From Candidatus Tumulicola sp. (lineage in GTDB: Bacteria > Vulcanimicrobiota > Vulcanimicrobiia > Vulcanimicrobiales > Vulcanimicrobiaceae), in the NCBI GenBank assembly GCA_036490475.1, contig DASXDT010000006.1:1488001-1552000 (forward strand): DNA of 64,000 nucleotides. The letters run 5' to 3'. Both the position numbers and the translations under genes were made by a program. The notes under the pieces were generated by a model, which made no database searches, had not been told where the DNA came from, and saw only the letters and a list, made by a program, of their open reading frames with translations. Shown here piece by piece: positions 1-64,000 of the stretch. The first letter of the stretch is position 1; the number at the start of each line of letters is the position of its first letter.

Positions 1-931
1 GCTGGTTTGATACCGAAGCGATACCGAATGAGGGTGATTTCCAACCTTTATGCCCTCGCTACGAACAGAATCGTATAACGCTCGTGCTCAACCCCAGGCC
101 CGGCTTCGTGGCAGGTTGCACGAAATGACGGTCGTCGCGTACATTCCTAACAGATCAACGGTGTCGCGTGCAATGCAACGTCGATCTATTCAGTTTGCAC
201 CGTCGTCGAGCGTTGTTTGTGCTCAGTTGCATGTTGCATAACATCGATTATATTGCATCGACGCGTTGATGGTATGCTTATCCGTCGTCATCCGAAACGA
301 AACCCGCCATTGTAGATCTGGGTAAGTCAGTTCCGCGGGGTACCCATGTCGTCGGCGCCGCGGTGGGCTCTTCTCAAAATTATAGAAAAAATAGGCCGAT
401 CGAACGCATGTTCAATCTAGCTTAATATAAAAATGTTACCGGGCCCTGACATGTCGGCTCGGGACGAAGATACCGGTCCGGCGAAACGCTCTTCCGCAGG
501 ACGAAGCCTGACTTACCGCCGGGCGCTTCGAAGCGCCAACGACGCTACACTAATGAACGCCCGGCCGGGGTAGTCAAATCCGCTCATCTGGCGTCGAAAC
601 TCCTTCAAGTTTGTACTCGGATCGGAATCGTTCTTTGTCCCATCTGTTGAGGCTCTTCGTACGCGCACGGTATAGCGGCGGACCTTACTTCAAATCGGAA
701 CATCCCACTGGTAGACTTTGAGCGGCGGAATAAAGCCGCCCTGATTTCCAAGCAAAAAGCGTCCGCAGCCGGACCAGCGTCAGTGAAATGAACTCTAAGC
801 TCTCAAGTAACGTAGAGGACCCCCCTGTATAGATCAAAACTGTATTGCGACTCGAGCGAACAACCCAGAGCCCAGCCAACGAACCTACGTGAGGTCATAA
901 CTGTGACAACACCCGGACTCAGGTGCGAGGC
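1..931. other. Stretch without a supported gene
   Basis: I see no convincing gene here. The only short ORFs have unnatural composition and no start context. The first 75 bases are open in frame 1 and could be the 3' end of a gene that starts outside the window, but the roughly 25 residues are not recognisable. Confidence 0.4.
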
Positions 932-1862
932 ATGAAACTCTTCTTTACAGCAGTGGCAGTTTTCCTCACCGTAGGTGCGCTGAACGGCGTTGCTCGCGCA
1001 GATGAGAGCGTCGACGGTAACCAATGCTGGGCAAAGCCGATCTTTGCATTGAATGGCGTACCAAAGCTGCTTTTTGGCAACTCTACAAATGATAAAAACT
1101 TGACCTACCTCGGTGTTAGCTTCACGAACAAGGGAGATCAACCACTAACGGACATCCGAGTGCATTACGTCTTCAGCGACGCCTTCGGAACGCAGGTCGA
1201 TTCTCTTGACGGCGTGTGGTCGGGTTCATTCGCGCCTAATGTCGTTATCAGCTTCATGCCACCGCGTGAGCATGGAGTCTTGGAGGAGCGCCCGTTACAA
1301 AACGCTGACCATGTCAAAGACGTAACGTGCACGATTACCGGGGCTCGTTGGGCTGATGGCACCGTCTTAACGCAGCCGGTCCATATCCAAGACTCTAGCC
1401 CCGGTTCGGAAAGCGGATCATCGACGTCACCGGTGGTTTCGGATTCCCCAGCTGTAGCTGCTGTTTCGCCACCGGTCCAGCCGCTCTCGGGCACGTGCTC
1501 TACCGTCTATGCCGCATATGAAACGCAGAAGGCGCTGGCCGACAGTAATGCTATGAAATGGGAAGCAGCTTTAAACGACGATGATAGGTTGCTGAGCGCT
1601 TGTACCCTGTATAGGAACGCTGCGGCGTTCCGATCACTCTAAAGCCCTCGTCATCATCGCAGATGTCCACTTCCAAGGCGTGTGGTTAGCACGACTTCAC
1701 CGTTGGTCCGAGGCTAGCACGGCGCTTGAAGAAGCGTACGAGGGAGCGGAGGTCGCAATCGCTGACAAGGATATGGACGCAAGCCAACTAAAGCAACTGC
1801 AAACGCTCCTTGAGGATATCAAACAAGAACAGTCGACGACCGCGCCCAATGTCAGGCGTTGA
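932..1862 (+). pseudogene. Secreted protein, frameshifted near its C-terminus
   Basis: The N-terminus is a clear signal peptide (MKLFFTAVAVFLTVGALNG, cleavage probably after ARA). A mature domain follows with FTNKGDQPLTDIRVHYVFSD, reminiscent of an immunoglobulin-like fold, then a Ser/Pro-rich linker. The first frame stops at 1640-1642, but reading continues without a break in another frame from about 1630 to 1862, giving a helical C-terminus (LHRWSEASTALEEAYEGAEV). I infer one ancestral gene with a single-base frameshift near 1630-1640. The helical C-terminus has a decayed second copy at about 2990-3208. I chose ATG 932 over GTG 923 because the signal peptide begins there. No family or function is recognised. 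Confidence 0.6.
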
Positions 1863-1952
1863 GCTTTTGCGAATGCTCTGTAATGTAGCCCGGTTTTTCG
1901 GGTTACCTCCGAGATCGTGCGAAGTTCGAGCGCTTGACGCGCGATCGCCCTG

Positions 1953-2882
1953 TTATCGACCTGGATGTGCCTCAAGCCATTCGGCCAGTGCCCTGTCAAC
2001 ATCACTAAAATCGGTAACGTCGATGGCTCTTCGTGACTCAATCGCCATAATGGCACCATGAAGGTGGGCATCCAACACAGTGAAGTCCATGCGGTTACCC
2101 TGCACTGAATCGACCTGCACGAATGCCATGGCTACTTCTCGGGGGTTTCCTACTCTTTCGAGAGCTGCGTTTATGACGAGGCCAGCATTGGCGTAGATTT
2201 GGATGATGCTTCGTGTCAATTGCAACTGCACGAGACCTAAGCTGTCAAAATATTGGATTAGGTTGGGCTCCAACGCGATATTTGCGTCCAAAAGTTCAAC
2301 CTCTCGCCGTACGCGTGGCTGCATCCGGCGCGCTTCCAAAAAAGCATCGCGGTCGATTGCTAGAGAGAAGTTAATTACTGCCGTGCCTTCAGTGGCTTGG
2401 GCGTCCCACGAGAACGCGCGAACTGGAAGGTCACCGTGCTGAGCCACATTGCGAAGATTCTCAAATAACCGATAAGCGAAGTGGGCATCGTACTGTACAC
2501 CGGTCCATCTCGCAAAACCCGAGCGTACATCGGGACGGTTTGCGAGTCTTTGAGGCATGACGTCAATGTACGTACGGACGCTAGAAAGAAAGTTCATTAA
2601 GTGCCGGTTCACCTCCAAAAGCATCTGATCTATCTGCTGCGATGTATGCAGCGTTCGACGCGCCGAAAGCTCCGCGTTATTTTGATCTAAGTAGCTTCGT
2701 AGAACTTGATAGTTCACTAGAACGACAGCCCATAGCATATGATCGTTTATGAATGTGCGAAGCGACGTCACGGCCGCGCGGACCTCCTCGGCCGTTTCCG
2801 GATCCAAGGGATGATTCAGATCGAAAGTGCCCGGCTCCAGGCGTGTAACGTATAAGGTATGGGTGCTTGGCATCGAGTTCAT
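1953..2882 (-). CDS. HEPN-like protein, putative RNase/defence factor
   Basis: This 309-residue protein has no signal peptide or membrane segment and is rich in helix. Residues 144-149 read RNVAQH, inside the segment LFENLRNVAQHGDLP. That fits the HEPN catalytic signature RNxxxH, and RN..xH followed by GLP/DLP is common in uncharacterised HEPN-like proteins. HEPN domains are typically metal-independent RNases found in toxin-antitoxin and phage-defence loci. The gene stands alone and is convergent with the upstream secreted-protein pseudogene. It lies between that gene's C-terminal module and a decayed duplicate of the same module, which suggests insertion. No partner antitoxin is visible. The existence of the gene is well supported; the HEPN assignment is inference from the motif. 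Confidence 0.7.
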   Translation of the reverse strand: MNSMPSTHTLYVTRLEPGTFDLNHPLDPETAEEVRAAVTSLRTFINDHMLWAVVLVNYQVLRSYLDQNNAELSARRTLHTSQQIDQMLLEVNRHLMNFLSSVRTYIDVMPQRLANRPDVRSGFARWTGVQYDAHFAYRLFENLRNVAQHGDLPVRAFSWDAQATEGTAVINFSLAIDRDAFLEARRMQPRVRREVELLDANIALEPNLIQYFDSLGLVQLQLTRSIIQIYANAGLVINAALERVGNPREVAMAFVQVDSVQGNRMDFTVLDAHLHGAIMAIESRRAIDVTDFSDVDRALAEWLEAHPGR

Positions 2883-2989
2883 TCACATTTCCCCTCTAAC
2901 TAGTTTCTCTGCTACCGCACGCGAAGCCACATGGCGGCATCGAGCGAGTCAGCCGTTCTGCGCGAGGCCCGCTCCTTTCTTAACGGCTT

Positions 2990-3208
2990 TTATTCCCGGC
3001 ACCGAATTATCCCAAAGCGACGTCGGGCCCGTGAAGTTCCAAGTCTCTCCTCATCGTCCTGGGAGAGCTTCATCGCTGGTGAGGCTAGCGTAGCGCTTAG
3101 CGAAGCGTACGGGAAAACACAAATTGCAAATGGTTTACACGAACATGACGGCGACCCAGGAGAAGCAGCTAAAAACGCTCCTTGGCAATATTCAACAAGA
3201 ACAATCTA
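2990..3208 (+). pseudogene. Decayed duplicate of the 932-1862 gene's C-terminal module
   Basis: The DNA from about 3085 (gaggctagcg, agcgaagcgtacg) to 3208 (aaaacgctcc, then caagaacaatc) aligns with 1708-1845 of the upstream gene (gaggctagca, gaagaagcgtacg, aaacgctcct, caagaacagtc). The reading frame is broken, so residues such as EASVALSEAYGKTQIANG appear in one frame only briefly. It is a truncated, non-functional paralogous 3' end. Confidence 0.55.
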
Positions 3209-3500
3209 AGGCAGCGGCCCACGTCACGCAAGAAGTGTGCCAACGTCGGCCACCTTGCTGCACTGATAACCAAGTGAGTAGATCGCTGGCGGTCCGGTAA
3301 GTCTTCACGCCGACTACGCGGGCTTCATGCAAAGTGTGGAACACGTTACCACGTGAAAAGCAGCTTCCCGGAAAAATGCCTCCTCTCCGGGCCGCGTGCG
3401 AGATAATTCGGCTCTAAAGAAGCAGAGGGCCTCACTCTTGACTATTTTGCCAACCCTCGTTCGCGCGGCCCTCGCTTGAGACAAGGAAGAAACGAAACGT
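3209..3500. other. Intergenic stretch
   Basis: I see no gene, RNA or clear hairpin. The stretch separates the decayed module from the LuxR-type pseudogene. Confidence 0.3.
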
Positions 3501-3918
3501 GAAGTAGGCCGGCTGTGCGGTGCTCTCGATGACGAGGGTCAGCAATCCGCCGATGAACTTCGCGAGCTTCTTGACGGAGCCGACGACGAAGCTGCACTAC
3601 GGCGTCTTATCGCTGGCGTACCCGCGGGGGCAAGGCGAAGCGCCCGTCTGGAGGCTGCGCTGGAAGCCTATCGAGGTTCGCAATCCCGACCTAGTGCGCG
3701 CGTCGGCGCCATGCCTTCTTTTGAACGCGCGATCGAGCGATTGCCCCTGTGCAGCGAACAATGCTTTTCATCTGAATCAGGGAAAATCTTACAGCGAGAT
3801 AGCTACGGAACTCAATCGTAGCGTCAGTACGGTCCGCAACCACGTCAAGGTGTTATTGAAGAAATTCGAAGTGCGAAACCGATCCGGGCTGATTGCCAAG
3901 ACGGCCCTTCACCATTGA
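3501..3918 (+). pseudogene. LuxR-family regulator remnant, frameshifted
   Basis: The 3' part (about 3770-3910) encodes a LuxR/GerE helix-turn-helix: LNQGKSYSEIATELNRSVST followed by VRNHVKVLLKKFEVRNRSGL. Both the recognition helix and the 'K.EVRNR' end are well preserved. Upstream, the coding-like sequence is in a different frame (3501-3770), giving helical segments such as ADELRELLDGADDEAALRRL and RLEAALEAY. The two pieces join in 'IERLPL...' just before the HTH, so I infer one regulator broken by a frameshift near 3755-3770. A free-standing HTH protein starting at 3520 is possible but its N-terminus would be nonsense. Start codon not found. Confidence 0.55.
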
Positions 3919-3972
3919 AAGTAGAACGTCCTGATATCGTAGCTCCGCTTCACTCATTGGAGTAAAAACAAA

Positions 3973-4209
3973 ATGGGTCGTAAGTCTCATCAAATGACCG
4001 TCATTCCGCGGGAAGAAGTCGAAGGCGTTGGTACGATTCTTACGCGTACTGGTAAGTCCGACGAGCCCATGGTTGAGGGCAGCGACAACTCGGCACCGAG
4101 CTTGCTTTGCGGGAACTGCCAATCCGTATTGGTTCGCCGGACGGCAGGGCATCAACTCGTCGCCGTGTTCTTCGAGTGTGGTGCCTGCGGATCAATCAAT
4201 CGCCCTTAG
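3973..4209 (+). CDS. Small zinc-ribbon-like protein
   Basis: This 78-residue protein carries two CxxC pairs (CGNC and CGAC) about 23 residues apart, separated by VLVRRTAGHQLVAVFFE. That spacing suggests a rubredoxin/zinc-ribbon knuckle. The N-terminal half is polar and probably disordered. There is no signal peptide. It could bind nucleic acid or act as an adaptor, but I do not recognise a named family. Its size makes the call moderate. Confidence 0.5.
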   Translation: MGRKSHQMTVIPREEVEGVGTILTRTGKSDEPMVEGSDNSAPSLLCGNCQSVLVRRTAGHQLVAVFFECGACGSINRP

Positions 4210-4483
4210 CCAAAGTGAAGGCGAGGCGGGTGTAGCTGCACGCGCGTTCGCAAGTCACCCACCCAGATTGCCGGTTTCGCGAACCCGTTCAGCGATCGGG
4301 TCGTCCAAGATGGGACCATGGCTAAAACCGATGTAGAGAGGTTTCATAATAGAGCGGCGGCACGCCAATGGCTAATGCGGTTTCTTTGAATCTCAACAAC
4401 CGTCACTGGTTACTTTTTCGTTTACCCACCGCACGAGTTGAACTCGAGACGACCCCTGGTACCATGTTGGTCTTCCGCTCGAT

Positions 4484-5248
4484 TCATTCATTTTGCCTAA
4501 AAATGCGTTGCTGGTGCCACGCCAAATACGCGCGATGGGCATCTGTGAGCTCAGATGTGCGCATTACACTTTTGAGCCCAAGTGTGTCTCGAGCAAGCTG
4601 AGAAAGCGCCTCAGAAAATATAACGAGCCCCGCGCCATCTATTGTCATGAAACCGCCGTCAAACAGAGCGTCAAGATGCGGGGCGAGCAAGAAGCCGTTA
4701 AACACATCTAATCGCTCGGCATCGTCAGTACAGTCGGACCACGGTTTGCTGTGGCTTGCGCGAAGGATCTCAACCGTTTCGAGTCCTGTAATTGCGCATC
4801 GCCCTTTCCAATATTCGATTAAGCCCTGGCGGTAGATGCCTTGACCGATACGCAGCACCACAAGTCGTTCGGCCTCCGTGCTTCTAAGCAAGTTTGATGT
4901 CTCTTCCTCAAACCTGTGCAATAGCCCATCCGGTAGCAACAGAGATAGCTGAAATGCACGCCGCACTAGATGGTGCAGCTGCTCAAAATCATTGGTTCGA
5001 ATAGCACCGGACGCTCCCGCTGGAAGCGCTAGGCCGCTCGTGTTCCCGTATTCCGAGAGCTCCTGCTCCACATTAGAGAGCGACAAAGCTGCCGTCGGCC
5101 TAGCGCTATCGCCGATCGACAACCAGATTCGCAAGGGGGTTTTTGTGCTTGCAAATGGCAGCCAACGGTCGAGCGGCACCTCCTCCAGGTCGAAACCGTT
5201 GTCGACTGCGATCTTTCTTAACCGCGTTGCCGCGAGTGGAGGAATCAT
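4484..5248 (-). CDS. HNH endonuclease, last gene of the defence operon
   Basis: The protein has 254 residues. The C-terminal half is an HNH_2-type nuclease: KGRCAITGL with C151, then ASHSKPW with H166, then NGFLLAPHLDALFDGG with N184 and H191. These supply the His-Asn-His metal and catalytic residues of the fold. The first 120 residues form a helical domain of unknown role, possibly for targeting. The gene starts only 7 bases after the methylase stop codon, so it is almost certainly cotranscribed with it. In this context it probably provides DNA cleavage for the helicase-methylase system, as HNH proteins often do beside adenine methylases. That role is inferred from neighbourhood. Confidence 0.88.
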   Translation of the reverse strand: MIPPLAATRLRKIAVDNGFDLEEVPLDRWLPFASTKTPLRIWLSIGDSARPTAALSLSNVEQELSEYGNTSGLALPAGASGAIRTNDFEQLHHLVRRAFQLSLLLPDGLLHRFEEETSNLLRSTEAERLVVLRIGQGIYRQGLIEYWKGRCAITGLETVEILRASHSKPWSDCTDDAERLDVFNGFLLAPHLDALFDGGFMTIDGAGLVIFSEALSQLARDTLGLKSVMRTSELTDAHRAYLAWHQQRIFRQNE

Positions 5249-5255
5249 CGACGTT

Positions 5256-8200
5256 CTACGCTCTCCGAGGGGCCTTGTCGGGGGACGGCAGGGCGTCCCA
5301 AGTCTCGAGGATTAACCGACCAGTGCGAAACTCACCGTACATTTTCTCCTCGTTCCGCCGAAGGGGTCCAAATGTTTCGAAATCGCATTCTGGACCTAGA
5401 ACGGCCGACGGTTCAAGTAGATACAGCATTTCATCTCGGTTTAGCCCGAACACGTCTCGCGCGACGAGCACGTCGAGCTCACTTCGAAGGCGTTCTCGCT
5501 CTGCGAAGTCTTCGCAAGGCTGGTCCAGGTCCGGATCCATTCCGAGCAGTAGCGCAGTGCTCGTCCAGAATGCAGCCATTTCCGCTCCTGTGGCCGTAAG
5601 TTTGAGAGACTTCGCAGCTATTGTTACTTCAAGCGCAGAACTCTCGAACTGCCTCGGAAGCGGAAGACTGTCCATGTAGCTAAAGGTCATATGCAGAGAT
5701 ACTTTCTTTCGCGCCAAATAGTCAACACAGATTGCGTTTGCCACCCCGAGCCAAAGCATAGTCAACCGCGGGTCATTCGGGCTAAACGTGATAGTGGGTA
5801 CGGGCTGACCGCAAACGACGCCTGTCGGGATTAGAGCGGCAACCAGCGTGCGAGCGTTTGTAGGACTTGCCACGTCGCAAAAGCCTAAGCGATATTGATT
5901 ACACCGCTCCGCTATGTCTCTTGGTAGATCGCCGCTTGCTACACGCCATTGAGATTTGATCGACTTTTCATCAGCACCGAAGATCAACTCTTTCCAGTGC
6001 GCGCTTCGAGCGCGCCCAGAGACATATGCCTTGGCCCGGTGATCAAACGCCGCAACCATCCTGCCCTCATACAGCGGGAGTCCGGTTGGATCATTACCAA
6101 ACGACTCCCGATCATTGCCCATATCGAGTTCCCTCGCATAGTCGCGTGCTGCGAGACCACCGCCATCCACCCCGAACTTTGGAAACCTTGCATAGAGCTT
6201 CTGGACGATCGCAACGTCGCTGGGATGCATTATCTCCGTGACAGCTAATGCGTCGGGGCTAGACTCTCGAACCTGATCAAGCGGGTACTTAATCGCACGG
6301 CCAGCTCTCGCGGCTTCCAGCTTTGCTAGAGTGTTTACGCCAAAGGCTGCTAAGAACGTTTCTGCCGCCGGCTCCCGCCGTGCAACGTACATGCAAAACT
6401 TTGTTCTATGGTAGACGGCGGGAAACCAGATATTTCGCGTGTTCTGAAACCCGATCAGCATCAACAAATTGAAGTCGTTGAATAGTGTTGCACGGAGGGC
6501 AGCCGCATTCGCCCCGTTGTAGAGGTTTTCGGGCACTAGCTGTGCCGCGATTCCCTCGGCACGTACGGCGCACAATGCTGTCTCGACGAACATGCGGTAA
6601 ACGTTAAAATCTCCTTTGCCGAGGTTACCTTCAGCAAACATGCTGAATCGTCCACTTTCCTTTATGAACGCAGCCGTATCGTACAGCGTCCGGCAATGTT
6701 CGTCCCAAGCAGATTGCAGACCAGGCGTGAGAAGCAGGTCAGCGATTAGCCGCTCCTGGTCCGCGGGGGCCGCGTCACGTACAGAAGGGTCGAGTGGCGC
6801 AAAAAACTCCTTCGCGTCCGGACTCATCGGCTTCCAAGGTGGGTTTCCCAGGACCAGATGGAATCCGCCACGAGCAAATACGTCCGGGAACATTAGCGGC
6901 CAGTGAAAGAAATTGTGTATGCCGGCCAGTTCGTTGGCGACGGCGACCGCTCCAGCACGTGACTGTTCCCCGATAGCTAGCTTGTCTACATCTGACGTTA
7001 AGGGAACTTGAGACTCCGTCGCCTTCGTCTTTCGAACGAAAAAAGCAGCACAAACGAGGTTCGCCCGCTGACGAGCCGCCACCATCGAGGGCTCGGCCTC
7101 CGCGGCGGCAAGTGCCGTGCGCTTTGCCTTCACTTGTTCGACGGTATCTTCCGGGAGAAGCTCCATAGAATGAGCAGTAGCTGCTGCTGCGAAGAGCGGC
7201 AACGTATTAATGTCTTCGATTCTCTGCTTGTTCCTGAGGCGGAGCGCCTTTGCGACGGCCCTATCATCGCCTTCCCTGGCCTCGAACGCCTCGGCGGGAA
7301 TGCCTCTATCTAACTGGGCTAGGTCAAGAACGCCCAGCAAGGCGTCCCCACAGCGTATATGCGAATCAAGAAATGATAGCGGCCGACCTGGCACGACGGT
7401 CTCGATCCAAAGTGCAGCCTTGCAGAGCTCGACGGCCATCGGATTACGATCTACGCCGTATATGCAGCTTGAGATTACAAGTCGCAGGGCTTCACGATAC
7501 TCTGAAAGTGAGGGTGTCCCGTTTGCGCGGAGACGTGCAACTTGTGAGCCAAGCCGACGAGCGGCGCCGAGTAGGAAGTGCCCGCTTCCGCAAGCAGGGT
7601 CCACTACTGCCAGGCGCAATATGGCTTCTGACGCGTCTGCCGGATGCTTTGCGATTGCGGAGTCTATGATCGGCTCAATCGCCGCATCGAGCAGCGTTTG
7701 GACCAAGTTATCGTGCGTGTAGAAGCTGCTCGAGAGCTTGCGGGCGTTGCCTTTAGCCTCTTTTTTACCTGCGAATTCGAAGCTACGGCCTGCAATTGAA
7801 AGTTGCGGCCGAAGGTCGAGAAGGCTCTCGTAGATGCTCCCGAGCTCTTCTGGGCCCATGTCGCGCCAATTGACGCGGGCAATGCCGCTTTCTTCGCGCA
7901 ACCATCCCAATCGGAAGACGGCCTCGAGCAAAGCCCAGTTCTCTAGCTTTGCGGCATCAAGCGTTTGGCATTGGTCGTCGGCAAAGAGACCACCGAGCGC
8001 TGGTATCGCCAAGCGCGCCTCGCCATGGGCCGCGCCGCGAAAGACAATCTTAAGTGCTTGCCAAAGATCGGTGAACCTGTCACGCGCAGCACGTCGACTT
8101 GAACGCTCTCGAAGAGCTCGTAGGCCGTAGCCTTTGGCGTACAGAGCTTTCGCTGACGTGGAGCAATCTGGGGGATGGAGTAAATCGCGCTCTTCGATTG

Positions 8201-9116
8201 TTAGGAGGAAGATGAGCCTATAAACAAGCCGCAACAACTCCTGGAAGTAAGTTTGCGTCGACAGCGTGCCGTCTTCAAGCGATTGACGAAGCTCGCGATT
8301 GTCGCGGTTCGCAAGGAAAGCCTGGCCCAAGACCACGAGCGCGGCCTCGACACCGTCTCGAAGCTTGTCACGAGCACGAGTACCATCGTCGCGGCCGGCT
8401 ATTCGCCAGGCCTCCAGCCAGGAACCCTCCCGCATCGCTTCCAGCGCACCGAATCGGCTGTCGTGTATGAGCAACCACAGCGGAACGAAGTCGGCAAATC
8501 GCTCTTCCGAAAACAACCGCTCCAGGTCAACTTCAATCCATGTTGGGCGGGTCATGCTAGCATTCTCGCGCAGCAACCGCAATCGTATTCCGTCCGTCGC
8601 CATCCCCCACAAACTGGCGTGCGGACCGTTGAGATACTCCTGGACAAGACCGAAGGCGCTTCGCCGACGCGTGCCATCTCCGAAGCGGCTCGATGGCGTG
8701 TCCAGGCCTTCACTTGCAGCGGCGATCGCAACTGGAACTCGGGCGGCTCCGTAAAACGCGAGGGGATAGTCGTTGCCGTCGACCTCGCCAACGATGGCGT
8801 GCTCTACGCCGCCAAAGCCGAGGACTTCTCGAAGCAGCGCATCTGTGAAACGCTGAGCTAACGTCGCGTGGTTTCCTGTACTAGGAAGGCCCGCTTTAAA
8901 CTCGGCCCAAAGGGCTTGCGACATACGCCAGTATCGCCCGATCTCGTCCCTCAGGTTGAGTCCCTTGGGGATTCGATAATCTGTCTCCGATTGTCCGGAG
9001 GCCTCAAGCAAAGCTATTCTCGAAAGCCACTCCGGCGAGAGTAGTCCACCTTCAATCGAGAGTGCCTCAAAAGCTAGCCGGCTCTGCTTGCGACGGGCGC
9101 GTCTCCCAATTTTCAT
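5256..9116 (-). CDS. Eco57I-class adenine-specific DNA methylase (DrmMI-like)
   Basis: This is a 1,286-residue N6-adenine methyltransferase. The SAM-binding motif I is DPACGSGHFLLGAARR (around residue 505), followed by YGVDRNPMAVELCKAALWIE. The catalytic motif IV is LVLGNPPWKP (around 760). The long N-terminal region (residues 1-480) resembles that of large type IIG/DISARM methylases, and the C-terminal 450 residues probably form the target-recognition domain. Length and architecture match class 1 DISARM DrmMI, though I cannot exclude a BREX PglX or type IIG relative. It overlaps the upstream SNF2 gene by four bases (ATGA), indicating translational coupling. Its expected role is to mark self DNA. 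No PD-(D/E)XK nuclease motif was clear to me; cleavage may come from the HNH partner. Confidence 0.92.
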   Translation of the reverse strand: MKIGRRARRKQSRLAFEALSIEGGLLSPEWLSRIALLEASGQSETDYRIPKGLNLRDEIGRYWRMSQALWAEFKAGLPSTGNHATLAQRFTDALLREVLGFGGVEHAIVGEVDGNDYPLAFYGAARVPVAIAAASEGLDTPSSRFGDGTRRRSAFGLVQEYLNGPHASLWGMATDGIRLRLLRENASMTRPTWIEVDLERLFSEERFADFVPLWLLIHDSRFGALEAMREGSWLEAWRIAGRDDGTRARDKLRDGVEAALVVLGQAFLANRDNRELRQSLEDGTLSTQTYFQELLRLVYRLIFLLTIEERDLLHPPDCSTSAKALYAKGYGLRALRERSSRRAARDRFTDLWQALKIVFRGAAHGEARLAIPALGGLFADDQCQTLDAAKLENWALLEAVFRLGWLREESGIARVNWRDMGPEELGSIYESLLDLRPQLSIAGRSFEFAGKKEAKGNARKLSSSFYTHDNLVQTLLDAAIEPIIDSAIAKHPADASEAILRLAVVDPACGSGHFLLGAARRLGSQVARLRANGTPSLSEYREALRLVISSCIYGVDRNPMAVELCKAALWIETVVPGRPLSFLDSHIRCGDALLGVLDLAQLDRGIPAEAFEAREGDDRAVAKALRLRNKQRIEDINTLPLFAAAATAHSMELLPEDTVEQVKAKRTALAAAEAEPSMVAARQRANLVCAAFFVRKTKATESQVPLTSDVDKLAIGEQSRAGAVAVANELAGIHNFFHWPLMFPDVFARGGFHLVLGNPPWKPMSPDAKEFFAPLDPSVRDAAPADQERLIADLLLTPGLQSAWDEHCRTLYDTAAFIKESGRFSMFAEGNLGKGDFNVYRMFVETALCAVRAEGIAAQLVPENLYNGANAAALRATLFNDFNLLMLIGFQNTRNIWFPAVYHRTKFCMYVARREPAAETFLAAFGVNTLAKLEAARAGRAIKYPLDQVRESSPDALAVTEIMHPSDVAIVQKLYARFPKFGVDGGGLAARDYARELDMGNDRESFGNDPTGLPLYEGRMVAAFDHRAKAYVSGRARSAHWKELIFGADEKSIKSQWRVASGDLPRDIAERCNQYRLGFCDVASPTNARTLVAALIPTGVVCGQPVPTITFSPNDPRLTMLWLGVANAICVDYLARKKVSLHMTFSYMDSLPLPRQFESSALEVTIAAKSLKLTATGAEMAAFWTSTALLLGMDPDLDQPCEDFAERERLRSELDVLVARDVFGLNRDEMLYLLEPSAVLGPECDFETFGPLRRNEEKMYGEFRTGRLILETWDALPSPDKAPRRA

Positions 9117-11890
9117 TGAATGTTCGGTAGCAAGATGTAGACACCGATGATGTCGGGCGGCAAAAGCGACTTGACAGAATAACTTCCGCGCGCTTGTGCA
9201 GCCTCGCGAACACGCCTATGGTCGGACAACAGTTCCTGAGCTCGTCGTTCGGCGAAGGCGTTGATTTCCGCAGCACGACCAGTTAGGGACAACAATGCGC
9301 GGGTGATCTCTCGCTCCTGGACAACAATAGGCGGATCGCCGACCACGGGTAGCGCTAGCAACGACAGAGCGTAATCGGAGTAGCTGAGGCCCTCGTCGGT
9401 CCCCTGCCAAGCAACTGCCGTTGCTTCCTCAACGAGCAAACTACTGGGCCTAAGGCCCGTCGTCGTGAGCTGGTGACGTGCACGTAGCAAGGCTATGACT
9501 GTGCGCGTTGTCACCGGGGCGATCCAGCATCCCGTTCGCCCTAACATCGCCGGATCGGAGCTTTCAAGGTCCGGGCCTGATGCTAGGCTCCGCTCGAGCA
9601 GTGCGTCCGCGAGCACCGCGATGAGCGGATGACTTCGAAGGACCGACATGCAACCCCGCGCGGGATACACGAAGTCCACGCGCAGCGTGCCGGTGAGCCC
9701 TTCCGCCTCCAATCGTTCCTGAATATCCTCCGGAAGTCCGAGCAGCGGGACCTTGTAGCCTCGCTTCATCGATTCTAAACCGGCGCCGAGCCGAGCGAGC
9801 GCGCGACTCGCGAACCGTCTGACGTCGTCATCTCCGCCAATGGCTGTTAGAGTGCGACGCCACTCTGGCATGACATCGTCAGGCCGTAGTCGGCCCTGGG
9901 CGAACACCGTACGATTACGCTTGGCGGTCTCGGCTACGTTCCGCCAGACCAGTTCAATTTCGCGCGCTTCAACTCGATCATAGTCGAAGCTAAATTGTTT
10001 CTGACGACGATCGCCGCGCAACAGGACTGCACGCATTAGTGCTTGTGTAAGTCGATGGCCGTCGTCGGGCAGCGGCACTGAAACGCCGAGCTCGCGCCGG
10101 ATACTCTCCGCTTTGCGAAGGATCACTTTCAAGACGGCTCCGTCGACAGGGTTGTCCTCGCCGTATATCAGGCTCGCCCTGACGGTAGGACTCTCTTGAC
10201 CGAATCGATCGACTCGGCCTTCGCGTTGTTCGTGACGTGTCGGATTCCAAGATAGATCGTAGTGGACAACCGCGTCAAAATATTCTTGGAGATTGACTCC
10301 CTCGGAAAGACAATCAGTGGCCACGAGCAATCGGCGCTCGGCGGTCCCGAGTGCTTCAACACGTAACTCGCGTTCGGCTGATGTGAATTCACCGGTGACG
10401 ACCTCGACGGCGACGCCGGTAAAGCGCCCGTCGAGCTGTCTCTTCAGGTAGTGCGCCGTGGGAATGTAGCGACAAAACACGACCGGGTTGAAGCCTTCAG
10501 CAATCAGGGATTCTAGGTGCGCTGTCAATAGCTTGAGCTTCGGGTCTCCGCCCTGTCCCTTCAGCTGCTCCGCCTGCTTAATGAGCCCACTAAGCAACGG
10601 ATCTGGCATGATTATTGGCGATTGTACGTCGTCGTTTGGTAGAGCGTCAGGTGTACCATCAAAGACTTCGTCTTCAAGTGCTCCCTCGTCAACGGTGACC
10701 TCATTGCTCTGTCGGTTTCGCAATGTTTCTGCCGCCGCAGCCGGACTTGAAGACGCACATCGCATAAGCGCGAGCGTTCCCCAGAAATTCAATCTTCGCC
10801 GATGCTCGTCTGGTGCGCCCCGCTCAACGATTGAGGCGCAATAGTCGAGGACGTTATCGAAGAATGTACGCCACGGTCCGGAAAGACTGTAAGTCAGTTC
10901 GGCGGTTTCACGGCGCGGGAAGAGTCTCCCCTCTTTCCACTCATCAATGTCCGGCCGCCGCCGTTGCACAAAGTGCCGAGAAAGTTTTTCGCGTAATTCC
11001 TGACGTCTATCTTCCCTTGCGCTCGGGAGTTGCTCGAATTCCGGATCTAGTAGGCCCAAGAGGCGATAGAATGCGGCTTCGTCTCCACTGTGCGGAGTCG
11101 CCGTCAGCATCACTAGGTGTCGGTCGATAGACTTCGAGAGTTCGCGAAGCAACTCGTAGCGCTGGTGTCTGCCCTTGCCGACCGCAGCACAAGTGTGGGC
11201 TTCATCTACAATAACGAACTCGGGACAGGCGCGAAGGAATTCGCCTCTCCGTTTGTCGCTCTTAATGTAGTCGAGGCTCACGACTGTAAACGAGTGCGCC
11301 TCGAAAATGCCTTCGGTCGGCGGAAGATCGCGCTCTAACCGCGCCGCGCTTGCCGCCGTAACGGGGAGGGCACGAATATGGAATGCTCGCTCCAGTTCTT
11401 CTACCCACTGCTCAACGAGATGTGGTGGACACAGCACTGCTATGCGCGAGATCTCGCCACGATCAAGTAGCTCCCTTGCGATGAGTCCAGCTTCGATTGT
11501 CTTACCGACTCCGACGTCATCAGCGATTAGTAGCCGTACTGTTTCAAGCTTCAACGCCATTAGCAATGGGACGAGCTGGTATGCGCGCGGTTCTATCGAC
11601 AGATGCCCAAAGCTGCGAAACGGCCCAGCGCCGCGACGCAACGATAACAGCAAAGCGTCCCGCAACAACATCGCCGCGTCGTGGCTGGCTTTCTGCGTTG
11701 CAACCGGCGCCGGAAACGTTGCGGGCAGCACCGGATCGAGCTCAAGCGGAAGGTAGATGACCGTCTCATCTGCTCCGGAGCCCGACAGCGGGCGCACGCG
11801 AAGCACGTCAGCATCATGCTCGAGCGTGATCCACTCACGACCTCGCGCACGGACGAGGGTGCCGGGTGCAAATCGTTCGAGAGCCTTCAT
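9113..11890 (-). CDS. SNF2-family helicase, DISARM DrmD-like
   Basis: This 925-residue superfamily 2 ATPase has all main motifs: Walker A region ADDVGVGKTIEAGLIAREL (around residue 125), VIVDEAHTC (DEAH box, near 230), MLTATPHSGDE (motif III), and in the C-terminal RecA domain ATDCLSEGVNLQ and HEQREGRVDRFGQ (motif VI, near 560). The DVGVGKT Walker A and helicase-C layout are typical of the SNF2-like DrmD/RapA group. The last 300 residues lack a known domain. The ATG overlaps the TAA stop of the large helicase by one base (TAATG), and its own end overlaps the methylase. It probably translocates on DNA for the defence complex. Confidence 0.92.
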   Translation of the reverse strand: MKALERFAPGTLVRARGREWITLEHDADVLRVRPLSGSGADETVIYLPLELDPVLPATFPAPVATQKASHDAAMLLRDALLLSLRRGAGPFRSFGHLSIEPRAYQLVPLLMALKLETVRLLIADDVGVGKTIEAGLIARELLDRGEISRIAVLCPPHLVEQWVEELERAFHIRALPVTAASAARLERDLPPTEGIFEAHSFTVVSLDYIKSDKRRGEFLRACPEFVIVDEAHTCAAVGKGRHQRYELLRELSKSIDRHLVMLTATPHSGDEAAFYRLLGLLDPEFEQLPSAREDRRQELREKLSRHFVQRRRPDIDEWKEGRLFPRRETAELTYSLSGPWRTFFDNVLDYCASIVERGAPDEHRRRLNFWGTLALMRCASSSPAAAAETLRNRQSNEVTVDEGALEDEVFDGTPDALPNDDVQSPIIMPDPLLSGLIKQAEQLKGQGGDPKLKLLTAHLESLIAEGFNPVVFCRYIPTAHYLKRQLDGRFTGVAVEVVTGEFTSAERELRVEALGTAERRLLVATDCLSEGVNLQEYFDAVVHYDLSWNPTRHEQREGRVDRFGQESPTVRASLIYGEDNPVDGAVLKVILRKAESIRRELGVSVPLPDDGHRLTQALMRAVLLRGDRRQKQFSFDYDRVEAREIELVWRNVAETAKRNRTVFAQGRLRPDDVMPEWRRTLTAIGGDDDVRRFASRALARLGAGLESMKRGYKVPLLGLPEDIQERLEAEGLTGTLRVDFVYPARGCMSVLRSHPLIAVLADALLERSLASGPDLESSDPAMLGRTGCWIAPVTTRTVIALLRARHQLTTTGLRPSSLLVEEATAVAWQGTDEGLSYSDYALSLLALPVVGDPPIVVQEREITRALLSLTGRAAEINAFAERRAQELLSDHRRVREAAQARGSYSVKSLLPPDIIGVYILLPNIQ

Positions 11891-14800
11891 TACAACTCGA
11901 GCGCCGATTCCAAGCGACTAAAAGCGATTGGCCACTCAGCCTCGTCCTCGCCGAACGCTACAATCAGAAAGCCTTGATCTTGAAGGGCGACTGCGAGCGT
12001 GGTCGAGACCTGACTCAATAATGCGACTACGTAGTGCGAGCGCCACACTAGTTCCACGCCCTCTCCGCCAATTTCCAACGGTTCCGAGTCAGGAGAGGGC
12101 AAAGAGCGCGGTGTAACTAGTTCAAACCAGCGCTGCGAACGCGTGTTCATTTCAGCATCGCTTGGAGATTTCGCGTTCTGTGGCAAAGCGGCTCCGGTTC
12201 TAGCAAGAAGTGGCGATGTTGTTGATGCGGCTAATCGAAGAAGTATCTCCTTTGCTCCATCGTCCCGGCGATCAATAACCTCGTGGTCCGGTTGATTGTA
12301 ATATGAAAGAAGACACCTGTAACAACCCGCTACGCATTGGGTCGCCTGGGCAGTTTTAAGTTCGTTGCTGCTTGGCAGAATTTCGCCATCTTCTGGCAAT
12401 AAGTAGTGCATGATGCGCAGAGCCGCCCGTGCGATCTGGCGGAACGCTGCACCGTCCATTACGAGTCTCGTAAGGACGCCGGCTCCCCCTTCGCTGGCTT
12501 CATACAAAAGGAACCCAGTACGTGCCTCGCGGTCAGGAATCGGTTCGGCGAGAAGCTCACCCTCCTCCAACTGGAAAAGTGATTCGATTCCTCGCAGCAA
12601 CGCATGCTGTACGGTCGCGAGCGTGGTTTGGGAAGCGTCTTCCTCGGCTGGCAAGATCAAAAGCGCGTTCTTCTGATCCTGGACGCTCGGCACTATCCAT
12701 TGCCGCGGCGTAGTGCTAGGGTCGTCTGGATCCGCATTGTCATCTTTGTTACGAGCCCAATATCCGGACACGGGATCGATCTTGAACCCGAGTTGCGTGC
12801 GATTGGCGCGTCGCCGCAGGCCCTTGTTAAGCCTGGTGATTGTCGCTCCTGGTCCATAAGACAGGCGCATGATCACGCCTTTATCGTCTAGCGATTCCGC
12901 GCGCCGAACGTCCAGACGGCGGTCGCGTTCAGCCCATTGAAACGTCGTCTGCAAATCAAAACCCTGGCGTTGTCGCTCCTCATCATTTGCAGTAATTCGC
13001 TCGGCGGGCTGCGTCGCGACATTTTCGATTCTATAAGCGTCACGAATAATCTCGGCGTCATCGAGTGATCTTCCGCAGCCACGGCACGTTGAAGCATTCT
13101 CATCGAAGTGGCCAGCTCCGCAAACGCAACAGATGCGAATCGACCTCGTTGGCAGTCGGTACTCCGCCGTTGCTCCGTCCCGGATGCCCAATGACAGCAT
13201 AGCGCGAGTGACGCGGTACGCTCTGCCCTCATGGTACACGAGACTACGAGGACCAAACTCTGATAGCGCGAGGAATCGTGGGCGTTGAAGATAGCGTCCA
13301 TGCCCTTCGGTCGCGGCGGGGATGTACGCCATCAGCGGCAACCTTGGGAAGTTATAGCCCGGAAGGAAGCCTTCTGTCGCAAGATAGCGGTATGTGTAAA
13401 AATCGCTCGAAAAGCTGCTGCTACCCTTTTGCAACAAATCGAGTTGGTCGAGCGCCTGGTCGTGACGGCTTTTTGCTGCGCGTTTTTCTCGGGGAGGGGT
13501 CGCGTAGTCATCCATCGTTCGTCGTGCCGCATCGCGTTGTTCTTCTGCCGCAGCGAAGAGGTCGCGCCAGCGGTCGAACGCGGCCTTGAATCGGTCAAGC
13601 GCCTTCTCTACAGTCTCGCTCGCATACGCGTCGCGCCCAGAGTACCAGTCCGAGGTTTCCTGGTTCAGATCATCGGAGAGCATTTCGAGCACATTTGCAA
13701 TCCGTTGCAAAGCTTCGGCTGCGACGTTCGCTGAGGCCATGGAGCGCAGAAGATCCGTGCGAACCGGTCTGCTGGATTCGCTGAGGTCGAGCAGTTCAGA
13801 GATTGACGGGTCGAGTGGTATCTCGGTGCTCGCAAGCCAGATAGCGTGCAGGTGGCTGTCCACTAGCTCACGATTTGCAAGGTCTAAGAGTGGCGGGCGC
13901 ACTTCGCCATGCACCATAGCACGTGGGTTTCGGAAGAAGTACTGATCATGCGGGCTCTGCGCCGAGCTGTACGTTATGACAAGTGCAGGCTGGCCACTCC
14001 GGCCTGCGCGACCGCTACGCTGAGCATAGTTCGCCGGCGTGGGGGGTACGTTTCTTAGATAGACTGCATTTAGTGCCGATATATCGACGCCAAGCTCCAT
14101 CGTCGGCGAACAGAAGAGGACCGGAAGAAAACGTTTGGCCTCTCCCAAAGCGCGAAGTGCCTGGTCGTCGTGATTTAGTTCCTGACGCTCCTTATCGCCA
14201 AACTTAAAACGCTTCTCGCGAACCTCTCGCTTGTCTTGATCCACCTGAGCGGTATGCTCGCGGGCCTCGAAGCTGAACAGAGCATGGTCTGGTCGCCGTA
14301 ACATATGCGCCACGGCAATATAAAAATTCCTGAAAAACACGTTTTCCCGTGTGGATGTAGTATCGGAAAGCGCCGACGCGTAGAATCGAACGCAACCATC
14401 ATTTAATTTCCAGCCGTCTCTCTCAAACGGGGTTGGCTCCTCTGTGATTAAGCCGTGCCTTACTGCGGCGCGCAGCAAAGCCTCCAATATCTCGTCGTAC
14501 TGTTTAGTGTCAATGCTTCGGGTAGCGTTCGAGTTTCCCCAAAGGCTAGGCCGCTTCAGCTCACGGCCCAGCGAGCTGCGTGCTCCACCGCGCACAATCA
14601 TATCCTCATCGCGAAGATTGTTTTCACGGCGAGTTGGTGCTTTTATGAAGAGCCACCGTGACGGTCTGGGCTTTTCGTCGAGGCTGAAACCCCACGGCGA
14701 ACGAAGACGGCTATGCGATCGCGAAAGCAGTTGCTCGGTAGCGGTCGATTCGAGAACCGAGCTCCGAATTGCCATCCCTCTTCGCATAAAGTCCAGCAGC

Positions 14801-17199
14801 GTTCTATAGACGTCGCGACGCACTCCCACCGGCGCGTCACGCAGAAGGGCTGGCGCCTCACGAAACAGCTCGTCGTCAGACGCTAAGTCATCGATGCCTA
14901 GATACTCCACGCGTACAAGATTAAGTTGTTCTAGATTTGGGTTTGTGTATCGCCATCCGCGACGCTGATCGAACCAGCTTCTGTATGCGAGAACATCGCG
15001 AAGCGTTCTTTCAGCTTCCTGTAAGTTAAAGCCCCGCAGATCTGGCTCGAGTAACCACTCGGCACGCATGTTTGCATCGACTTGATCAAAACCGAGAGCG
15101 TGCTGTTGAGCTGCTCCAAGCTGCTCGCTTCCGACACCCGCGCCACCCGCGTCCTGAAGGGCAGCTAGAAATCCCGCACGCACTAGACTTACAAAGAGGA
15201 AGTCATTAAAGTGCCCCGCCTGTAGGGCGGCATCCTGACGGTTATCGGTGAAGCCGAGCAGCTTTCGTTTCGACAGCTCTAGATCGGAATGCGGACCGTT
15301 CATCCATCGGAGAGTCGATCCAACGAGTACAGTTGTTGCTGAGCTTCTACCCTCTGCCGTTAGAGACGCGAGGCGAGTGCGGTCCCGCGATGAACCTTGA
15401 TACGTTGTCTTGCAGCGCAAGCAAAGGCGAAACTTTCCGGGAAGAAACCACGCCTTATGACCAATCCCAACTTTCCCGGTTGGTTCTACGTGCAACGAAA
15501 CCGGACGCGCGTTCCGATAGCTCGGCTTTAAACGCGGTTTGCCCGCGCTATTGGTATCAATCCACAATTCGGGGTAATCTTCCCCATCGATACGATCGTT
15601 GAACGTGAAGTCCGAATCATCTGGATTCAACATCAGAAAGCCGAAGCGCTCGTGGTCATCCTCTGTAGATGGATCGCTGTCGTCCGGGGCGTCATCGTCA
15701 GGTATGGCGCCGTCGTCGATATCGCGAGCTAAAATAGACTGCCCTTGGATATCGGCTAAGAGCCGAACTGGATGATATTCCTGGCCACACTCTCGGCAAA
15801 AGTGCACGGTGTAAAGTCTCTTGTCCTCGGCGCCTGGAAGAAATTGTTGGCCGTCAACGGTAATGGTTCGCTGCCCAGCAGGCTCAAGAGTAGCGAAGCA
15901 GCTCCCTGCGCCCGAGATAAACTGATGCAGTTTGAAAGCAAAGAATCCACGGCTGCTTGCGTGAATGTCATCGCAGCGCACCGCTTCCGGGATGCTTGAG
16001 AGTAGCAATAGATTGCGCAGCGCGAAGCGACAAGCGTCCTCGGCGCGATCTGCGTCGACGCTCAAACTCTTAACCGCATCGCTAACGGTCAAAGGTTCCG
16101 CGCGTAGCCAGCGCTGATCCGTTTCGGACCACTTGACGCCAAGTGTCGTCTCTACCCATATCACTAGCGGGTGCACCCGCAGGGCAGCATTGGTAATCGA
16201 AGACTCGATCCCGCTATCAATCGCGACGCCAAGTGCCGCTCGCACATTCTCAGCAGTCTGCGCTGGATCCGTGACGCGCTCGAGAGTCTCTGCAATGACG
16301 TGAGCTTCGCTTATGTGCGTGGCAAAAAGCTTGGAGGCAACGGACGCGACTAACCTGTTTTTATCCTCTAGCGATCCCTCACTGGCCATGGTTGCCGAGG
16401 TACCGATGCATTGAAGGGCAGTCGGCTTTAATCGATCCCGAACGCGACGAACCAAAAGCGCGACATCTGCACCTTGCCGCCCCCGATATGTATGCAACTC
16501 GTCTAGTACCAGGAAGCGAAGTCCCGCGCAGTTTCCAATGACTCGTCGATCGACATCCTCCTGACGTGTCATGAGGAGCTCGAGCATCATGAAATTGGTT
16601 AGTAGGATGTCTGGAGGATTGAGCGCAATCTGCTGGCGCTCTTCGGCCGATTCCTGACCCGTATACCGGGCATATGTGATCGGTCCTGGGTTGCCTGCGT
16701 TGCCAAGATATTTGTCGAGCTCTTCCTTTTGACTATTTGCCAGCGCGTTCATCGGATAGACCACGATGGCGCGAGTCCTAGGAGTCGCGTCGCGTTCTTT
16801 CTCTCGTAGTACCGCGTCGATAATGGGAATAAAGAAGCAGAGCGACTTTCCAGAACCCGTTCCTGTCGTCACGACGAAACTGTCGTCTTTCACCGCGATC
16901 GCTTGTTCCTGATGAAGGAACAACGGCAGTGACTCCCCTTCCGGGTGGTCTTCGGAGGGCGGCGTGCGGAAGATTACCTCGCACTTTGGATGTACTGCGC
17001 CGAAACGCACAAGGTCTGCGACTGTATTTCCCCGTCGGTAATTCGGATTGATCTGAATCAGCGGTTCGGGCCAAAACCGACCGCTATCGTAGATAGCCTG
17101 AATTCGCGATCGAATGTCAGGAGCATGGACAAATGTAAATGATGTCGCGAACTGGCGGTATTCGTCTACGATTGTATCGCGTAGGTCAAAAACGTCCAT
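11890..17199 (-). CDS. Giant DEAD/DEAH helicase with DUF1998 C-terminus (DruE/DrmA-DrmB-like)
   Basis: From ATG 17199 the protein is about 1,769 residues and begins MDVFDLRDTIVDEY. The open frame runs up to 17529, but the extra 110 residues have a non-protein-like composition. Motifs in order: VTTGTGSGKSLCFFIPIID (Walker A, near residue 112), YPMNALANSQ, VLDELHTYRGRQGADVALL (DExH), GTSATMAS, a zinc pair FCRECGQEYH, LFCSPTMELGVDISALNAVY and YAQRSGRAGRSGQ (helicase C-terminal domain), a four-cysteine cluster ICCVCGAGHFDENAS/CRGCGR, and a DUF1998 region LLYEASEGGAGVLTRL with CVAGCYRCLLSYYNQPDH. Helicase plus DUF1998 in one giant chain is the hallmark of Druantia DruE; in DISARM the same parts are split into DrmA and DrmB. 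First gene of a four-gene operon. Confidence 0.9.
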   Translation of the reverse strand: MDVFDLRDTIVDEYRQFATSFTFVHAPDIRSRIQAIYDSGRFWPEPLIQINPNYRRGNTVADLVRFGAVHPKCEVIFRTPPSEDHPEGESLPLFLHQEQAIAVKDDSFVVTTGTGSGKSLCFFIPIIDAVLREKERDATPRTRAIVVYPMNALANSQKEELDKYLGNAGNPGPITYARYTGQESAEERQQIALNPPDILLTNFMMLELLMTRQEDVDRRVIGNCAGLRFLVLDELHTYRGRQGADVALLVRRVRDRLKPTALQCIGTSATMASEGSLEDKNRLVASVASKLFATHISEAHVIAETLERVTDPAQTAENVRAALGVAIDSGIESSITNAALRVHPLVIWVETTLGVKWSETDQRWLRAEPLTVSDAVKSLSVDADRAEDACRFALRNLLLLSSIPEAVRCDDIHASSRGFFAFKLHQFISGAGSCFATLEPAGQRTITVDGQQFLPGAEDKRLYTVHFCRECGQEYHPVRLLADIQGQSILARDIDDGAIPDDDAPDDSDPSTEDDHERFGFLMLNPDDSDFTFNDRIDGEDYPELWIDTNSAGKPRLKPSYRNARPVSLHVEPTGKVGIGHKAWFLPGKFRLCLRCKTTYQGSSRDRTRLASLTAEGRSSATTVLVGSTLRWMNGPHSDLELSKRKLLGFTDNRQDAALQAGHFNDFLFVSLVRAGFLAALQDAGGAGVGSEQLGAAQQHALGFDQVDANMRAEWLLEPDLRGFNLQEAERTLRDVLAYRSWFDQRRGWRYTNPNLEQLNLVRVEYLGIDDLASDDELFREAPALLRDAPVGVRRDVYRTLLDFMRRGMAIRSSVLESTATEQLLSRSHSRLRSPWGFSLDEKPRPSRWLFIKAPTRRENNLRDEDMIVRGGARSSLGRELKRPSLWGNSNATRSIDTKQYDEILEALLRAAVRHGLITEEPTPFERDGWKLNDGCVRFYASALSDTTSTRENVFFRNFYIAVAHMLRRPDHALFSFEAREHTAQVDQDKREVREKRFKFGDKERQELNHDDQALRALGEAKRFLPVLFCSPTMELGVDISALNAVYLRNVPPTPANYAQRSGRAGRSGQPALVITYSSAQSPHDQYFFRNPRAMVHGEVRPPLLDLANRELVDSHLHAIWLASTEIPLDPSISELLDLSESSRPVRTDLLRSMASANVAAEALQRIANVLEMLSDDLNQETSDWYSGRDAYASETVEKALDRFKAAFDRWRDLFAAAEEQRDAARRTMDDYATPPREKRAAKSRHDQALDQLDLLQKGSSSFSSDFYTYRYLATEGFLPGYNFPRLPLMAYIPAATEGHGRYLQRPRFLALSEFGPRSLVYHEGRAYRVTRAMLSLGIRDGATAEYRLPTRSIRICCVCGAGHFDENASTCRGCGRSLDDAEIIRDAYRIENVATQPAERITANDEERQRQGFDLQTTFQWAERDRRLDVRRAESLDDKGVIMRLSYGPGATITRLNKGLRRRANRTQLGFKIDPVSGYWARNKDDNADPDDPSTTPRQWIVPSVQDQKNALLILPAEEDASQTTLATVQHALLRGIESLFQLEEGELLAEPIPDREARTGFLLYEASEGGAGVLTRLVMDGAAFRQIARAALRIMHYLLPEDGEILPSSNELKTAQATQCVAGCYRCLLSYYNQPDHEVIDRRDDGAKEILLRLAASTTSPLLARTGAALPQNAKSPSDAEMNTRSQRWFELVTPRSLPSPDSEPLEIGGEGVELVWRSHYVVALLSQVSTTLAVALQDQGFLIVAFGEDEAEWPIAFSRLESALEL

Positions 17200-17549
17200 C
17201 TGCAGCACCCGACTAAAAGCTAAGCAAACTCGGGACCCAGTCTTACATGAATCCGCTTGGCCCTGGTTCGCCGTCCTTCCGAGAATGCTTGCGGCCAAAC
17301 ACAGGGTCTCGTTAGCCATGGGCCTGAGCCGCACAGCAGGCCGCGGGCATGAGCACGCGGCCATTCTATCCGACCGTAACGTCAGCCAGGCCGGCCACCA
17401 GGAGTAAGCAGACCGTGAACTGGTTCGGCCTTGTTGCCGTGCGGACGGCCCCGCGAGGGGCGCTATTGGGCGAAGCTGATTCGACGTGCCACCCGCAGGT
17501 GGGCATAGGTTTCGAGTCGGAACGTACATTATGAAGATGCGCTACGGTT
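17200..17549. other. Divergent intergenic region upstream of the defence operon
   Basis: The stretch separates the giant helicase (minus) from a membrane protein (plus) and should hold both promoters. The open frame extending the helicase to 17529 is not credible as protein. I could not assign a promoter with confidence. Confidence 0.4.
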
Positions 17550-18227
17550 TTGCGCACAGTCGGTGAAGGTGCCTGGCATTCGGCTGTGAACCCGCCGCGG
17601 AAGTCGCGCGACGCTTACGACTTACTGGCTCTGATCGCGAATATTGCCATAGCTGGCGGCACTCTAGTCGTAGCAGTGGCCACGATTGCGGCAGCGTGGT
17701 TCGCACGGGGACTCTGGAGCGAAACGCACCTTAACGCACTCCCACAATTCGACGTGAAAGCTAATATTGGCAGCGGCAAATCACCCGACACTGTTACGAT
17801 CGCAAATGATGGCGATTTCGCAGCAACCAATATTTCTGCGATGTGCTATTTTCGCCAGTCGCAAGATCAGCCGGACATGAACTTCACTCCAATAGCTCGC
17901 CGACCGAGTGAGATTATCAATCGGCTTTCGAAAGGGAATGGGCGAACGCTCTTTATTGGATCCTCATGCGCCCACACAACCCCGGAGACAATGAGGGAAG
18001 GGGACGAGGTTTGCGTTTTCCTTTGCTATCAATCAGTAAGTGGCGAGACTCAACCGCCGGAAAACTGGATATTTAAAGTGGTCAAGATCGCTCCGGGCTC
18101 TTTGTGGTTCGTTGATAACAATGGGGAAGACGACGCGCTGGACAAAGATTACTTCTCCGCCATGAACAACTCGGAGATCTGCCCTGGAAAGGTTCAGCCT
18201 CCGACGGCAAATCCGCCCGCGCCCTAG
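17550..18227 (+). CDS. Single-pass membrane protein of unknown function
   Basis: The protein has 225 residues. One strong transmembrane helix lies near residues 25-50 (ALIANIAIAGGTLVVAVATI), followed by a soluble domain of about 170 residues. That domain contains FDVKANIGSGKSPDTVTIAN, a beta-rich, Ig-like pattern common in small membrane-anchored proteins of accessory islands. It is divergent from the defence operon. The true start may lie at a GTG near 17586 rather than ATG 17550, since the first residues look unstructured. Function is unknown; a link to the defence locus is only positional. Confidence 0.6.
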   Translation: MRTVGEGAWHSAVNPPRKSRDAYDLLALIANIAIAGGTLVVAVATIAAAWFARGLWSETHLNALPQFDVKANIGSGKSPDTVTIANDGDFAATNISAMCYFRQSQDQPDMNFTPIARRPSEIINRLSKGNGRTLFIGSSCAHTTPETMREGDEVCVFLCYQSVSGETQPPENWIFKVVKIAPGSLWFVDNNGEDDALDKDYFSAMNNSEICPGKVQPPTANPPAP

Positions 18228-18408
18228 ACTTGCTCCGCCACCTCTTCGCGGACGATGGATGCGTTGACGACGACGGTATTCAGCAACCTTATAGATGGCC
18301 TTCGCCGTAAAACTCAATGACCGGCGCGCATGCCATTGTTTGCCCAGATTAGCGTGACTTTAGCTTCGAGTGTCGAAGGGGAAATGCAGTAGGAGGTTGA
18401 GACGATAT

Positions 18409-19011
18409 ATGCCCAGAGGACAGCGATCGAATCTTTTACCCATCGCTATGGCGCTAAAAGAGCCGGTCGAACGCGATTGGTTATCGGACACCATACGACA
18501 AACGGGCGCGAACTTACGCGCCACGGACGACACTGCATTAGCTGGCAGACTTCGCGCTCAAGGGCTAGCTGAGGTATTGCAAGCACCGCAGCGAGGCAAG
18601 CCGCCACCGTCAGGCCGCACCAAATATATTCTCAAACTCTATCCTAACGCCGATGCGCCGCGAGTGGCGACAAAGTCACATGTGTTGAAGCGCCCGTCAG
18701 CACGCGGTGTTAAACGCATCCCTTGGTATCTCTTACTTTTATTCGCTCAAGCTGCAGCGGGGGAATGGTCCAAGCAGCGTTCGACCATCTCGAAGCAACT
18801 CGACGAGGAGATTGAATCGCTCGAAGCACAGTTGCGATCGACGAAAGATCGCTCGGAAAAGAAACGACTGGCCGATGCGCTACAGACCGCGCTACATGCA
18901 GACGAAAATCTTGACGCTGAAATCAACAAGCGCGTGTACGCCAGACTGGCGAATTCACACGAGCCGTACGCGGAGTACGTCAACGCCGTCGATTGGTTGG
19001 CCCGACGGTAA
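18409..19011 (+). CDS. Hypothetical coiled-coil protein
   Basis: The protein has 200 residues from ATG 18409, which follows an AGGAGG at 18391-18396. An in-frame codon at 18370 is a less likely start. The C-terminal half is a charged helix (STISKQLDEEIESLEAQLRS and onward) predicted as a coiled coil. A short hydrophobic patch (IPWYLLLLFAQAAAGEW) lies in the middle. The N-terminus has LSDTIRQTGANLRATDDTAL, which could be a small regulatory domain. No family is recognised. A larger overlapping ORF in another frame (18707-19396) has poor composition and was rejected. Confidence 0.6.
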   Translation: MPRGQRSNLLPIAMALKEPVERDWLSDTIRQTGANLRATDDTALAGRLRAQGLAEVLQAPQRGKPPPSGRTKYILKLYPNADAPRVATKSHVLKRPSARGVKRIPWYLLLLFAQAAAGEWSKQRSTISKQLDEEIESLEAQLRSTKDRSEKKRLADALQTALHADENLDAEINKRVYARLANSHEPYAEYVNAVDWLARR

Positions 19012-19381
19012 CGCTTGCCGACGGTACGTTTTAATTTACACTAAGTCCATTTGGAAAAATCGATTAATGGGCGATCCCAAGTCAGCTCTGAAGTGCGCTC
19101 GCCCGGGGCTGAAACAATGGCCATCGACTCAGTTAAAAGTAGGTTCAAGCGAACCGTACGATAGGCGTACGGTACGATATCGGACAGAAGTAACTTTCGC
19201 TAACGGCCGAAACGCCTCTTGGGGTTTGTTGACGATGTATTTGACGTCCCCAGTTTCAGACCGGATGCGTGATTCGCAAGCACCTGGACGCCTCGCCCAG
19301 ATGAAGCTACCAACCGGTTTGCCGCGTCAATCGTATGTTGACGTAAAAGCGCATTGGATCGATGCGCCATCGGGGGCACAG
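19012..19381. other. Intergenic stretch
   Basis: I see no supported gene. A reading frame crossing it belongs to a low-quality overlapping ORF. Confidence 0.35.
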
Positions 19382-19594
19382 TTATATCGCGGGTAGTAAG
19401 TCTTTTTCAGGGATTCGGTACTTAACGACGTTGTCCGAGATTTTATGGATGTCGGGCCTCCCCGCATAGCTTTTGGCCAGATCGTAAACGGTTTGACCGA
19501 TCTCGCTAGCATCGTCGGAAATAGGCTTCGCTCGGGAAGTTACATAGTAACCTTCTCCCTGATACGTAACCTCATCGCCGACCGAAAACTTCAA
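19382..19594 (-). CDS. Small SH3-like hypothetical protein
   Basis: This 70-residue soluble protein begins KFSVGDEVTYQGEGYYVTS, a pattern of small beta-barrel proteins, and ends with a helical segment GQTVYDLAKSYAGRPDI. An AGGGG-like ribosome site lies about 7 bases before the ATG. Composition is natural and the frame is not a shadow of another gene. The function is unknown; such proteins may act as antitoxin-like or adaptor factors in islands, but nothing here proves that. Confidence 0.55.
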   Translation of the reverse strand: MKFSVGDEVTYQGEGYYVTSRAKPISDDASEIGQTVYDLAKSYAGRPDIHKISDNVVKYRIPEKDLLPAI

Positions 19595-20027
19595 AGTTTA
19601 TCCCCTGTCTCCGTGGCACATTTCCACTTTGAATCTGATGGGGCCTCGCGCCCGGCTTAGTGCGGCCGGGAGAAGCGTTCGGGCTTCCAAGCGGCGTCCT
19701 AAGCGAGTAGCCCGAACCAGGCGGTTTGACCTCGCGACAGCCTTTGTGCTACCGCCAGGCTCATTCTCGGGCGCAGATCTTATAAGATCTCTAGCTGGAA
19801 GCATCCGATCGCGGGCGCCAGAGCAGGACACCCACCGCGAACCGGACCGAGGGCCCTGGACGGCAGGTGGTATGCCGACCGGCTCGGCCCCCACAATGAC
19901 GTGGCGTCGAACGCGGGCAACACGTGCCGAAACGCGACAAGCATCGGCGAGCGGCCTCCTACGAGCGCGTTTAGGAAGCCAAGTAGGCAAGGTGGTTTTG
20001 TTGCACTGCATCTAGTAAGTCTCCGAA
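19595..20027. other. GC-rich stretch without a supported gene
   Basis: Overlapping ORFs exist on both strands (such as 19629-20015 and 19598-20011). Both are arginine-rich with low-complexity composition typical of chance ORFs in GC-rich DNA. No RNA fold was recognised. Confidence 0.35.
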
Positions 20028-20808
20028 ATGATTAGTGATTTTGTCGCAAAGTTCTTCTTCTTCGGTGACGCGCTATCCATGCTCGAGCGGACCCTTTGGT
20101 ACGGGTTTAATGCAGACAAAGCTGGAATACCGGAGGTGGGCTTCATGATTGCCCAGGGGAGCCAAAACCGGCTGATCCCTGATATTGAGACGGAGTGTCA
20201 AAAGCTAGGACTTTCGATGACGCTTCACGCGATTGGAGAGCTCCGCCGTACTCTCAATCCCGCTGGAACGCCGAATCCGGCAGCCGTTTTGAGCCGTTTG
20301 GAAACACTAAAGTTTACGGCAGCGAATGAACTCAAGCAGCACTACTTCCTATATGTTTCTTCGAGCAATGCGAGTCACTTCGTTACGCCACTCAACGGCT
20401 GGACCGACGTCGTCGCACGATTTCCGACTATGATCGAAGATATAGAAGAGGCTGAGAAATGCAACTCGCTTGCGCGATCAACCGCCGCCGTATTTCACCT
20501 CATGCGGATGATGGAAATCGGCGTTCAAGCATTCGGAAACGCATTAGGTCTCGTGGGAACCCCGCATAAGACTTGGGGCGCCATATCAAACGAGATTGGG
20601 CGCTCCAATCGATAAACTGGCAAGCTCATCGCCGAACGAAAAGGCGGTCAAAACCAAGATGCACGAATTGAACGCTCATCTAGATCATGTGCGATGGGCA
20701 TGGCGCAATCCCACAATGCATCCCGCACAAAGGTACACAGCGGAAGAGGCGGCCGACATAGTCAGCAAGGTAAAGGCCTTTCTTACCATTCTGGCGACAG
20801 CGATTTAG
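20028..20808 (+). pseudogene. HEPN-family protein split by a frameshift
   Basis: The first frame (20028-20615) gives a 195-residue helical segment with FHLMRMMEIGVQAFGNALGL and WGAISNEIGR. It then shifts, and the frame from about 20600 continues IDKLASSSPNEKAVKTKMHE to the stop at 20808, including WAWRNPTMHPAQRYT. RNPTMH fits the HEPN motif RNxxxH, and the 'WRN..MHP...YT.EEA' ending is common in uncharacterised proteins of about 250 residues. The two halves join naturally at 'EIG-(R/A)-IDKL', so a single-base change near 20596-20612 split the gene. Unless it is a sequencing error, the RNase-like domain is detached and probably inactive. Confidence 0.65.
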
Positions 20809-20898
20809 CCGCAGGAGAATCCAGCGACTAGCTTCGGCGGATTGAATACCTTATTCGCGACCAAGGTCGCTTGTCAGGAAAGCGAGCAGCGATAAACT

Positions 20899-21180
20899 GT
20901 GTCGACGAGAATACACTTTGACTCGGAAGTCTACTGTCAAACCGACAATGAAGACCCGGAGAAAGCCTGCGGCGAGATGCCATGGCCGGCCGCCGAACTG
21001 AGCGCTTCATGCGTTCATGGCTATAGTGTTTCATTTGAGGCCACAGACGTGGTTCGCGCTTTCTCAGCCGGCCAGCGAAGCGTCGAGCTGCAAGCGCGGA
21101 GCGAGTGCTGGGGGCGAAAGGGAGACGCCCGAAGTCCCGCTGTGATTCTGGGATACGCCACCGTAACAATCATCTCTTAA
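20899..21180 (+). CDS. Small hypothetical protein
   Basis: A 93-residue soluble ORF with a GTG start. Segments such as IHFDSEVYCQTDNEDPEKAC and YSVSFEATDVVRAF have natural composition and predict beta strands. There is no clear ribosome site and no recognised family. It could equally be a fragment of a longer decayed gene. Confidence 0.35.
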   Translation: MSTRIHFDSEVYCQTDNEDPEKACGEMPWPAAELSASCVHGYSVSFEATDVVRAFSAGQRSVELQARSECWGRKGDARSPAVILGYATVTIIS

Positions 21181-21298
21181 ATGCCAGTGAAGATACCGAG
21201 CTAAGGCGCAGTCGTCAGTGGCATGATTCCGGAATGTACTTTTACGCGAATCATAACAGGACGGAGCGCTCTTGAAGGGAGTGGTATAGCGAGTACGT

Positions 21299-21861
21299 GG
21301 ATGTTGGCGCTGGTTTCCGGGTCGCTCGGCGCCCTGCTCACACTCGGCTATCAAAGCGTTATCACATTGTGGCGTTCGAGACAACGCGAGTCGGTGTTGA
21401 TACGACAAGCTATTGGTGCACTTCAGATGCTGCTGAGTTCAGTAGAGAACATGTCCTATAAGTTTCCTGATCGCGGCTAGGATGAGGCTGCGTTTGCGCG
21501 GACTCTCACATTGTTTTTAGCATCCGACCTAGCGGATGTACTTGATCGTTTTGATCCAAAGTTCTACTGGAGATTGAGCGACGCCGAGCAACATGAAGTC
21601 CTTGCGAATGATATCGTTAATCGCAGAGCGCGTGACATCGAGCAACAACGTCTTGAGCAAGTCGCTGCGGGGGATGACGATCCGCTCAAGGCAGAGCTGA
21701 TTAGGTTGAACGAAGAATGCCGTGCTATTTTGTGGGACTTGCATCAACGGCTGGAATCGATGCTGAAGAGTCGGCGGTATGCGGCCCACGAATGGTTGCG
21801 CTCATTGTCGTGCGTTACGCGAATTAAGTATCCGGAAATTACGTCCGACGAACTTGCTTAG
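21299..21861 (+). pseudogene. Membrane-anchored hypothetical protein with an in-frame TAG
   Basis: From ATG 21299 the frame encodes an N-terminal transmembrane helix (LALVSGSLGALLTLGYQSVI) and a charged segment, then stops at TAG 21478-21480. The same frame stays open to 21861 and gives a well-formed helical domain (LADVLDRFDPKFYWRLSDAE and RDIEQQRLEQVAAGDDDPLK). The second piece lacks a good start of its own. I infer one gene of about 187 residues interrupted by a nonsense codon. Function unknown. Confidence 0.55.
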
Positions 21862-22259
21862 TCGCTAAGAGGTCAGGACCAAATCGCAAAACCGGCAGAA
21901 CGAGCAAGGTGAACCACAGATAATGCTCGTCGTGCTAACCATAACTAGATGCATTCAGTTTGCAAGCACCCCAGGCAAAGATGACGGAGGCGCATCAACG
22001 GCGATCGGACTACCGTCTTCAAAGTGAGCACCTGGTGCCCGTAGTTGTTCATCCGAGGAACATCGAGATGGCACGCCAACCTCACTCCACTCAGTCTGGA
22101 GCTCGGCGGTGAACAAGCACGTTACCTCTACCAGCTTGCACTATTCGAATGTCGGTTAGTAGGTGTGCTGGTACGCAGCGCCAAGCGACGCCTGGTTGAG
22201 CGCCATTTTGTTCGCCCTCTTATCGACAGACGCCGCATCACGTATTTGCGCGAGCGATT
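21862..22259. other. Intergenic stretch
   Basis: I see no supported gene; the ORFs here are shadows or chance frames opposite the downstream minus-strand gene. Confidence 0.35.
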
Positions 22260-22727
22260 CTACCGAGTCACACAAAGACCGAAGCTTTGCTTTAACTCCT
22301 TCAGCGCATCGCCAAAACCCACCGCCAGCACGAGGCTGTCTAACAGTGCGTCCACAGCGTCGAGAGCTTTTACCAGTGCGGCCGCGGTACCAGAGTCTAA
22401 GAATTTCTGCACCCTGTCGTGTATGAGGCTCATTTTGAGCTTCAACTGTTCTCCCTCGAGCCCGTAGTCGCGTTGAACCTCTTTGGTGCATTTGTTTTCA
22501 ATGACACGAATGAAGTCTTTGATGTAGCCCGATTTTGTCAGCTCGTCCCACGCCGAGATAAATAATTGCTTCAACCGTGCGGGCCGGAAAACAAATTTAC
22601 GTTTTAACAGCGTTTCTCCGTAGATCAGATCGTCGATAAACTGTTCAATGTCCTGGACAAAGCGAACGAGAATACTCGTGGGATCTTCTTTAAAGTCAGC
22701 GGCAAAAAAGTCATCGGCAAAATACAT
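22260..22727 (-). CDS. Helical hypothetical protein
   Basis: The 155-residue soluble protein is almost entirely helical: MYFADDFFAADFKEDPTSIL, then VRFVQDIEQFIDDLIYGETL, and a C-terminal amphipathic region LVKALDAVDALLDSLVLAVG. An AGGAGG ribosome site sits 9 bases before the ATG, which supports expression and the start. No family is recognised. It is a single gene between decayed neighbours in the accessory island. Confidence 0.65.
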   Translation of the reverse strand: MYFADDFFAADFKEDPTSILVRFVQDIEQFIDDLIYGETLLKRKFVFRPARLKQLFISAWDELTKSGYIKDFIRVIENKCTKEVQRDYGLEGEQLKLKMSLIHDRVQKFLDSGTAAALVKALDAVDALLDSLVLAVGFGDALKELKQSFGLCVTR

Positions 22728-23300
22728 TAGAGCGAAGCCTCCTTCAAGCGGAATTTCTGGTTAACACCCCTTCTCGCTTAGCTTCTCGGTCCCCGGCCGA
22801 ATGCGCCGTGGTCATCCATCCAGCGCAGGATCCATCGGCGAAATGAGCGCGATCGGCATCCTTGCACGCCAGCAACGCTTTTTCCCACAGCCTGAAACTC
22901 GTTTGACGTGTAGCCTTCGCTCATGCCCGCCGTGACCACACAACGGGTTCAGGCGGATGCGATAGCCCCGATTGTCGGTAGCGTTAGAACTCCTTCCCAT
23001 TCAGTTTCTAATCGTTCGGACTAACGCGCCGTTGTCGGCAATCCGACGCAACCCATCGGCCGAGAAAACAGGATCGGTGTCTTTACAAAAACCAGAAACG
23101 CCTTGCGGACCGTCTAAAGCTCAGTGGACGTGCCCACCCTCTGCCATGCGGCCAAAGACCCATGACCGACCCAGGAGATCGACTGTGCTACAATCGATAC
23201 TCGTAGGGAGTCGGCTCGTGGTGAACTACTGCAACCGGCGATCGAACGTCCCGTCTCTGTAGGGCCGCGTTTCAGCCTTTCAGCGGAGTATTACCAAGGT
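22728..23300. other. Intergenic stretch upstream of the SIR2 gene
   Basis: No supported gene. Minus-strand frames near 22812-23000 have brief protein-like stretches but are broken, so this may be old decayed coding DNA. It presumably holds the promoter of the SIR2-membrane pair. Confidence 0.35.
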
Positions 23301-24536
23301 ATGAACAACAACGGCAAACCAAACCTCACCGTGATAGTGGGAAGCGGCTTTTCGCAAAGCGTCGGACTGCCTTCGACCGACGCGTTGACCAACACGATCC
23401 GGGACACGCTAGGTCCGCCCTTGGACGACAGCAGATATGGATGGGTTCCTTGGATACATAAAGAGCCGCTGACGTTCGCTCAAGCAATGGGGCGCTTCGC
23501 TTCGAGCTACTATTCCCGACCCAACTTTGAAACGATCCTTCATTTAGCAGAGGCAGGACTGGCTTATTCTGCAACGCGATACTGGATCCAAGTTCGAGAC
23601 CAAGCGAAGCCAGCATATGGGGCGTTTACCATTCCCAATCCGCAGTGGGCAGACTTCTTACAGGAAGCACAGCAAACCGATCTTTTGGATTTTATCAACA
23701 CTTCGGTTGACCTGATTGCCAAGACGTTGGCCGAGGCTGTTAAGACAATCGAGGATGCGCGACTCGCTAGTTTGCGACGCATAATCGATTTGCTCTCTAA
23801 ACATTTCAATGTTACTTTTGCGACTCTCAACTACGACGAGCTTTTGGAGCGTTGCGTCGACGAGTGGGTTGACGGCTACGAGGACGACGGACGCCACTTC
23901 AACCCGAACTTACTTATGCGAGCAACCGACAGTCCGTTTATCCTGCATCTTCACGGTAGTGTCCGGTTTTACTTCCTGCGCACCAATGAACACACCCGGG
24001 AACAGATTTGTCGCGCACCGACCTGGACTTTTGATGGCATTCAGAACGCAACGCGATGGGTTATAGGGCCCGCTACCGCGCAGTCAGGGGAAGCTCTGAC
24101 AGTTGGAACCATGATAACCGGTCTTAGAAAAACAGATAAGGTGTTGCACCCGCCATACGGATATTTTCAATATAAGTTGCAGGATGCCCTTATGAAGTCA
24201 CCACGCCTTCTCGTACTTGGATACGGCGGAAGCGACCTGTATCTAAACGGGCTAATCACGGAAATGCGAAGAATCCACGGGGATAACATTCGGTCAGCAT
24301 TTATTGTGCAACACGAGATCGATACGCCGGCGACTAACGCGGAGTATGCTCCAGCGATATTTTCTGGATTCAACGATCGCCCCGGCGTCGAAGGATTCTT
24401 GAGAGCTATAGACATTGCGAGCGCGGCCGGCAGCCCATACATTGAGCCCAGCTCCAAATGCGCTGTATTCTCGTGTGGGATTCCCCTGACCGGAAACGCC
24501 TTTGATACGATCGTCGATCACCTACGCGAGGCCTAG
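23301..24536 (+). CDS. SIR2-like domain protein, putative NAD-consuming defence effector
   Basis: The protein has 411 residues. The N-terminus VIVGSGFSQSVGLPST (11-26) is the dinucleotide-binding loop of SIR2-like proteins. ATLNYDELLE (175-184, with N177) and HLHGS (216-220, with H218) carry the conserved Asn and His of the NAD-cleaving site. LLVLGYGGSDLYLNGLI closes the Rossmann-like domain. There is no zinc cluster, as expected for bacterial SIR2-like defence proteins rather than deacetylases. Known relatives (such as ThsA and DSR proteins) deplete NAD on phage infection. The stop TAG is followed at once by the ATG of a membrane protein, so the two form a tight gene pair. Specific function is inferred. 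Confidence 0.85.
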   Translation: MNNNGKPNLTVIVGSGFSQSVGLPSTDALTNTIRDTLGPPLDDSRYGWVPWIHKEPLTFAQAMGRFASSYYSRPNFETILHLAEAGLAYSATRYWIQVRDQAKPAYGAFTIPNPQWADFLQEAQQTDLLDFINTSVDLIAKTLAEAVKTIEDARLASLRRIIDLLSKHFNVTFATLNYDELLERCVDEWVDGYEDDGRHFNPNLLMRATDSPFILHLHGSVRFYFLRTNEHTREQICRAPTWTFDGIQNATRWVIGPATAQSGEALTVGTMITGLRKTDKVLHPPYGYFQYKLQDALMKSPRLLVLGYGGSDLYLNGLITEMRRIHGDNIRSAFIVQHEIDTPATNAEYAPAIFSGFNDRPGVEGFLRAIDIASAAGSPYIEPSSKCAVFSCGIPLTGNAFDTIVDHLREA

Positions 24537-25178
24537 ATGCCCATCGACGAAACCGCAACGTTCTTCTTTGCACTGTTCTGGGCAGCGATGACGGGCGCAG
24601 CGGCACGCTTCAAACCGTTCGATTCCGCAACCGCTTGGGATGAACACTTCAAAGGGACAGCCGCGAGAAGGCTCGTGCTTGCGTTCATTTTCCTAGATTT
24701 CATCCCGCTGATACTTTTCGTTCTCTGGTTATCATTCGTAAGATCTCACACGTGGTTGTCAGCCGTAGCCTCGGCAGCGGCAGCATTGTCGTTATTCGGA
24801 GTATATCGAATATTTATCGGAGTCGTGCTGAAGTGTAACTGCGCCGCGGAAGACGACGAGGTAAAGGCTGAGCTGGTTACAGTCGATCGAACGGACGGTT
24901 CGAAACTAAAGGCCGAGATAAGATTTATGCCACGTAAGGAAGGCAGCGGTCTTGCCAACCTTTACACCGGCCTTATATGGACGGTCGGCTTACTTTCGGT
25001 CGCTGCTTTGATCGCATGGCGATCCGGGAACTCGGTTGTAAGTGATCGTTTGAGCACGAGCACGAGAACGCGCGTCGTTTGCACAGGTCGGTGGACCAAA
25101 CGGCCGTCGCAAGTCCAGCTTTCATGCCAAACGTCCGGCTCCGATTTAACGTATGACGTTCGGCTAGATTTGCAATGA
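24537..25178 (+). CDS. Four-helix membrane protein paired with the SIR2-like gene
   Basis: The protein has 213 residues. Likely membrane helices: TFFFALFWAAMTGAAARF (8-25), LVLAFIFLDFIPLILFVLWL (about 46-65), AVASAAAALSLFGVYRIFIG (about 75-94) and LIWTVGLLSVAALIAW (near 145-160). A charged loop (EDDEVKAELVTVDRTDGSKL) lies between helices 3 and 4. A C-terminal domain of about 50 residues with two cysteines follows. Its ATG begins directly after the SIR2 stop (zero-base gap), so it is translated from the same mRNA. It could anchor or sense for the effector. I do not recognise a named family. Confidence 0.8.
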   Translation: MPIDETATFFFALFWAAMTGAAARFKPFDSATAWDEHFKGTAARRLVLAFIFLDFIPLILFVLWLSFVRSHTWLSAVASAAAALSLFGVYRIFIGVVLKCNCAAEDDEVKAELVTVDRTDGSKLKAEIRFMPRKEGSGLANLYTGLIWTVGLLSVAALIAWRSGNSVVSDRLSTSTRTRVVCTGRWTKRPSQVQLSCQTSGSDLTYDVRLDLQ

Positions 25179-25777
25179 AAACAGCGCGGCAATCGGGTTG
25201 ATAATCGAAGGTTATGGTACTGCCGTATAAGCGAAACGTGCCGAACCGTACGTCACAGTGCGAAATGGCCACGGAGCGCTGGCGACCCATGATCCCTCCG
25301 AGCTCGGGGGCACGCAGCTGCCGACAGGGCCATTCGTCTGTTCGATCACGGCGGAATACAGGACCGGTGGCAGCTCGGTTATCGAAAAATCCGCTAATCG
25401 ACTCGTCCCGCTCGACCCAGCCTGTGACTTTCCTTACGTGTCGGCCGCGAACCGGTATCCGTGGCACCGCTGTGGCACGGGGTCCGCACGTCAGGCCGGT
25501 TTGGGACGGGTTTGTGCACGATTTGAAACGACGAATATCACTGCAGGAGGAGCGTGGTTACGGCTGTCTTTGCTTCCTCAGCCTCAGCGGATTCAGATTC
25601 GAATCCCGTGCCGCACCTAGTGTTCAGTTATTTTGGTACTTTTAGCTCGCAGAGAATGGAATGAGCTTCATCCCGCGATGTTCCAATCTGCTATGTTCCG
25701 TCGGGCGAGCACACGCGTCAGTCAGGGGCTCTAGAATTTGTTGAGTCGGAATCGCGACAAGGGCTATGGCACGAAAT
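25179..25777. other. Stretch with an uncertain ORF
   Basis: The plus-strand ORF 25258-25620 contains passages such as LATHDPSELGGTQLPTGPFV that look protein-like, but its start is poor and its C-terminus is not. It may be a decayed gene. A GATTCGAATCCCG at about 25590-25602 resembles a tRNA T-arm, but pairing is poor. Confidence 0.3.
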
Positions 25778-25966
25778 TTAGGGTCGAATCGGAGCAGCGC
25801 GCGGAGCTAGCGATTCTACATTCCAGCGATCGTATCGATATCCACAGTCGACGCACCAACCCCCTTTAGCGACCTTAAGAACTAGCGATCGGCGAATCGC
25901 TACTGTACCGCCGCAGCTTTGGCACCTTGCGTAACTGGCGTTTCCAAGCCTCGTCGAAATGCCCAT
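25778..25966 (-). CDS. Small double-CxxC zinc-ribbon protein
   Basis: A 62-residue ORF with CQSC and CVDC pairs 21 residues apart (ARCQSCGGTVAIRRSLVLKV, then GGWCVDCGYRYDRW). The pattern is that of a zinc ribbon, possibly of a nucleic-acid-binding or regulatory protein. It has no clear operon partner. Its short length and position in a decayed region keep confidence moderate. Confidence 0.45.
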   Translation of the reverse strand: MGISTRLGNASYARCQSCGGTVAIRRSLVLKVAKGGWCVDCGYRYDRWNVESLAPRAAPIRP

Positions 25967-26744
25967 CGCCGTCAGTTATTCATCGGTCCGGAGCATGCCT
26001 ATTTGCATCGCTACAAAACCCGAAGACTGATGGAGCGTTTGGCCTGGCTGAGGGGTCTTGTCTTTAGGCGTTCCTCCAATCGATCGGCTAGGGCTCCCTT
26101 CGCCCAGCCAAGTGGAGCCAATCAGTAGCCAAACCCCGCGACATGGGACGCAACCAGACGAGATACGGACCTTGAATCAGGCCAACGTTGTCGAGGGAAA
26201 CGGCACTTGCCGAGACCCGCCGACACTGGCCGGGACAGTGGGGAACGGATTCGATTCCCGCTAGCGCTACCAGTAGAAGCTCGTTGTCACGGGCTTTTTG
26301 GTACTCACGTTCCGCGCCGTAGATTAACCTAAGTTGAGCTGCCCAGTTAGCGTAAGTCTTCATTCGCTTTATTCGCCCTACCGCTGCCCCTCGGGACGAA
26401 AATCCGGTGGGCCTCGAGCACGCATTGGTTGGTTGCATTTTGGTTGCAAGCGGCCTGAACCTCACTGATTCGCCGTGAGGGCTCGTCTCGCGAAATCTGC
26501 CGCTTTCTGAACGTACCGACCCTCAATGACCTCGCACGATACAGCGTTCGTAACATTTCAAGACCGCTGCATTCAACCGCTGAGCCATCTCGATAAGTGT
26601 TAAGTGCACGTTTAAGTTAAGGAGATCGACTAGCGCTTCTTTATCGTCAGCACTACGGTCATACGACTATTCTGCCCTACTTCGTCGCTACGCGCCGGAT
26701 GTAGCGACGCGCCAGGCGTAAAGTAGTCGCCGCCTAGTCAGCCA
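25967..26744. other. Stretch without a supported gene
   Basis: Both strands carry only arginine-rich chance ORFs. It includes the tRNA-3'-end-like sequence near 26240-26272, which is listed separately. Confidence 0.35.
26240..26272 (+). other. tRNA 3'-end-like remnant, possible attachment site
   Basis: The sequence GGATTCGATTCCCGC followed by TAGCGCTACCA resembles a tRNA T-loop, the 3' strand of an acceptor stem and an encoded CCA. T-stem pairing is imperfect, and no matching 5' half lies in the preceding 95 bases, so it is not a complete tRNA. Such 3' fragments are left when an integrative element recombines with a tRNA gene. Confidence 0.3.
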
Positions 26745-27070
26745 GTCGGGGGCATGCTGCGATCACTTTTATCCGATGCGTCTTCTAGGGCAGCCTCGAG
26801 CGTCGTGTACATAGGCCACAGCTCATCGAACTGGACGAGGCTAAACAGATGGCGCAGCTGAGGTTAACAAAGCACCGGTCGGGCTGGTCGGAAGCCACTC
26901 CCTGCTCGGTGCTTTTTCATTGCCACGAATTTTGTTAGGCAAATGAAGTTGGCGTAGGCTATGCCCGACGCGTCTAGGACGACGTAGGGTCGAGTGTACG
27001 CGTCCTCCAGTTCCAGCGCCAGGCCGTCGCACGAGGCTATGTTCGGCAGCTTCGAGCCATACAGTTGCGC
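26745..27070 (-). pseudogene. STAS-domain protein remnant
   Basis: Read on the minus strand, the frame gives CDGLALELEDAYTRPYVVLD and then KFVAMKKHRAGSGFRPAR. After a break it continues in another frame as HLFSLVQFDELWPMYTTLEA. These align with the intact STAS protein at 57318-57671 (ELGLELEDTYTHSNVILDV, HLFKILTFDEIWPIYETLQA). The phosphorylation-site region is altered and a frameshift splits the domain. A 9-base inverted repeat with a T-run (26869-26877 and 26907-26915) lies at the break. It is a dead copy of an anti-anti-sigma factor. Confidence 0.7.
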
Positions 27071-27197
27071 AGTAGATCCCCAATCCGGCGACCCGCGGTC
27101 GCTAACATTCTTTCAAAGTCTGGTGGCGCGGGGAACCTAGCGATCTTCAAGCACGCATCCGGGCAGCCTATGTTCTACACCGGCGGCGACGTCAATT

Positions 27198-27635
27198 TTG
27201 TTTTCTACGTGGCATAATGCACCTACGGATGGAACGCTATATTTCGATGGCTTGAGCGCATCCGAAGCGTTTCGGTACGCTACGTTCGCCGATGGAAGCT
27301 TTAAGCTTATAACCATTCAAGTAGCAACCGTGAACTTTCCGGGACCTTTGGTGTGGTCGAACATCGGAGGAACGATAGACATCGCGGATCAGCAATCCAC
27401 TCCGCCAACGATCTATCGGATAACTCGTTCGGAATGGCTTAAAGGGTCAACGCAACTGCAATGTAACAACTCATCCGGATCGTGTGACTTAGAAGGAATC
27501 GTTATCGAAGGACGTCGCGTCCTCGTCGATGCAATCGGTCCGGGCGTTGAGGGGTTCAAGTACCGCCCAGGGCGGTCGCTCGGTTGTGACGATCGGCGCT
27601 CAACAACTCTCGCAACCATTCGGATTGGCAATTAG
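27198..27635 (+). CDS. Hypothetical protein, possibly N-terminally truncated
   Basis: A 145-residue ORF with natural, beta-rich composition (LYFDGLSASEAFRYATFADG, LVWSNIGGTIDIADQQ) and two cysteines near TQLQCNNSSGSCDLEG. The only start is a TTG without a ribosome site, so the upstream part may be lost. No family is recognised and no signal peptide is visible. Confidence 0.4.
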   Translation: MFSTWHNAPTDGTLYFDGLSASEAFRYATFADGSFKLITIQVATVNFPGPLVWSNIGGTIDIADQQSTPPTIYRITRSEWLKGSTQLQCNNSSGSCDLEGIVIEGRRVLVDAIGPGVEGFKYRPGRSLGCDDRRSTTLATIRIGN

Positions 27636-27657
27636 CTCAAGTAGATCCGAGTAGTGC

Positions 27658-27867
27658 CTAATCTTGCTCGAAGGTTCGAGCTTGCCGAAATACAATGCCA
27701 AACCTTTCTTCATCGTTGTCGTTCGAGGCCTTGCATTTGGGCAAGCGTATTCGCCTTCGCCGCGGACGTGACACACTTACGGCCGTCGCCTCGATAGTTA
27801 TTTCTCGAACTTCCCTAGGCGCTTCTAGCCGTTTCGATCGCTTCGGCTCCAAGTGGGCTCGATTCAT
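27658..27867 (-). CDS. Small basic hypothetical protein
   Basis: The ATG at 27867 gives 69 residues beginning MNRAHLEPKRSKRLEAPREV. The C-terminal part is very basic (VSRPRRRRIRLPKCK). The open frame extends to 28014 but the added part is less natural. Nothing indicates its role; it may be a fragment. Confidence 0.3.
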   Translation of the reverse strand: MNRAHLEPKRSKRLEAPREVREITIEATAVSVSRPRRRRIRLPKCKASNDNDEERFGIVFRQARTFEQD

Positions 27868-28141
27868 GTCGCTATAGCTGCCCTCGAAAAACGGGTCTGG
27901 GCTGACACGGTCGAGGCCATCGGCCACGCCAAATCCACTAACAAAGGTGCGGGATGGCATGCCGCTCACGTGCTCTCGGGATTGGCTGGTTAACCGCGGT
28001 CGGCAACAGGACATAAGTGGTGTTAATCATGCACGTATAGGAAGGCGTTGCGAGACTGAGCTTTTCGAAGTTCGAGTAGTTGAGCTCCCGAATGTCTCCG
28101 AATCGCAATGGAGTCGGCACTGATTACGAGAACCTGGAAAC

Positions 28142-28501
28142 ATGATAAACAACACGTTTGGTGTTTTCGCGGCCGCCGTAAATCGTTTCGTATCCTCGCC
28201 GGCCGCGACCGGTTCGGCCTTCCTAGTCGTTGTCGTTTGGGCGCTGTTCGGTCCCGTGACCCATTATTCGGACGGTTGGCAGCTTCTGATCAACACGGGG
28301 ACGACTATCGTGACGTTTCTCATGGTTTTCGTACTCAATAATGCGCAGAGTCGCGACACGACCGCAATGAACGCTAAGCTCGACGCACTCATTCGCGCTA
28401 TCGAAAAGGCCGACAACCGCCTCATCGGCCTGGAGACGAGACCGCCAGCCGAGGCTGAGGCCATTACGGCTAAAGTGCTAAAATCAAAAGAGCTTGATTG
28501 A
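28142..28501 (+). CDS. Low-affinity iron permease-like membrane protein
   Basis: This 119-residue protein matches the bacterial short form of the low-affinity iron permease family (PF04120). Helix 1 is FLVVVVWALFGPVTHYSDGW, helix 2 is LLINTGTTIVTFLMVFVLNN, followed by AQSRDTTAMNAKLDALIRAI. 'FxTNxxTxxVTFxMVFxxQxxQxRD..A...KLDELI' is the family's strongest stretch and is well conserved here. Despite the name, bacterial members have not clearly been shown to transport iron. The gene stands alone. Confidence 0.88.
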   Translation: MINNTFGVFAAAVNRFVSSPAATGSAFLVVVVWALFGPVTHYSDGWQLLINTGTTIVTFLMVFVLNNAQSRDTTAMNAKLDALIRAIEKADNRLIGLETRPPAEAEAITAKVLKSKELD

Positions 28502-28524
28502 GCGACTTCTAATAGTAGGGAAAC

Positions 28525-28665
28525 CTACCGCACATGAGAGATAAGCTCTTGATCGATGCGCTCAATCGTAAACATCATTGCCGAGAAGACGTCGGCGAAG
28601 TAGCGATCTCTCAGGTCAGCCGTCTGCTCAGCAACGTGGAATCGTGCAGCCTCGAAGTCAGTTTA
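28525..28665 (-). pseudogene. C-terminal fragment of an unknown helical protein
   Basis: The minus strand reads DFEAARFHVAEQTADLRDRY and then FADVFSAMMFTIERIDQELI before a stop at 28525-28527. The composition is strongly protein-like, but a stop codon lies just upstream and no start exists, so only the last 46 residues remain. Confidence 0.35.
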
Positions 28666-29071
28666 GTGTGCCGGTCGCCGGTTCTCGTAAGTTAGGAAGG
28701 ATCGCTGCATTGAAAGCGCACGCGCCTCAATGCGTATAAGCCCCATATGGGAGCGGAGACCTAGCGGCCGGCGCCAACACCGATCCGGGTTGGGAATGCC
28801 ACTCGCCTCCTACCGAACGGCCATTGGAAACTAGTTTCACCTAGAGTCAAATTTAGAACCGTCGCTGAACCACGAACGTTTGGCGCGAGACTTGTAGAAG
28901 CCCCTATCGGACGGGTGCGGCGGAATCGGCCCCCACGTAAGTAATTTTCAGAAGATGTAAGTCCAAAGCATCTAGTCCAGTGTATCGAACGATTAGCAAA
29001 AAGGATCGGTTGCGCGTCTTTCCTACCTTCGGAATCAAGACTCCATAAGCGAAGACCGGTTGGCGTTGCGT
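28666..29071. other. Intergenic stretch
   Basis: I see no gene or RNA in this roughly 400-base gap. Confidence 0.35.
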
Positions 29072-29926
29072 CTAACCATTTACCACGGTGCCGCCGTTAA
29101 CGTGGATGGTCTGGCCAGAAATGTATGAGGCATCATCCGAAGCAAGGAAAATGACGGCGGCCGCTACTTCGTAGGGCTGTCCGGGCCGCTTCATCGGTGT
29201 ATCGGCGCCGAAAGTTTCGACCTTTTCGGGTTTAAACGTAGCCGCAATCAGGGGCGTCCAAATCGGCCCGGGCGCTACCGCGTTCACTCGGATTCCGCGC
29301 TCAACAATCGCGTTAGACAGTGCGCGGGTGAAGGAAACCAAGGCACCCTTAGTCGCCGAATAATCGAGCAGGCTCGGATTGCCCTCGTAAGCGGTAATCG
29401 AGGCGATATTAATTATCGAGGAGCCACTGCCGAGGTGCTTTAACGCTTCTTCTACAGTGAAGAACTGCGAGAAGACATTAGTCCGGAACGTCTTCTCGAC
29501 CTGTTCGGCGGAGATATCCTCGGGACGCTCCGTCGGATGCTGCTCGCCTGCGGCGTTTACCAGGACATCGAGCCTGCCGAAACGCTCGACAGTCCTCCTG
29601 ATAAAGCCTCGTGCAACGCTTTCCTTGCCGATGTCGCCGCTCAGCAACTCGCACTTCCGGCCCTTTCCTTCAACGAGGCGACGAGTTTCCTCGGCATCCT
29701 CATCCTCGTCCAAATAGGCAATGGCGACGTCGGCACCTTCCTTCGCCGCGAGGACTGCCACCGCTCGGCCGATGCCGCTGTCGCCACCGGTTACCAAAAC
29801 GACCCGATCCTTCAGCCGATTCGAACCGGGCGTCTTCGAGTCGGTCTGAGGTTGCGGCCGCAACTCATCCTGACGCCCCGGCTGATGATCCTGAGACTGA
29901 GGTGGCAAAGTCTTCGTCTCGCTCAT
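29072..29926 (-). CDS. SDR-family oxidoreductase, general-stress type
   Basis: This is an NAD(P)-dependent short-chain dehydrogenase of about 284 residues. The Rossmann motif is TGGDSGIG, the central motif is NAAGEQH, and the catalytic Ser-Tyr-Lys are in [20 protein letters not shown] followed by ATKGAL. The end [11 protein letters not shown] is typical. The Q/P-rich N-terminal extension ([10 protein letters not shown]) before the Rossmann fold is characteristic of the YhdF/YhxC general-stress subgroup. I start it at ATG 29926; ATG 29956, with a GGAG only two bases away, is an alternative. The open frame to 30100 is not protein-like. Substrate unknown. Confidence 0.88.
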
Positions 29927-29956
29927 TGGTGTGGTGTACCCGAATGGGACGGCCAT

Positions 29957-30393
29957 CACTCCAAAATGGTGTGTTGAGAGGAGAAGAAGCAATCGGTTCG
30001 TTTTGGTAACGCCCCGCTCGCAGTAGCTTGGCCAATCAGACGGGTCTCTGACAGTTTCCGCTGCGGCCGCGTGCGAAGGGACACAGCCCCTCGACGTCAT
30101 CTCGACTAACGGCTAGGAGCCACCGGCGATTTTGCTCCCGATCGAGAGTTCAGTCGCGCAGTGGTTCATAGCCGGTGGAAGCGAGATAGCCTTGCCGTAT
30201 TTAGTGATCTTGCACGCCCGCTAGCTGGCAGGACGCTGCATCAAAGCATTTCTAGCCCCTGCTTTGTTTCGGCGGCCTTTGGAGGATCGCAACAGCTTCT
30301 ACCGCTGCGAGCCACGGTCCGGTCCTTAATCAGGGGTCTCGCGAATGACACGAAATTCACATTGCACCACGCTCGACAATCGACGGTTAGCAG
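29957..30393. other. Intergenic stretch
   Basis: It lies between the SDR and the anti-sigma kinase gene. I see only chance ORFs. Confidence 0.35.
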
Positions 30394-30807
30394 TTAGGGC
30401 GCTCCCGTTGAAAACGCGACGGGCAACTCCACTCGTACAACGTTGCCATCTTCGTTTCGTGAGACACTGACTTCGCGGCTCAATCGTGAGATGATGTAGA
30501 GGCCTCGGCCCCCTTCGCTATTCGGAGGCGGCAGCTTCGGAGCAAAATGAAAAGGGGCGCCGGTATCGATTACCTGTAGGGTTACACTGCCTCGTTCGTT
30601 GCCCCATATGCTTATTTGAATTGGACCGGCCGCATGGCGAATCACATTAGCGATCAACTCTGCAAATATGATGAGCGCGCTGTCATAATCCGAATCCGGA
30701 GTACACGCCGCACGTAGAAATTCTAGGTAGCCCTTTCGCTCTATCAGTGCCTCTTTGGCTTCGTCGGCTTGAAACTCCCAGTCAGGCGCGAGCATCTGTT
30801 TTCCCAT
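30394..30807 (-). CDS. Anti-sigma factor / histidine-kinase-like ATPase (RsbW type)
   Basis: The protein has 137 residues with the GHKL ATPase fold of partner-switching anti-sigma kinases. The N box is FAELIANVIRHAAGP, the G1 box VIDTGAPF and the G2 box GGRGLYIISRL. It should bind a sigma or response factor and phosphorylate the Ser of a STAS antagonist. The STAS gene lies just upstream on the same strand (85-base gap), so they form a module. A decayed copy at 56775 starts at the position equivalent to Met5 (ATG 30795), which has a GGGA shortly upstream, so the real start may be 30795. Confidence 0.88.
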   Translation of the reverse strand: MGKQMLAPDWEFQADEAKEALIERKGYLEFLRAACTPDSDYDSALIIFAELIANVIRHAAGPIQISIWGNERGSVTLQVIDTGAPFHFAPKLPPPNSEGGRGLYIISRLSREVSVSRNEDGNVVRVELPVAFSTGAP

Positions 30808-30892
30808 CTGTGAAAGATTCGGTCAACATCCGCCTCCGCGAATCGACCGTGCTACAGCTCTACCCAACAAACGTGAACTACTCATCAGACTA

Positions 30893-31189
30893 CTAGGGGT
30901 TCGATCGGACATTTTCAATCACGAACACTCGATCGAGTTCCAGCAAACCAAGCATTCTGGCAACACTGGGTGCGACGTTTTGTAGTCTAAGATTGGTATC
31001 GGGAATCTGTTCGCGCCACGAACGGAGCTGTACGATCAGTACACCGACACATGAGCAATCGATAAAATCGGTCATTGCAAGATCGAGTACTACGTCGCTG
31101 TGTGGCTCGGTTTGTTTGAGTTCCGCTCGCAGGTCGTCTTTGCAAGCGATATCGTAATAGCTACTTTTGAGCTGTAGCGGGTTTTCCAT
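30893..31189 (-). CDS. STAS-domain anti-anti-sigma factor
   Basis: The protein has 98 residues, the usual length of a single STAS domain. VVLDLAMTDFIDCSCVGVLI is the beta strand and phospho-acceptor loop; Ser in DCSC takes the place of the usual D-S-[ST]. VARMLGLLELDRVFVIENV is the C-terminal helix-strand. It is the likely substrate of the kinase encoded next. A paralogue with a frameshift lies at 36174-36570. On the opposite strand upstream there is a Crp-like pseudogene, an arrangement repeated in the second copy. Confidence 0.88.
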   Translation of the reverse strand: MENPLQLKSSYYDIACKDDLRAELKQTEPHSDVVLDLAMTDFIDCSCVGVLIVQLRSWREQIPDTNLRLQNVAPSVARMLGLLELDRVFVIENVRSNP

Positions 31190-31655
31190 GGCGTGTAAGT
31201 GGCCCCCTTCGATCGATTGACTCCCCCATGATACTGTACGAACCGCCGGCTTTCTGCATAAAACCGAGCAGAACGAGTACGGCGTTCAAAGAAGGCGAGC
31301 GAGAGCTTTTTCGCTGTTGATAGCCGGTTTGCAGACTTGAAGTCCAAGCGCGCCATTGACGCAGTTGGCACCGCATCCAGGGTGGATTTCAGACCTATGC
31401 TATCAGGGTACGCGGTCCGCACCGGCGCATCTGGCCAAGTGCTCGCAGGCTGGAGGTTTCGAGGCAAGCATACGGCTGACCAATGTTCACAATAATGTGT
31501 GACACATTCGGACATTAGAACTTTTTTTGTGACAGGGTGAACCGCTGTTTGAACGCGAAAAACCAACTACTCGACGCATCAGTCCAGCGAGGTCGCGGTC
31601 TCAGCATGGAGCAGCCGTCGGACCTTACCGAGCACCTGGTTTCAGCCGACGTGCT
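31190..31655. other. Duplicated intergenic region between STAS and Crp-like genes
   Basis: This non-coding stretch is homologous to 36571-36992: both contain 'ttctgcata.aaccga.cacaa', 'aaacgcgaaaa' and 'ctactcgacgcatc', then 'accttaccga.ca.c'. It therefore travelled with its flanking genes when the unit was duplicated. Confidence 0.55.
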
Positions 31656-32382
31656 ATGGAGCAGGCAAGAACGGACTCGGCAGTGTCTCCAGAATCAGAG
31701 AGTATCACAACGGGCAATCTGTTTCTCGATCAGCTGCCTCGGAATGTTATTGAAGCCGTTATGCTATCGTTGAAGTCCGTATCGCTCAAACGCGGTGAGA
31801 CTATCTTCGAGCCCAACAAGCCTTTTGAAAAGTTATATTTCCGACCGGTAGTATTGTCTCGGTCGTCCTAGAGATGCTCGACGACGAAACCGCCGAAGTG
31901 GGCCTTGTCGGCCGCGTGGGAATGACTGGGTTGTCGATCGCTTTAGGGCAATCCGCTGCGCAGCAACCGGCAATCATACAAGTACCCGGCGAGGCACAAT
32001 GTTTGGCGGTAACCGACCTCCGAAATGCCCTCGAATCGCAGCCGGAGCTGACGGCTGCCGCGCTTCGGTACGCGCAGGCGACCATAAACACAAGCACCTG
32101 TTTGTCGGCCTGTAACGAATTGGACGCAACCAATGAGCGTTGCGCCCGCTGGCTCCTCATGGCGTACGACCGAGTGAACGATGATGTGATACTCCCGACG
32201 CAAGAATTTCTGAGTCAAATGTTCGGCGTGCAAAGGACGGGCGTGAACGTTGCGGCAGCGCACTGCGAGAGGTCGGCTTCATTTCCTAGCCTCGCGGTCA
32301 CATCACCGTTGGTCAGCGTTGCGGCCTGGAATCGGCCGCGCGCGAGTGCTACGACAACATCACCAAGCATAGCGAAGCGTGA
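31656..32382 (+). pseudogene. Crp/Fnr-family regulator, first decayed copy
   Basis: The N-terminal cyclic-nucleotide-binding domain begins ITTGNLFLDQLPRNVIEAVM. The frame breaks at about 31843 ('FEKLYF' then 'PTGSIVSVVLEMLDDETAEV' in another frame). The second frame runs through GLVGRVGMTGLSIALGQSAA and LLMAYDRVNDDVILPTQEFL to the HTH (FGVQRTGVNVAAA), breaks again near 32256, and meets an in-frame TAG where homologues read Tyr. A recognisable C-terminus (PRGHITVGQRCGLESAAREC) follows to TGA 32380. It has two frameshifts and one nonsense codon. The lesions differ from those of the paralogue at 36993. Confidence 0.75.
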
Positions 32383-32671
32383 TGGAGTATTCCAGAAAGA
32401 AGACAAGCTGGCACTCCGCACATCGCACTGAACGCCGCTTCCAGACAGGCACACGCCAAGGTCCAGTAGATGCCTTACAGCCACGCGGCGCATCGCAGTC
32501 ACGAGAACGCGCCAGCGAACGGCGCAGCATCAGCCGTGTGAAAGCAGATCTGCGAACTATCTAGAGATGCAGCGAAGTTTAACGGAGCTTCGTTTAGTCA
32601 CACAATGCAGAGGGCAACGCAATGGAAGCGCGTCAAACGTCGCCGCGTGTTTCTAACGTTAAGGAGCAGTG

Positions 32672-33112
32672 ATGAATAGCTTACGACAAACCTCCCTCGC
32701 AGTGTTCGCCTTTGCCGGTGCTTTAGCAGGCTGCGCCGGGAGCAGCCACAGCGATTTGAACCCGTCTGCTGCAGGACCAGCAAATCGGTCGACGACGCAA
32801 GCGCTGAGCCAACCGGATCTCGGCGGCCGCTGTTCAGACGACAACGGCGTACGCGTTAAACCGTGTAATGTCCAGCTGACGCTCTCGAATCCAACGCAGA
32901 CGGTGACCGCAAAAGGCGGCATGAACGGCAGCTTTACCGTGCGCGATATGAAATGCACGAGAAATGGTGTGGCTGAAATTGCAGGCTCCGGTGATACCTA
33001 CCAGGTCACGGCCGGTACGACTTCGGGCACGTGCTTTGCCATCTTCGTCGACCGCAAAGGTAACGGTAACCGCGTCGGAAAGGCACGCTTGACGATCTCT
33101 AACAAACTATAG
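32672..33112 (+). CDS. Small secreted lipoprotein
   Basis: The protein has 146 residues. ATG 32672 lies five bases after AAGGAG; the GTG just before it is disfavoured. The signal ends in a lipobox LAGC within AVFAFAGALAGCAGSS, so Cys is lipidated. The mature part is a small beta domain: CNVQLTLSNPTQTVTAKGGM, then FTVRDMKCTRNGVAEIAGSG and GTCFAIFVDRKGNGNRVGKA. The pattern suggests an Ig/pilin-like fold exposed at the membrane. No named family. It is followed by a convergent ECF sigma gene. Confidence 0.75.
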   Translation: MNSLRQTSLAVFAFAGALAGCAGSSHSDLNPSAAGPANRSTTQALSQPDLGGRCSDDNGVRVKPCNVQLTLSNPTQTVTAKGGMNGSFTVRDMKCTRNGVAEIAGSGDTYQVTAGTTSGTCFAIFVDRKGNGNRVGKARLTISNKL

Positions 33113-33151
33113 AATGGAGCGTTGGCGGCTCGCGCCGGGATCGGGCCGCCA

Positions 33152-33637
33152 TTACGCGCCGATAATAGATCGCATACGGGTTAAACTCGAGCGTATTCGA
33201 GTTTTCACGGTACCGAGCGGGATGTTCCAACGTGCGGCTATATTCGCGTGCGAGCGCCTGTGGATAAATGACTCGCGGAGTAAAGTTCGATTTTCTTTAG
33301 GGAGGCCGTCTAGCGCATGCCATACGATCGCGCCTTCAATGTTGCGTAGAGCTACTTGCTCGGCACTTTCCGCGACGCGCCCATCGAGGCCGCTCCGGTG
33401 TTGTCGATGCGATGCCCTACGGCGAACTGCGTCGATTGCCGCATTTTTCGTGGCCACGACGATCCACTTTTTGCCGCATGCGGCATCGTGCATGGACGTT
33501 CGCAAAGCCCACGCCTTGCAAAATACCGTTTGCACCACATCCTGAGCTTCGTGAAGGTCGTTGGTAATATCTAGGGCCGTTACGTACGACAGTGCATAAT
33601 GACAAAGATAAAATCGATTGAAATCGAAATCGTCCAT
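33152..33637 (-). CDS. ECF-type RNA polymerase sigma factor
   Basis: The protein has 161 residues with region 2 (EAQDVVQTVFCKAWALRTSM) and region 4 (ENRTLLRESFIHRRSHANIA, then IPLGTVKTRIRSSLTRMRSI), a standard sigma-70 family ECF layout. ATG 33637 has a GGAGG nine bases upstream; the in-frame TTG before it is disfavoured. There is no adjacent membrane anti-sigma gene, so control may go through the nearby STAS/kinase switch or another locus. It is clearly paralogous to the ECF sigma at 55576. Confidence 0.9.
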   Translation of the reverse strand: MDDFDFNRFYLCHYALSYVTALDITNDLHEAQDVVQTVFCKAWALRTSMHDAACGKKWIVVATKNAAIDAVRRRASHRQHRSGLDGRVAESAEQVALRNIEGAIVWHALDGLPKENRTLLRESFIHRRSHANIAARWNIPLGTVKTRIRSSLTRMRSIIGA

Positions 33638-33714
33638 CAACAACGGCCTCCAACCGTTTTCTGTTCTTCCGTCGCGTCCGTGTGACTAAACGCGATGATA
33701 TGATGGAGGTCGAT

Positions 33715-34980
33715 TTAGTGTGCGAGAAGAGGTTGAAGCAGTAACATCGCGTCGAAAGCGATGCATAGACTGCCGGCTACACAAGCTCCTACGAACAATG
33801 GCCGCATCAACGCAATGTTTCGATCTCGATGTACGCGGCGGTACTCTAGCAACATCGGAACGACGACCGCTGGTAGAATGAGAGCGAGGCCGATCTGTGA
33901 CCAGATCAAAAGGTCCGTCGCATGCACGCCGCCGACCATAAGGCCGGCGGCCGGCACGATTGTAGCGAATCGCCGGACAAGCGGAGGTACTCGCCATGGC
34001 GCTAGCGCCCGAAACACATAATTTCCCGCGACGGTGGCAGTAGCGGAAGCAGCTATACCGCTAGCTATCAGTCCTCCGCCAAAAATTAGTGCGATCGAAC
34101 CACCTTGAGCTAGCTGCAGCCCGTGAAATGCGGCTTCAATGGAGCCGTTGTGACCCATTAGCGAGCCACCGACTACAAGGATGGCGCCGTTCACAAACGT
34201 GGCAAGACCGAGAGCGATCCATGTTTCCTTCGAGAAGATGGCGGTTTGGCGGACTCGCTGGGCTTGTTCGGTCGCCGCATTCTTTAGCACCAGAGACGAG
34301 TGCAAGAATAGATTGTGCGGCATTACTGTGGCTCCGATGATTCCAACAATCAAAGGTATGGCACCCAGCTTCGAAATTGTCGGCATAAGACCGCCGACTA
34401 TTGTGGGCAGAGCCGGACGCAAGATAACGAGCTGATATGCGAAAAGCAGGGCGATAAAGCCCAACACTAGGGCCATTGCCGCTTCCAGCTGCCGGCTTTC
34501 ACGGCGCCCGAACATCAACAAGCCGAAGACCGCCAACACACCGGCGGCAACGCTAGCCTTCATACTCCAGTGCAATAGCAGTTGCAGACCGAGGACGACT
34601 CCGCCAAACTCGGCGAGATCCGTTGCGACGGCTGCGCCCTGAAACACACACCAAAAGGACGTCGCAAGTTTGGGCCATCGTTGAGCCATCGCGGTCGCTA
34701 GGTCGACGCCGGTGAGCGTCGCAAGCCGTACAACCGAGATTTGCAAGGCCGTCGCCATGAGGTTCGCCAGAAGGACGACCCATAGGAGAGTAAAACCGAA
34801 GGAGCCCGCGGCAATATCGGTCGCCCAGTTGCCGGGGTCGATGTAGCCAATGCTAATGGCGAATGCAGGTCCGACTATGCCGAGCCACGGCAAGCTCGGC
34901 AGCGAAGCGTCACGCCGGCCTGGCCGGCGCGGCAGGGCACGAAAGCGCCCGGCCGTTAGCTCAAAGCCGCAAACCGTCAC
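33715..34980 (-). CDS. Nramp-family divalent metal transporter
   Basis: The protein has 421 residues and about 11 membrane helices. The Nramp metal-site residues are clear: ISIGYIDPGNWATD in helix 1 (DPGN) and GIIGATVMPHNLFLHSS in helix 6 (A-x-x-MPH). These define proton-coupled Mn2+/Fe2+ importers of the MntH type. The GTG start has only a weak ribosome site. It is followed in the same direction by the ECF sigma (77-base gap) and preceded by a ferritin-like gene, so the cluster links metal uptake with storage or stress. Confidence 0.92.
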   Translation of the reverse strand: MTVCGFELTAGRFRALPRRPGRRDASLPSLPWLGIVGPAFAISIGYIDPGNWATDIAAGSFGFTLLWVVLLANLMATALQISVVRLATLTGVDLATAMAQRWPKLATSFWCVFQGAAVATDLAEFGGVVLGLQLLLHWSMKASVAAGVLAVFGLLMFGRRESRQLEAAMALVLGFIALLFAYQLVILRPALPTIVGGLMPTISKLGAIPLIVGIIGATVMPHNLFLHSSLVLKNAATEQAQRVRQTAIFSKETWIALGLATFVNGAILVVGGSLMGHNGSIEAAFHGLQLAQGGSIALIFGGGLIASGIAASATATVAGNYVFRALAPWRVPPLVRRFATIVPAAGLMVGGVHATDLLIWSQIGLALILPAVVVPMLLEYRRVHRDRNIALMRPLFVGACVAGSLCIAFDAMLLLQPLLAH

Positions 34981-35007
34981 GAGCGCTCACTCGCGCCGGA
35001 TCGCTGA

Positions 35008-35907
35008 TTATTGAATGTTGCCATTAATTCCATTTGGAAAAAACGGTTTAGCGATGGCGATTACTTCGCTGAATGTCCGAATCTGCGACAGACCGTCCTG
35101 ATTGACATCGAAGTATAGGTGCCCTGACGGTGGCGGCAGTTTGTCTTTCTTGTCGAGGCGCCCCGGCGGATTGGTGGAGACATGCATCTGCGCAATCATG
35201 GTCCGGATGCTGCCCGTGTGCTGCGCCTCCGTTGCTAGGATACGCGCGGCCGCCCCTAGGATTTCCTTCGAACTTATCAGCGGCGCCGCTCCGCCGTATG
35301 CGCTGACGCCTGTATCTTCGAACGCGCGGGCTAAAACGAGAAATTGCATCGAATTCGCAAACCCGATTCCGAGCGCATCGAGATTTATGGCGGGCTTGGC
35401 GATCGCCTTATTGCCGAGAACGCTACGCAAGAATTCTACGTGTGTAAGTTCGTCGTTGGCAATCTGATCTGAGACGCCGGCTTCAGTCTTATCGCTAATG
35501 TCGACTTTCTTGCCGCCCGTAGTTGGCCCGCGATTGCCCACGCCATTTACTTTGACACCCATTTGCTCGATAGTTTTTCCGTGGACCGCTACGTTGTAGA
35601 ATTCGGCCTCAAGGTATTCTAAATTAAGAGCAAAGTTGACGATATCGATGTCGCTATATTTACCATCCGGGCCGATGCCCAGACTGTCGCTTCCCGCACC
35701 GCCGCCGGCACCGAGTACGGCCGGCGTGATATTACTGCTACAAGCGGCTCCGAGTAGCGCACTTGTCACAACTAAACCCGACAGCATCGACGTGCGCGAA
35801 ATACGTCTAGCGGCGAGCTTAAAAGGATCGTACGGATGTGCGTTCTCAGCGGTATCGGGACCGCTGGTGTTGCGATCGACCGCGTCTGATTCCGATGGCA
35901 GTTTCAC
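35008..35907 (-). CDS. Ferritin-like domain protein (desiccation-related type)
   Basis: The chain has about 299 residues. After a hydrophobic segment with a lipobox-like end (SGLVVTSALLGAACSS) it enters a four-helix Ferritin_2-type domain: IVNFALNLEYLEAEFYNVAV, NDELTHVEFLRSVLG, then LVLARAFEDTGVSAYGGAAP and ATEAQHTGSIRTMI. The E and E-x-x-H pairs are the usual di-metal ligands. I prefer GTG 35907, which lies eight bases after a strong GGAGG, over ATG 35931, which contains that site inside the coding sequence. It resembles plant/bacterial pcC13-62-type proteins. Probably an exported stress protein. Adjacent to the Nramp gene. Confidence 0.82.
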   Translation of the reverse strand: MKLPSESDAVDRNTSGPDTAENAHPYDPFKLAARRISRTSMLSGLVVTSALLGAACSSNITPAVLGAGGGAGSDSLGIGPDGKYSDIDIVNFALNLEYLEAEFYNVAVHGKTIEQMGVKVNGVGNRGPTTGGKKVDISDKTEAGVSDQIANDELTHVEFLRSVLGNKAIAKPAINLDALGIGFANSMQFLVLARAFEDTGVSAYGGAAPLISSKEILGAAARILATEAQHTGSIRTMIAQMHVSTNPPGRLDKKDKLPPPSGHLYFDVNQDGLSQIRTFSEVIAIAKPFFPNGINGNIQ

Positions 35908-36173
35908 AAACAATTCCTCCGCGATGCGCATGTGGCGTCATCAGCTTGGTGCGTTGATTCATATCGGACGCACGTCAGACCCATTTGGATTGTCTGTTGA
36001 AGAAGATTTTGCCAAAAAGTTCATCGAGCGCGGGACGCGCTGAAAGTTAACTGCTGCGCGCGTAAGCGAGGATCAGCAGAGGGGACAGCCGATCGCTCCT
36101 ACGCCGGCACCGCTGGCAAGTGAAGTAAGTTGAACGCTTTGGCCGTTCCCTTGAAACGCAGATATGCGATCAT
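35908..36173. other. Intergenic stretch
   Basis: Nothing recognisable between the ferritin-like gene and the decayed second STAS copy. Confidence 0.3.
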
Positions 36174-36570
36174 CTACTCCGTAAGTGAAAAGGATTCGGT
36201 CGAGATGCGCCTCTGCAAAACGACCGTAACTAAACGTCTACCCCCGCAAACAAGAACTATACGCGTACAGAGACTAGCCGCCAGATCGAAGCTTTCGATC
36301 ACGAATAATCGATCGAGCTCCAGCAAACTAAGCATTCTGGCAATACTCGGCGCGACATTTTGTAATCCGAGCTTGGTGTCAGCGATTTGTTCTCGCCAGG
36401 CGCGAAGCTGCGCAATCAGTACACCAAGACACGAGCAATCGATAAACTCGCTCGCCATAAGATCGAGTACGACGTCGCTCTGCGGCTCAGTTTGCCTAAG
36501 TTCCGCTCGTATGTCGTACTTGCGAGCGATATCGTAATCGCCACCTTTGAGTAGTAGGGGCTGGAGTCAT
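36174..36570 (-). pseudogene. STAS-domain protein, second copy with a start-proximal frameshift
   Basis: It aligns over its length with the intact STAS gene at 30893-31189. From ATG 36570 to the shared GATATC the DNA is 43 bases against 42 in the intact copy, a one-base insertion that puts the ATG out of frame. The downstream frame then reads EFIDCSCLGVLIAQLRAWRE and IARMLSLLELDRLFVIES, preserving the phospho-Ser loop. The C-terminus runs on into unrelated residues. No usable in-frame start is seen, so it is probably not expressed. Confidence 0.7.
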
Positions 36571-36992
36571 GTCGTGTCGGTGACCCCCGGGGACGAGTAA
36601 ACATTCATATCGTAGTGTACGTACGACTGGTGTTCTGCATAGAACCGAACACAAGCAAGGGAGGTTTCCAAGAGCAAACAAGAGCTCTCGCTCGCTACCG
36701 CACGCATATTCGCGAGTTCGAAGTCCATGCTGTCTGGGTATACGGTCAGGACGAGCGGGTCGGCCGAGTCGCTCGCAGGCCGGAGGTTTTTGACGCAACC
36801 TCCGGCTGACCAAACGTCAAATCGCCTTATACCACATTTCGGACATAGCCCTAGGCGTTGGTGGACGGGTGGAAGCCTCTCCAAACGCGAAAACCTTTAC
36901 TACTCGACGCATCCCCCACAAAGAGCGCGGTCGCAATCTCAACATAGAGTTGCTGTCGGCCTTACCGAACATCCAGTTTCGGCCGACTTTCT

Positions 36993-37809
36993 ATGGAGCC
37001 GGCAAGAACGGAGTCGGCTATGTCTTCCGTACCAAAGAAAACCACGACGGGCAACCTGTTCCTCGATCATCTTCCGTCGCACGTCTTGGACGCGATTCGG
37101 CCATCTTTGACGAATGTATCGCTCAAGCGTGGTGAGATTGTCTTCGAGTCCGACAGAGCCTTCGAAAAAGTTTTGTTCCCGATCGGCAGTATCGTGTCGA
37201 TCGTGCTAGAGATGCTCGATGGTGCAACAGCGGAAGTGGGCCTCGTCGGACGCGAGGGAATGACGGACTTGTCTATCGTTTTGGGTCAGTCGGCGGCACA
37301 GCAACGGGCAATCGTACAAGTTCCCGACTCGGCGCAGTGTTTGCCGGTGTCCGCTCTTGGCAATCTGCTCGAAAAGGAGCCTGCGCTGAAGGCTTCGATG
37401 CTCAGATATGCGCAAGCGACCATAAACACGGGCACCTATTTGGCAGCTTGCAACAGCTTACACCCGACAAGTGAGCGTGGCGCGTTGGCTCCTCATGGCG
37501 CACGATCGTGTTAAAGGCGACGTAATACTCCTAACGCAGGAATTCCTGAGCCAGGTGCTGGGCGTTCAAAGGACAGGTGTAAATGTGGCCGCTGACGCGC
37601 TGCAAGAGGCTGGATTCATCTCTTACGCGCGCGGTCACAATACAATCTGAAATCGCGGCGGGCTTGAATCGGCCGCTTGCGAGTGCTACGACAGGATCGA
37701 CGAAGCATATCAGACTGTCATGGGATTTTCCACGAAGAAGACAAGCTGGCACTCGGCATGTCACACTCACAAAGTCAGTGCAGACGGGGCAGCGCTTAAC
37801 TCACAGTAA
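36993..37809 (+). pseudogene. Crp/Fnr-family regulator, second decayed copy
   Basis: From ATG 36993 an intact cyclic-nucleotide-type domain is encoded (TTGNLFLDHLPSHVLDAIRP, VLFPIGSIVSIVLEMLDGAT, GREGMTDLSIVLGQ). The frame breaks near 37475 ('TSERGALAPHG' in place of 'VARWLLMAHD'). The second frame carries the HTH (LTQEFLSQVLGVQRTGVNVA, LQEAGFISYARG), an in-frame TGA at 37648-37650, and a recognisable tail (LESAACECYDRIDEAYQTVM) to TAA 37807. The first copy has its first frameshift elsewhere, so the two decayed independently or are bound for different errors. Confidence 0.75.
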
Positions 37810-38159
37810 AGAGCGTCGCCGTGCGAGATTCATGGAACGGCGTAGTAACCTAGCTGTTAGTTACACGCTTCTTTTTACACAATACCAGACAAAAAGTCCG
37901 CCCTTTCTTGGCGCGTCCCTGAAAGACGAGAGCGCCCATCCGAACGACCAGCTACAAGTCCTCGAAGCGTATCCTAACTCGATCCGTAGCCGACGCTCTA
38001 AGCGCAGCGCCGAACATTCGCATCTCGTCGACGACACCCGCTATCTCGAAAAAACGCGAAATGCGTCCATACGGTGCGAACACATATATCGTGCGTCGGA
38101 AAGTGGTTCACATTGGCGTGCGTACCAAACGTACCGTACGAATCGGTTCCCGCCGGACC
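37810..38159. other. Stretch without a supported gene
   Basis: Only chance ORFs; it separates the Crp-like pseudogene from the end of the sugar operon. Confidence 0.35.
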
Positions 38160-38475
38160 GGAGTTGAATGGCCGACACGTCGTAAAAAAAAACGAAGGTT
38201 TCTAGGCGAAATCCTGACCGCACGGTTGGTAGCAGGGGGAGCCGCCAACCCTCCGGGACCGTGCCACACCAGTGGAATACCGCGAAATTCCGCGGCGCAT
38301 ACGTCGAGCGCGCGATGGGCCACGGACGTGAAGGTGAGGCCGCCTCCGCTACCCACTTCGAGCGCACGAGCCCCGCGAGGCCGCCCATCATCGAATGTTA
38401 TGCTGATACCCCGATCTGCTCGGGACGACCGATGCGCGCGTTCAGCTCGTTCTTTGCATACCGGCGGCCGAACAT
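38160..38475 (-). pseudogene. DUF4432 aldose-epimerase-like fragment
   Basis: The minus strand begins FGRRYAKNELNARIGRPEQI, then shifts frame to ITFDDGRPRGARALEVGSGG and LDVCAAEFRGIPLVWHGPGG, after which the frame degenerates. The pattern 'G.GL.FTV...R.LD...A.FRG.PL.W..P.G' is that of the DUF4432 family of sugar-epimerase-like enzymes, normally about 350 residues; here barely 100 remain. It lies 44 bases after the isomerase gene on the same strand, so it was probably the next gene of the sugar operon. Confidence 0.6.
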
Positions 38476-38519
38476 TCGCGGCAACGCCTAGATCTTTCCA
38501 ATCCCCGAGCGGAGCAACT

Positions 38520-39380
38520 TCATTCTTGACTCGCTTCCCAGATTCGGCCGAACTGGCGCACGTTTGACTCGATAACTTCGTCCAGGTCGGCCTTCCAAAT
38601 AGAGTCCGGTAGAGATTCGCTCGAAAAGATCTCGAGCACGTACGGTCGACCGTAGCCCGCCGCGCGGACCGCCTTCACGATCGCCACATTATCGATCGTG
38701 CCGTGACCCAGGCTGATGCGGTCCGCGCCGGAGCGCGGACGCCGCCAGTCGCTGATCTGCACGAGAAACGTTCGGTCCGCTGCGGCAGAAATGACGTCGT
38801 ACAGGTTGGGAGTTTGAAAAACGTTCCAGGTGTCGACGCACAGCCCAAGGGCTGGATGGTCGATCGCGCGCACGAGCTCGAGCGCGCTATCCAAGCCCCA
38901 CAGCGCGGTGTCCGAATTGAACAGTACCGGATTAAGAGGTTCGTATGCCAAGCGCATGCGCCGTTCGGCAGCGAAGTCGGCTAACTCCGCGAAGGCGTGC
39001 AGCGCGCGTTGGTACACGGCCTCAGTATTGCCTCCGGGCGCCGCCCCGGTGATGACGACGAACGGGGTTTGCTCGGGCACATGCTCGGCGATTCGGTCGA
39101 TCGCGGTTTTCATGTGAACGACCCGATCGTCCGGATTCGTCGGCGTGGGTGCCAGACTATCGGGGAACAGTGAGTGCACGGTCGATTGCACGGAGCTCAC
39201 ATCGAGCCCCACTTGGTGGATGCGCTCGAGTTGCGGAGCGTAGTCTTCGCGATCGAGCTTGAATTCACATATCTCTATGGCAGCGACCCCGTGAGCGCGG
39301 TAGCGTTCGATGTCGCGTTCGAACGACCAGGGCCACGTCGTGAACTCGCTCACGCCAAAGCAGCCGACGGACTCCCCCAT
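38520..39380 (-). CDS. Xylose-isomerase-like TIM barrel, sugar phosphate isomerase/epimerase
   Basis: The protein has 286 residues. It has the AP-endonuclease-2/xylose-isomerase-like barrel: IERYRAHGVAAIEICEFKLD, RLAYEPLNPVLF (Glu metal ligand), LGLCVDTWNVFQTPN (Asp/His-type ligand region), QISDWRRPRSGADRISLGHG and YVLEIFSSES (terminal Glu ligand). Such enzymes isomerise or epimerise sugars, inositols or hydroxypyruvate. It starts three bases after the glycosidase stop (TAAGGCATG), so it is in the sugar operon. The exact substrate cannot be told from sequence. Confidence 0.85.
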   Translation of the reverse strand: MGESVGCFGVSEFTTWPWSFERDIERYRAHGVAAIEICEFKLDREDYAPQLERIHQVGLDVSSVQSTVHSLFPDSLAPTPTNPDDRVVHMKTAIDRIAEHVPEQTPFVVITGAAPGGNTEAVYQRALHAFAELADFAAERRMRLAYEPLNPVLFNSDTALWGLDSALELVRAIDHPALGLCVDTWNVFQTPNLYDVISAAADRTFLVQISDWRRPRSGADRISLGHGTIDNVAIVKAVRAAGYGRPYVLEIFSSESLPDSIWKADLDEVIESNVRQFGRIWEASQE

Positions 39381-39383
39381 GCC

Positions 39384-41813
39384 TTATACCTCTTGTCGTA
39401 GCTCGAGAACGCAGAAACCTTTGGCATCAAGTTGGATCGCAATGCCGCGCTTGAGATCTTCGGCTTTCTTACTTGCGGCGTCCAACCACTCGCCGCGAAG
39501 ACTATTGTAAGCGCGCACGGCGTAGCGCCCGGCAAGGCTTGTCGTTAATCGCAACGAGGTCGTCGTCGTGCGGTCCATGGTATTTCCAACCAAGATGACC
39601 ATGTGATTGCGCTTACGCAGCGCGATCGCCGTCGCGGCGTCTCCACTCACATGTACGTCCGCGCTAATATCGCTATCGTAAGCTTGGTACATCATCGATT
39701 GATCGAACCGGAAGTTCGCATACATTTTGATGTCGGGAGCGCGGACGACAAACCACGTTAGACGCTTGCCGCTCAGCGGCAAGTCGCGTACGCCCATCCA
39801 TTTCCAGCCGGCTGCCAATTTAGGGTTTACGCTTGGCGACCCACCGGAAAGATTCAGACCACCGGCCCCTTCGATCGCCGCCCACAAATAGCGTGGCGGA
39901 AACCACGGCGACAGCATCATTCCTTGATTAGCCAGCGTCTCGCCGTGCAGCCATTCAGAAAATTGCCCGGGCACGGTGTTATTGTGCAGCGGGTCCTTCG
40001 AATAATGCTGGAAGCTACTTCGTAAAGCGAAAGCCATGAAATCGGCATTGAAACGCGCCGCAGCAAAGGCATACCAAAACGTAACACCTACCCAAATGCC
40101 GCCCAGCAGGCCGTAGCCGTGCGTTGGCCCGTAGTTGATATCGTTACGCGGAATCGTATGGATGCCGGCGTCGCTCCAGAACTCGGGTCCGCTGAGCTTA
40201 CTGACGACGCGCGCGGCCGTTTCGTCGTCGGCCACCCCGAACATGACCGGGAAGACCAAGTCGGAAGTAACGTCGGTGCGAGCTTTGCCGTTCAGATCGA
40301 TATTGAGATAATACAAGCCTGTCTCTGAATCGAGCAAATGCTCGTTGATGGCCTTGCGCAACGTGTCGCCGTGTTCCATGAACTCTGCGGCTTCCTTATG
40401 CTTGTCCAGCACTCTCGCCATGTGCCCGACCGTTTTGAGCGCGGCATAGCATTCCGAGTTCACTTCGGTCGTCGCCCCCGACAGCCGATAGTTTTTGATG
40501 ACGTTGCGCCATCCGACGATGCCCCAATCAGACGTTCCAGTTGCCGTGCACCAGACCAGACCCTGCTCGTTGCGCTGCGACAGAATGTAGCGAGCGGCCT
40601 TGAGCGCCTTGGGGTAGACTGACTTCAAAAAGCTCACGTCGCCAGTCGTATTGTAGTGGTGCCACAACGCTAAAATGAGCAGCGGGGTATTGTCGTTGAT
40701 ATTGAGACCGTAGTCTGCCGATTTTCCGTTCCGAATATCATAGTACTCGATGACCATGCCGTTCTTGTTCAGGTGATTCGCATACCACAACAGCGATTCG
40801 CGGGCGAAACGCGGCGTGATGTAATCGGCCCCGAATGCAAACCAGGCCGTATCGCGGCCGACGCTATTATTGGAGCGAGTCGGATCGTTCACGAAGCTCC
40901 AGCCCGTCTTGGCCAGCACTTCGGTACGGAGCATATTGGCTTTCGCCCATAAGACGCCGCGATTTACGTCGGGGTCCGGCGTCAGGACCACGGCTAGGCC
41001 GAGAATTTCGTCGTAGTGTTGGCGAGTCCGCGCGAGAGCTGCTGTAGGGCTCGGACACGACCGGTACGTTCGTTGCGCAGTCGCTCGGCCCGACGTGGAA
41101 AACGATAGCAACAATGTAAGCTCGCCGTATTCGCCAGGCTCGAGCGAGTGACTGAAGTGCAGAATTCCGATTGGGTCGCCCGGGCCTTTCTCGGTTTTAT
41201 CGGGAAGCTCGCCGGGAAAATTCGAGGCGCTCGACTTGCCCATATCGTGGGTTGTCTCGTAGGATGTCGGCTCGACGGAGCAACCGAACATTCGCACGAG
41301 ATTCGGGTCTGACTTGTTCCAGGCCACGATCGCCCGGTGCTTTGGGCTATACGTCGTCAAGACGTCGTGGTTGGTGTTTCCGCGCAATTGAGCGGACGCA
41401 TAACTGCCAATCTGCAACTCTTCGGCCGTGTCGTTCGTCAGTTTCAATCGATAGTAAGCGGCCGGCGGATCGACGGTGTTTCCATCGGGTTTGCCGTTCA
41501 GAACGAAGACGTCTTCTTCGACCGTGATACCGTTTGAAAGCGTAAATATATGTTGCTGATGGTCGGGATGAATGACGAATTTTCCGTCCAAAGCCGTAAG
41601 CTGGATTCCGGTTTGTTCGTCCCAGTGGTGCAACACTACGGTCCCGATAACACTTAAACCGGCATCGATCGAATACAACTTCTCAATCGCACCGGTAGGC
41701 TTAATGATGACGACGGCTTTCGGAGCGCCCAGGGTGCTGCCCGCCGCCATTTGGCTGTCGGCGATTTCATAGGTCGACATCCGTTCGCCGGATCCGGCTA
41801 TTCGGGCGATCAC
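39384..41813 (-). CDS. Six-hairpin glycosidase, amylo-1,6-glucosidase/GH63-like
   Basis: The protein has about 809 residues. The first 280 form a beta-sandwich (LTALDGKFVIHPDHQQHIFT, PPAAYYRLKLTNDT). The rest is an (alpha/alpha)6 toroid: SVGRDTAWFAFGADYITPRF, INDNTPLLILALWHHYNTTG, TGTSDWGIVGWRNVIKNYR, TTEVNSECYAALKTVGHMAR and YGPTHGYGLLGGIWVGVTFW. Acidic residues in the 'RDTAW' and 'TSDW' segments may be catalytic. The GTG at 41813 overlaps the SDR stop (GTGA); ATG 41780 is an alternative. No signal peptide, so it probably acts on imported oligosaccharides or glucosides in the cytoplasm. Confidence 0.82.
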   Translation of the reverse strand: MIARIAGSGERMSTYEIADSQMAAGSTLGAPKAVVIIKPTGAIEKLYSIDAGLSVIGTVVLHHWDEQTGIQLTALDGKFVIHPDHQQHIFTLSNGITVEEDVFVLNGKPDGNTVDPPAAYYRLKLTNDTAEELQIGSYASAQLRGNTNHDVLTTYSPKHRAIVAWNKSDPNLVRMFGCSVEPTSYETTHDMGKSSASNFPGELPDKTEKGPGDPIGILHFSHSLEPGEYGELTLLLSFSTSGRATAQRTYRSCPSPTAALARTRQHYDEILGLAVVLTPDPDVNRGVLWAKANMLRTEVLAKTGWSFVNDPTRSNNSVGRDTAWFAFGADYITPRFARESLLWYANHLNKNGMVIEYYDIRNGKSADYGLNINDNTPLLILALWHHYNTTGDVSFLKSVYPKALKAARYILSQRNEQGLVWCTATGTSDWGIVGWRNVIKNYRLSGATTEVNSECYAALKTVGHMARVLDKHKEAAEFMEHGDTLRKAINEHLLDSETGLYYLNIDLNGKARTDVTSDLVFPVMFGVADDETAARVVSKLSGPEFWSDAGIHTIPRNDINYGPTHGYGLLGGIWVGVTFWYAFAAARFNADFMAFALRSSFQHYSKDPLHNNTVPGQFSEWLHGETLANQGMMLSPWFPPRYLWAAIEGAGGLNLSGGSPSVNPKLAAGWKWMGVRDLPLSGKRLTWFVVRAPDIKMYANFRFDQSMMYQAYDSDISADVHVSGDAATAIALRKRNHMVILVGNTMDRTTTTSLRLTTSLAGRYAVRAYNSLRGEWLDAASKKAEDLKRGIAIQLDAKGFCVLELRQEV

Positions 41814-42577
41814 AGACTACCGGATTGTTTTGTCATACCGCCGTCGATAACGTACGATGCGCCCGTAACGTAGCCGCCCTCGTCGCTAGCAAGATAGACA
41901 CATAGACCTGCGATTTCTTCAGGCTTGGCCATCCGGCGCAAGGGAATTTCCGCCAGTAGCCGATCGTATGCTTTACGGTTGCCCTTGAGTTTAGCGTCCA
42001 TCGGGGTGTCCACCGCACCCGGACACACGTCGTTGACGGTTATACCATAAGCCGCGAGTTCGACCGCGATGGTGCGCATGAGCATTTTGACGCCACCCTT
42101 AGAAGCGCAGTAGGGTGCGTTTGTCGGCATCGCCAGCTCTTCGTGCACCGAAGAGATGTTGATAATTCGCCCGCCGCGCTTTTGCTTAACCATCTGTTTT
42201 GCCGCGGCTTGCGAACCGATCCAAGCTCCGGTTAGATTGATCGCGATGATCTTAGACCACTCATCGAGCGGCGTTTCCAAGAATGGCGCCTTGTGTTCGA
42301 TCCCCGCATTGTTGACGAGAATGTCTACGCCGCGAAAATGTTGCACCGCCGCCTCGATGAGCTCGGCCACCTCGTCGGCTTTACTGATATCTGCCGCGAC
42401 CGCATACGCCTTGCCGCCGAAGTTCTCGATCTCGTCGACGAGTGACGTAGCCGGCTTTTCATCGCCAAAATAGTCGATGACGATCTTGCCGCCTTCGCGC
42501 GCCATCCGCAATGCGATCGCTCTCCCGATTCCGCTGTCGCCTCCGGTGACGATCGCCACCTTATCCACCAAGCGCAT
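41810..42577 (-). CDS. SDR-family dehydrogenase, glucose-1-dehydrogenase-like
   Basis: The protein has 255 residues from ATG 42577, preceded by a strong GAGGAG five bases away; the longer frame to 42610 is disfavoured. TGGDSGIG (cofactor), NNAGIEHK, IINISSVHEELAMPTNAPYC with ASKGG (Ser-Tyr-Lys) and the C-terminal YVIDGGMTKQ are typical of glucose 1-dehydrogenase and 3-ketoacyl-ACP-reductase-like SDRs. In this operon a sugar or sugar-acid substrate is likely. It overlaps the end of the NDH-2 gene by 17 bases. Confidence 0.88.
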   Translation of the reverse strand: MRLVDKVAIVTGGDSGIGRAIALRMAREGGKIVIDYFGDEKPATSLVDEIENFGGKAYAVAADISKADEVAELIEAAVQHFRGVDILVNNAGIEHKAPFLETPLDEWSKIIAINLTGAWIGSQAAAKQMVKQKRGGRIINISSVHEELAMPTNAPYCASKGGVKMLMRTIAVELAAYGITVNDVCPGAVDTPMDAKLKGNRKAYDRLLAEIPLRRMAKPEEIAGLCVYLASDEGGYVTGASYVIDGGMTKQSGSL

Positions 42578-43859
42578 GGCTCTCCTCAAAAGACGTTGCG
42601 TCTTCTTCAATCAGCGGGAGGCGGTTTACGCCACGCGGGAAGGCCATCTGCAAGGACCAATCCATCGCGACTCGTGCTTTGCGACTCCAACCCGGCAGGC
42701 GGCCCAAATAGTACGAACGCCAGAGCAGCCACGCCGGAAGCCCCGCAAGCAGTTTCCCGCCGGGCAATTCGGCCAACGCTTGGCGATCGCCGAGGCACGC
42801 CATTTGTCCGAGCTCTTGGTACCTGAAGTTTCGAGTCGTTTTCCCCCGCAGCGCGGCGAGCACGTTTCGTGCTACCAACGGGCCCTCGCGGGTCGCGTTT
42901 TGCGCCAACGGTGCGTACGTACCACCGCGGCGGCGCGGAACGGCGGCGCAATCGCCGAGCGCCCAAATATCCTGCGCGCCAGGCACCGAAAAGTCGCCGT
43001 TCACTGTAACCGCTCCGTGTTCGTTGGTTTCGATGCCGAGCGTTTTCACGAACGGTGCAGGCTCGACACCAGCCGACCACACGATCGTGCGGCTCTCGAA
43101 GCGTCTGCCGTCCTTCAGCTCCAAACCGTGGCCGTCCGCCGCGGCAACGTCGTCGCCCAAATTGATGCGTACGCCTCGTCGCGACAACGAGCGCGCTGCG
43201 TTCTTGCCAAACTTCTCCGGCAGATGTTGCAACAATCCGCGGCCGCTCTCGACTAACACCACCTCGACACGACCCCGGTCGATTTCCGGAAAGTACCGTA
43301 ACACCGACCGCAAGAATCCTTGCAGTTCGCCGGCGGCTTCAACGCCGGTAAATCCTCCGCCCACGATGACGAATCGCAGCAAGCGGTCGCGCTCGACCAA
43401 ATCGTGCGTTCTCGCGGCCACCTCTAGCGCTCCTAGAACACGGTTACGCACGTGGACGGCGTCGGCGATCGTCTTAAACGCCAGCGCGAATTTCTCAACA
43501 CCCGGCACGCCCATCGTCGAACTGCTCGAACCGACCGCGAGTACGAGTTGGTCGTACGCAACCGTCTTGCAATCGTGCGTCAAGGGGTGGCGTACGGAAA
43601 CGGTGCGAGCTTCTCGATCGGCTCGGATCGCCTCGCCCAGTTCGAATTGCGATGCGCGCAGTAGCGCTCGCAAGGGCTGAGTAACGTCGCGTACATCGAG
43701 CGAACCGCTCGCAACCTCGGGCAGCATGGGCGTGAACAGCATGTAATTTTGGCGGTTGATCACCGTCAATCGTACATCGCGCGGACTGGAACGACGTTCG
43801 AATTCTCGAGCGGCGGCGACCGCGGCGAAGCCGCCGCCCACGATTACGATGCGATGCAT
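42561..43859 (-). CDS. ndh: Type II NADH:quinone oxidoreductase
   Basis: The protein has 432 residues. Two dinucleotide folds are seen: IVIVGGGFAAVAAAREF (FAD, residues 4-20) and RFVIVGGGFTGVEAAGELQG (NADH, near 165). TIVWSAGVEPAPFVKTLGIE and DIWALGDCAAVP are the second FAD contact. NRQNYMLFTPMLPEVASGSL is typical of NDH-2. A C-terminal amphipathic region (PAWLLWRSYYLGRLPGWSRK) anchors it to the membrane. It passes electrons from NADH to quinone without proton pumping. Nine bases separate it from the dehydratase gene, so it may recycle NADH made by the sugar dehydrogenases. Confidence 0.92.
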   Translation of the reverse strand: MHRIVIVGGGFAAVAAAREFERRSSPRDVRLTVINRQNYMLFTPMLPEVASGSLDVRDVTQPLRALLRASQFELGEAIRADREARTVSVRHPLTHDCKTVAYDQLVLAVGSSSSTMGVPGVEKFALAFKTIADAVHVRNRVLGALEVAARTHDLVERDRLLRFVIVGGGFTGVEAAGELQGFLRSVLRYFPEIDRGRVEVVLVESGRGLLQHLPEKFGKNAARSLSRRGVRINLGDDVAAADGHGLELKDGRRFESRTIVWSAGVEPAPFVKTLGIETNEHGAVTVNGDFSVPGAQDIWALGDCAAVPRRRGGTYAPLAQNATREGPLVARNVLAALRGKTTRNFRYQELGQMACLGDRQALAELPGGKLLAGLPAWLLWRSYYLGRLPGWSRKARVAMDWSLQMAFPRGVNRLPLIEEDATSFEESHALGG

Positions 43860-43868
43860 GGCATTACG

Positions 43869-44981
43869 TCAAACCGCATATCGCTCGGCGTCCGAACGCT
43901 TGAGCTCCAAGCCGATCCCGGGCCGGCTAAGATCCGGGTGAAGGCTGCCGTCGACCGGTTCGGCCGGTCCGTCGAACAGCATTCGCTCGATCCGTACGTG
44001 GTCAAAAAAGTACTCCATATGGCGTAGCTGCTTGCAAGCCGCCGCAGCGTGCAGTTGAACGTATGGAGCGCAGTGCGTCGACAGGGGCTGCATCATCGTT
44101 TGGCAGAGACCGTCCACGGCTAAAAGCCCGCTGAAGCCGGCGCAGCGCGTCGCATCCGCTTGCAGTACGTCAACCGTCGCGGCTCGCAACATGCGCTCGA
44201 AGTGATAGAGCCCGTACCCATACTCACCGTCGGCGACATCCATGCCTGCGGGCACACCTCTCCGAACGATGCTTAGCCCATCGAAATTTTGATGGTACAC
44301 GGGCTCTTCGTACCACGTGACACGAGCCTGCGAAAATTGCTCCGCTTGGCGTAGCGCCTGTTGAATCGAGTAGGCTCCATTTGCATCCACGAACAGCTCC
44401 GCCTCGTCGCCAATCGCGCGGCGCGCCGCCGAAACGCGCCGAACATCAGCGTGCGGATCGCGCCCAACCTTCATCTTCACGCGCGGAATGCCCGCGCTGA
44501 CCCATTCGCCCAACTGCTCGCATAGACGCTCAAGCGTATATGAGGTAAAGCCTCCGCTCCCATACACCGGCACGGCTTCGCGTGCAGATCCAAGCATCAC
44601 GCACACGGGCAAGTCCAACGCCTTCCCTTTGAAATCCCAGAGTGCGATGTCGAGTGCCGAGATAGCCATCGACGCGATACCATCGCGCCCGAGGTTGCGG
44701 ATCGAGTGGAACATATCGTTCCAGCGCGACCCAGTCTCCATGGCGTTTTTTCCAACGAGCACGCCGGCTAAGAGCGAGTGAACGAGCTTCGCGGTCGACA
44801 CGTCCGCATAGGTATAACCGATACCGGTGACGTTGCCGGAATGAACCTGCACGTACACCAACGTGGTCGCATCCCATTCCAGCGTTCCGTCGGATTCGTG
44901 GCCGTCGGTCGGCACCGTGTAGGCCCGTACGTCAACCGCTTCTATAGGGTACTCGCAACGTCGAGCCAAGGCGATGGTCAT
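43869..44981 (-). CDS. Enolase-superfamily (mandelate racemase type) sugar-acid dehydratase
   Basis: The protein has 370 residues from ATG 44981, seven bases after the TPP-enzyme stop; the frame runs up to 45158 but that part overlaps the neighbour. Catalytic features of the mandelate racemase group: KMK (K169, K171), metal ligands D199 (LFVDANG), E225 (YEEP) and E253 (DGEYGYG), and a late THCAPYVQLH with the catalytic His. This set matches sugar-acid dehydratases such as L-fuconate or D-gluconate/galactonate-type enzymes. In this operon it would dehydrate the aldonate made by the upstream oxidases. Substrate specificity is not readable. Confidence 0.88.
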   Translation of the reverse strand: MTIALARRCEYPIEAVDVRAYTVPTDGHESDGTLEWDATTLVYVQVHSGNVTGIGYTYADVSTAKLVHSLLAGVLVGKNAMETGSRWNDMFHSIRNLGRDGIASMAISALDIALWDFKGKALDLPVCVMLGSAREAVPVYGSGGFTSYTLERLCEQLGEWVSAGIPRVKMKVGRDPHADVRRVSAARRAIGDEAELFVDANGAYSIQQALRQAEQFSQARVTWYEEPVYHQNFDGLSIVRRGVPAGMDVADGEYGYGLYHFERMLRAATVDVLQADATRCAGFSGLLAVDGLCQTMMQPLSTHCAPYVQLHAAAACKQLRHMEYFFDHVRIERMLFDGPAEPVDGSLHPDLSRPGIGLELKRSDAERYAV

Positions 44982-44988
44982 TCGTTTT

Positions 44989-46779
44989 CTAGCTCTCGCT
45001 CCGGTTCGGAAGCACGGTCGCAAGCACGGTGCTGATGGTATCGCGGACCACGCCGTCCCGATCCGGATCGCCTTGCACCATTGCCGAAAACAGATTGTGC
45101 GCCTGTTCGAGGGTGATGTGCGGCGGCAGCTGCGAAATGTCTCGGTCGACGACCGCATCGAAGATTACCGGCCGATCGGCGGCTAAGGCACGATTCCAAG
45201 CCGGCCCGACTTCCTCGGGCTTCTCAACTCGAATGCCACAGAGTCCGAGCGACTCGGCGTAGTGCGCGTAGTTGAAGTGCGGAAGATTTTGAGAAGCTTC
45301 GTACTTCGGGTTACCAGACTCGACGCGCATCTCCCAGGTCACCTGGTTGAGATCCGAGTTGTTGAGCACCAGGAAAATGAGCCTCGGATCGCCCCACTCC
45401 TTCCAATATTTCTTGACGGTCAGCATCGACGCATTGCCGTTCATCTGCATTGCTCCGTCTCCGGTCATCGCCACGGCAATTCGATCGGGAAATGCGAATT
45501 TCGCCGCGATCGCGTACGGAACCGCACCGCCCATTGTTGCCAATCCTCCCGACAACGATGCTTTCATACCGCGACGAATGTGAATGTTGCGTGCGAACCA
45601 ATTGGTGGACGTGCCGGCATCGCTGCTTAAAATCGCGTTATGCGGAAGACGGTCGTTCAGTTCCCAAAACACCAACTGCGGATTGAGCGCTTTGCCCTCA
45701 ACGCGCGACCGCCTGCGTTCGTCGCGTTCCCAGTTCCGTCTGCCATGGGCGATCTTTTCACGCCATTCCGTTTCAGGATTCTGGTGCAGCAGCGGCAACA
45801 ACTGGGACAACGTCCGAGCGCTGTCCCCGATGAGATTGACTTCGGTCGGGAACCGTAGCCCGATGTTCCGCGCGTCGATATCGATCTGCACCCCTCGCGC
45901 CTGGCCGGGTTTGGGAAGAAATTCTGAATAGGGGTAGCACGTGCCAACCATCAGTAGGGTGTCGCATTCGTTCATCATCTCGTAGCTGGGGTGCGTTCCG
46001 AGCAAACCCAACGTCCCGGTCACGTAGTGCAGATCGTCCGGCAACGCGGCCTTGCCCAGTAGCGCTTTCGCGACCCCGGCACCCAAGCGGTCGGCAACGG
46101 CCATCACCTCTTCGGCAGCGTTTATCGCGCCCGCACCGATCAGCATCGCGACTTTCGTGCCGGCATTTAGAATATCGGCAGCGCGTTCGAGATCTGCCTT
46201 TTGCGGTACGACGATCGGAGCCGAATATCCAACTCCGCTCGGGACCATATTGTGCTTGTGCGGCTGAACCGAAACCGCGTCTTCTTCTTGGATATCCTTA
46301 GGAACGATCACGCACGTAACCGTTCGATACGCTGCCGCGGTGCGCACCGCCCGATCGATGATGTGGCCCATGGCGGCCGGGCTCGAAACCGTATACGTAT
46401 AGGCGCTGACATCTTGCATCAGCACTTGCAGATCGACCTCTTGCTGATACGAGCCGCCGAGTGCGCTAACGGCAGCCTGTCCGACGATTGCGACGACCGG
46501 CATGTGATCCATTTTGGCATCGTATAAACCGTTGAGCAAATGAATGGCGCCCGGCCCCGACGTCGCCAAGCAGATGCCCGTTTCGCCGGTAAATTTTGCG
46601 TGCGCGCACGCCATGAAAGCAGCTTCTTCTTCGTGCCGCACTTGGACGAATCGGAGTTTGTCCCCGATCCGATCGAACGCACCCATAATCCCGTTGATGC
46701 CGTCTCCCGGATAACCGAAAATTCGATAGAAACCCCAGTCGACCAATCGTTGCAATAAAAAATCGGCAGTTGTTGCCAT
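44989..46779 (-). CDS. Thiamine-pyrophosphate enzyme, pyruvate oxidase/dehydrogenase-like
   Basis: The protein has 596 residues with the three TPP-family domains. The N-terminal PYR domain has FVQVRHEEEAAFMA with the catalytic Glu and CLATSGPGAIHLLNGLYDAK. The central domain is GAGAINAAEEVMAVADRLGA. The C-terminal PP domain has MTGDGAMQMNGNASMLTVKK ending in LNNSDLN (GDG...NN TPP motif). It resembles quinone-dependent pyruvate dehydrogenases and acetolactate-synthase-like enzymes. It lies 143 bases after the GMC gene and just before the dehydratase. It may decarboxylate a 2-keto acid such as pyruvate from sugar-acid breakdown. Confidence 0.9.
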   Translation of the reverse strand: MATTADFLLQRLVDWGFYRIFGYPGDGINGIMGAFDRIGDKLRFVQVRHEEEAAFMACAHAKFTGETGICLATSGPGAIHLLNGLYDAKMDHMPVVAIVGQAAVSALGGSYQQEVDLQVLMQDVSAYTYTVSSPAAMGHIIDRAVRTAAAYRTVTCVIVPKDIQEEDAVSVQPHKHNMVPSGVGYSAPIVVPQKADLERAADILNAGTKVAMLIGAGAINAAEEVMAVADRLGAGVAKALLGKAALPDDLHYVTGTLGLLGTHPSYEMMNECDTLLMVGTCYPYSEFLPKPGQARGVQIDIDARNIGLRFPTEVNLIGDSARTLSQLLPLLHQNPETEWREKIAHGRRNWERDERRRSRVEGKALNPQLVFWELNDRLPHNAILSSDAGTSTNWFARNIHIRRGMKASLSGGLATMGGAVPYAIAAKFAFPDRIAVAMTGDGAMQMNGNASMLTVKKYWKEWGDPRLIFLVLNNSDLNQVTWEMRVESGNPKYEASQNLPHFNYAHYAESLGLCGIRVEKPEEVGPAWNRALAADRPVIFDAVVDRDISQLPPHITLEQAHNLFSAMVQGDPDRDGVVRDTISTVLATVLPNRSES

Positions 46780-46922
46780 ACAATTACACCTAAACCTTAT
46801 ATGTTTATGTTCCCAAACTCACTGGCCTCAAAACTTGCAGCCAACCGGCCGATTCGCCGCGTTCCGGCAGATTTTAAATCGTCGCCGTCTTACGCCTTAC
46901 TACGATCCGCCGCTAGCGGAAA

Positions 46923-48656
46923 CTACACGCGGGGCATTCCATGCCCCCAGGTATCGGGCGGCGAGAGATCGCGATGGAAAACCGGCGCTTCCATGTTGCG
47001 CACATCGCTTGCGAAAATATCGTTACCTTCGCGAATAATGTAATCAGCGATGCGCGCCGACAGGGCCATGATCGTCAAACCGGGATTGGCCGAGCCTTGG
47101 GTCGGCATGATGCTGCCGTCGCAAACGAAGAGGTTCGCAACGTCGTGCGTTCGACCGAATCGATCGACCACCGACGTCGCTGGATCGGAACCCATTCGTG
47201 CCGCACCGACGAGGTGCGCGTAGCGCGTCTCCTGTACCACTTCTTGGGCTCCGGCCGCCCACATGACTTCCTCGGTTTTCTTCTTGCCGAATGCGACGAG
47301 CTTCTTGTCGTTATCGTGTAAGTTGAACGTGACTTTCGCGACGGGCAGGCTGTGGCGATCCCGTTCATCGGCCAGTTGCACGCGGTTGTCGGCGTGCGGA
47401 AGAATCTCGCCGAGCAGTCCGAATGCGGCCCAATGGTTGTAGTCCATCATGACGCGGCGCAATCCCCACCCCCAAGCGCCTTTGGCGACCGCCATCTGTT
47501 TAGCGAAGGCAATCGGCAGCGGCCCGACGGTCTGGATCGCGAAACCGCGCGCGAAATCGCGCTGCGGATCGGTTTCGTAGAATTCCTCGGTCAGCGCGTT
47601 CGCCGGCGGAGCCTTATACATGCGAACCGGCTGCTCGAAACGCCCCATGACCACGTTCCCCGCTTGCGCCATCAAGTAGCGACCTACCGTGCCGCTCGAA
47701 TTTGCAAGGCCGGCTTCGAATCCGGTACACGCCGAGTTGAGCAGGAGCCGTGGTGTTTCGATCGAGTAACCTGCAACGACGACGGCTTTGGCTTTCTGAA
47801 ACCGTTCGCGCCCTTCCGCATCGATATACGTCACGCCGATCGCACGCCGGTTGCGACCGATATCGATGCGTGCGACCATACAGTTCGGACGAAGTTCGGC
47901 TCCGTTAGCGAGCGCGTCCGGGACGTGCGTGATCAGCGTGCTCGCTTTAGCTCCGACTTTACAACCTTGTATACAAAAGCCGCGGTAGATGCAATGCGGC
48001 CGATCGCCGCGCGATCCCTCGAGAATCGCGACCGGACCGCCGGCGGAGACGCCGATGCCCAACTGCGTGCACCCACGAATGAGCGCGTCGCCCACGCCTC
48101 CCATCGGATGTGGACCATAGGCATATCCGTGAGGATCGCCCCAGGGATAGTACGCCGGCCCCGATACCGGAAGTTCCAGCTCCATCAACTCGTAATACGG
48201 CTTGATGTCCGCATACGAGATCGGCCAATCGACGCCGACTCCATCGAGGGAGTACGTGTGGAAATCGGAGGGATGAAGTCGGGGCGTGAACGAGGCCCAG
48301 TGCACGGTTCCGCCTCCGATGCCTTGTCCGCAGTTGTTCGCGCCTAGCGCAAGCGGATTCTCGCCGCCGGTTACGCGCTTTTCAGTCCAGTAGAGTTTGT
48401 GTGAGCCCTTCTCGTCACTGACCCAGTCGCGTTCCGTGTCCCAAAACGGTCCCGCGTCGAAGCCGATTACGCGAAACCCAGCACGCGCCAAGCGCTGCAA
48501 TAAGACACCGCCTCCCGCGCCGACACCCACGATGACGTAGTCGACTTCCTCGCCTTGCGCGAAGCGTCGCATTGGCGTGTGGATTTTCTGAAGCGCTCCG
48601 AGCCGGTGCGACGCGTCGTCGGACGATCGGAATTTTCCAAGTAACGGTGCCTTCAA
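46923..48656 (-). CDS. GMC-family flavin oxidoreductase, gluconate-2-dehydrogenase-like large subunit
   Basis: From a TTG at 48656, overlapping the upstream TGA (ATTGA), the protein is 577 residues beginning KAPLLGKFRSSDD; the open frame to 49205 is antisense-like and rejected. The FAD fold is DYVIVGVGAGGGVLLQRLAR, then GQGIGGGTVHWASFTPRLHP. The second GMC region includes CIYRGFCIQGCKVGAKAS, TPRLLLNS and DGSIMPTQGSANPGLTIMAL near the C-terminus. The group oxidises sugars or sugar acids such as gluconate and passes electrons outward. The adjacent subunit-3 gene supports the assignment. Confidence 0.9.
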   Translation of the reverse strand: MKAPLLGKFRSSDDASHRLGALQKIHTPMRRFAQGEEVDYVIVGVGAGGGVLLQRLARAGFRVIGFDAGPFWDTERDWVSDEKGSHKLYWTEKRVTGGENPLALGANNCGQGIGGGTVHWASFTPRLHPSDFHTYSLDGVGVDWPISYADIKPYYELMELELPVSGPAYYPWGDPHGYAYGPHPMGGVGDALIRGCTQLGIGVSAGGPVAILEGSRGDRPHCIYRGFCIQGCKVGAKASTLITHVPDALANGAELRPNCMVARIDIGRNRRAIGVTYIDAEGRERFQKAKAVVVAGYSIETPRLLLNSACTGFEAGLANSSGTVGRYLMAQAGNVVMGRFEQPVRMYKAPPANALTEEFYETDPQRDFARGFAIQTVGPLPIAFAKQMAVAKGAWGWGLRRVMMDYNHWAAFGLLGEILPHADNRVQLADERDRHSLPVAKVTFNLHDNDKKLVAFGKKKTEEVMWAAGAQEVVQETRYAHLVGAARMGSDPATSVVDRFGRTHDVANLFVCDGSIMPTQGSANPGLTIMALSARIADYIIREGNDIFASDVRNMEAPVFHRDLSPPDTWGHGMPRV

Positions 48657-49426
48657 TGGGTGCCACCTTGCCCAGGCGAATCGGCGTGTTCCCACGTACC
48701 GGCGACCGGCTCGTACTCTCCCGAAATCGACGAAGCGGGAGAACGCCATGCGTAGCGCTCTTCCGCCGTTTCCCAGGGTTCGGGCTCGCCACGTTCCAAG
48801 CGTATATACGCGCGCGGATAGGCGGGTCCGCCGAAACCGATCTCGTCCCACGCCCACGGATGCGCGTAGTACGCCTCCGCGCAGTCTTGCACGAGCAGCA
48901 TCCAGAAGCGGTGAACCGGCATCCGATTCCAAATCTCGTGCGCCCCGGAGGGTTTGCCCTGATGCAGCGAGCGGAGTATCGCTTCTTGCTCGACCGTACC
49001 GATTTCCACGAACCCGCGTTCGTGCAGCGCGTGCGAAATCTGCTCGATGGCCTCCAACCCAAGGGTGTAAGCTTCGCGGTCGGGCGGCATTTGTTCGAAA
49101 CGATAGCCGTCGTGCGAATCCTCGTAGAGGCGTCGATCGATCTGCGGAACGATCGCTATCCGATGCGCCTGATCGCGATCGTCCTGCGGGAGAATACAAT
49201 TGCAAATGGCTTCGAGCAGCTTCGCCTGTCGCGCGTCGAAGAATCGGATATCCGGGACGTTTTCGACGCGATCGAGCACGACCTCACGCGTCGTGGCATC
49301 CCAAAACTTTTGCTGCGAGAGGGTTTGGAATTTCGGATAGTATCCGGGTTGCGGTAAGGGTCCGATCGGCGCTCCGCTGTCCGGATCAGTAGGACGGCGA
49401 TCCGCTTCGCTAGAGGTTTTCTTCAA
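48653..49426 (-). CDS. Gluconate 2-dehydrogenase subunit-3-like protein
   Basis: The protein has 257 residues of the Gluconate_2-dh3 family (PF13618). Typical passages: FFDARQAKLLEAICNCILPQ, then DDRDQAHRIAIVPQIDRRLY, RFWMLLVQDCAEAYYAHPWA and WDEIGFGGPAYPRAYIRL. These proteins associate with the GMC flavin subunit and are needed for its stability or export. The protein lacks a clear Tat or Sec signal, so export is uncertain. It overlaps both neighbours by four bases (ATGA upstream; TTG/TGA downstream), showing strict coupling. Confidence 0.88.
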   Translation of the reverse strand: MKKTSSEADRRPTDPDSGAPIGPLPQPGYYPKFQTLSQQKFWDATTREVVLDRVENVPDIRFFDARQAKLLEAICNCILPQDDRDQAHRIAIVPQIDRRLYEDSHDGYRFEQMPPDREAYTLGLEAIEQISHALHERGFVEIGTVEQEAILRSLHQGKPSGAHEIWNRMPVHRFWMLLVQDCAEAYYAHPWAWDEIGFGGPAYPRAYIRLERGEPEPWETAEERYAWRSPASSISGEYEPVAGTWEHADSPGQGGTH

Positions 49427-50424
49427 CGTCTTTTTCCTCGGCGCAGTAAGCTGGCCAGAATACCGAGTGCGCCGCTGGCCGCGAACAGCATCGGAGCGAA
49501 TATTGGCGGACCATAGATAATGTTATAGAGAAGGTTCTTCGATCCGCCGGCGCGCCGCAGCGTTCCGCGCACGTGAAAAAAGCAACCGATGCCGCCATCT
49601 ATCACGGCGAGCGCTGAAACGGCGGGCAATGCGGTCTGGGCGACCCGCACGCTACGTAGCGCAGCAATGCCGGTCGCTACGACGATCGGCGTCAGGATCA
49701 CGGGCGTCCATTGCACGGGGTACCGAAAATTGTTCCTGTAGTGCGAGTACCAAGCCTCGAAGCCACTTAGAGACGTTGCAGCAATCGTCGCGACGATCAT
49801 ACACCGTTGAAATCGGCCTTCGCGAAGATCTTGCTCCCACGAAATTGGCTCGTGTTCTACCGCGAATCGTTTTGCCCAATGCGTCGAAGATGCAGGCCGG
49901 GGCAAACTTCGGCCATTACCATCGTCGCGGCGCAAAAAAGCGGCCACGAGCCCGAGGTATGCGCTCACACCAAATAACAGTGGAGCGAACACCGGCGGCC
50001 CCATCACTATATTAACGATTGGCAATCGCCACCCACCAGGTTTTCGGGCGATGCCGCGAACGTGAAAATAAAATCCGACTGCACAGTCCGCGAGGGTTAC
50101 AGCCGATACGAAGGGTAAGAGTGTGCGAGACGCGCGCCGGTTGTAGAAGCTTATCGTCCCCGCCGCAAACAGCGCCGTGCTCAAGACCACAGGCGTATAC
50201 ATAATCCGGCGGCTGTAACTGCCCTTGTAATGTTCGTATCCGACTTCGAGCCCACTCAATGCACTCGAAAGGCCGGCCGCCAGCGCCAGCCAACGTCCAA
50301 ACCGGCCCTCACGAACATCGAGGTCGACGTCTTCAGCGTCTCGCTCAAGACGTTCGAATGGATTTAGAGGAGCACTGGGCTTGGTCGACTCTTCACGCGG
50401 TTCATGCCGGACCAAGTCGATCAC
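49423..50424 (-). CDS. Membrane protein with an internal duplication
   Basis: This 333-residue protein contains two homologous halves of about 135 residues (roughly 35-170 and 195-330). Matching motifs: REGRFGR/REGRFQR, ALSGLEVGYEHY/SLSGFEAWYSHY, GFYFHVRG/GCFFHVRG and GPPVFAPLLFG/GPPIFAPMLFA. Each half has about four hydrophobic helices. The paired HVRG and ExxY.HY motifs may form ligand or heme/quinone sites. It is first in the sugar operon and overlaps the subunit-3 gene by four bases, a place usually held by a cytochrome subunit. I do not recognise a named family, so the anchor/electron-transfer role is inference. Confidence 0.85.
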   Translation of the reverse strand: MIDLVRHEPREESTKPSAPLNPFERLERDAEDVDLDVREGRFGRWLALAAGLSSALSGLEVGYEHYKGSYSRRIMYTPVVLSTALFAAGTISFYNRRASRTLLPFVSAVTLADCAVGFYFHVRGIARKPGGWRLPIVNIVMGPPVFAPLLFGVSAYLGLVAAFLRRDDGNGRSLPRPASSTHWAKRFAVEHEPISWEQDLREGRFQRCMIVATIAATSLSGFEAWYSHYRNNFRYPVQWTPVILTPIVVATGIAALRSVRVAQTALPAVSALAVIDGGIGCFFHVRGTLRRAGGSKNLLYNIIYGPPIFAPMLFAASGALGILASLLRRGKRR

Positions 50425-50523
50425 CTACCGATTCTCATTTTGAAGGAATAGCGCATGTATTCCCCGCTTCGCGGGCGAGAAAACATACATTCGAGTGTTC
50501 GTCGCGACGTCTAGCGGGAATCA

Positions 50524-51363
50524 ATGAGCATGAGCGGGTCTCGCATGTTGCTACGCACCGATCGGTATACCGAGGGAGTCGTCGTGGCTCCTGACGGAAC
50601 GGTGTATTTTTCGATGACGGCTCTCGGCACGGTCTCGCGCTTCGAGCCAGGTGCACGGGCCGCGGACGTTTGGGCGCACGTACCCGACGCGAACGGTCAT
50701 AAAATAGAAACCGACGGATCGCACATCGTTATGTCGAGCACGGGCGCGATTCTGCGGCTCGACGCGAGCGGATGCACCACGAGTGTTGTCGCATCGCGTG
50801 TGGATGGCAGATGGCTGACGTATCCGAACGATGTCGCCCTCGACTTCCACCGCGGCGGATTCTACGTTACGGACTCCGGCTATAAGTCAACACCGAAAAC
50901 GATGCCGGACGATCCACAGGGTCGCCTTTATCGCGTCGACCGCGGCGGAAGCATTCGGCTGGTTGCCAAGGACATCGCCTATTCCAATGGAGTCGCACTT
51001 TCGCCCGACGGCAGCCGGCTGTACGTCGGAGAAAGCACCGCTCGGCGCTTGTGGTGGTATTCGGTGCGTGTAGACGGCTCCCTCGGCGAGCGTTCGTTGC
51101 TTGCTGATGTTCCCGCCGGAGAGACCGGCGCAGGAGTTCCTGACGGCATTTCCGTCGACTCGGACGGATTATTGTACGTCGCGAATCACGGAGCCGGCGA
51201 AGTGCTCGTCTACGGCGCGAACGGCGATCTTTTGCAGCGACTGTCGGCCGGAAATACAGCGACTAGCAATGTAGCTTTTTCTCCCGATGGCAGGACGCTG
51301 TACGTTTCGGGCGGCATTGAGGATGAAACGGGTGAAGGCGCGATCTTCGCGATCTCGCTCTGA
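50524..51363 (+). CDS. SMP-30/gluconolactonase-family beta-propeller
   Basis: The protein has 279 residues in a six-bladed propeller pattern: TEGVVVAPDGTVYFS (with the conserved Glu metal ligand), YPNDVALDFHRGGFYVTDSG (conserved N-D), YSNGVALSPDGSRLYVGEST and GVPDGISVDSDGLLYVANHG (final N/D ligands). The family hydrolyses sugar lactones with a divalent metal. It is divergently transcribed from the sugar operon, from a 99-base intergenic region, so it likely shares its regulation. It would open the lactone produced by the GMC or SDR dehydrogenases. Confidence 0.9.
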   Translation: MSMSGSRMLLRTDRYTEGVVVAPDGTVYFSMTALGTVSRFEPGARAADVWAHVPDANGHKIETDGSHIVMSSTGAILRLDASGCTTSVVASRVDGRWLTYPNDVALDFHRGGFYVTDSGYKSTPKTMPDDPQGRLYRVDRGGSIRLVAKDIAYSNGVALSPDGSRLYVGESTARRLWWYSVRVDGSLGERSLLADVPAGETGAGVPDGISVDSDGLLYVANHGAGEVLVYGANGDLLQRLSAGNTATSNVAFSPDGRTLYVSGGIEDETGEGAIFAISL

Positions 51364-53346
51364 TTGGCTACCCGAGTGGCGCGAATCATGGAGAGATCCA
51401 AAAAAATAATGAATCGTTGACCTTTGTTGCAGAGCCGGCTCCGTTCTGAGAAATCATGCTGCACGATTTTAGTAGCCTGGATGTCCTCATGAGTGAAGAA
51501 ATTGCTTGAGCGTTTGACCTTCATAGGGAATGGTGCCGGTCCTGTTCTACGCGGGCCAGTACATAATCGCATCGAACAATAATTTAGCGCGATTCAAAAC
51601 GGAGCGCTATCGTTCTACTTGACTAGAAAACCTCGGTAGATAAATGAGAACGTGTCAATCATCTCCGCAGCTGCATAGCGCCACGTATTCTCGGAAGGGA
51701 CTGGCAGAGTTTCGTACCTACAAAGCTCGCATGTAGAGGCTGGCCACCTGACAGAGGTGAGGCGCACATTTTACGTGCGATCAAGATGCAGGGCATCCAG
51801 CTTGATGACAGTTCGCCAATAACTCATCCATTGACCACAGTGCCACGCGTATGGCAGCATCACGCCCGTAATCGGCAGGATGGCGCAAGGCTTCCGCTGC
51901 GAATGTTCCACCGAGATAGAGCAGTCCGTAACTGATGGAACGAGAAGCAGTGCTCGGTCGACGTCCGCGCGAGTGAACGCCGTGCCGAGACGAATGTTAC
52001 GAAAGCAGGCCGCAATTGATTGGAGTGAGCCGCACGCGGCCGGTAATACGGCAATGACAGGCCCCATGAGCGCAGACCCTACGCGGCTATGAGAGCGGAG
52101 TCGCCTGATCTATGTTCCGATTCAGGCCGAGTAAACCACCTTAAACCGTCCTCTTGAGATTGAGGCCTTGGCAAGCGGCATCGCTTGGTCTATGTTGGAT
52201 GCAGTCGACTAAGACCCTAACACCGTCCTGTTGATGCATTGACGGCCTTTGGCCAACGACGCAGGTCTTGCGCGCACGCGCGCGCGTAGTTGTCCGCTTT
52301 CACGCGTCCCAAAGATAGAGGCCTTCGTGCGACCGTTTTGCGTTTCAATTAACCCGTTGGTAACCTCCATTAGGTCGAGCGGTAGTCGCCGAAGTATTCT
52401 GAGCGACGCGCTCGATCGTCATCAAATGTGCAACCTAATGACCGGTGGAGATCAGCCCGTCATTACGCCTAAAGCATGCGCTGCTGTTCGATTCGCAGCA
52501 AATATGGCGAACACACAACTATAAATAGCGCGTTCGTTGCGCGTATTTCTTCAATGAACGGCTATGGCTCAACGGATTAATTTGCAACGCGTCCCGCACG
52601 AACGGTTGCGCTCTTCATGCGGCTCAGATGCCGTTGCGGGGCGGAATCGATTCAGTTCGACCGGTGCAATGCTATTTTGCGATCTCGAGTCGTCGGCGCA
52701 GTGCCAACGTGTCCGATAAAAAAGGTTATCCGCTATTCGTAACCCCACTTCAGGACTCCCAACCATGTCGAACCGCCGCCGCAGCTGATTTGGATCGGAC
52801 GGCGACGTGCGGGCGTCTTCCGCCATCAGGGCTTTTGCCATTCCCTGTCCTCGCGCTAATAATACGATGTTTGCGGTAGAAGCTCTAGCACGCGGGGGGG
52901 AAGCGAAAAGCCGAGGCTCTGCCCGTTCAAATACGCTGTGTCGAGCCAGCCGCATGCTTCTCTGCGCGTGGCGTCCTCAATCCCACGCGCCGTGCCGTGG
53001 ATCGGCACAAGCACGGCAATAGTACTAGACGGTGCCGCCCCGATTCGGAAGCCGCCTCCCAGGCCGCTTTTACGACGGACGACTCCGGATGCTCGATGGC
53101 ACGACAGCGTGCCGGCGATCGGAGCCTTTCCGACCGTTGGCTGAGGTGCTCCGCTTGAGTAAGCTCGTGAGACGGCGGCTAGGTGCGTAGGAATGTGGAG
53201 TCTCAACCATGCACTGGGCGCCGATGAGGTGACCAGAACTAATAGTTTTCGACGATTGCGTTCGAGCTTTCGGATTCTTCTGACCTTCACGCCGAGTTAA
53301 CGCCAACCTTAATAGCTTTCCCGCAAACTCTGATGCCGACGACCAC
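51364..53346. other. Long stretch with only broken ORFs
   Basis: Nearly 2 kb with no supported gene. Minus-strand frames around 51780-52060 give brief protein-like runs (GLLYLGGTFAAEALRHP) that switch frame, suggesting a decayed gene. Other ORFs (such as 52569-52955) are arginine-rich. I found no RNA. Confidence 0.35.
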
Positions 53347-53750
53347 ATGCAACGCTTCGCATCACAACGGCGGCTCTCGAAATTACTCTTGGCGGCTGCT
53401 CCGGAGCGTCGAAAACTGGAACCACACCGCCGACGTCGAGCGCTGTTCACCAATCGACTACCGATGCTCGCTCGAAGCCGATCGTTGCTCCGACCTACCT
53501 GTATTTCGAATACGCAGGTCAGAATCAGTACTTCGAAGTGTATGGGCGGAAAGAATCGAATAAGGGCCACTGGAAGCGAAAGACGGATTACCGAGATCTC
53601 GTTCGCATAACGTTCGCTGCCTTCAACCCACAAGGTTCATACTACTCGGCGAAAGGGCTTCGTCCTGGGGCAGCGTGCACATACACGGTAACGATCCGCA
53701 CGGCAAGCAAGGCACGCTCCAAATGTACGTGTCGAGCGATTAAGAAATAA
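53347..53750 (+). pseudogene. Small lipoprotein with a frameshift in the signal peptide
   Basis: ATG 53347 starts MQRFASQRRLSKLLL in one frame. The continuation LGGCSGASKTGTTPP with a lipobox (LGGC) and the whole mature domain lie in another frame to TAA 53748-53750 (SKPIVAPTYLYFEYAGQNQY, LVRITFAAFNPQGSYYSAKG). A single-base shift in the Leu-rich stretch near 53390 explains both. The mature domain is otherwise open. It has no close named family. Confidence 0.55.
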
Positions 53751-53774
53751 CCATCATGTTGCCATTGCCCCGTT

Positions 53775-53792
53775 AGCGCCGAATACGGCGCT
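53775..53792. terminator. Hairpin with a T-rich tail
   Basis: AGCGCCG, loop AATA, CGGCGCT forms a perfect 7-base stem 25 bases after the lipoprotein stop and faces the end of the FNT gene. The following TAAGTGTTT is only moderately T-rich, so it could be a terminator on either strand. Confidence 0.45.
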
Positions 53793-53984
53793 TAAGTGTT
53801 TACTCGAGACGGATCAAATCGCCGAGATCGGCCGATAGATAACTGCCGCACCTAAGCCGTGTGCTGTCAGTGCAGCGATGCGAGGAACTAACTGATTGAG
53901 GTCGCGAATCCGGACGGCGTGCGATTTTGGCGTGTAACGGCATAAGTATGCACCATTGATGCGGCAGTCGGATTATGGCGCGAT

Positions 53985-54848
53985 TCAATCTCCAGCGTTT
54001 TCGGGCGCGAGCTGCGCATAGTTAAGAATCGAAACGAACAGGACGCCGCCGATTGCGTTGCCGATAAAGACCGGTAGCAAGAACGCTCCGAAATAGGCCG
54101 CCCAGGAGATTGTTCCGATCGCGACGCCGTACAGCGTCTCGACCGACCCGGCAACGACGTGGCTGAATCCGCCGAGTCCCACCAAATAGGTAATGATTAG
54201 TATCACCCATAGCCGCTGCGCGTCGGCACCTGGTAATAGCCACACCATCATCGCGATCAGCCAGCCGGCGAATATGCCGCGCACGACCGTCGTCCAAAAT
54301 GCGGAACCGGCCGCTTCGTGCGCGAGCGAGGCAAACGCCGAGCGCGTGGCCGGATCGAACGCATCAATGTGCGCCAGCGCGAAGGCAAATATGCCCGCAC
54401 CAACGAGATTTGCCGCCAGCACGATTGCCCAGAGTCGCGCAACTTTCAGCGCGACACTGTTTTTCCGGGGATCGTCCAGCAGCGGCAAGATGACCGTAAC
54501 CGTATTCTCGGTGAAGAGTTGTTGTCGCCCGAGCACGACGATGATGAAGCCGACGCAATAGCCGAACGTTTCGATAAGCATATGCCAACGAACATCGGGG
54601 AGCGCGGCTCGCAGCAAACCCATGCTCACAAGCGAAAACCCCATTGATAAGCCGGCTGACAAGCCGGAAAAGGCCAATGACCAAGGCGCCCGTTCTAACT
54701 CGCTTTTGCCTTCGCGGCGCACCGATTCGAACACAACCGCGGCGCGCAAGCCGGTCCGTTCGCGAACTTGGCGCTCTTCGGTCTGCGTGAGCGAAACTGT
54801 CTCGCCCGCTTTCTCGCTGGGTTGATGGGCTCGCGCCTGCTCACTCAT
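53985..54848 (-). CDS. Formate/nitrite transporter (FNT) family channel
   Basis: The protein has 287 residues. A polar N-terminal tail (about 60 residues) precedes six membrane helices, such as AGLSMGFSLVSMGLLRAALP, FTENTVTVILPLL (family signature 'LFTEN'), LWAIVLAANLVGAGIFAFAL and GNAIGGVLFVSILNY (family signature 'GN.IGG'). The long tail and 'LxxSALxxGLxxGFS' pattern fit the YfdC-like subgroup, whose substrate is less certain than for FocA/NirC. A perfect 16-base palindrome lies two bases upstream of the ATG. It is a single-gene unit. Confidence 0.88.
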   Translation of the reverse strand: MSEQARAHQPSEKAGETVSLTQTEERQVRERTGLRAAVVFESVRREGKSELERAPWSLAFSGLSAGLSMGFSLVSMGLLRAALPDVRWHMLIETFGYCVGFIIVVLGRQQLFTENTVTVILPLLDDPRKNSVALKVARLWAIVLAANLVGAGIFAFALAHIDAFDPATRSAFASLAHEAAGSAFWTTVVRGIFAGWLIAMMVWLLPGADAQRLWVILIITYLVGLGGFSHVVAGSVETLYGVAIGTISWAAYFGAFLLPVFIGNAIGGVLFVSILNYAQLAPENAGD

Positions 54849-54850
54849 AT

Positions 54851-54866
54851 GTCGGGTATACCCGAC
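54851..54866. promoter_or_regulatory. Perfect 16-base palindrome at the FNT gene start
   Basis: GTCGGGTATACCCGAC is a perfect inverted repeat, two bases upstream of the FNT ATG (54846-54848). Its position over the ribosome binding region fits an operator for a dimeric regulator or a translation-blocking hairpin. No usual ribosome site is visible. Confidence 0.45.
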
Positions 54867-55224
54867 CAGAGGCTGTAAGCACCTCGCGACTAATAAGGTG
54901 AGGCGCGAGCGTCGCGAATGTGTTTCTTTGCCCGGCGAACTAAACGCATCTGATAATGGAAAGGGACGGCATTATCCGCGATTGCTCAGATCCTTGGTCT
55001 CGAGATATTGCAGCCCCTGATCGGCCACTGGCTCCAGAATTCGCCTAGAATGCGCGCGATCTTTAAACCACTAGTGACGACCAATATTCGTGCAGCCGAT
55101 TTACGCGGGCCAATTGACCTGCGCGTAGCATCGGGCTATGCGGCGCTGTCACCGGCGCATGAGAAGGCGACGAGCGGAGCGAGGCATTTCATTGCCTTAG
55201 AAGAGAGTCCCGAGACTTGGTGAA
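54867..55224. other. Intergenic stretch
   Basis: Only short chance ORFs; it presumably includes the FNT promoter. Confidence 0.35.
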
Positions 55225-55540
55225 CAATCGATAAGGTCGCTAAAAGCCCGTCGGGGTGGGTAGCCGCAGCGAGTTTTTTGCGAAGGATGACGATATACGG
55301 CGTTGCCGGTGTAGCGGCGGCGGTGTTGCGATGTCGGGTTTGACGCCGACGCAATCCGAGTTCGTACGCGTGGTTGGGTTGACCGCGCGTCCGCTCGGGA
55401 TGAAGGTTTCGAAGTGATCGGAGAGATGTGCCGTCGCCCGGATTCGCGCCGCTGCCAGTGATCTTGCCGACCAGCCCCGCGCGTTTCTGCGTCTTCATCC
55501 CGTACGGGAAGTCTTCGCCTCCGGAAACGTAGACGCACGC
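55225..55540 (-). pseudogene. S41-family (tail-specific) peptidase fragment
   Basis: The minus strand reads SGGEDFPYGMKTQKRAGLVG followed by KITGSGANPGDG, then shifts to LSDHFETFIPSGRAVNPTTR and VGVKPDIATPPP. In S41 peptidases (C-terminal processing/IRBP-like) the same order is 'GE.FAY.LK...RA..VGE.T.GGANPG...F....P.GRA.NP.T...WEG.GV.PD'. Only this late part of the catalytic domain remains, with a frameshift inside it, so the gene is dead. Confidence 0.6.
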
Positions 55541-55575
55541 GTCCCCGTATCGGGGCGGTTACGCAGACTCGCGGA

Positions 55576-56100
55576 TTAAGCCGCTTGCATTAGATGCCGA
55601 AGCTTCTTAAGGCTGGACCGAATTCGCGACTTGACAGTTCCGAGGGGCAACTTGCTCCGATTCGCAATTGCCGAGTGAGAGAGACGCTCAAAAAACGACT
55701 CCTGGAGTAACTTGCGGTCCGTAACGCACAGGCTTTCTAGAGCCGCGGCGATCCAGAGCGACTCCATATCAAGCAGTGCCTCATCTTCAGCACTAGCGGC
55801 GTGACATGCGCCTTCATCATCCTTGTGCGAGTAAGTGATCTCACCCCGTGAACGTGTTCGAACTATGTCGAGAGCAGCATTTCTGACAACCGCTGCTAAC
55901 CAGATATCGACACGACCTCGAATGGTCCGCCGCGACGCCCATAGGCGGCAAAAAGCGACCTGGACTATGTCTTGGGCGTCTGGTACATCTTGGGTTATTT
56001 GCAGCGCGATCGAATACGCCACGTGATACTTCCGCAAGAACAACGAGTCGAATTGAGCAGTATCAATAAAGCGACTGCAAGAGTCGCCATTCTGTTCCAT
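55576..56100 (-). CDS. ECF-type RNA polymerase sigma factor (second paralogue)
   Basis: The protein has 174 residues. Region 2 is VPDAQDIVQVAFCRLWASRR and region 4 is VTDRKLLQESFFERLSHSAI with LPLGTVKSRIRSSLKKLRHL. ATG 56100 follows a GGAGGGG about five bases upstream. It is closely similar to the ECF sigma at 33152 in both regions. There is no anti-sigma gene beside it, although STAS and kinase remnants lie 0.5-1.6 kb away. Confidence 0.9.
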   Translation of the reverse strand: MEQNGDSCSRFIDTAQFDSLFLRKYHVAYSIALQITQDVPDAQDIVQVAFCRLWASRRTIRGRVDIWLAAVVRNAALDIVRTRSRGEITYSHKDDEGACHAASAEDEALLDMESLWIAAALESLCVTDRKLLQESFFERLSHSAIANRSKLPLGTVKSRIRSSLKKLRHLMQAA

Positions 56101-56614
56101 AAAGGCCCCTCCGTTGCCGCTTGCCGGTAAGTCTACCCTACAAACGCATCATTAAACGTACCGGTAACTCGGAGGTGGAACGCTGAAGCGCACGTTACTC
56201 ACATCGTGAAAAATCTGTGCGGAAAAAACAACTTGGCGCTTACGGCTAAGAATCGCTGAAGAAATCTGGAGATTGTAGTCGAGGCCTCGACGCGCCCATT
56301 CTTCTTAGTCTCACGTCGTCGGGTCCGCGCCCCACGGTCGCTGAGGCGGTATGCGACTCGACTGTAAAGCGGGCGCTAACAGCAGTCCCTAAGCGCGATT
56401 TCGGACAGAAACACATCTCTTGAGGGCCTAAAATATGGTGGCGGGACACACTGCCCTCAGCGCAGTTGCTTGGGATCTGGTTCGGTAGCGCCCCATGCTG
56501 AAATGGGGATGGGATCGTGCTCGGTAAACGTAGTCCGCTTGGCATGCTGCAGGGTGCGCGACTCTACCAATCAGGTGGTCGATCGATCGTCGGGCCCACT
56601 TGCTCCAGGGAGGC
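56101..56614. other. Intergenic stretch
   Basis: I see no supported gene; minus-strand ORFs have poor composition. Confidence 0.35.
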
Positions 56615-56715
56615 AATTACACAATAGGTCGCGCAGATCAACAGAAACTCGAACCAGATCGGATTGAACCGCACAGCGACGTTGTTCTGGACCTTGCCGC
56701 ACCGAGAGTCTCGAA
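56615..56715 (+). pseudogene. STAS-domain fragment upstream of the decayed kinase
   Basis: The plus strand reads RIEPHSDVVLDLAAPRVSKG. EPHSDVVLDLA matches the intact STAS protein at 30893-31189 (TEPHSDVVLDLAMTDFIDC), and the DNA around 56670-56700 is similar to that gene. The phosphorylation loop is missing. The order STAS then kinase matches the intact module. Confidence 0.5.
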
Positions 56716-56774
56716 AGGGTAAATAGGTTACGGTCAACCACAATGAGCGTTCCGGAGCCTTTTAGTCGAGGAGC

Positions 56775-57168
56775 TATGGTTGCACCCAATTGGCATTTTC
56801 AAACGGCAGAGGCAGCAGAGGCTCTCTCCGAGCGCCATAATTTTCGTTGTGTTCTTACGCGCTTCATGTACTTCCGACTCCGATTATGAGAGTTCAGTGA
56901 TCGTGTTCTTGGAATTGGTCGCTAATGTTATTCGTCATGCTGCGGGGTCCAGTCCAAATTCGCGTGGCGTCCGATGGACGAGGCGGCATGACGCTGGAAG
57001 TGGTTGATGCCGGCGACCTCTTTGTGGCGATCCATCATGCCGCCGAACACCAGCGAAAATGGGCGTGGCTTATATATCGTCTCGCAGCTTTGCGCCTATA
57101 TCGATGTGACGCGATTCGAGAAAGGAAACGTGGTAAGAGCGCGACTGCCCGTCGTCGTGTCTTCGTAG
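56775..57168 (+). pseudogene. Anti-sigma kinase (RsbW type) with several frameshifts
   Basis: Pieces in three frames match the intact kinase at 30394-30807: MVAPNWHFQTAEAAEALSER, then FLRASCTSDSDYESSVIVFL and ELVANVIRHAAG, then VASDGRGGMTLEVVDAG, then NGRGLYIVSQLCAYIDVTRF and GNVVRARLPVVVSS to TAG 57166. The N box and G2 box survive as sequence but not in one frame. It shows that this was once a complete STAS-kinase module. Confidence 0.7.
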
Positions 57169-57317
57169 GTCTTATAGGCTTCTGGCAAGTCGTCCAGTTC
57201 ATGGACAGCATGCCCCGCCGCAAGGTCGCACCAGAAGCCTCCCGGTAGGGATTTGATTCGAGATGCAGGCGCTCTCAAGGCGTCTTAACGCATACGCGCA
57301 TGCGGAGCTATGCGAAG

Positions 57318-57671
57318 TCACTTGGTCGTTGGCTTGTCTTTTTTGCCTTCGGCCAATGCGTCTTCTAGAGCTGCTTGCAGCGTCTCGTAGATTGGCCAAA
57401 TCTCGTCGAATGTCAAGATCTTGAACAAATGGCGCACGTGGATTGAAGTCAGCACCAACCGGACGGGGCGGAAGCCGCTCTCTTCCCGTCGCTTTCTCAT
57501 CGCCACCAACCTTGATAGGCAGGTGGAGTCGATATAGTTCACGGCTGATACGTCCAGGATAACGTTAGAGTGGGTGTATGTATCTTCGAGTTCTAGCCCC
57601 AGCTCGTCGCGTGAGCTTATGTCATATTCGGCCCGTTTCAAGCTGACGACAAAGGGCGTTGAGTGCTCCAC
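57318..57671 (-). CDS. STAS-domain anti-anti-sigma factor
   Basis: The protein has 117 residues. GTG 57671 follows GGGAGG five bases upstream. ELGLELEDTYTHSNVILDVS and AVNYIDSTCLSRLVAMRKRR hold the phospho-acceptor Ser in the 'DST' loop. HVRHLFKILTFDEIWPIYET is the C-terminal helix, and a short basic tail (KKDKPTTK) follows. It is intact but differs from the STAS copy at 30893 and is the closest relative of the dead copy at 26745-27070. It is convergent with the decayed kinase, so its working partner must be elsewhere, perhaps the kinase at 30394. Confidence 0.85.
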   Translation of the reverse strand: MEHSTPFVVSLKRAEYDISSRDELGLELEDTYTHSNVILDVSAVNYIDSTCLSRLVAMRKRREESGFRPVRLVLTSIHVRHLFKILTFDEIWPIYETLQAALEDALAEGKKDKPTTK

Positions 57672-58314
57672 TTTTGCCTCCCAGATTCCGTTAGCCGGTC
57701 AAACCCTCTAGTGGCGACTTGGATTCTCCGACGCGGGACCCTTTAACGATAATGGTAAGCGCCGATGTTTACGTGTATTCTAGCAGCGCACTCGGCGCGG
57801 AGATTCGGGTGCTGGCGATGGCTCGGTGTGGGCAATCGGGCTCCGTGTGCGCAACCGCGGACGTGCGCCACGAAAAATGTCTGAGCTAAACGTTGGTTTT
57901 CGATTAAGTCACCCCTTCTCAAATTGTGCCGTGAACTGGGCGTTTTGATCCGCTGTAGGCTGACTCGCCTCGTGCACCTCATCGTCGCGCATCCCTCGCA
58001 AGAGACGAGACAAACGAAGCACCGAAAAGCCAAGGCGGCAACACGTTTCCGTACTCGATGACAATAATTGGAATCGAACTCACATTCGATTCCTCTTGGC
58101 ATAGCGGCGCATCGTCACCTGAGACTGTTGCGATCGTCTCGGCCTCGACTTTGCGTCTCGGGCAGCGCGCCCGCTTTTCAACCAGCCCGCCCTATGACGC
58201 GGTAGACCAGCATTGCCAAGAGGTCACTTTTTCGAGAGTTCACAGACGTCAAAAACGCTCAAGCTACAAAATAAGCTACATCGCTATCGTCGCCGTCATC
58301 GGCGAGCAAGAAAG
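57672..58314. other. Intergenic stretch
   Basis: Roughly 640 bases with only chance ORFs between the STAS gene and the tRNA terminator. Confidence 0.35.
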
Positions 58315-58346
58315 AACCCGCACAAACATCAACGTTCATGCGGGTT
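58315..58346 (-). terminator. Rho-independent terminator of the tRNA-Ala gene
   Basis: On the minus strand AACCCGCA and TGCGGGTT form an 8-base stem around a 16-base loop, followed by CTTTCTT, seven bases after the tRNA 3' end. It fits termination of the tRNA transcript. Confidence 0.6.
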
Positions 58347-58352
58347 TCCGAT

Positions 58353-58428
58353 TGGTGGAGATGAGGAGACTCGAACTCCTGACCCCTTACATGCGAAGCA
58401 AGTGCTCTACCAGCTGAGCTACATCCCC
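58353..58428 (-). tRNA. tRNA-Ala (anticodon CGC)
   Basis: A complete 76-base cloverleaf including an encoded CCA. Acceptor GGGGATG pairs with CATCTCC and contains the G3:U70 identity pair of tRNA-Ala. The D-arm is GCTC/GAGC. The anticodon stem CTTGC/GTAAG holds the loop TTCGCAT with anticodon CGC, reading GCG codons. The T-arm is AGGAG-TTCGAGT-CTCCT. It is a typical spot for integration of mobile elements, though none is seen next to it. Confidence 0.95.
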
Positions 58429-58481
58429 ACGGGTCGGCGTCGGAGGATTATACGCTTTCGGGTGGGCACCTTTCAACCGAA

Positions 58482-59156
58482 ATGCGCAGACTTGCTCTCA
58501 TCCTCGCCGCGTTCGTCGCGGCCGCACCGCTCGTTGCGGGCGCCGGCACAGCTCATTCGTCGCACTCGGCGCAGTCGGAAGTTGCCGCTGCCAACCGCTG
58601 CAATGGCCGCATGATCGACGATTATCAGATCCAGATTCAAGGCTTCGAGCGCCATCCGCCGGGCAACGACAATGCGATCTGGCAGCAGCTAAGCGAGCTC
58701 GGCGACACGCTCAGTGCGCTTGGAGAAGAGCACAACGTGCTCGACCACGTCTGCGCGAACGACACCGACAAGGCGCCGCTTTTCGCGCAGATCAACGCCG
58801 CGACGGCCACCGGGCTCGTGCTGCGGGCGAACCTGACGAACAAGCTGTACGCGCCGTGCCCCCCGGCCGCCACGGCAGTGGCGCAGGCCCAGCTCGCCCA
58901 AGCCTGGCTCGCGATCGCCGCCACGATCAACGATCAGAACGGCACCATCCCGGTGATCATTGCGCCCGTCATCCCGAAGATTCAAGCGCGGGCCGCCGCC
59001 TTCAATATGGCGTTGCCCACCTACACCGAAACGTCGGCATACTGGCGCGACCAGTTCGCCAACGCGGTAACGCCGGCGATGCAATCGTGCGCCGGCAAGC
59101 TGCCGACGCCGCCGCCGACGCCATCGCCCGAACCGATCGATACGCCGAACCCCTAG
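58482..59156 (+). CDS. Secreted hypothetical protein
   Basis: The protein has 224 residues with a signal peptide (LALILAAFVAAAPLVAGAG). The mature region is helical (DNAIWQQLSELGDTLSALGE and AAATAVAQAQLAQAWLAIAA), followed by a Pro/Thr-rich tail (LPTPPPTPSPEPIDTPNP) that may reach across the envelope. Four cysteines could form disulfides. No family is recognised. It is upstream of, and in the same direction as, the Fur-family gene, with a 36-base gap, so it may share its promoter. Confidence 0.78.
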   Translation: MRRLALILAAFVAAAPLVAGAGTAHSSHSAQSEVAAANRCNGRMIDDYQIQIQGFERHPPGNDNAIWQQLSELGDTLSALGEEHNVLDHVCANDTDKAPLFAQINAATATGLVLRANLTNKLYAPCPPAATAVAQAQLAQAWLAIAATINDQNGTIPVIIAPVIPKIQARAAAFNMALPTYTETSAYWRDQFANAVTPAMQSCAGKLPTPPPTPSPEPIDTPNP

Positions 59157-59192
59157 CCAGGGATTTGCGAACGATTCCGAAATAACCGGCGG

Positions 59193-59585
59193 GTGCGAAC
59201 CCGAGCCGAATATTCCACCCGTCCGCGCGAGCTGATCGCTAACGTGCTCCATCGCCAACGGCGTTTCCTGACCGCCGGCGACATCCAGCACGAGTTGGAC
59301 GGCGTCGATGCCAAGGTCGCGCTCTCAACGATCTATCGCACCCTCGAATACCTCAAATCGCGGGGCGACATCGCGACCCGCATCGACGACGCGGGCGAAG
59401 CGGCATACATTTACTGCGAGCCCGACCACCATCACCATCACGCGATTTGTCGAACGTGCGGACGCGTGGAAGACGTCGATTGCACCGCCATGGAGCAGTT
59501 CGCGCACTCCGTGCTCGCGTCGAGCGGTTTTGCACTCGACGGACACGACATGGAGTTCACCGGAACGTGTGCGACATGTCGCTAG
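59193..59585 (+). CDS. Fur-family metalloregulator (Zur/Fur type)
   Basis: The protein has 130 residues from a GTG start. The winged helix includes FLTAGDIQHELDGVDAKVAL and STIYRTLEYLKSRGDIA. The metal-site motif is CEPDHHHHHAICRTCGRVED, with the Fur-typical HHH and a CxxC, and a second CATC pair ends the protein. It should sense zinc, iron or manganese and repress transport genes. It overlaps the ABC binding protein by ten bases, so it is in the same operon and probably controls it. The specific metal is unknown, but Zur is likely given the ZnuA-type partner. Confidence 0.9.
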   Translation: MRTRAEYSTRPRELIANVLHRQRRFLTAGDIQHELDGVDAKVALSTIYRTLEYLKSRGDIATRIDDAGEAAYIYCEPDHHHHHAICRTCGRVEDVDCTAMEQFAHSVLASSGFALDGHDMEFTGTCATCR

Positions 59586-60460
59586 CGCGTTTCGCAGTTG
59601 CTGGGCTGACGCTCGCGTTGTGCGCCACCGGCTGCGCGTCGAACGCATCGTCGGATAAATCCGTCGACGGCAAGATCGACGTCGTCACGACCATCTCCAC
59701 GCTTAACTCGTTCGTGCAAGGTGTCGGCGGCGACAAAGTGCGCGTCACCAGCATCGTGCCGGTCGGCGCGTCGCCCGAGACCTACGAGCCGACGCCGCAA
59801 GACGTCGCGACGATCGCGAAGGCCAAAGTGCTGGTCGAGAACGGCGCGGGTTTAGAAAGCTGGCTCGATCGATTGCTGCGCAACGCCGCGTCGCCGAAGC
59901 TGCAGACCGTGATCGCGAGTGAGGGGCTGCCGATCACCAACGATAACCCGCATCTTTGGATGGATCCGCAGTACGCCAAACATTACGTGCTGCAGATTCG
60001 CGATGGTTTGATCGCCGTCGACCCGGCCGATGCCAACGCGTTTCGCATCAACGCCATGCACTACAATGACGCACTCGACGCGCTGACCGCGCACATCCGC
60101 GCGCAGATCGCGACCATTCCGCCGTCGCAGCGCTACATGATCGTTTTCCACAACGCGTGGCAGTACTACAACGATCGCTTCGGAATCACGACGCTCGGCT
60201 TCGTCGAACGCAATCCCGGCCAGGAGCCGAATCCGCAGCAGGTCGCGCAACTCGTCGATCTCGCCAAGCAGCACAACGTGCGCGGCGTCTTCAGCGAACC
60301 GGAATACAGTCCGAAAATTCTGTACTCGATCGCGCAAGGGTCGAACATCAAAGTCGTCGAGAACCTGTACGACGATTCGATCGGCACGAGCCCGCAGGTG
60401 AGCAACTATCTGTCGATGCTGGTATACGACACCAACATCATCGTGAACGCGCTGAAGTGA
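59576..60460 (+). CDS. Zinc/manganese ABC transporter substrate-binding lipoprotein
   Basis: The chain has 294 residues from ATG 59576. A lipobox (LCATGC) ends the signal peptide. The cluster A-I binding-protein motifs are HLWMDPQYAKHYVLQIRDGL (His ligand), MIVFHNAWQYYNDRFGI (His ligand), VFSEPEYSPKI and VENLYDDSIG (Glu/Asp ligands). The His-rich loop of ZnuA is absent, so manganese or iron specificity remains possible. It precedes the ATPase gene with a GTGA overlap. Confidence 0.92.
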   Translation: MSLARFAVAGLTLALCATGCASNASSDKSVDGKIDVVTTISTLNSFVQGVGGDKVRVTSIVPVGASPETYEPTPQDVATIAKAKVLVENGAGLESWLDRLLRNAASPKLQTVIASEGLPITNDNPHLWMDPQYAKHYVLQIRDGLIAVDPADANAFRINAMHYNDALDALTAHIRAQIATIPPSQRYMIVFHNAWQYYNDRFGITTLGFVERNPGQEPNPQQVAQLVDLAKQHNVRGVFSEPEYSPKILYSIAQGSNIKVVENLYDDSIGTSPQVSNYLSMLVYDTNIIVNALK

Positions 60461-61266
60461 AGTCGGCGCACACCTGCGAGCCGGGCGAAGCCGTCTCGGC
60501 GCGCGATTTAGTCGTTCGCTACGACGATTTTGTCGCGTTGATGGGCGCAACGTTCACAGTGCATTTCGGCGAAGCGCTCGGCATCGTTGGACCCAACGGT
60601 TCCGGTAAATCGACGTTGCTCAAAACGCTGGCCGGTCTGCTGCAGCCGTCGTCGGGCGAACTGTGCGTACTCAGCGGCCCTCCGCGTGCGCTGCCGCGCG
60701 GTACGATCGCGTACGTGCCGCAAGTTGAAGCCGTCGATTGGTCGTTTCCAGCTACCGTGTGGGATGTGGTGGCAATGGGCCGCTTCGCGCACTTGCGCTT
60801 CTGGCAATCGTTTTCTGCACACGACCGCGAGGTCGTCGAGCACGCGCTCGAAGCCGTGAAGATGTCGCACCTCGCGGAGCGTTCGATCGCCAATCTCTCA
60901 GGCGGCCAGCAGCAACGCGTGTTCGTCGCGCGAGCGATCGCCCAAGAGCCGCGTCTGCTATTGCTAGACGAACCCACCACCGGCGTTGACGCCGCGACGG
61001 AAGAAGCGTTGCGAACGCTGGTGCGCGAGCTGGTCGACCGAGGCATGCCGGTCGTTATGACGACCCACGATCTCGATCGCGTCGACGATTGGTTCGATCG
61101 TTTGCTGGTGCTCGACCGCAAGGTGTTGGCGATCGGAACGCCGGCAGAAGTCGTCGCGTCGGGCGCGTATTCGGGCATTCGCGAGCACGCCCACACGCAC
61201 GGCCACATGCGACACGATCACGAGCCGCACGAAGCGCACTCCACGCATCCGGAGATCCGCAGCTGA
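60457..61266 (+). CDS. Metal ABC transporter ATP-binding protein with His-rich tail
   Basis: The protein has 269 residues from GTG 60457, overlapping the upstream stop (GTGA). Walker A is GPNGSGKSTLLKTLAG, the signature is LSGGQQQR, Walker B is LLLLDEPTTGVD, and the switch is TTHD. The last 30 residues are unusually rich in His (HAHTHGHMRHDHEPHEAHST) and may bind metal in the cytoplasm. It is the energy subunit for the binding protein and the permease at 61666. The larger open frame from 60157 is not real. Confidence 0.93.
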   Translation: MKSAHTCEPGEAVSARDLVVRYDDFVALMGATFTVHFGEALGIVGPNGSGKSTLLKTLAGLLQPSSGELCVLSGPPRALPRGTIAYVPQVEAVDWSFPATVWDVVAMGRFAHLRFWQSFSAHDREVVEHALEAVKMSHLAERSIANLSGGQQQRVFVARAIAQEPRLLLLDEPTTGVDAATEEALRTLVRELVDRGMPVVMTTHDLDRVDDWFDRLLVLDRKVLAIGTPAEVVASGAYSGIREHAHTHGHMRHDHEPHEAHSTHPEIRS

Positions 61267-61282
61267 ACTGCGAAGCTCGGAG

Positions 61283-61570
61283 CTACTGTGGCGGGAAGAA
61301 GGCCGGGTATGGTCCGAGCGGGACGATCTGCACTTCGAGCATTTCGCGCTGCGCCAGAGGCAACGATCCGACGGCTTGGCGTGCGGTGGTTTCGTCGAGC
61401 GCTTCGATCAGCATCACGGCGCCGGCCGCGTCTTTGCGCGTCCAGATCGCACGCACGACGCCGTCGCGGTACAGCACGCGCACTCGCTCGCGCTCGGCTT
61501 CGATGTGTTCGGCAAACTCCGCGTCGCTGAATTTCTCGGTGAGGCGGCGTGAGATCGAAATGAACTGCAT
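61283..61570 (-). CDS. Small muconolactone-isomerase/YciI-like protein
   Basis: The protein has 95 residues with an alpha-beta ferredoxin-like pattern (FISISRRLTEKFSDAEFAEH, VRVLYRDGVVRAIWTRKDAA, LPLAQREMLEVQIVPLGPYP). The pattern resembles the muconolactone delta-isomerase-like family (PF02426) and stress-responsive dimeric barrels. It is transcribed against the metal-transport genes and sits between the ATPase and permease genes. Function is unknown. Confidence 0.72.
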   Translation of the reverse strand: MQFISISRRLTEKFSDAEFAEHIEAERERVRVLYRDGVVRAIWTRKDAAGAVMLIEALDETTARQAVGSLPLAQREMLEVQIVPLGPYPAFFPPQ

Positions 61571-61665
61571 GCCCTCGTTTTAGACATCGAAAGCGAGCAG
61601 AACCTGGAGCGCCTAGGAATTTGCGAGCCATTCCGAAATAGCACCGTCATGCCCGGAGTTCGTAG

Positions 61666-62508
61666 GTGAGTTTCTCGGCGCTGGTCGAGCCGTTTCAATA
61701 CGCGTTCATGCAGCGTGCCTTCGTTGCCGCACTGGCTGTCGGGCTGCTGTGCTCGACGATGGGCACGTACGTGGTGCTGCGCAAGCTGTCGTTCATCGGC
61801 GACGGCATCGCGCACGCCTCGTTCGCCGGGATCGTGATCGCGTATTTGCGCGGCTTAAATTTCTACATCGGCGCGGCGGTGGTCGCGGTCATCACTGCAG
61901 TCGGCATCGGCTTCGTCGCGCGTCGCGGAAAGATTTCTCTCGACACAACCATCGGCGTGCTGTTTACCGGCATGTTCGCGCTCGGCGTATTTTTGATGAG
62001 CCAGCAGCGCAACTACGCCGTGGATTTGCAGAGTTTTTTGTTCGGCGATATCTTGGCGGTCGGGCCGCAAGATTTGTGGCTGATTGTGGCGCTGAGCGTA
62101 ATCGTCGCGATTTCCGTGGTAATGATGTTCCGCGGGCTGCTCTACACCACGTTCGATCCGGTCGTCGCGCAGGCCAGCGGTATCGCCGCGCCGCGCTACG
62201 AGTACGCGTTGCTGGTGTTGCTCGCGCTCACGATCGTCGTGGCGTTGCAGGCGGTTGGAATCGTTCTTGTCGCAGCGCTGCTTGTGACGCCGGCAGCGGC
62301 AGCGTATCAGTTGACGTCGCGCTTTTCTCCGATGATGGCGCTGGCGGCTGTGTTCGGCGCGATCAGCACCGTCGGCGGCCTGTACCTCTCATACTACGTA
62401 CGTGCCTCGAGCGGCGCAACGATCGTGCTCTTCGCAACCGTGCTGTTCTTCGTCGCAATCGGCATCAAAAACGCGCGGCGCGTACTTGGCTCACGGGTTA
62501 CTGCCTAG
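61666..62508 (+). CDS. Zinc/manganese ABC transporter permease
   Basis: The protein has 280 residues from a GTG start and about eight helices. Characteristic segments: AALAVGLLCSTMGTYVVLRK, SFIGDGIAHASFAGIVIAYL (with the 'GD.IAH..L' metal-ABC signature) and VGIVLVAALLVTPAAAAYQL. It belongs with the binding protein and ATPase but is separated from them by a minus-strand gene, so it needs its own promoter or read-through. It would form the channel for Zn2+ or Mn2+. Confidence 0.92.
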   Translation: MSFSALVEPFQYAFMQRAFVAALAVGLLCSTMGTYVVLRKLSFIGDGIAHASFAGIVIAYLRGLNFYIGAAVVAVITAVGIGFVARRGKISLDTTIGVLFTGMFALGVFLMSQQRNYAVDLQSFLFGDILAVGPQDLWLIVALSVIVAISVVMMFRGLLYTTFDPVVAQASGIAAPRYEYALLVLLALTIVVALQAVGIVLVAALLVTPAAAAYQLTSRFSPMMALAAVFGAISTVGGLYLSYYVRASSGATIVLFATVLFFVAIGIKNARRVLGSRVTA

Positions 62509-62575
62509 CCCGTAGGGCACACAACCGTCCATCCAGAAGCTAGCGAGCGCCAGTATTCTTATGGAGGCAGCTCTC

Positions 62576-64000
62576 GTGAAGCGTTTTGGTTCGCTGTTCT
62601 TGGCCGTCGCAGTTCTTCTAGCGACGTCTGCAACCGCCGCGCGGGCCGAAGACCAAAAAATCGATCCGCAAGCGCAGCAACTGTTGGAAAAGCATCATGC
62701 GTACGTCGGATGGCAGTTCGGCGACGGAACGTTCCGGACGATGCGTATCGCGAGCACGGTAACCGACAAAAAGGGGGACAAGCTCGAAGACGTTGCGTTC
62801 AGTTCGGCGGGCTTAGCATTTCACGAAACCGACACGATGCTTAAACAGAGCAATGTCGCGCTCCATAGCGGTTTCACGGGCTCCGTTTTCTGGCAGTGCT
62901 TCGAAAACGGCTTTACGATGCCGATCTACGGCGAAGCCGCAAAGATGATGGCCTCATATTCAATGCTGATGCAAGAAGGCACGAGCGGCCTCCCGGGCTC
63001 GTTTCAAGGCAATAAGAACGTCGACGGCAAGAGCTATCCGGTCGTGCGCGTCACGATGGTTTTCGGCGATCCGATCGACCTCTATATCGACCCAACAACG
63101 GGGGCGTACGTCAAGGCAGTCATCGACCCGGATGGCGCCTACGAGACCGCGTATCACATCGTTTCGTACGGCGACGTCGTTTCGGGAAAGAAGATGGTCG
63201 CATCCTACCGCGTAGACGACAGCGACGAGCTGAACACCAACGTAAAATTTGAGCCCAATGCCGATGTTACTGCCGAAGAGCTGCACCCGCCGAAGGCTAC
63301 GGCGTCTTGGACGTTCTCGTCCGACCAGCCTGTGCCGATCACATTGACGCACGACCGCGTCTTGGTCGACGCAACGGTCAACGGTGTGAAAGGTACGTTC
63401 ATTTTGGACACTGGAGCCGACTCGATCTACCTTAACGACAATTTCGCCGACAAGGCGAAGGTCGAAGTGCTGAAGGGCACGGCGGACGTCGCATCCGTCT
63501 ATGGAATGACGAAGGACCGCCTTCGCAAAGCGAGCACAATCAATTTTGGAAACGCGACGCTACAGAACGTGTTCGTCTATTCGGAAAACTTTGAATCCGG
63601 CGATTCTTCAGGATTAGATGCGAAGGGCTATGCTGGTCTCATTGGGACCGATTTCTTCGCGGGCGCGATCGTAAAACTGAACGTGTACGATTCGACGATG
63701 TCGATCCTCGACCCAAGCACGGATTTATCGGGCATGAAAGGCCTGCCTATTTTCGTCGACCTGTCGGATGGAAAGCTCACCGTGCCGATGACGCTGGATA
63801 CATCTATGAAGGTGAACGCCATACTCGATACCGGCAATCCGAGTGATATTCTGTTTAGCGATCAGCTCGTGAGTAAGCGCTCGTTCAACCCGACGATGCT
63901 CACCTTGGGTCCGATTCAATATATGGTTGGAAGTTGGGAGCCTTGCTGCGTCGGCGGAAACTACGCCTTGCTGGGTTTTGATTTCCTCAAACACTTCGAT
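62576..64000 (+). CDS. Secreted retropepsin-like aspartic protease, cut by the window end
   Basis: GTG 62576 follows GGAGG by eight bases; an ATG 15 bases upstream overlaps that site and is disfavoured. The signal peptide is FGSLFLAVAVLLATSATAARA. A beta-rich N-domain follows. The protease half has two Asp motifs, FILDTGADSIYLND (near residue 277) and ILDTGNPSDILF, as in bacterial retropepsin-like domains (PF13650/PF13975). The frame stays open for 475 residues to the window edge. It would cleave periplasmic or surface proteins, but substrate and full length are unknown. Confidence 0.85.
   Translation, partial: MKRFGSLFLAVAVLLATSATAARAEDQKIDPQAQQLLEKHHAYVGWQFGDGTFRTMRIASTVTDKKGDKLEDVAFSSAGLAFHETDTMLKQSNVALHSGFTGSVFWQCFENGFTMPIYGEAAKMMASYSMLMQEGTSGLPGSFQGNKNVDGKSYPVVRVTMVFGDPIDLYIDPTTGAYVKAVIDPDGAYETAYHIVSYGDVVSGKKMVASYRVDDSDELNTNVKFEPNADVTAEELHPPKATASWTFSSDQPVPITLTHDRVLVDATVNGVKGTFILDTGADSIYLNDNFADKAKVEVLKGTADVASVYGMTKDRLRKASTINFGNATLQNVFVYSENFESGDSSGLDAKGYAGLIGTDFFAGAIVKLNVYDSTMSILDPSTDLSGMKGLPIFVDLSDGKLTVPMTLDTSMKVNAILDTGNPSDILFSDQLVSKRSFNPTMLTLGPIQYMVGSWEPCCVGGNYALLGFDFLKHFD

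Follow-up and report, generated by a model that had tools for sequence, protein, structure and literature searches.

ARMADA has been presented in a 2025 preprint as a "missing link" between DISARM and Druantia (PMC12458937). It combines a YprA-like helicase, closest to that of Druantia, with two proteins common to DISARM class 1 (Bell et al. 2025, PMC12458937), the usual order in Type I being YprA, BrxHII-like, PglX-like (Bell et al. 2025, PMC12458937), and the C-terminus of its helicase is a predicted active nuclease of the Vsr type (PMC12458937). In E. coli, ARMADA Type II confers direct, non-abortive defence against phages, for which all four genes are required (PMC12458937). The main text of the preprint contains the string HNH only in one reference title; it mentions no HNH gene, and an HNH protein standing in for a dead Vsr domain is absent from it (PMC12458937). 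Nor did we find an HNH-bearing ARMADA elsewhere in the openly accessible literature.

The operon studied here lies in a window of 64,000 nt (i.e., the whole stretch of DNA that was analysed) and consists of four consecutive, co-directional ORFs (Table 1). Read directly, their junctions are exactly those given in the preliminary description, which had seen a single four-gene operon: TAATG between the helicase and SNF2 genes (1-base overlap), ATGA between the SNF2 and methylase genes (4-base overlap), and TAG, 7 bases, then ATG between the methylase and HNH genes. The helicase length of about 1,769 residues proposed there is supported as well: the ORF is open from 17529 (1879 aa), and the homologs align from about residue 111 of this longer reading, with 66 of 83 starting at most 10 residues from that point, which supports the start at 17199. 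Promoter-like sites number 11, against 5.7 expected, a difference to which we attach no meaning, and positions 1–4484 of the window hold no helicase-sized ORF. Since the four ORFs are large and overlapping, show family-level matches and recur widely in the same order (dozens of other genomes), the operon is not a chance arrangement.

Table 1. Genes and domains of the operon (positions in the window; aa, amino acids).
Feature	Position	Strand	Remark
YprA/DruE-like DEAD-box helicase with fused OB-CON-DUF1998 (MZB) region, ARMADA YprA homolog, 1769 aa	11890..17199	-	
Remnant of a Vsr/DUF559-type domain at the helicase C-terminus, without the catalytic segments DFxY and FxDGPHH	11893..12177	-	homologous to active domain
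SNF2/RapA-like helicase, BrxHII/DrmD/DpdE-like, 925 aa	9113..11890	-	
Eco57I-class adenine methylase, PglX/DrmMI-like, 1286 aa	5256..9116	-	
HNH endonuclease, fourth operon gene, 254 aa	4484..5248	-	
VcaM4I-type HNH catalytic domain, residues 119-253, with H166, N184, D193, D197	4490..4894	-	
N-terminal domain of the HNH protein, residues 1-115	4904..5248	-	

The four proteins carry the motifs expected from these assignments, i.e., a Walker A GTGSGKS, DELH and five CxxC in the helicase, DVGVGKT, DEAH and QREGRVDR in the SNF2 protein, DPACGSGHF and NPPW in the methylase, and RASH...NG...D..FD in the HNH protein. Against Pfam, the helicase matches DEAD, Helicase_C and MZB (MrfA Zn-binding), the last above its cut-off, while the other three match SNF2-rel_dom, Eco57I and HNH_2, respectively. 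Against PADLOC, the helicase scores best with DruE (up to 297 bits, a partial match), above DpdJ and DrmA, the methylase matches DrmMI and the fourth protein matches HNH families. The SNF2 protein (P0002) is matched over its full length by PDLC02853, a profile labelled DpdE (591 bits), the DrmD and BrxH profiles matching too; automatic annotation of such a protein may thus report Dpd by mistake. None of the operon proteins reaches the NCBIfam cut-offs for DISARM and Dpd proteins. The profiles therefore bear out the components named in the preliminary description (DruE-like helicase, DrmD-like SNF2 protein, Eco57I-class methylase, HNH), their resemblance to both Druantia and DISARM, and the statement that the whole belongs to no standard subtype of either.

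What changes is the name, since the combination that was called a Druantia–DISARM hybrid had already been described, with the same gene order, as ARMADA Type I (PMC12458937). Indeed, the order YprA-like helicase, BrxHII-like SNF2 protein, PglX-like methylase is that of the window operon, and the RelE-GajB-like fourth gene that marks Type II is absent, the fourth gene being HNH_2. Judged from cysteine conservation (C578/581/703/706 and C1467/1470/1482/1485 are shared by 99% of 83 helicase homologs), the helicase is also predicted to have the beta-barrel of Type I, with two or more CxxC, and its single zinc-binding canopy insert; the predicted-active C-terminal Vsr domain of Type I is missing from it. 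Because both catalytic segments and the DUF559 match are lacking there, we file the operon as a variant: by gene content and order it is a member of ARMADA Type I, without an active Vsr domain and with an HNH gene. A recent recombination between Druantia and DISARM, as first suggested from the affinities of the helicase (DruE), the SNF2 protein (DrmD/DpdE) and the methylase (DrmMI), is very improbable, given that this combination of genes is found, as one coherent family, in many bacterial phyla and a haloarchaeon, and is already known as ARMADA (PMC12458937).

A comparison with the described systems makes the variant more precise. With ARMADA Type I, the operon shares the helicase with fused DUF1998, the BrxHII/RapA-like helicase, the PglX-like methylase and their identical order, as well as the conserved zinc-binding cysteine pairs and the single zinc-binding insert after RecA2, but its Vsr domain is catalytically dead and an HNH endonuclease gene follows. 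Type II has the YprA-like helicase, the SNF2 helicase and the methylase in common with it, yet in reversed order and with a RelE-GajB-like fourth gene where the window has an HNH nuclease. Druantia Type III (DruH-DruE) is similar in its giant DruE-type helicase with fused DUF1998, whereas the operon has neither DruH nor PLD nuclease domains and adds SNF2 and methylase genes. DISARM class 1 is similar in its DrmD-like SNF2 helicase and DrmMI-like methylase; in the window, however, the DrmA- and DrmB-type regions form a single fused protein and there is no DrmC PLD nuclease. Finally, unlike Dpd, the operon holds no gene for 7-deazaguanine synthesis, despite the DpdE profile that matches its SNF2 protein.

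The C-termini of the helicases of related loci fall into two classes, with or without the DFxY and F-x-DGPHH motifs. Tails of the active class match Pfam DUF559, whereas those of the dead class match nothing. The tail of the window helicase belongs to the dead class: both motifs are missing, with an alignment gap where GPHH stands, and the domain is thus, as far as its sequence tells, catalytically dead. Dead and active domains are nonetheless homologous (hhalign probability 98.5%, E 2.4e-14, zinc region excluded). A structure search with the C-terminal remnant gave no significant hit (3hrl, the best of the nuclease-like matches, is weak at E 1.4) and did not confirm a Vsr-like fold. In close pairs, dN/dS amounts to 0.13–0.55 for the dead domain, compared with 0.04–0.11 for the rest of the protein and 0.12–0.13 for active domains; hence, the dead domain is relaxed but still constrained, its dN/dS being below neutral.

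The structure model of the HNH protein has a mean pLDDT of 95.9, and the C-terminal domain of the protein matches VcaM4I, the closest solved HNH (profile E 1.9e-37; Foldseek 3.6e-9). VcaM4I is a modification-dependent endonuclease with the active site H224, N241, D250, D254 (PMC7897488), to which H166/N184/D193/D197 of the window protein correspond; these residues are invariant in 33 homologs. VcaM4I (PDB 6yex) thus shares all four active-site residues of the HNH domain, but its N-terminal EVE reader is replaced here by an unrelated-looking domain and the window HNH is encoded in a helicase operon. In the N-terminal part we found no Pfam EVE match, no EVE-like structure hit of its own and no other known modification-reader domain, the sole resemblance being a weak one to the MotA DNA-binding domain (E 0.42). 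This domain is largely confined to ARMADA-associated homologs, and we propose that it is a docking or regulatory part. As the HNH domain of VcaM4I is toxic when free and a linker helix restrains it (PMC7897488), it is plausible by analogy that the HNH of the window operon is under regulation too. The methylase does not appear to offer a second nuclease: a nuclease in its N-terminus was considered and rejected, the PD-(D/E)xK ExK signature being absent from the window protein and from every homolog inspected, which leaves the HNH as the sole recognisable intact nuclease centre of the operon.

The distribution of the system was examined in a set of 101 loci, i.e., 80 loci from a genome scan, plasmid loci and the window; by tblastn, the SNF2 protein is found on 68 plasmids and the helicase on 75. 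About half of the loci have an HNH gene downstream of the methylase, either directly (13 loci, window included) or behind other genes. Over about 435 kb on each side, we counted 49 downstream and 0 upstream, which rules out a generic HNH as chance neighbour. The distance matrices of the HNH and SNF2 proteins are correlated (r = 0.82; highest of 2000 permutations 0.10), which indicates a lasting association rather than contact, since shared ancestry contributes to such a correlation. Similarly, the best full-length HNH hits on plasmids are nearly all on ARMADA plasmids. An exception is a full-length homolog in Paracoccus versutus (L105:14684-15517), which has no ARMADA gene within about 14 kb upstream. 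Viral contigs scanned with the SNF2 protein yielded no relative. Among 117 genomes of the window's class, the SNF2 gene occurs only in the window's own genome, and so does the HNH gene among 149 genomes of its phylum, the latter suggesting horizontal acquisition.

The presence of HNH goes with the loss of Vsr. In a first count, limited to loci with room downstream, an HNH gene was found in 36 of 39 loci with a dead Vsr domain vs. 6 of 15 with an active one (Fisher p = 1.4e-4, uncorrected for relatedness); among the loci of the 101-locus set with scorable HNH status, the counts are 43/48 and 6/21. In a tree of the SNF2 protein rooted on distant ARMADA I members, a single clade of 65 rows (support 85) has a dead Vsr domain, with HNH present in 44 rows, absent from 4 and undetermined in 17, whereas the active clades carry it in 0 of 4 scorable rows (10-row clade) and 6 of 10 (12-row clade), and the active outgroups are without it. 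Vsr loss maps to few branches (the 65-row clade, Hydrogenimonas and two single rows), so that few independent evolutionary events underlie the association statistics, and an independent-pairs test of Vsr against HNH (p = 1 from 2 pairs) has too few of them for power. Because six loci combine HNH with an intact Vsr domain, HNH was probably gained before Vsr was lost.

The Hydrogenimonas row is dead and adjoins the active 12-row clade. The stretch first read ended at the plasmid origin; read across it, the plasmid shows, a few genes further downstream, an HNH that belongs to the family of the other loci (188 bits). Five dead-Vsr loci are without HNH within the stretch covered (L063, L072, L086, L094, L097): L072 shows a truncated HNH-like match at the end of its stretch and L094 an IS21 insertion, and in the others the downstream gene may lie beyond the covered range. 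In L097, the Vsr motif of a Streptomyces helicase is degenerate (FVDLSDHG) and no HNH is present in 5 kb downstream, which makes this locus a possible counter-example. In the reverse direction, 195 and 297 genomes were searched with an HNH profile and the surroundings of the hits then examined: almost every full-length hit has ARMADA genes beside it (L140, for example, does not), and all 12 readable C-termini of the ARMADA helicases are dead, nine of them from loci outside the earlier set.

We consider it probable that the operon is an anti-phage system of ARMADA Type I and represents a subtype of its own, whose nuclease is no longer part of the helicase but a free-standing HNH protein. This protein, whose gene belongs to the operon in many phyla of bacteria, is most likely the one that cuts instead of the dead Vsr domain. 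Of the earlier proposal that HNH replaces the DISARM nuclease, the absence of DrmC thus stands, but what HNH appears to stand in for is the Vsr domain fused to the helicase, inactive here. Regarding mechanism, the methylase would mark host DNA as self (as its class suggests), while the YprA and SNF2 helicases would load onto phage DNA that lacks the mark, probably in single-stranded or replicating form, and then translocate, a step modelled on work on ARMADA II, DISARM and Druantia III. Cutting would fall to the fused Vsr domain in canonical ARMADA, whereas in the window operon the helicases would activate the HNH protein, which would then cut the DNA. Speculatively, the Vsr remnant, kept under selection, may serve as a docking surface. 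The full version of this scenario is more tentative and, to us, possible but somewhat short of an even chance: a widespread ARMADA I-HNH subtype, where a trans-acting HNH displaced the fused Vsr and stays inactive until the helicases, translocating, meet foreign DNA, and where the dead Vsr domain has become its docking platform.

Two other readings of the HNH have to be weighed, each of them unlikely in our eyes. According to one, defence proceeds mainly without cutting, the helicases blocking phage DNA, so that Vsr was lost as unneeded and HNH is a dispensable accessory. The five dead-Vsr loci devoid of HNH in the covered stretch would agree with it, and it stays alive because DISARM reportedly works without its own nuclease, found to be dispensable (PMC9142583). 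However, the invariance of the HNH active-site residues across 33 sequences and the retention of the gene in the great majority of dead-Vsr loci argue that HNH catalysis is selected. The other reading, to which we assign a similarly small probability, makes of HNH an independent, Type IV-like endonuclease lodged in an ARMADA operon, which would cut DNA with modified bases and cover phages evading the main system, without any hand-over from the helicases. The modification-dependent VcaM4I as closest solved HNH and the McrBC-type genes that follow the methylase in some ARMADA loci speak for it, but a known modification reader is missing from the N-terminal part, full-length homologs are nearly restricted to ARMADA loci and diverge in step with the SNF2 helicase, and a link with dead Vsr domains is not what it predicts.

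If the transfer of cutting from Vsr to HNH is true, nuclease modules of the DISARM–ARMADA–Druantia superfamily are exchangeable between fused and free-standing forms, the purpose of a nuclease-dead ARMADA helicase is explained, and there exists a form of ARMADA in which changing one residue of a small, separate protein can turn off cleavage. For annotation, it adds an HNH marker and a subtype to ARMADA loci, in which the profile libraries of today see a mix of Druantia, Dpd and DISARM.

Other genes also follow the methylase in related loci. A SMC-like protein of about 660 aa often stands between methylase and HNH (26 related loci, e.g., L004:16276-18258 and L091:25862-27844); it occurs in loci of either Vsr state, is absent from the window and is unnamed in the main text on ARMADA (PMC12458937). 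The McrBC-type genes mentioned above are seen in L010, L096 and L098/L104; in Chlorohelix, whose Vsr domain is apparently dead, the methylase is followed by an EVE-AAA protein and a DUF2357-PDDEXK protein. Signs of decay comprise a split methylase beside an IS630 element in Deinococcus radiodurans (L096), a fragmented helicase in Acinetobacter soli (L006) and, in Kozakia (L094), the IS21 element, inserted after the methylase. In the window itself, a SIR2-like protein (23301-24536, plus strand; PF13289, E 4.7e-11) with weak PADLOC SIR2 matches is encoded about 6 kb from the operon and is a possible second defence gene.
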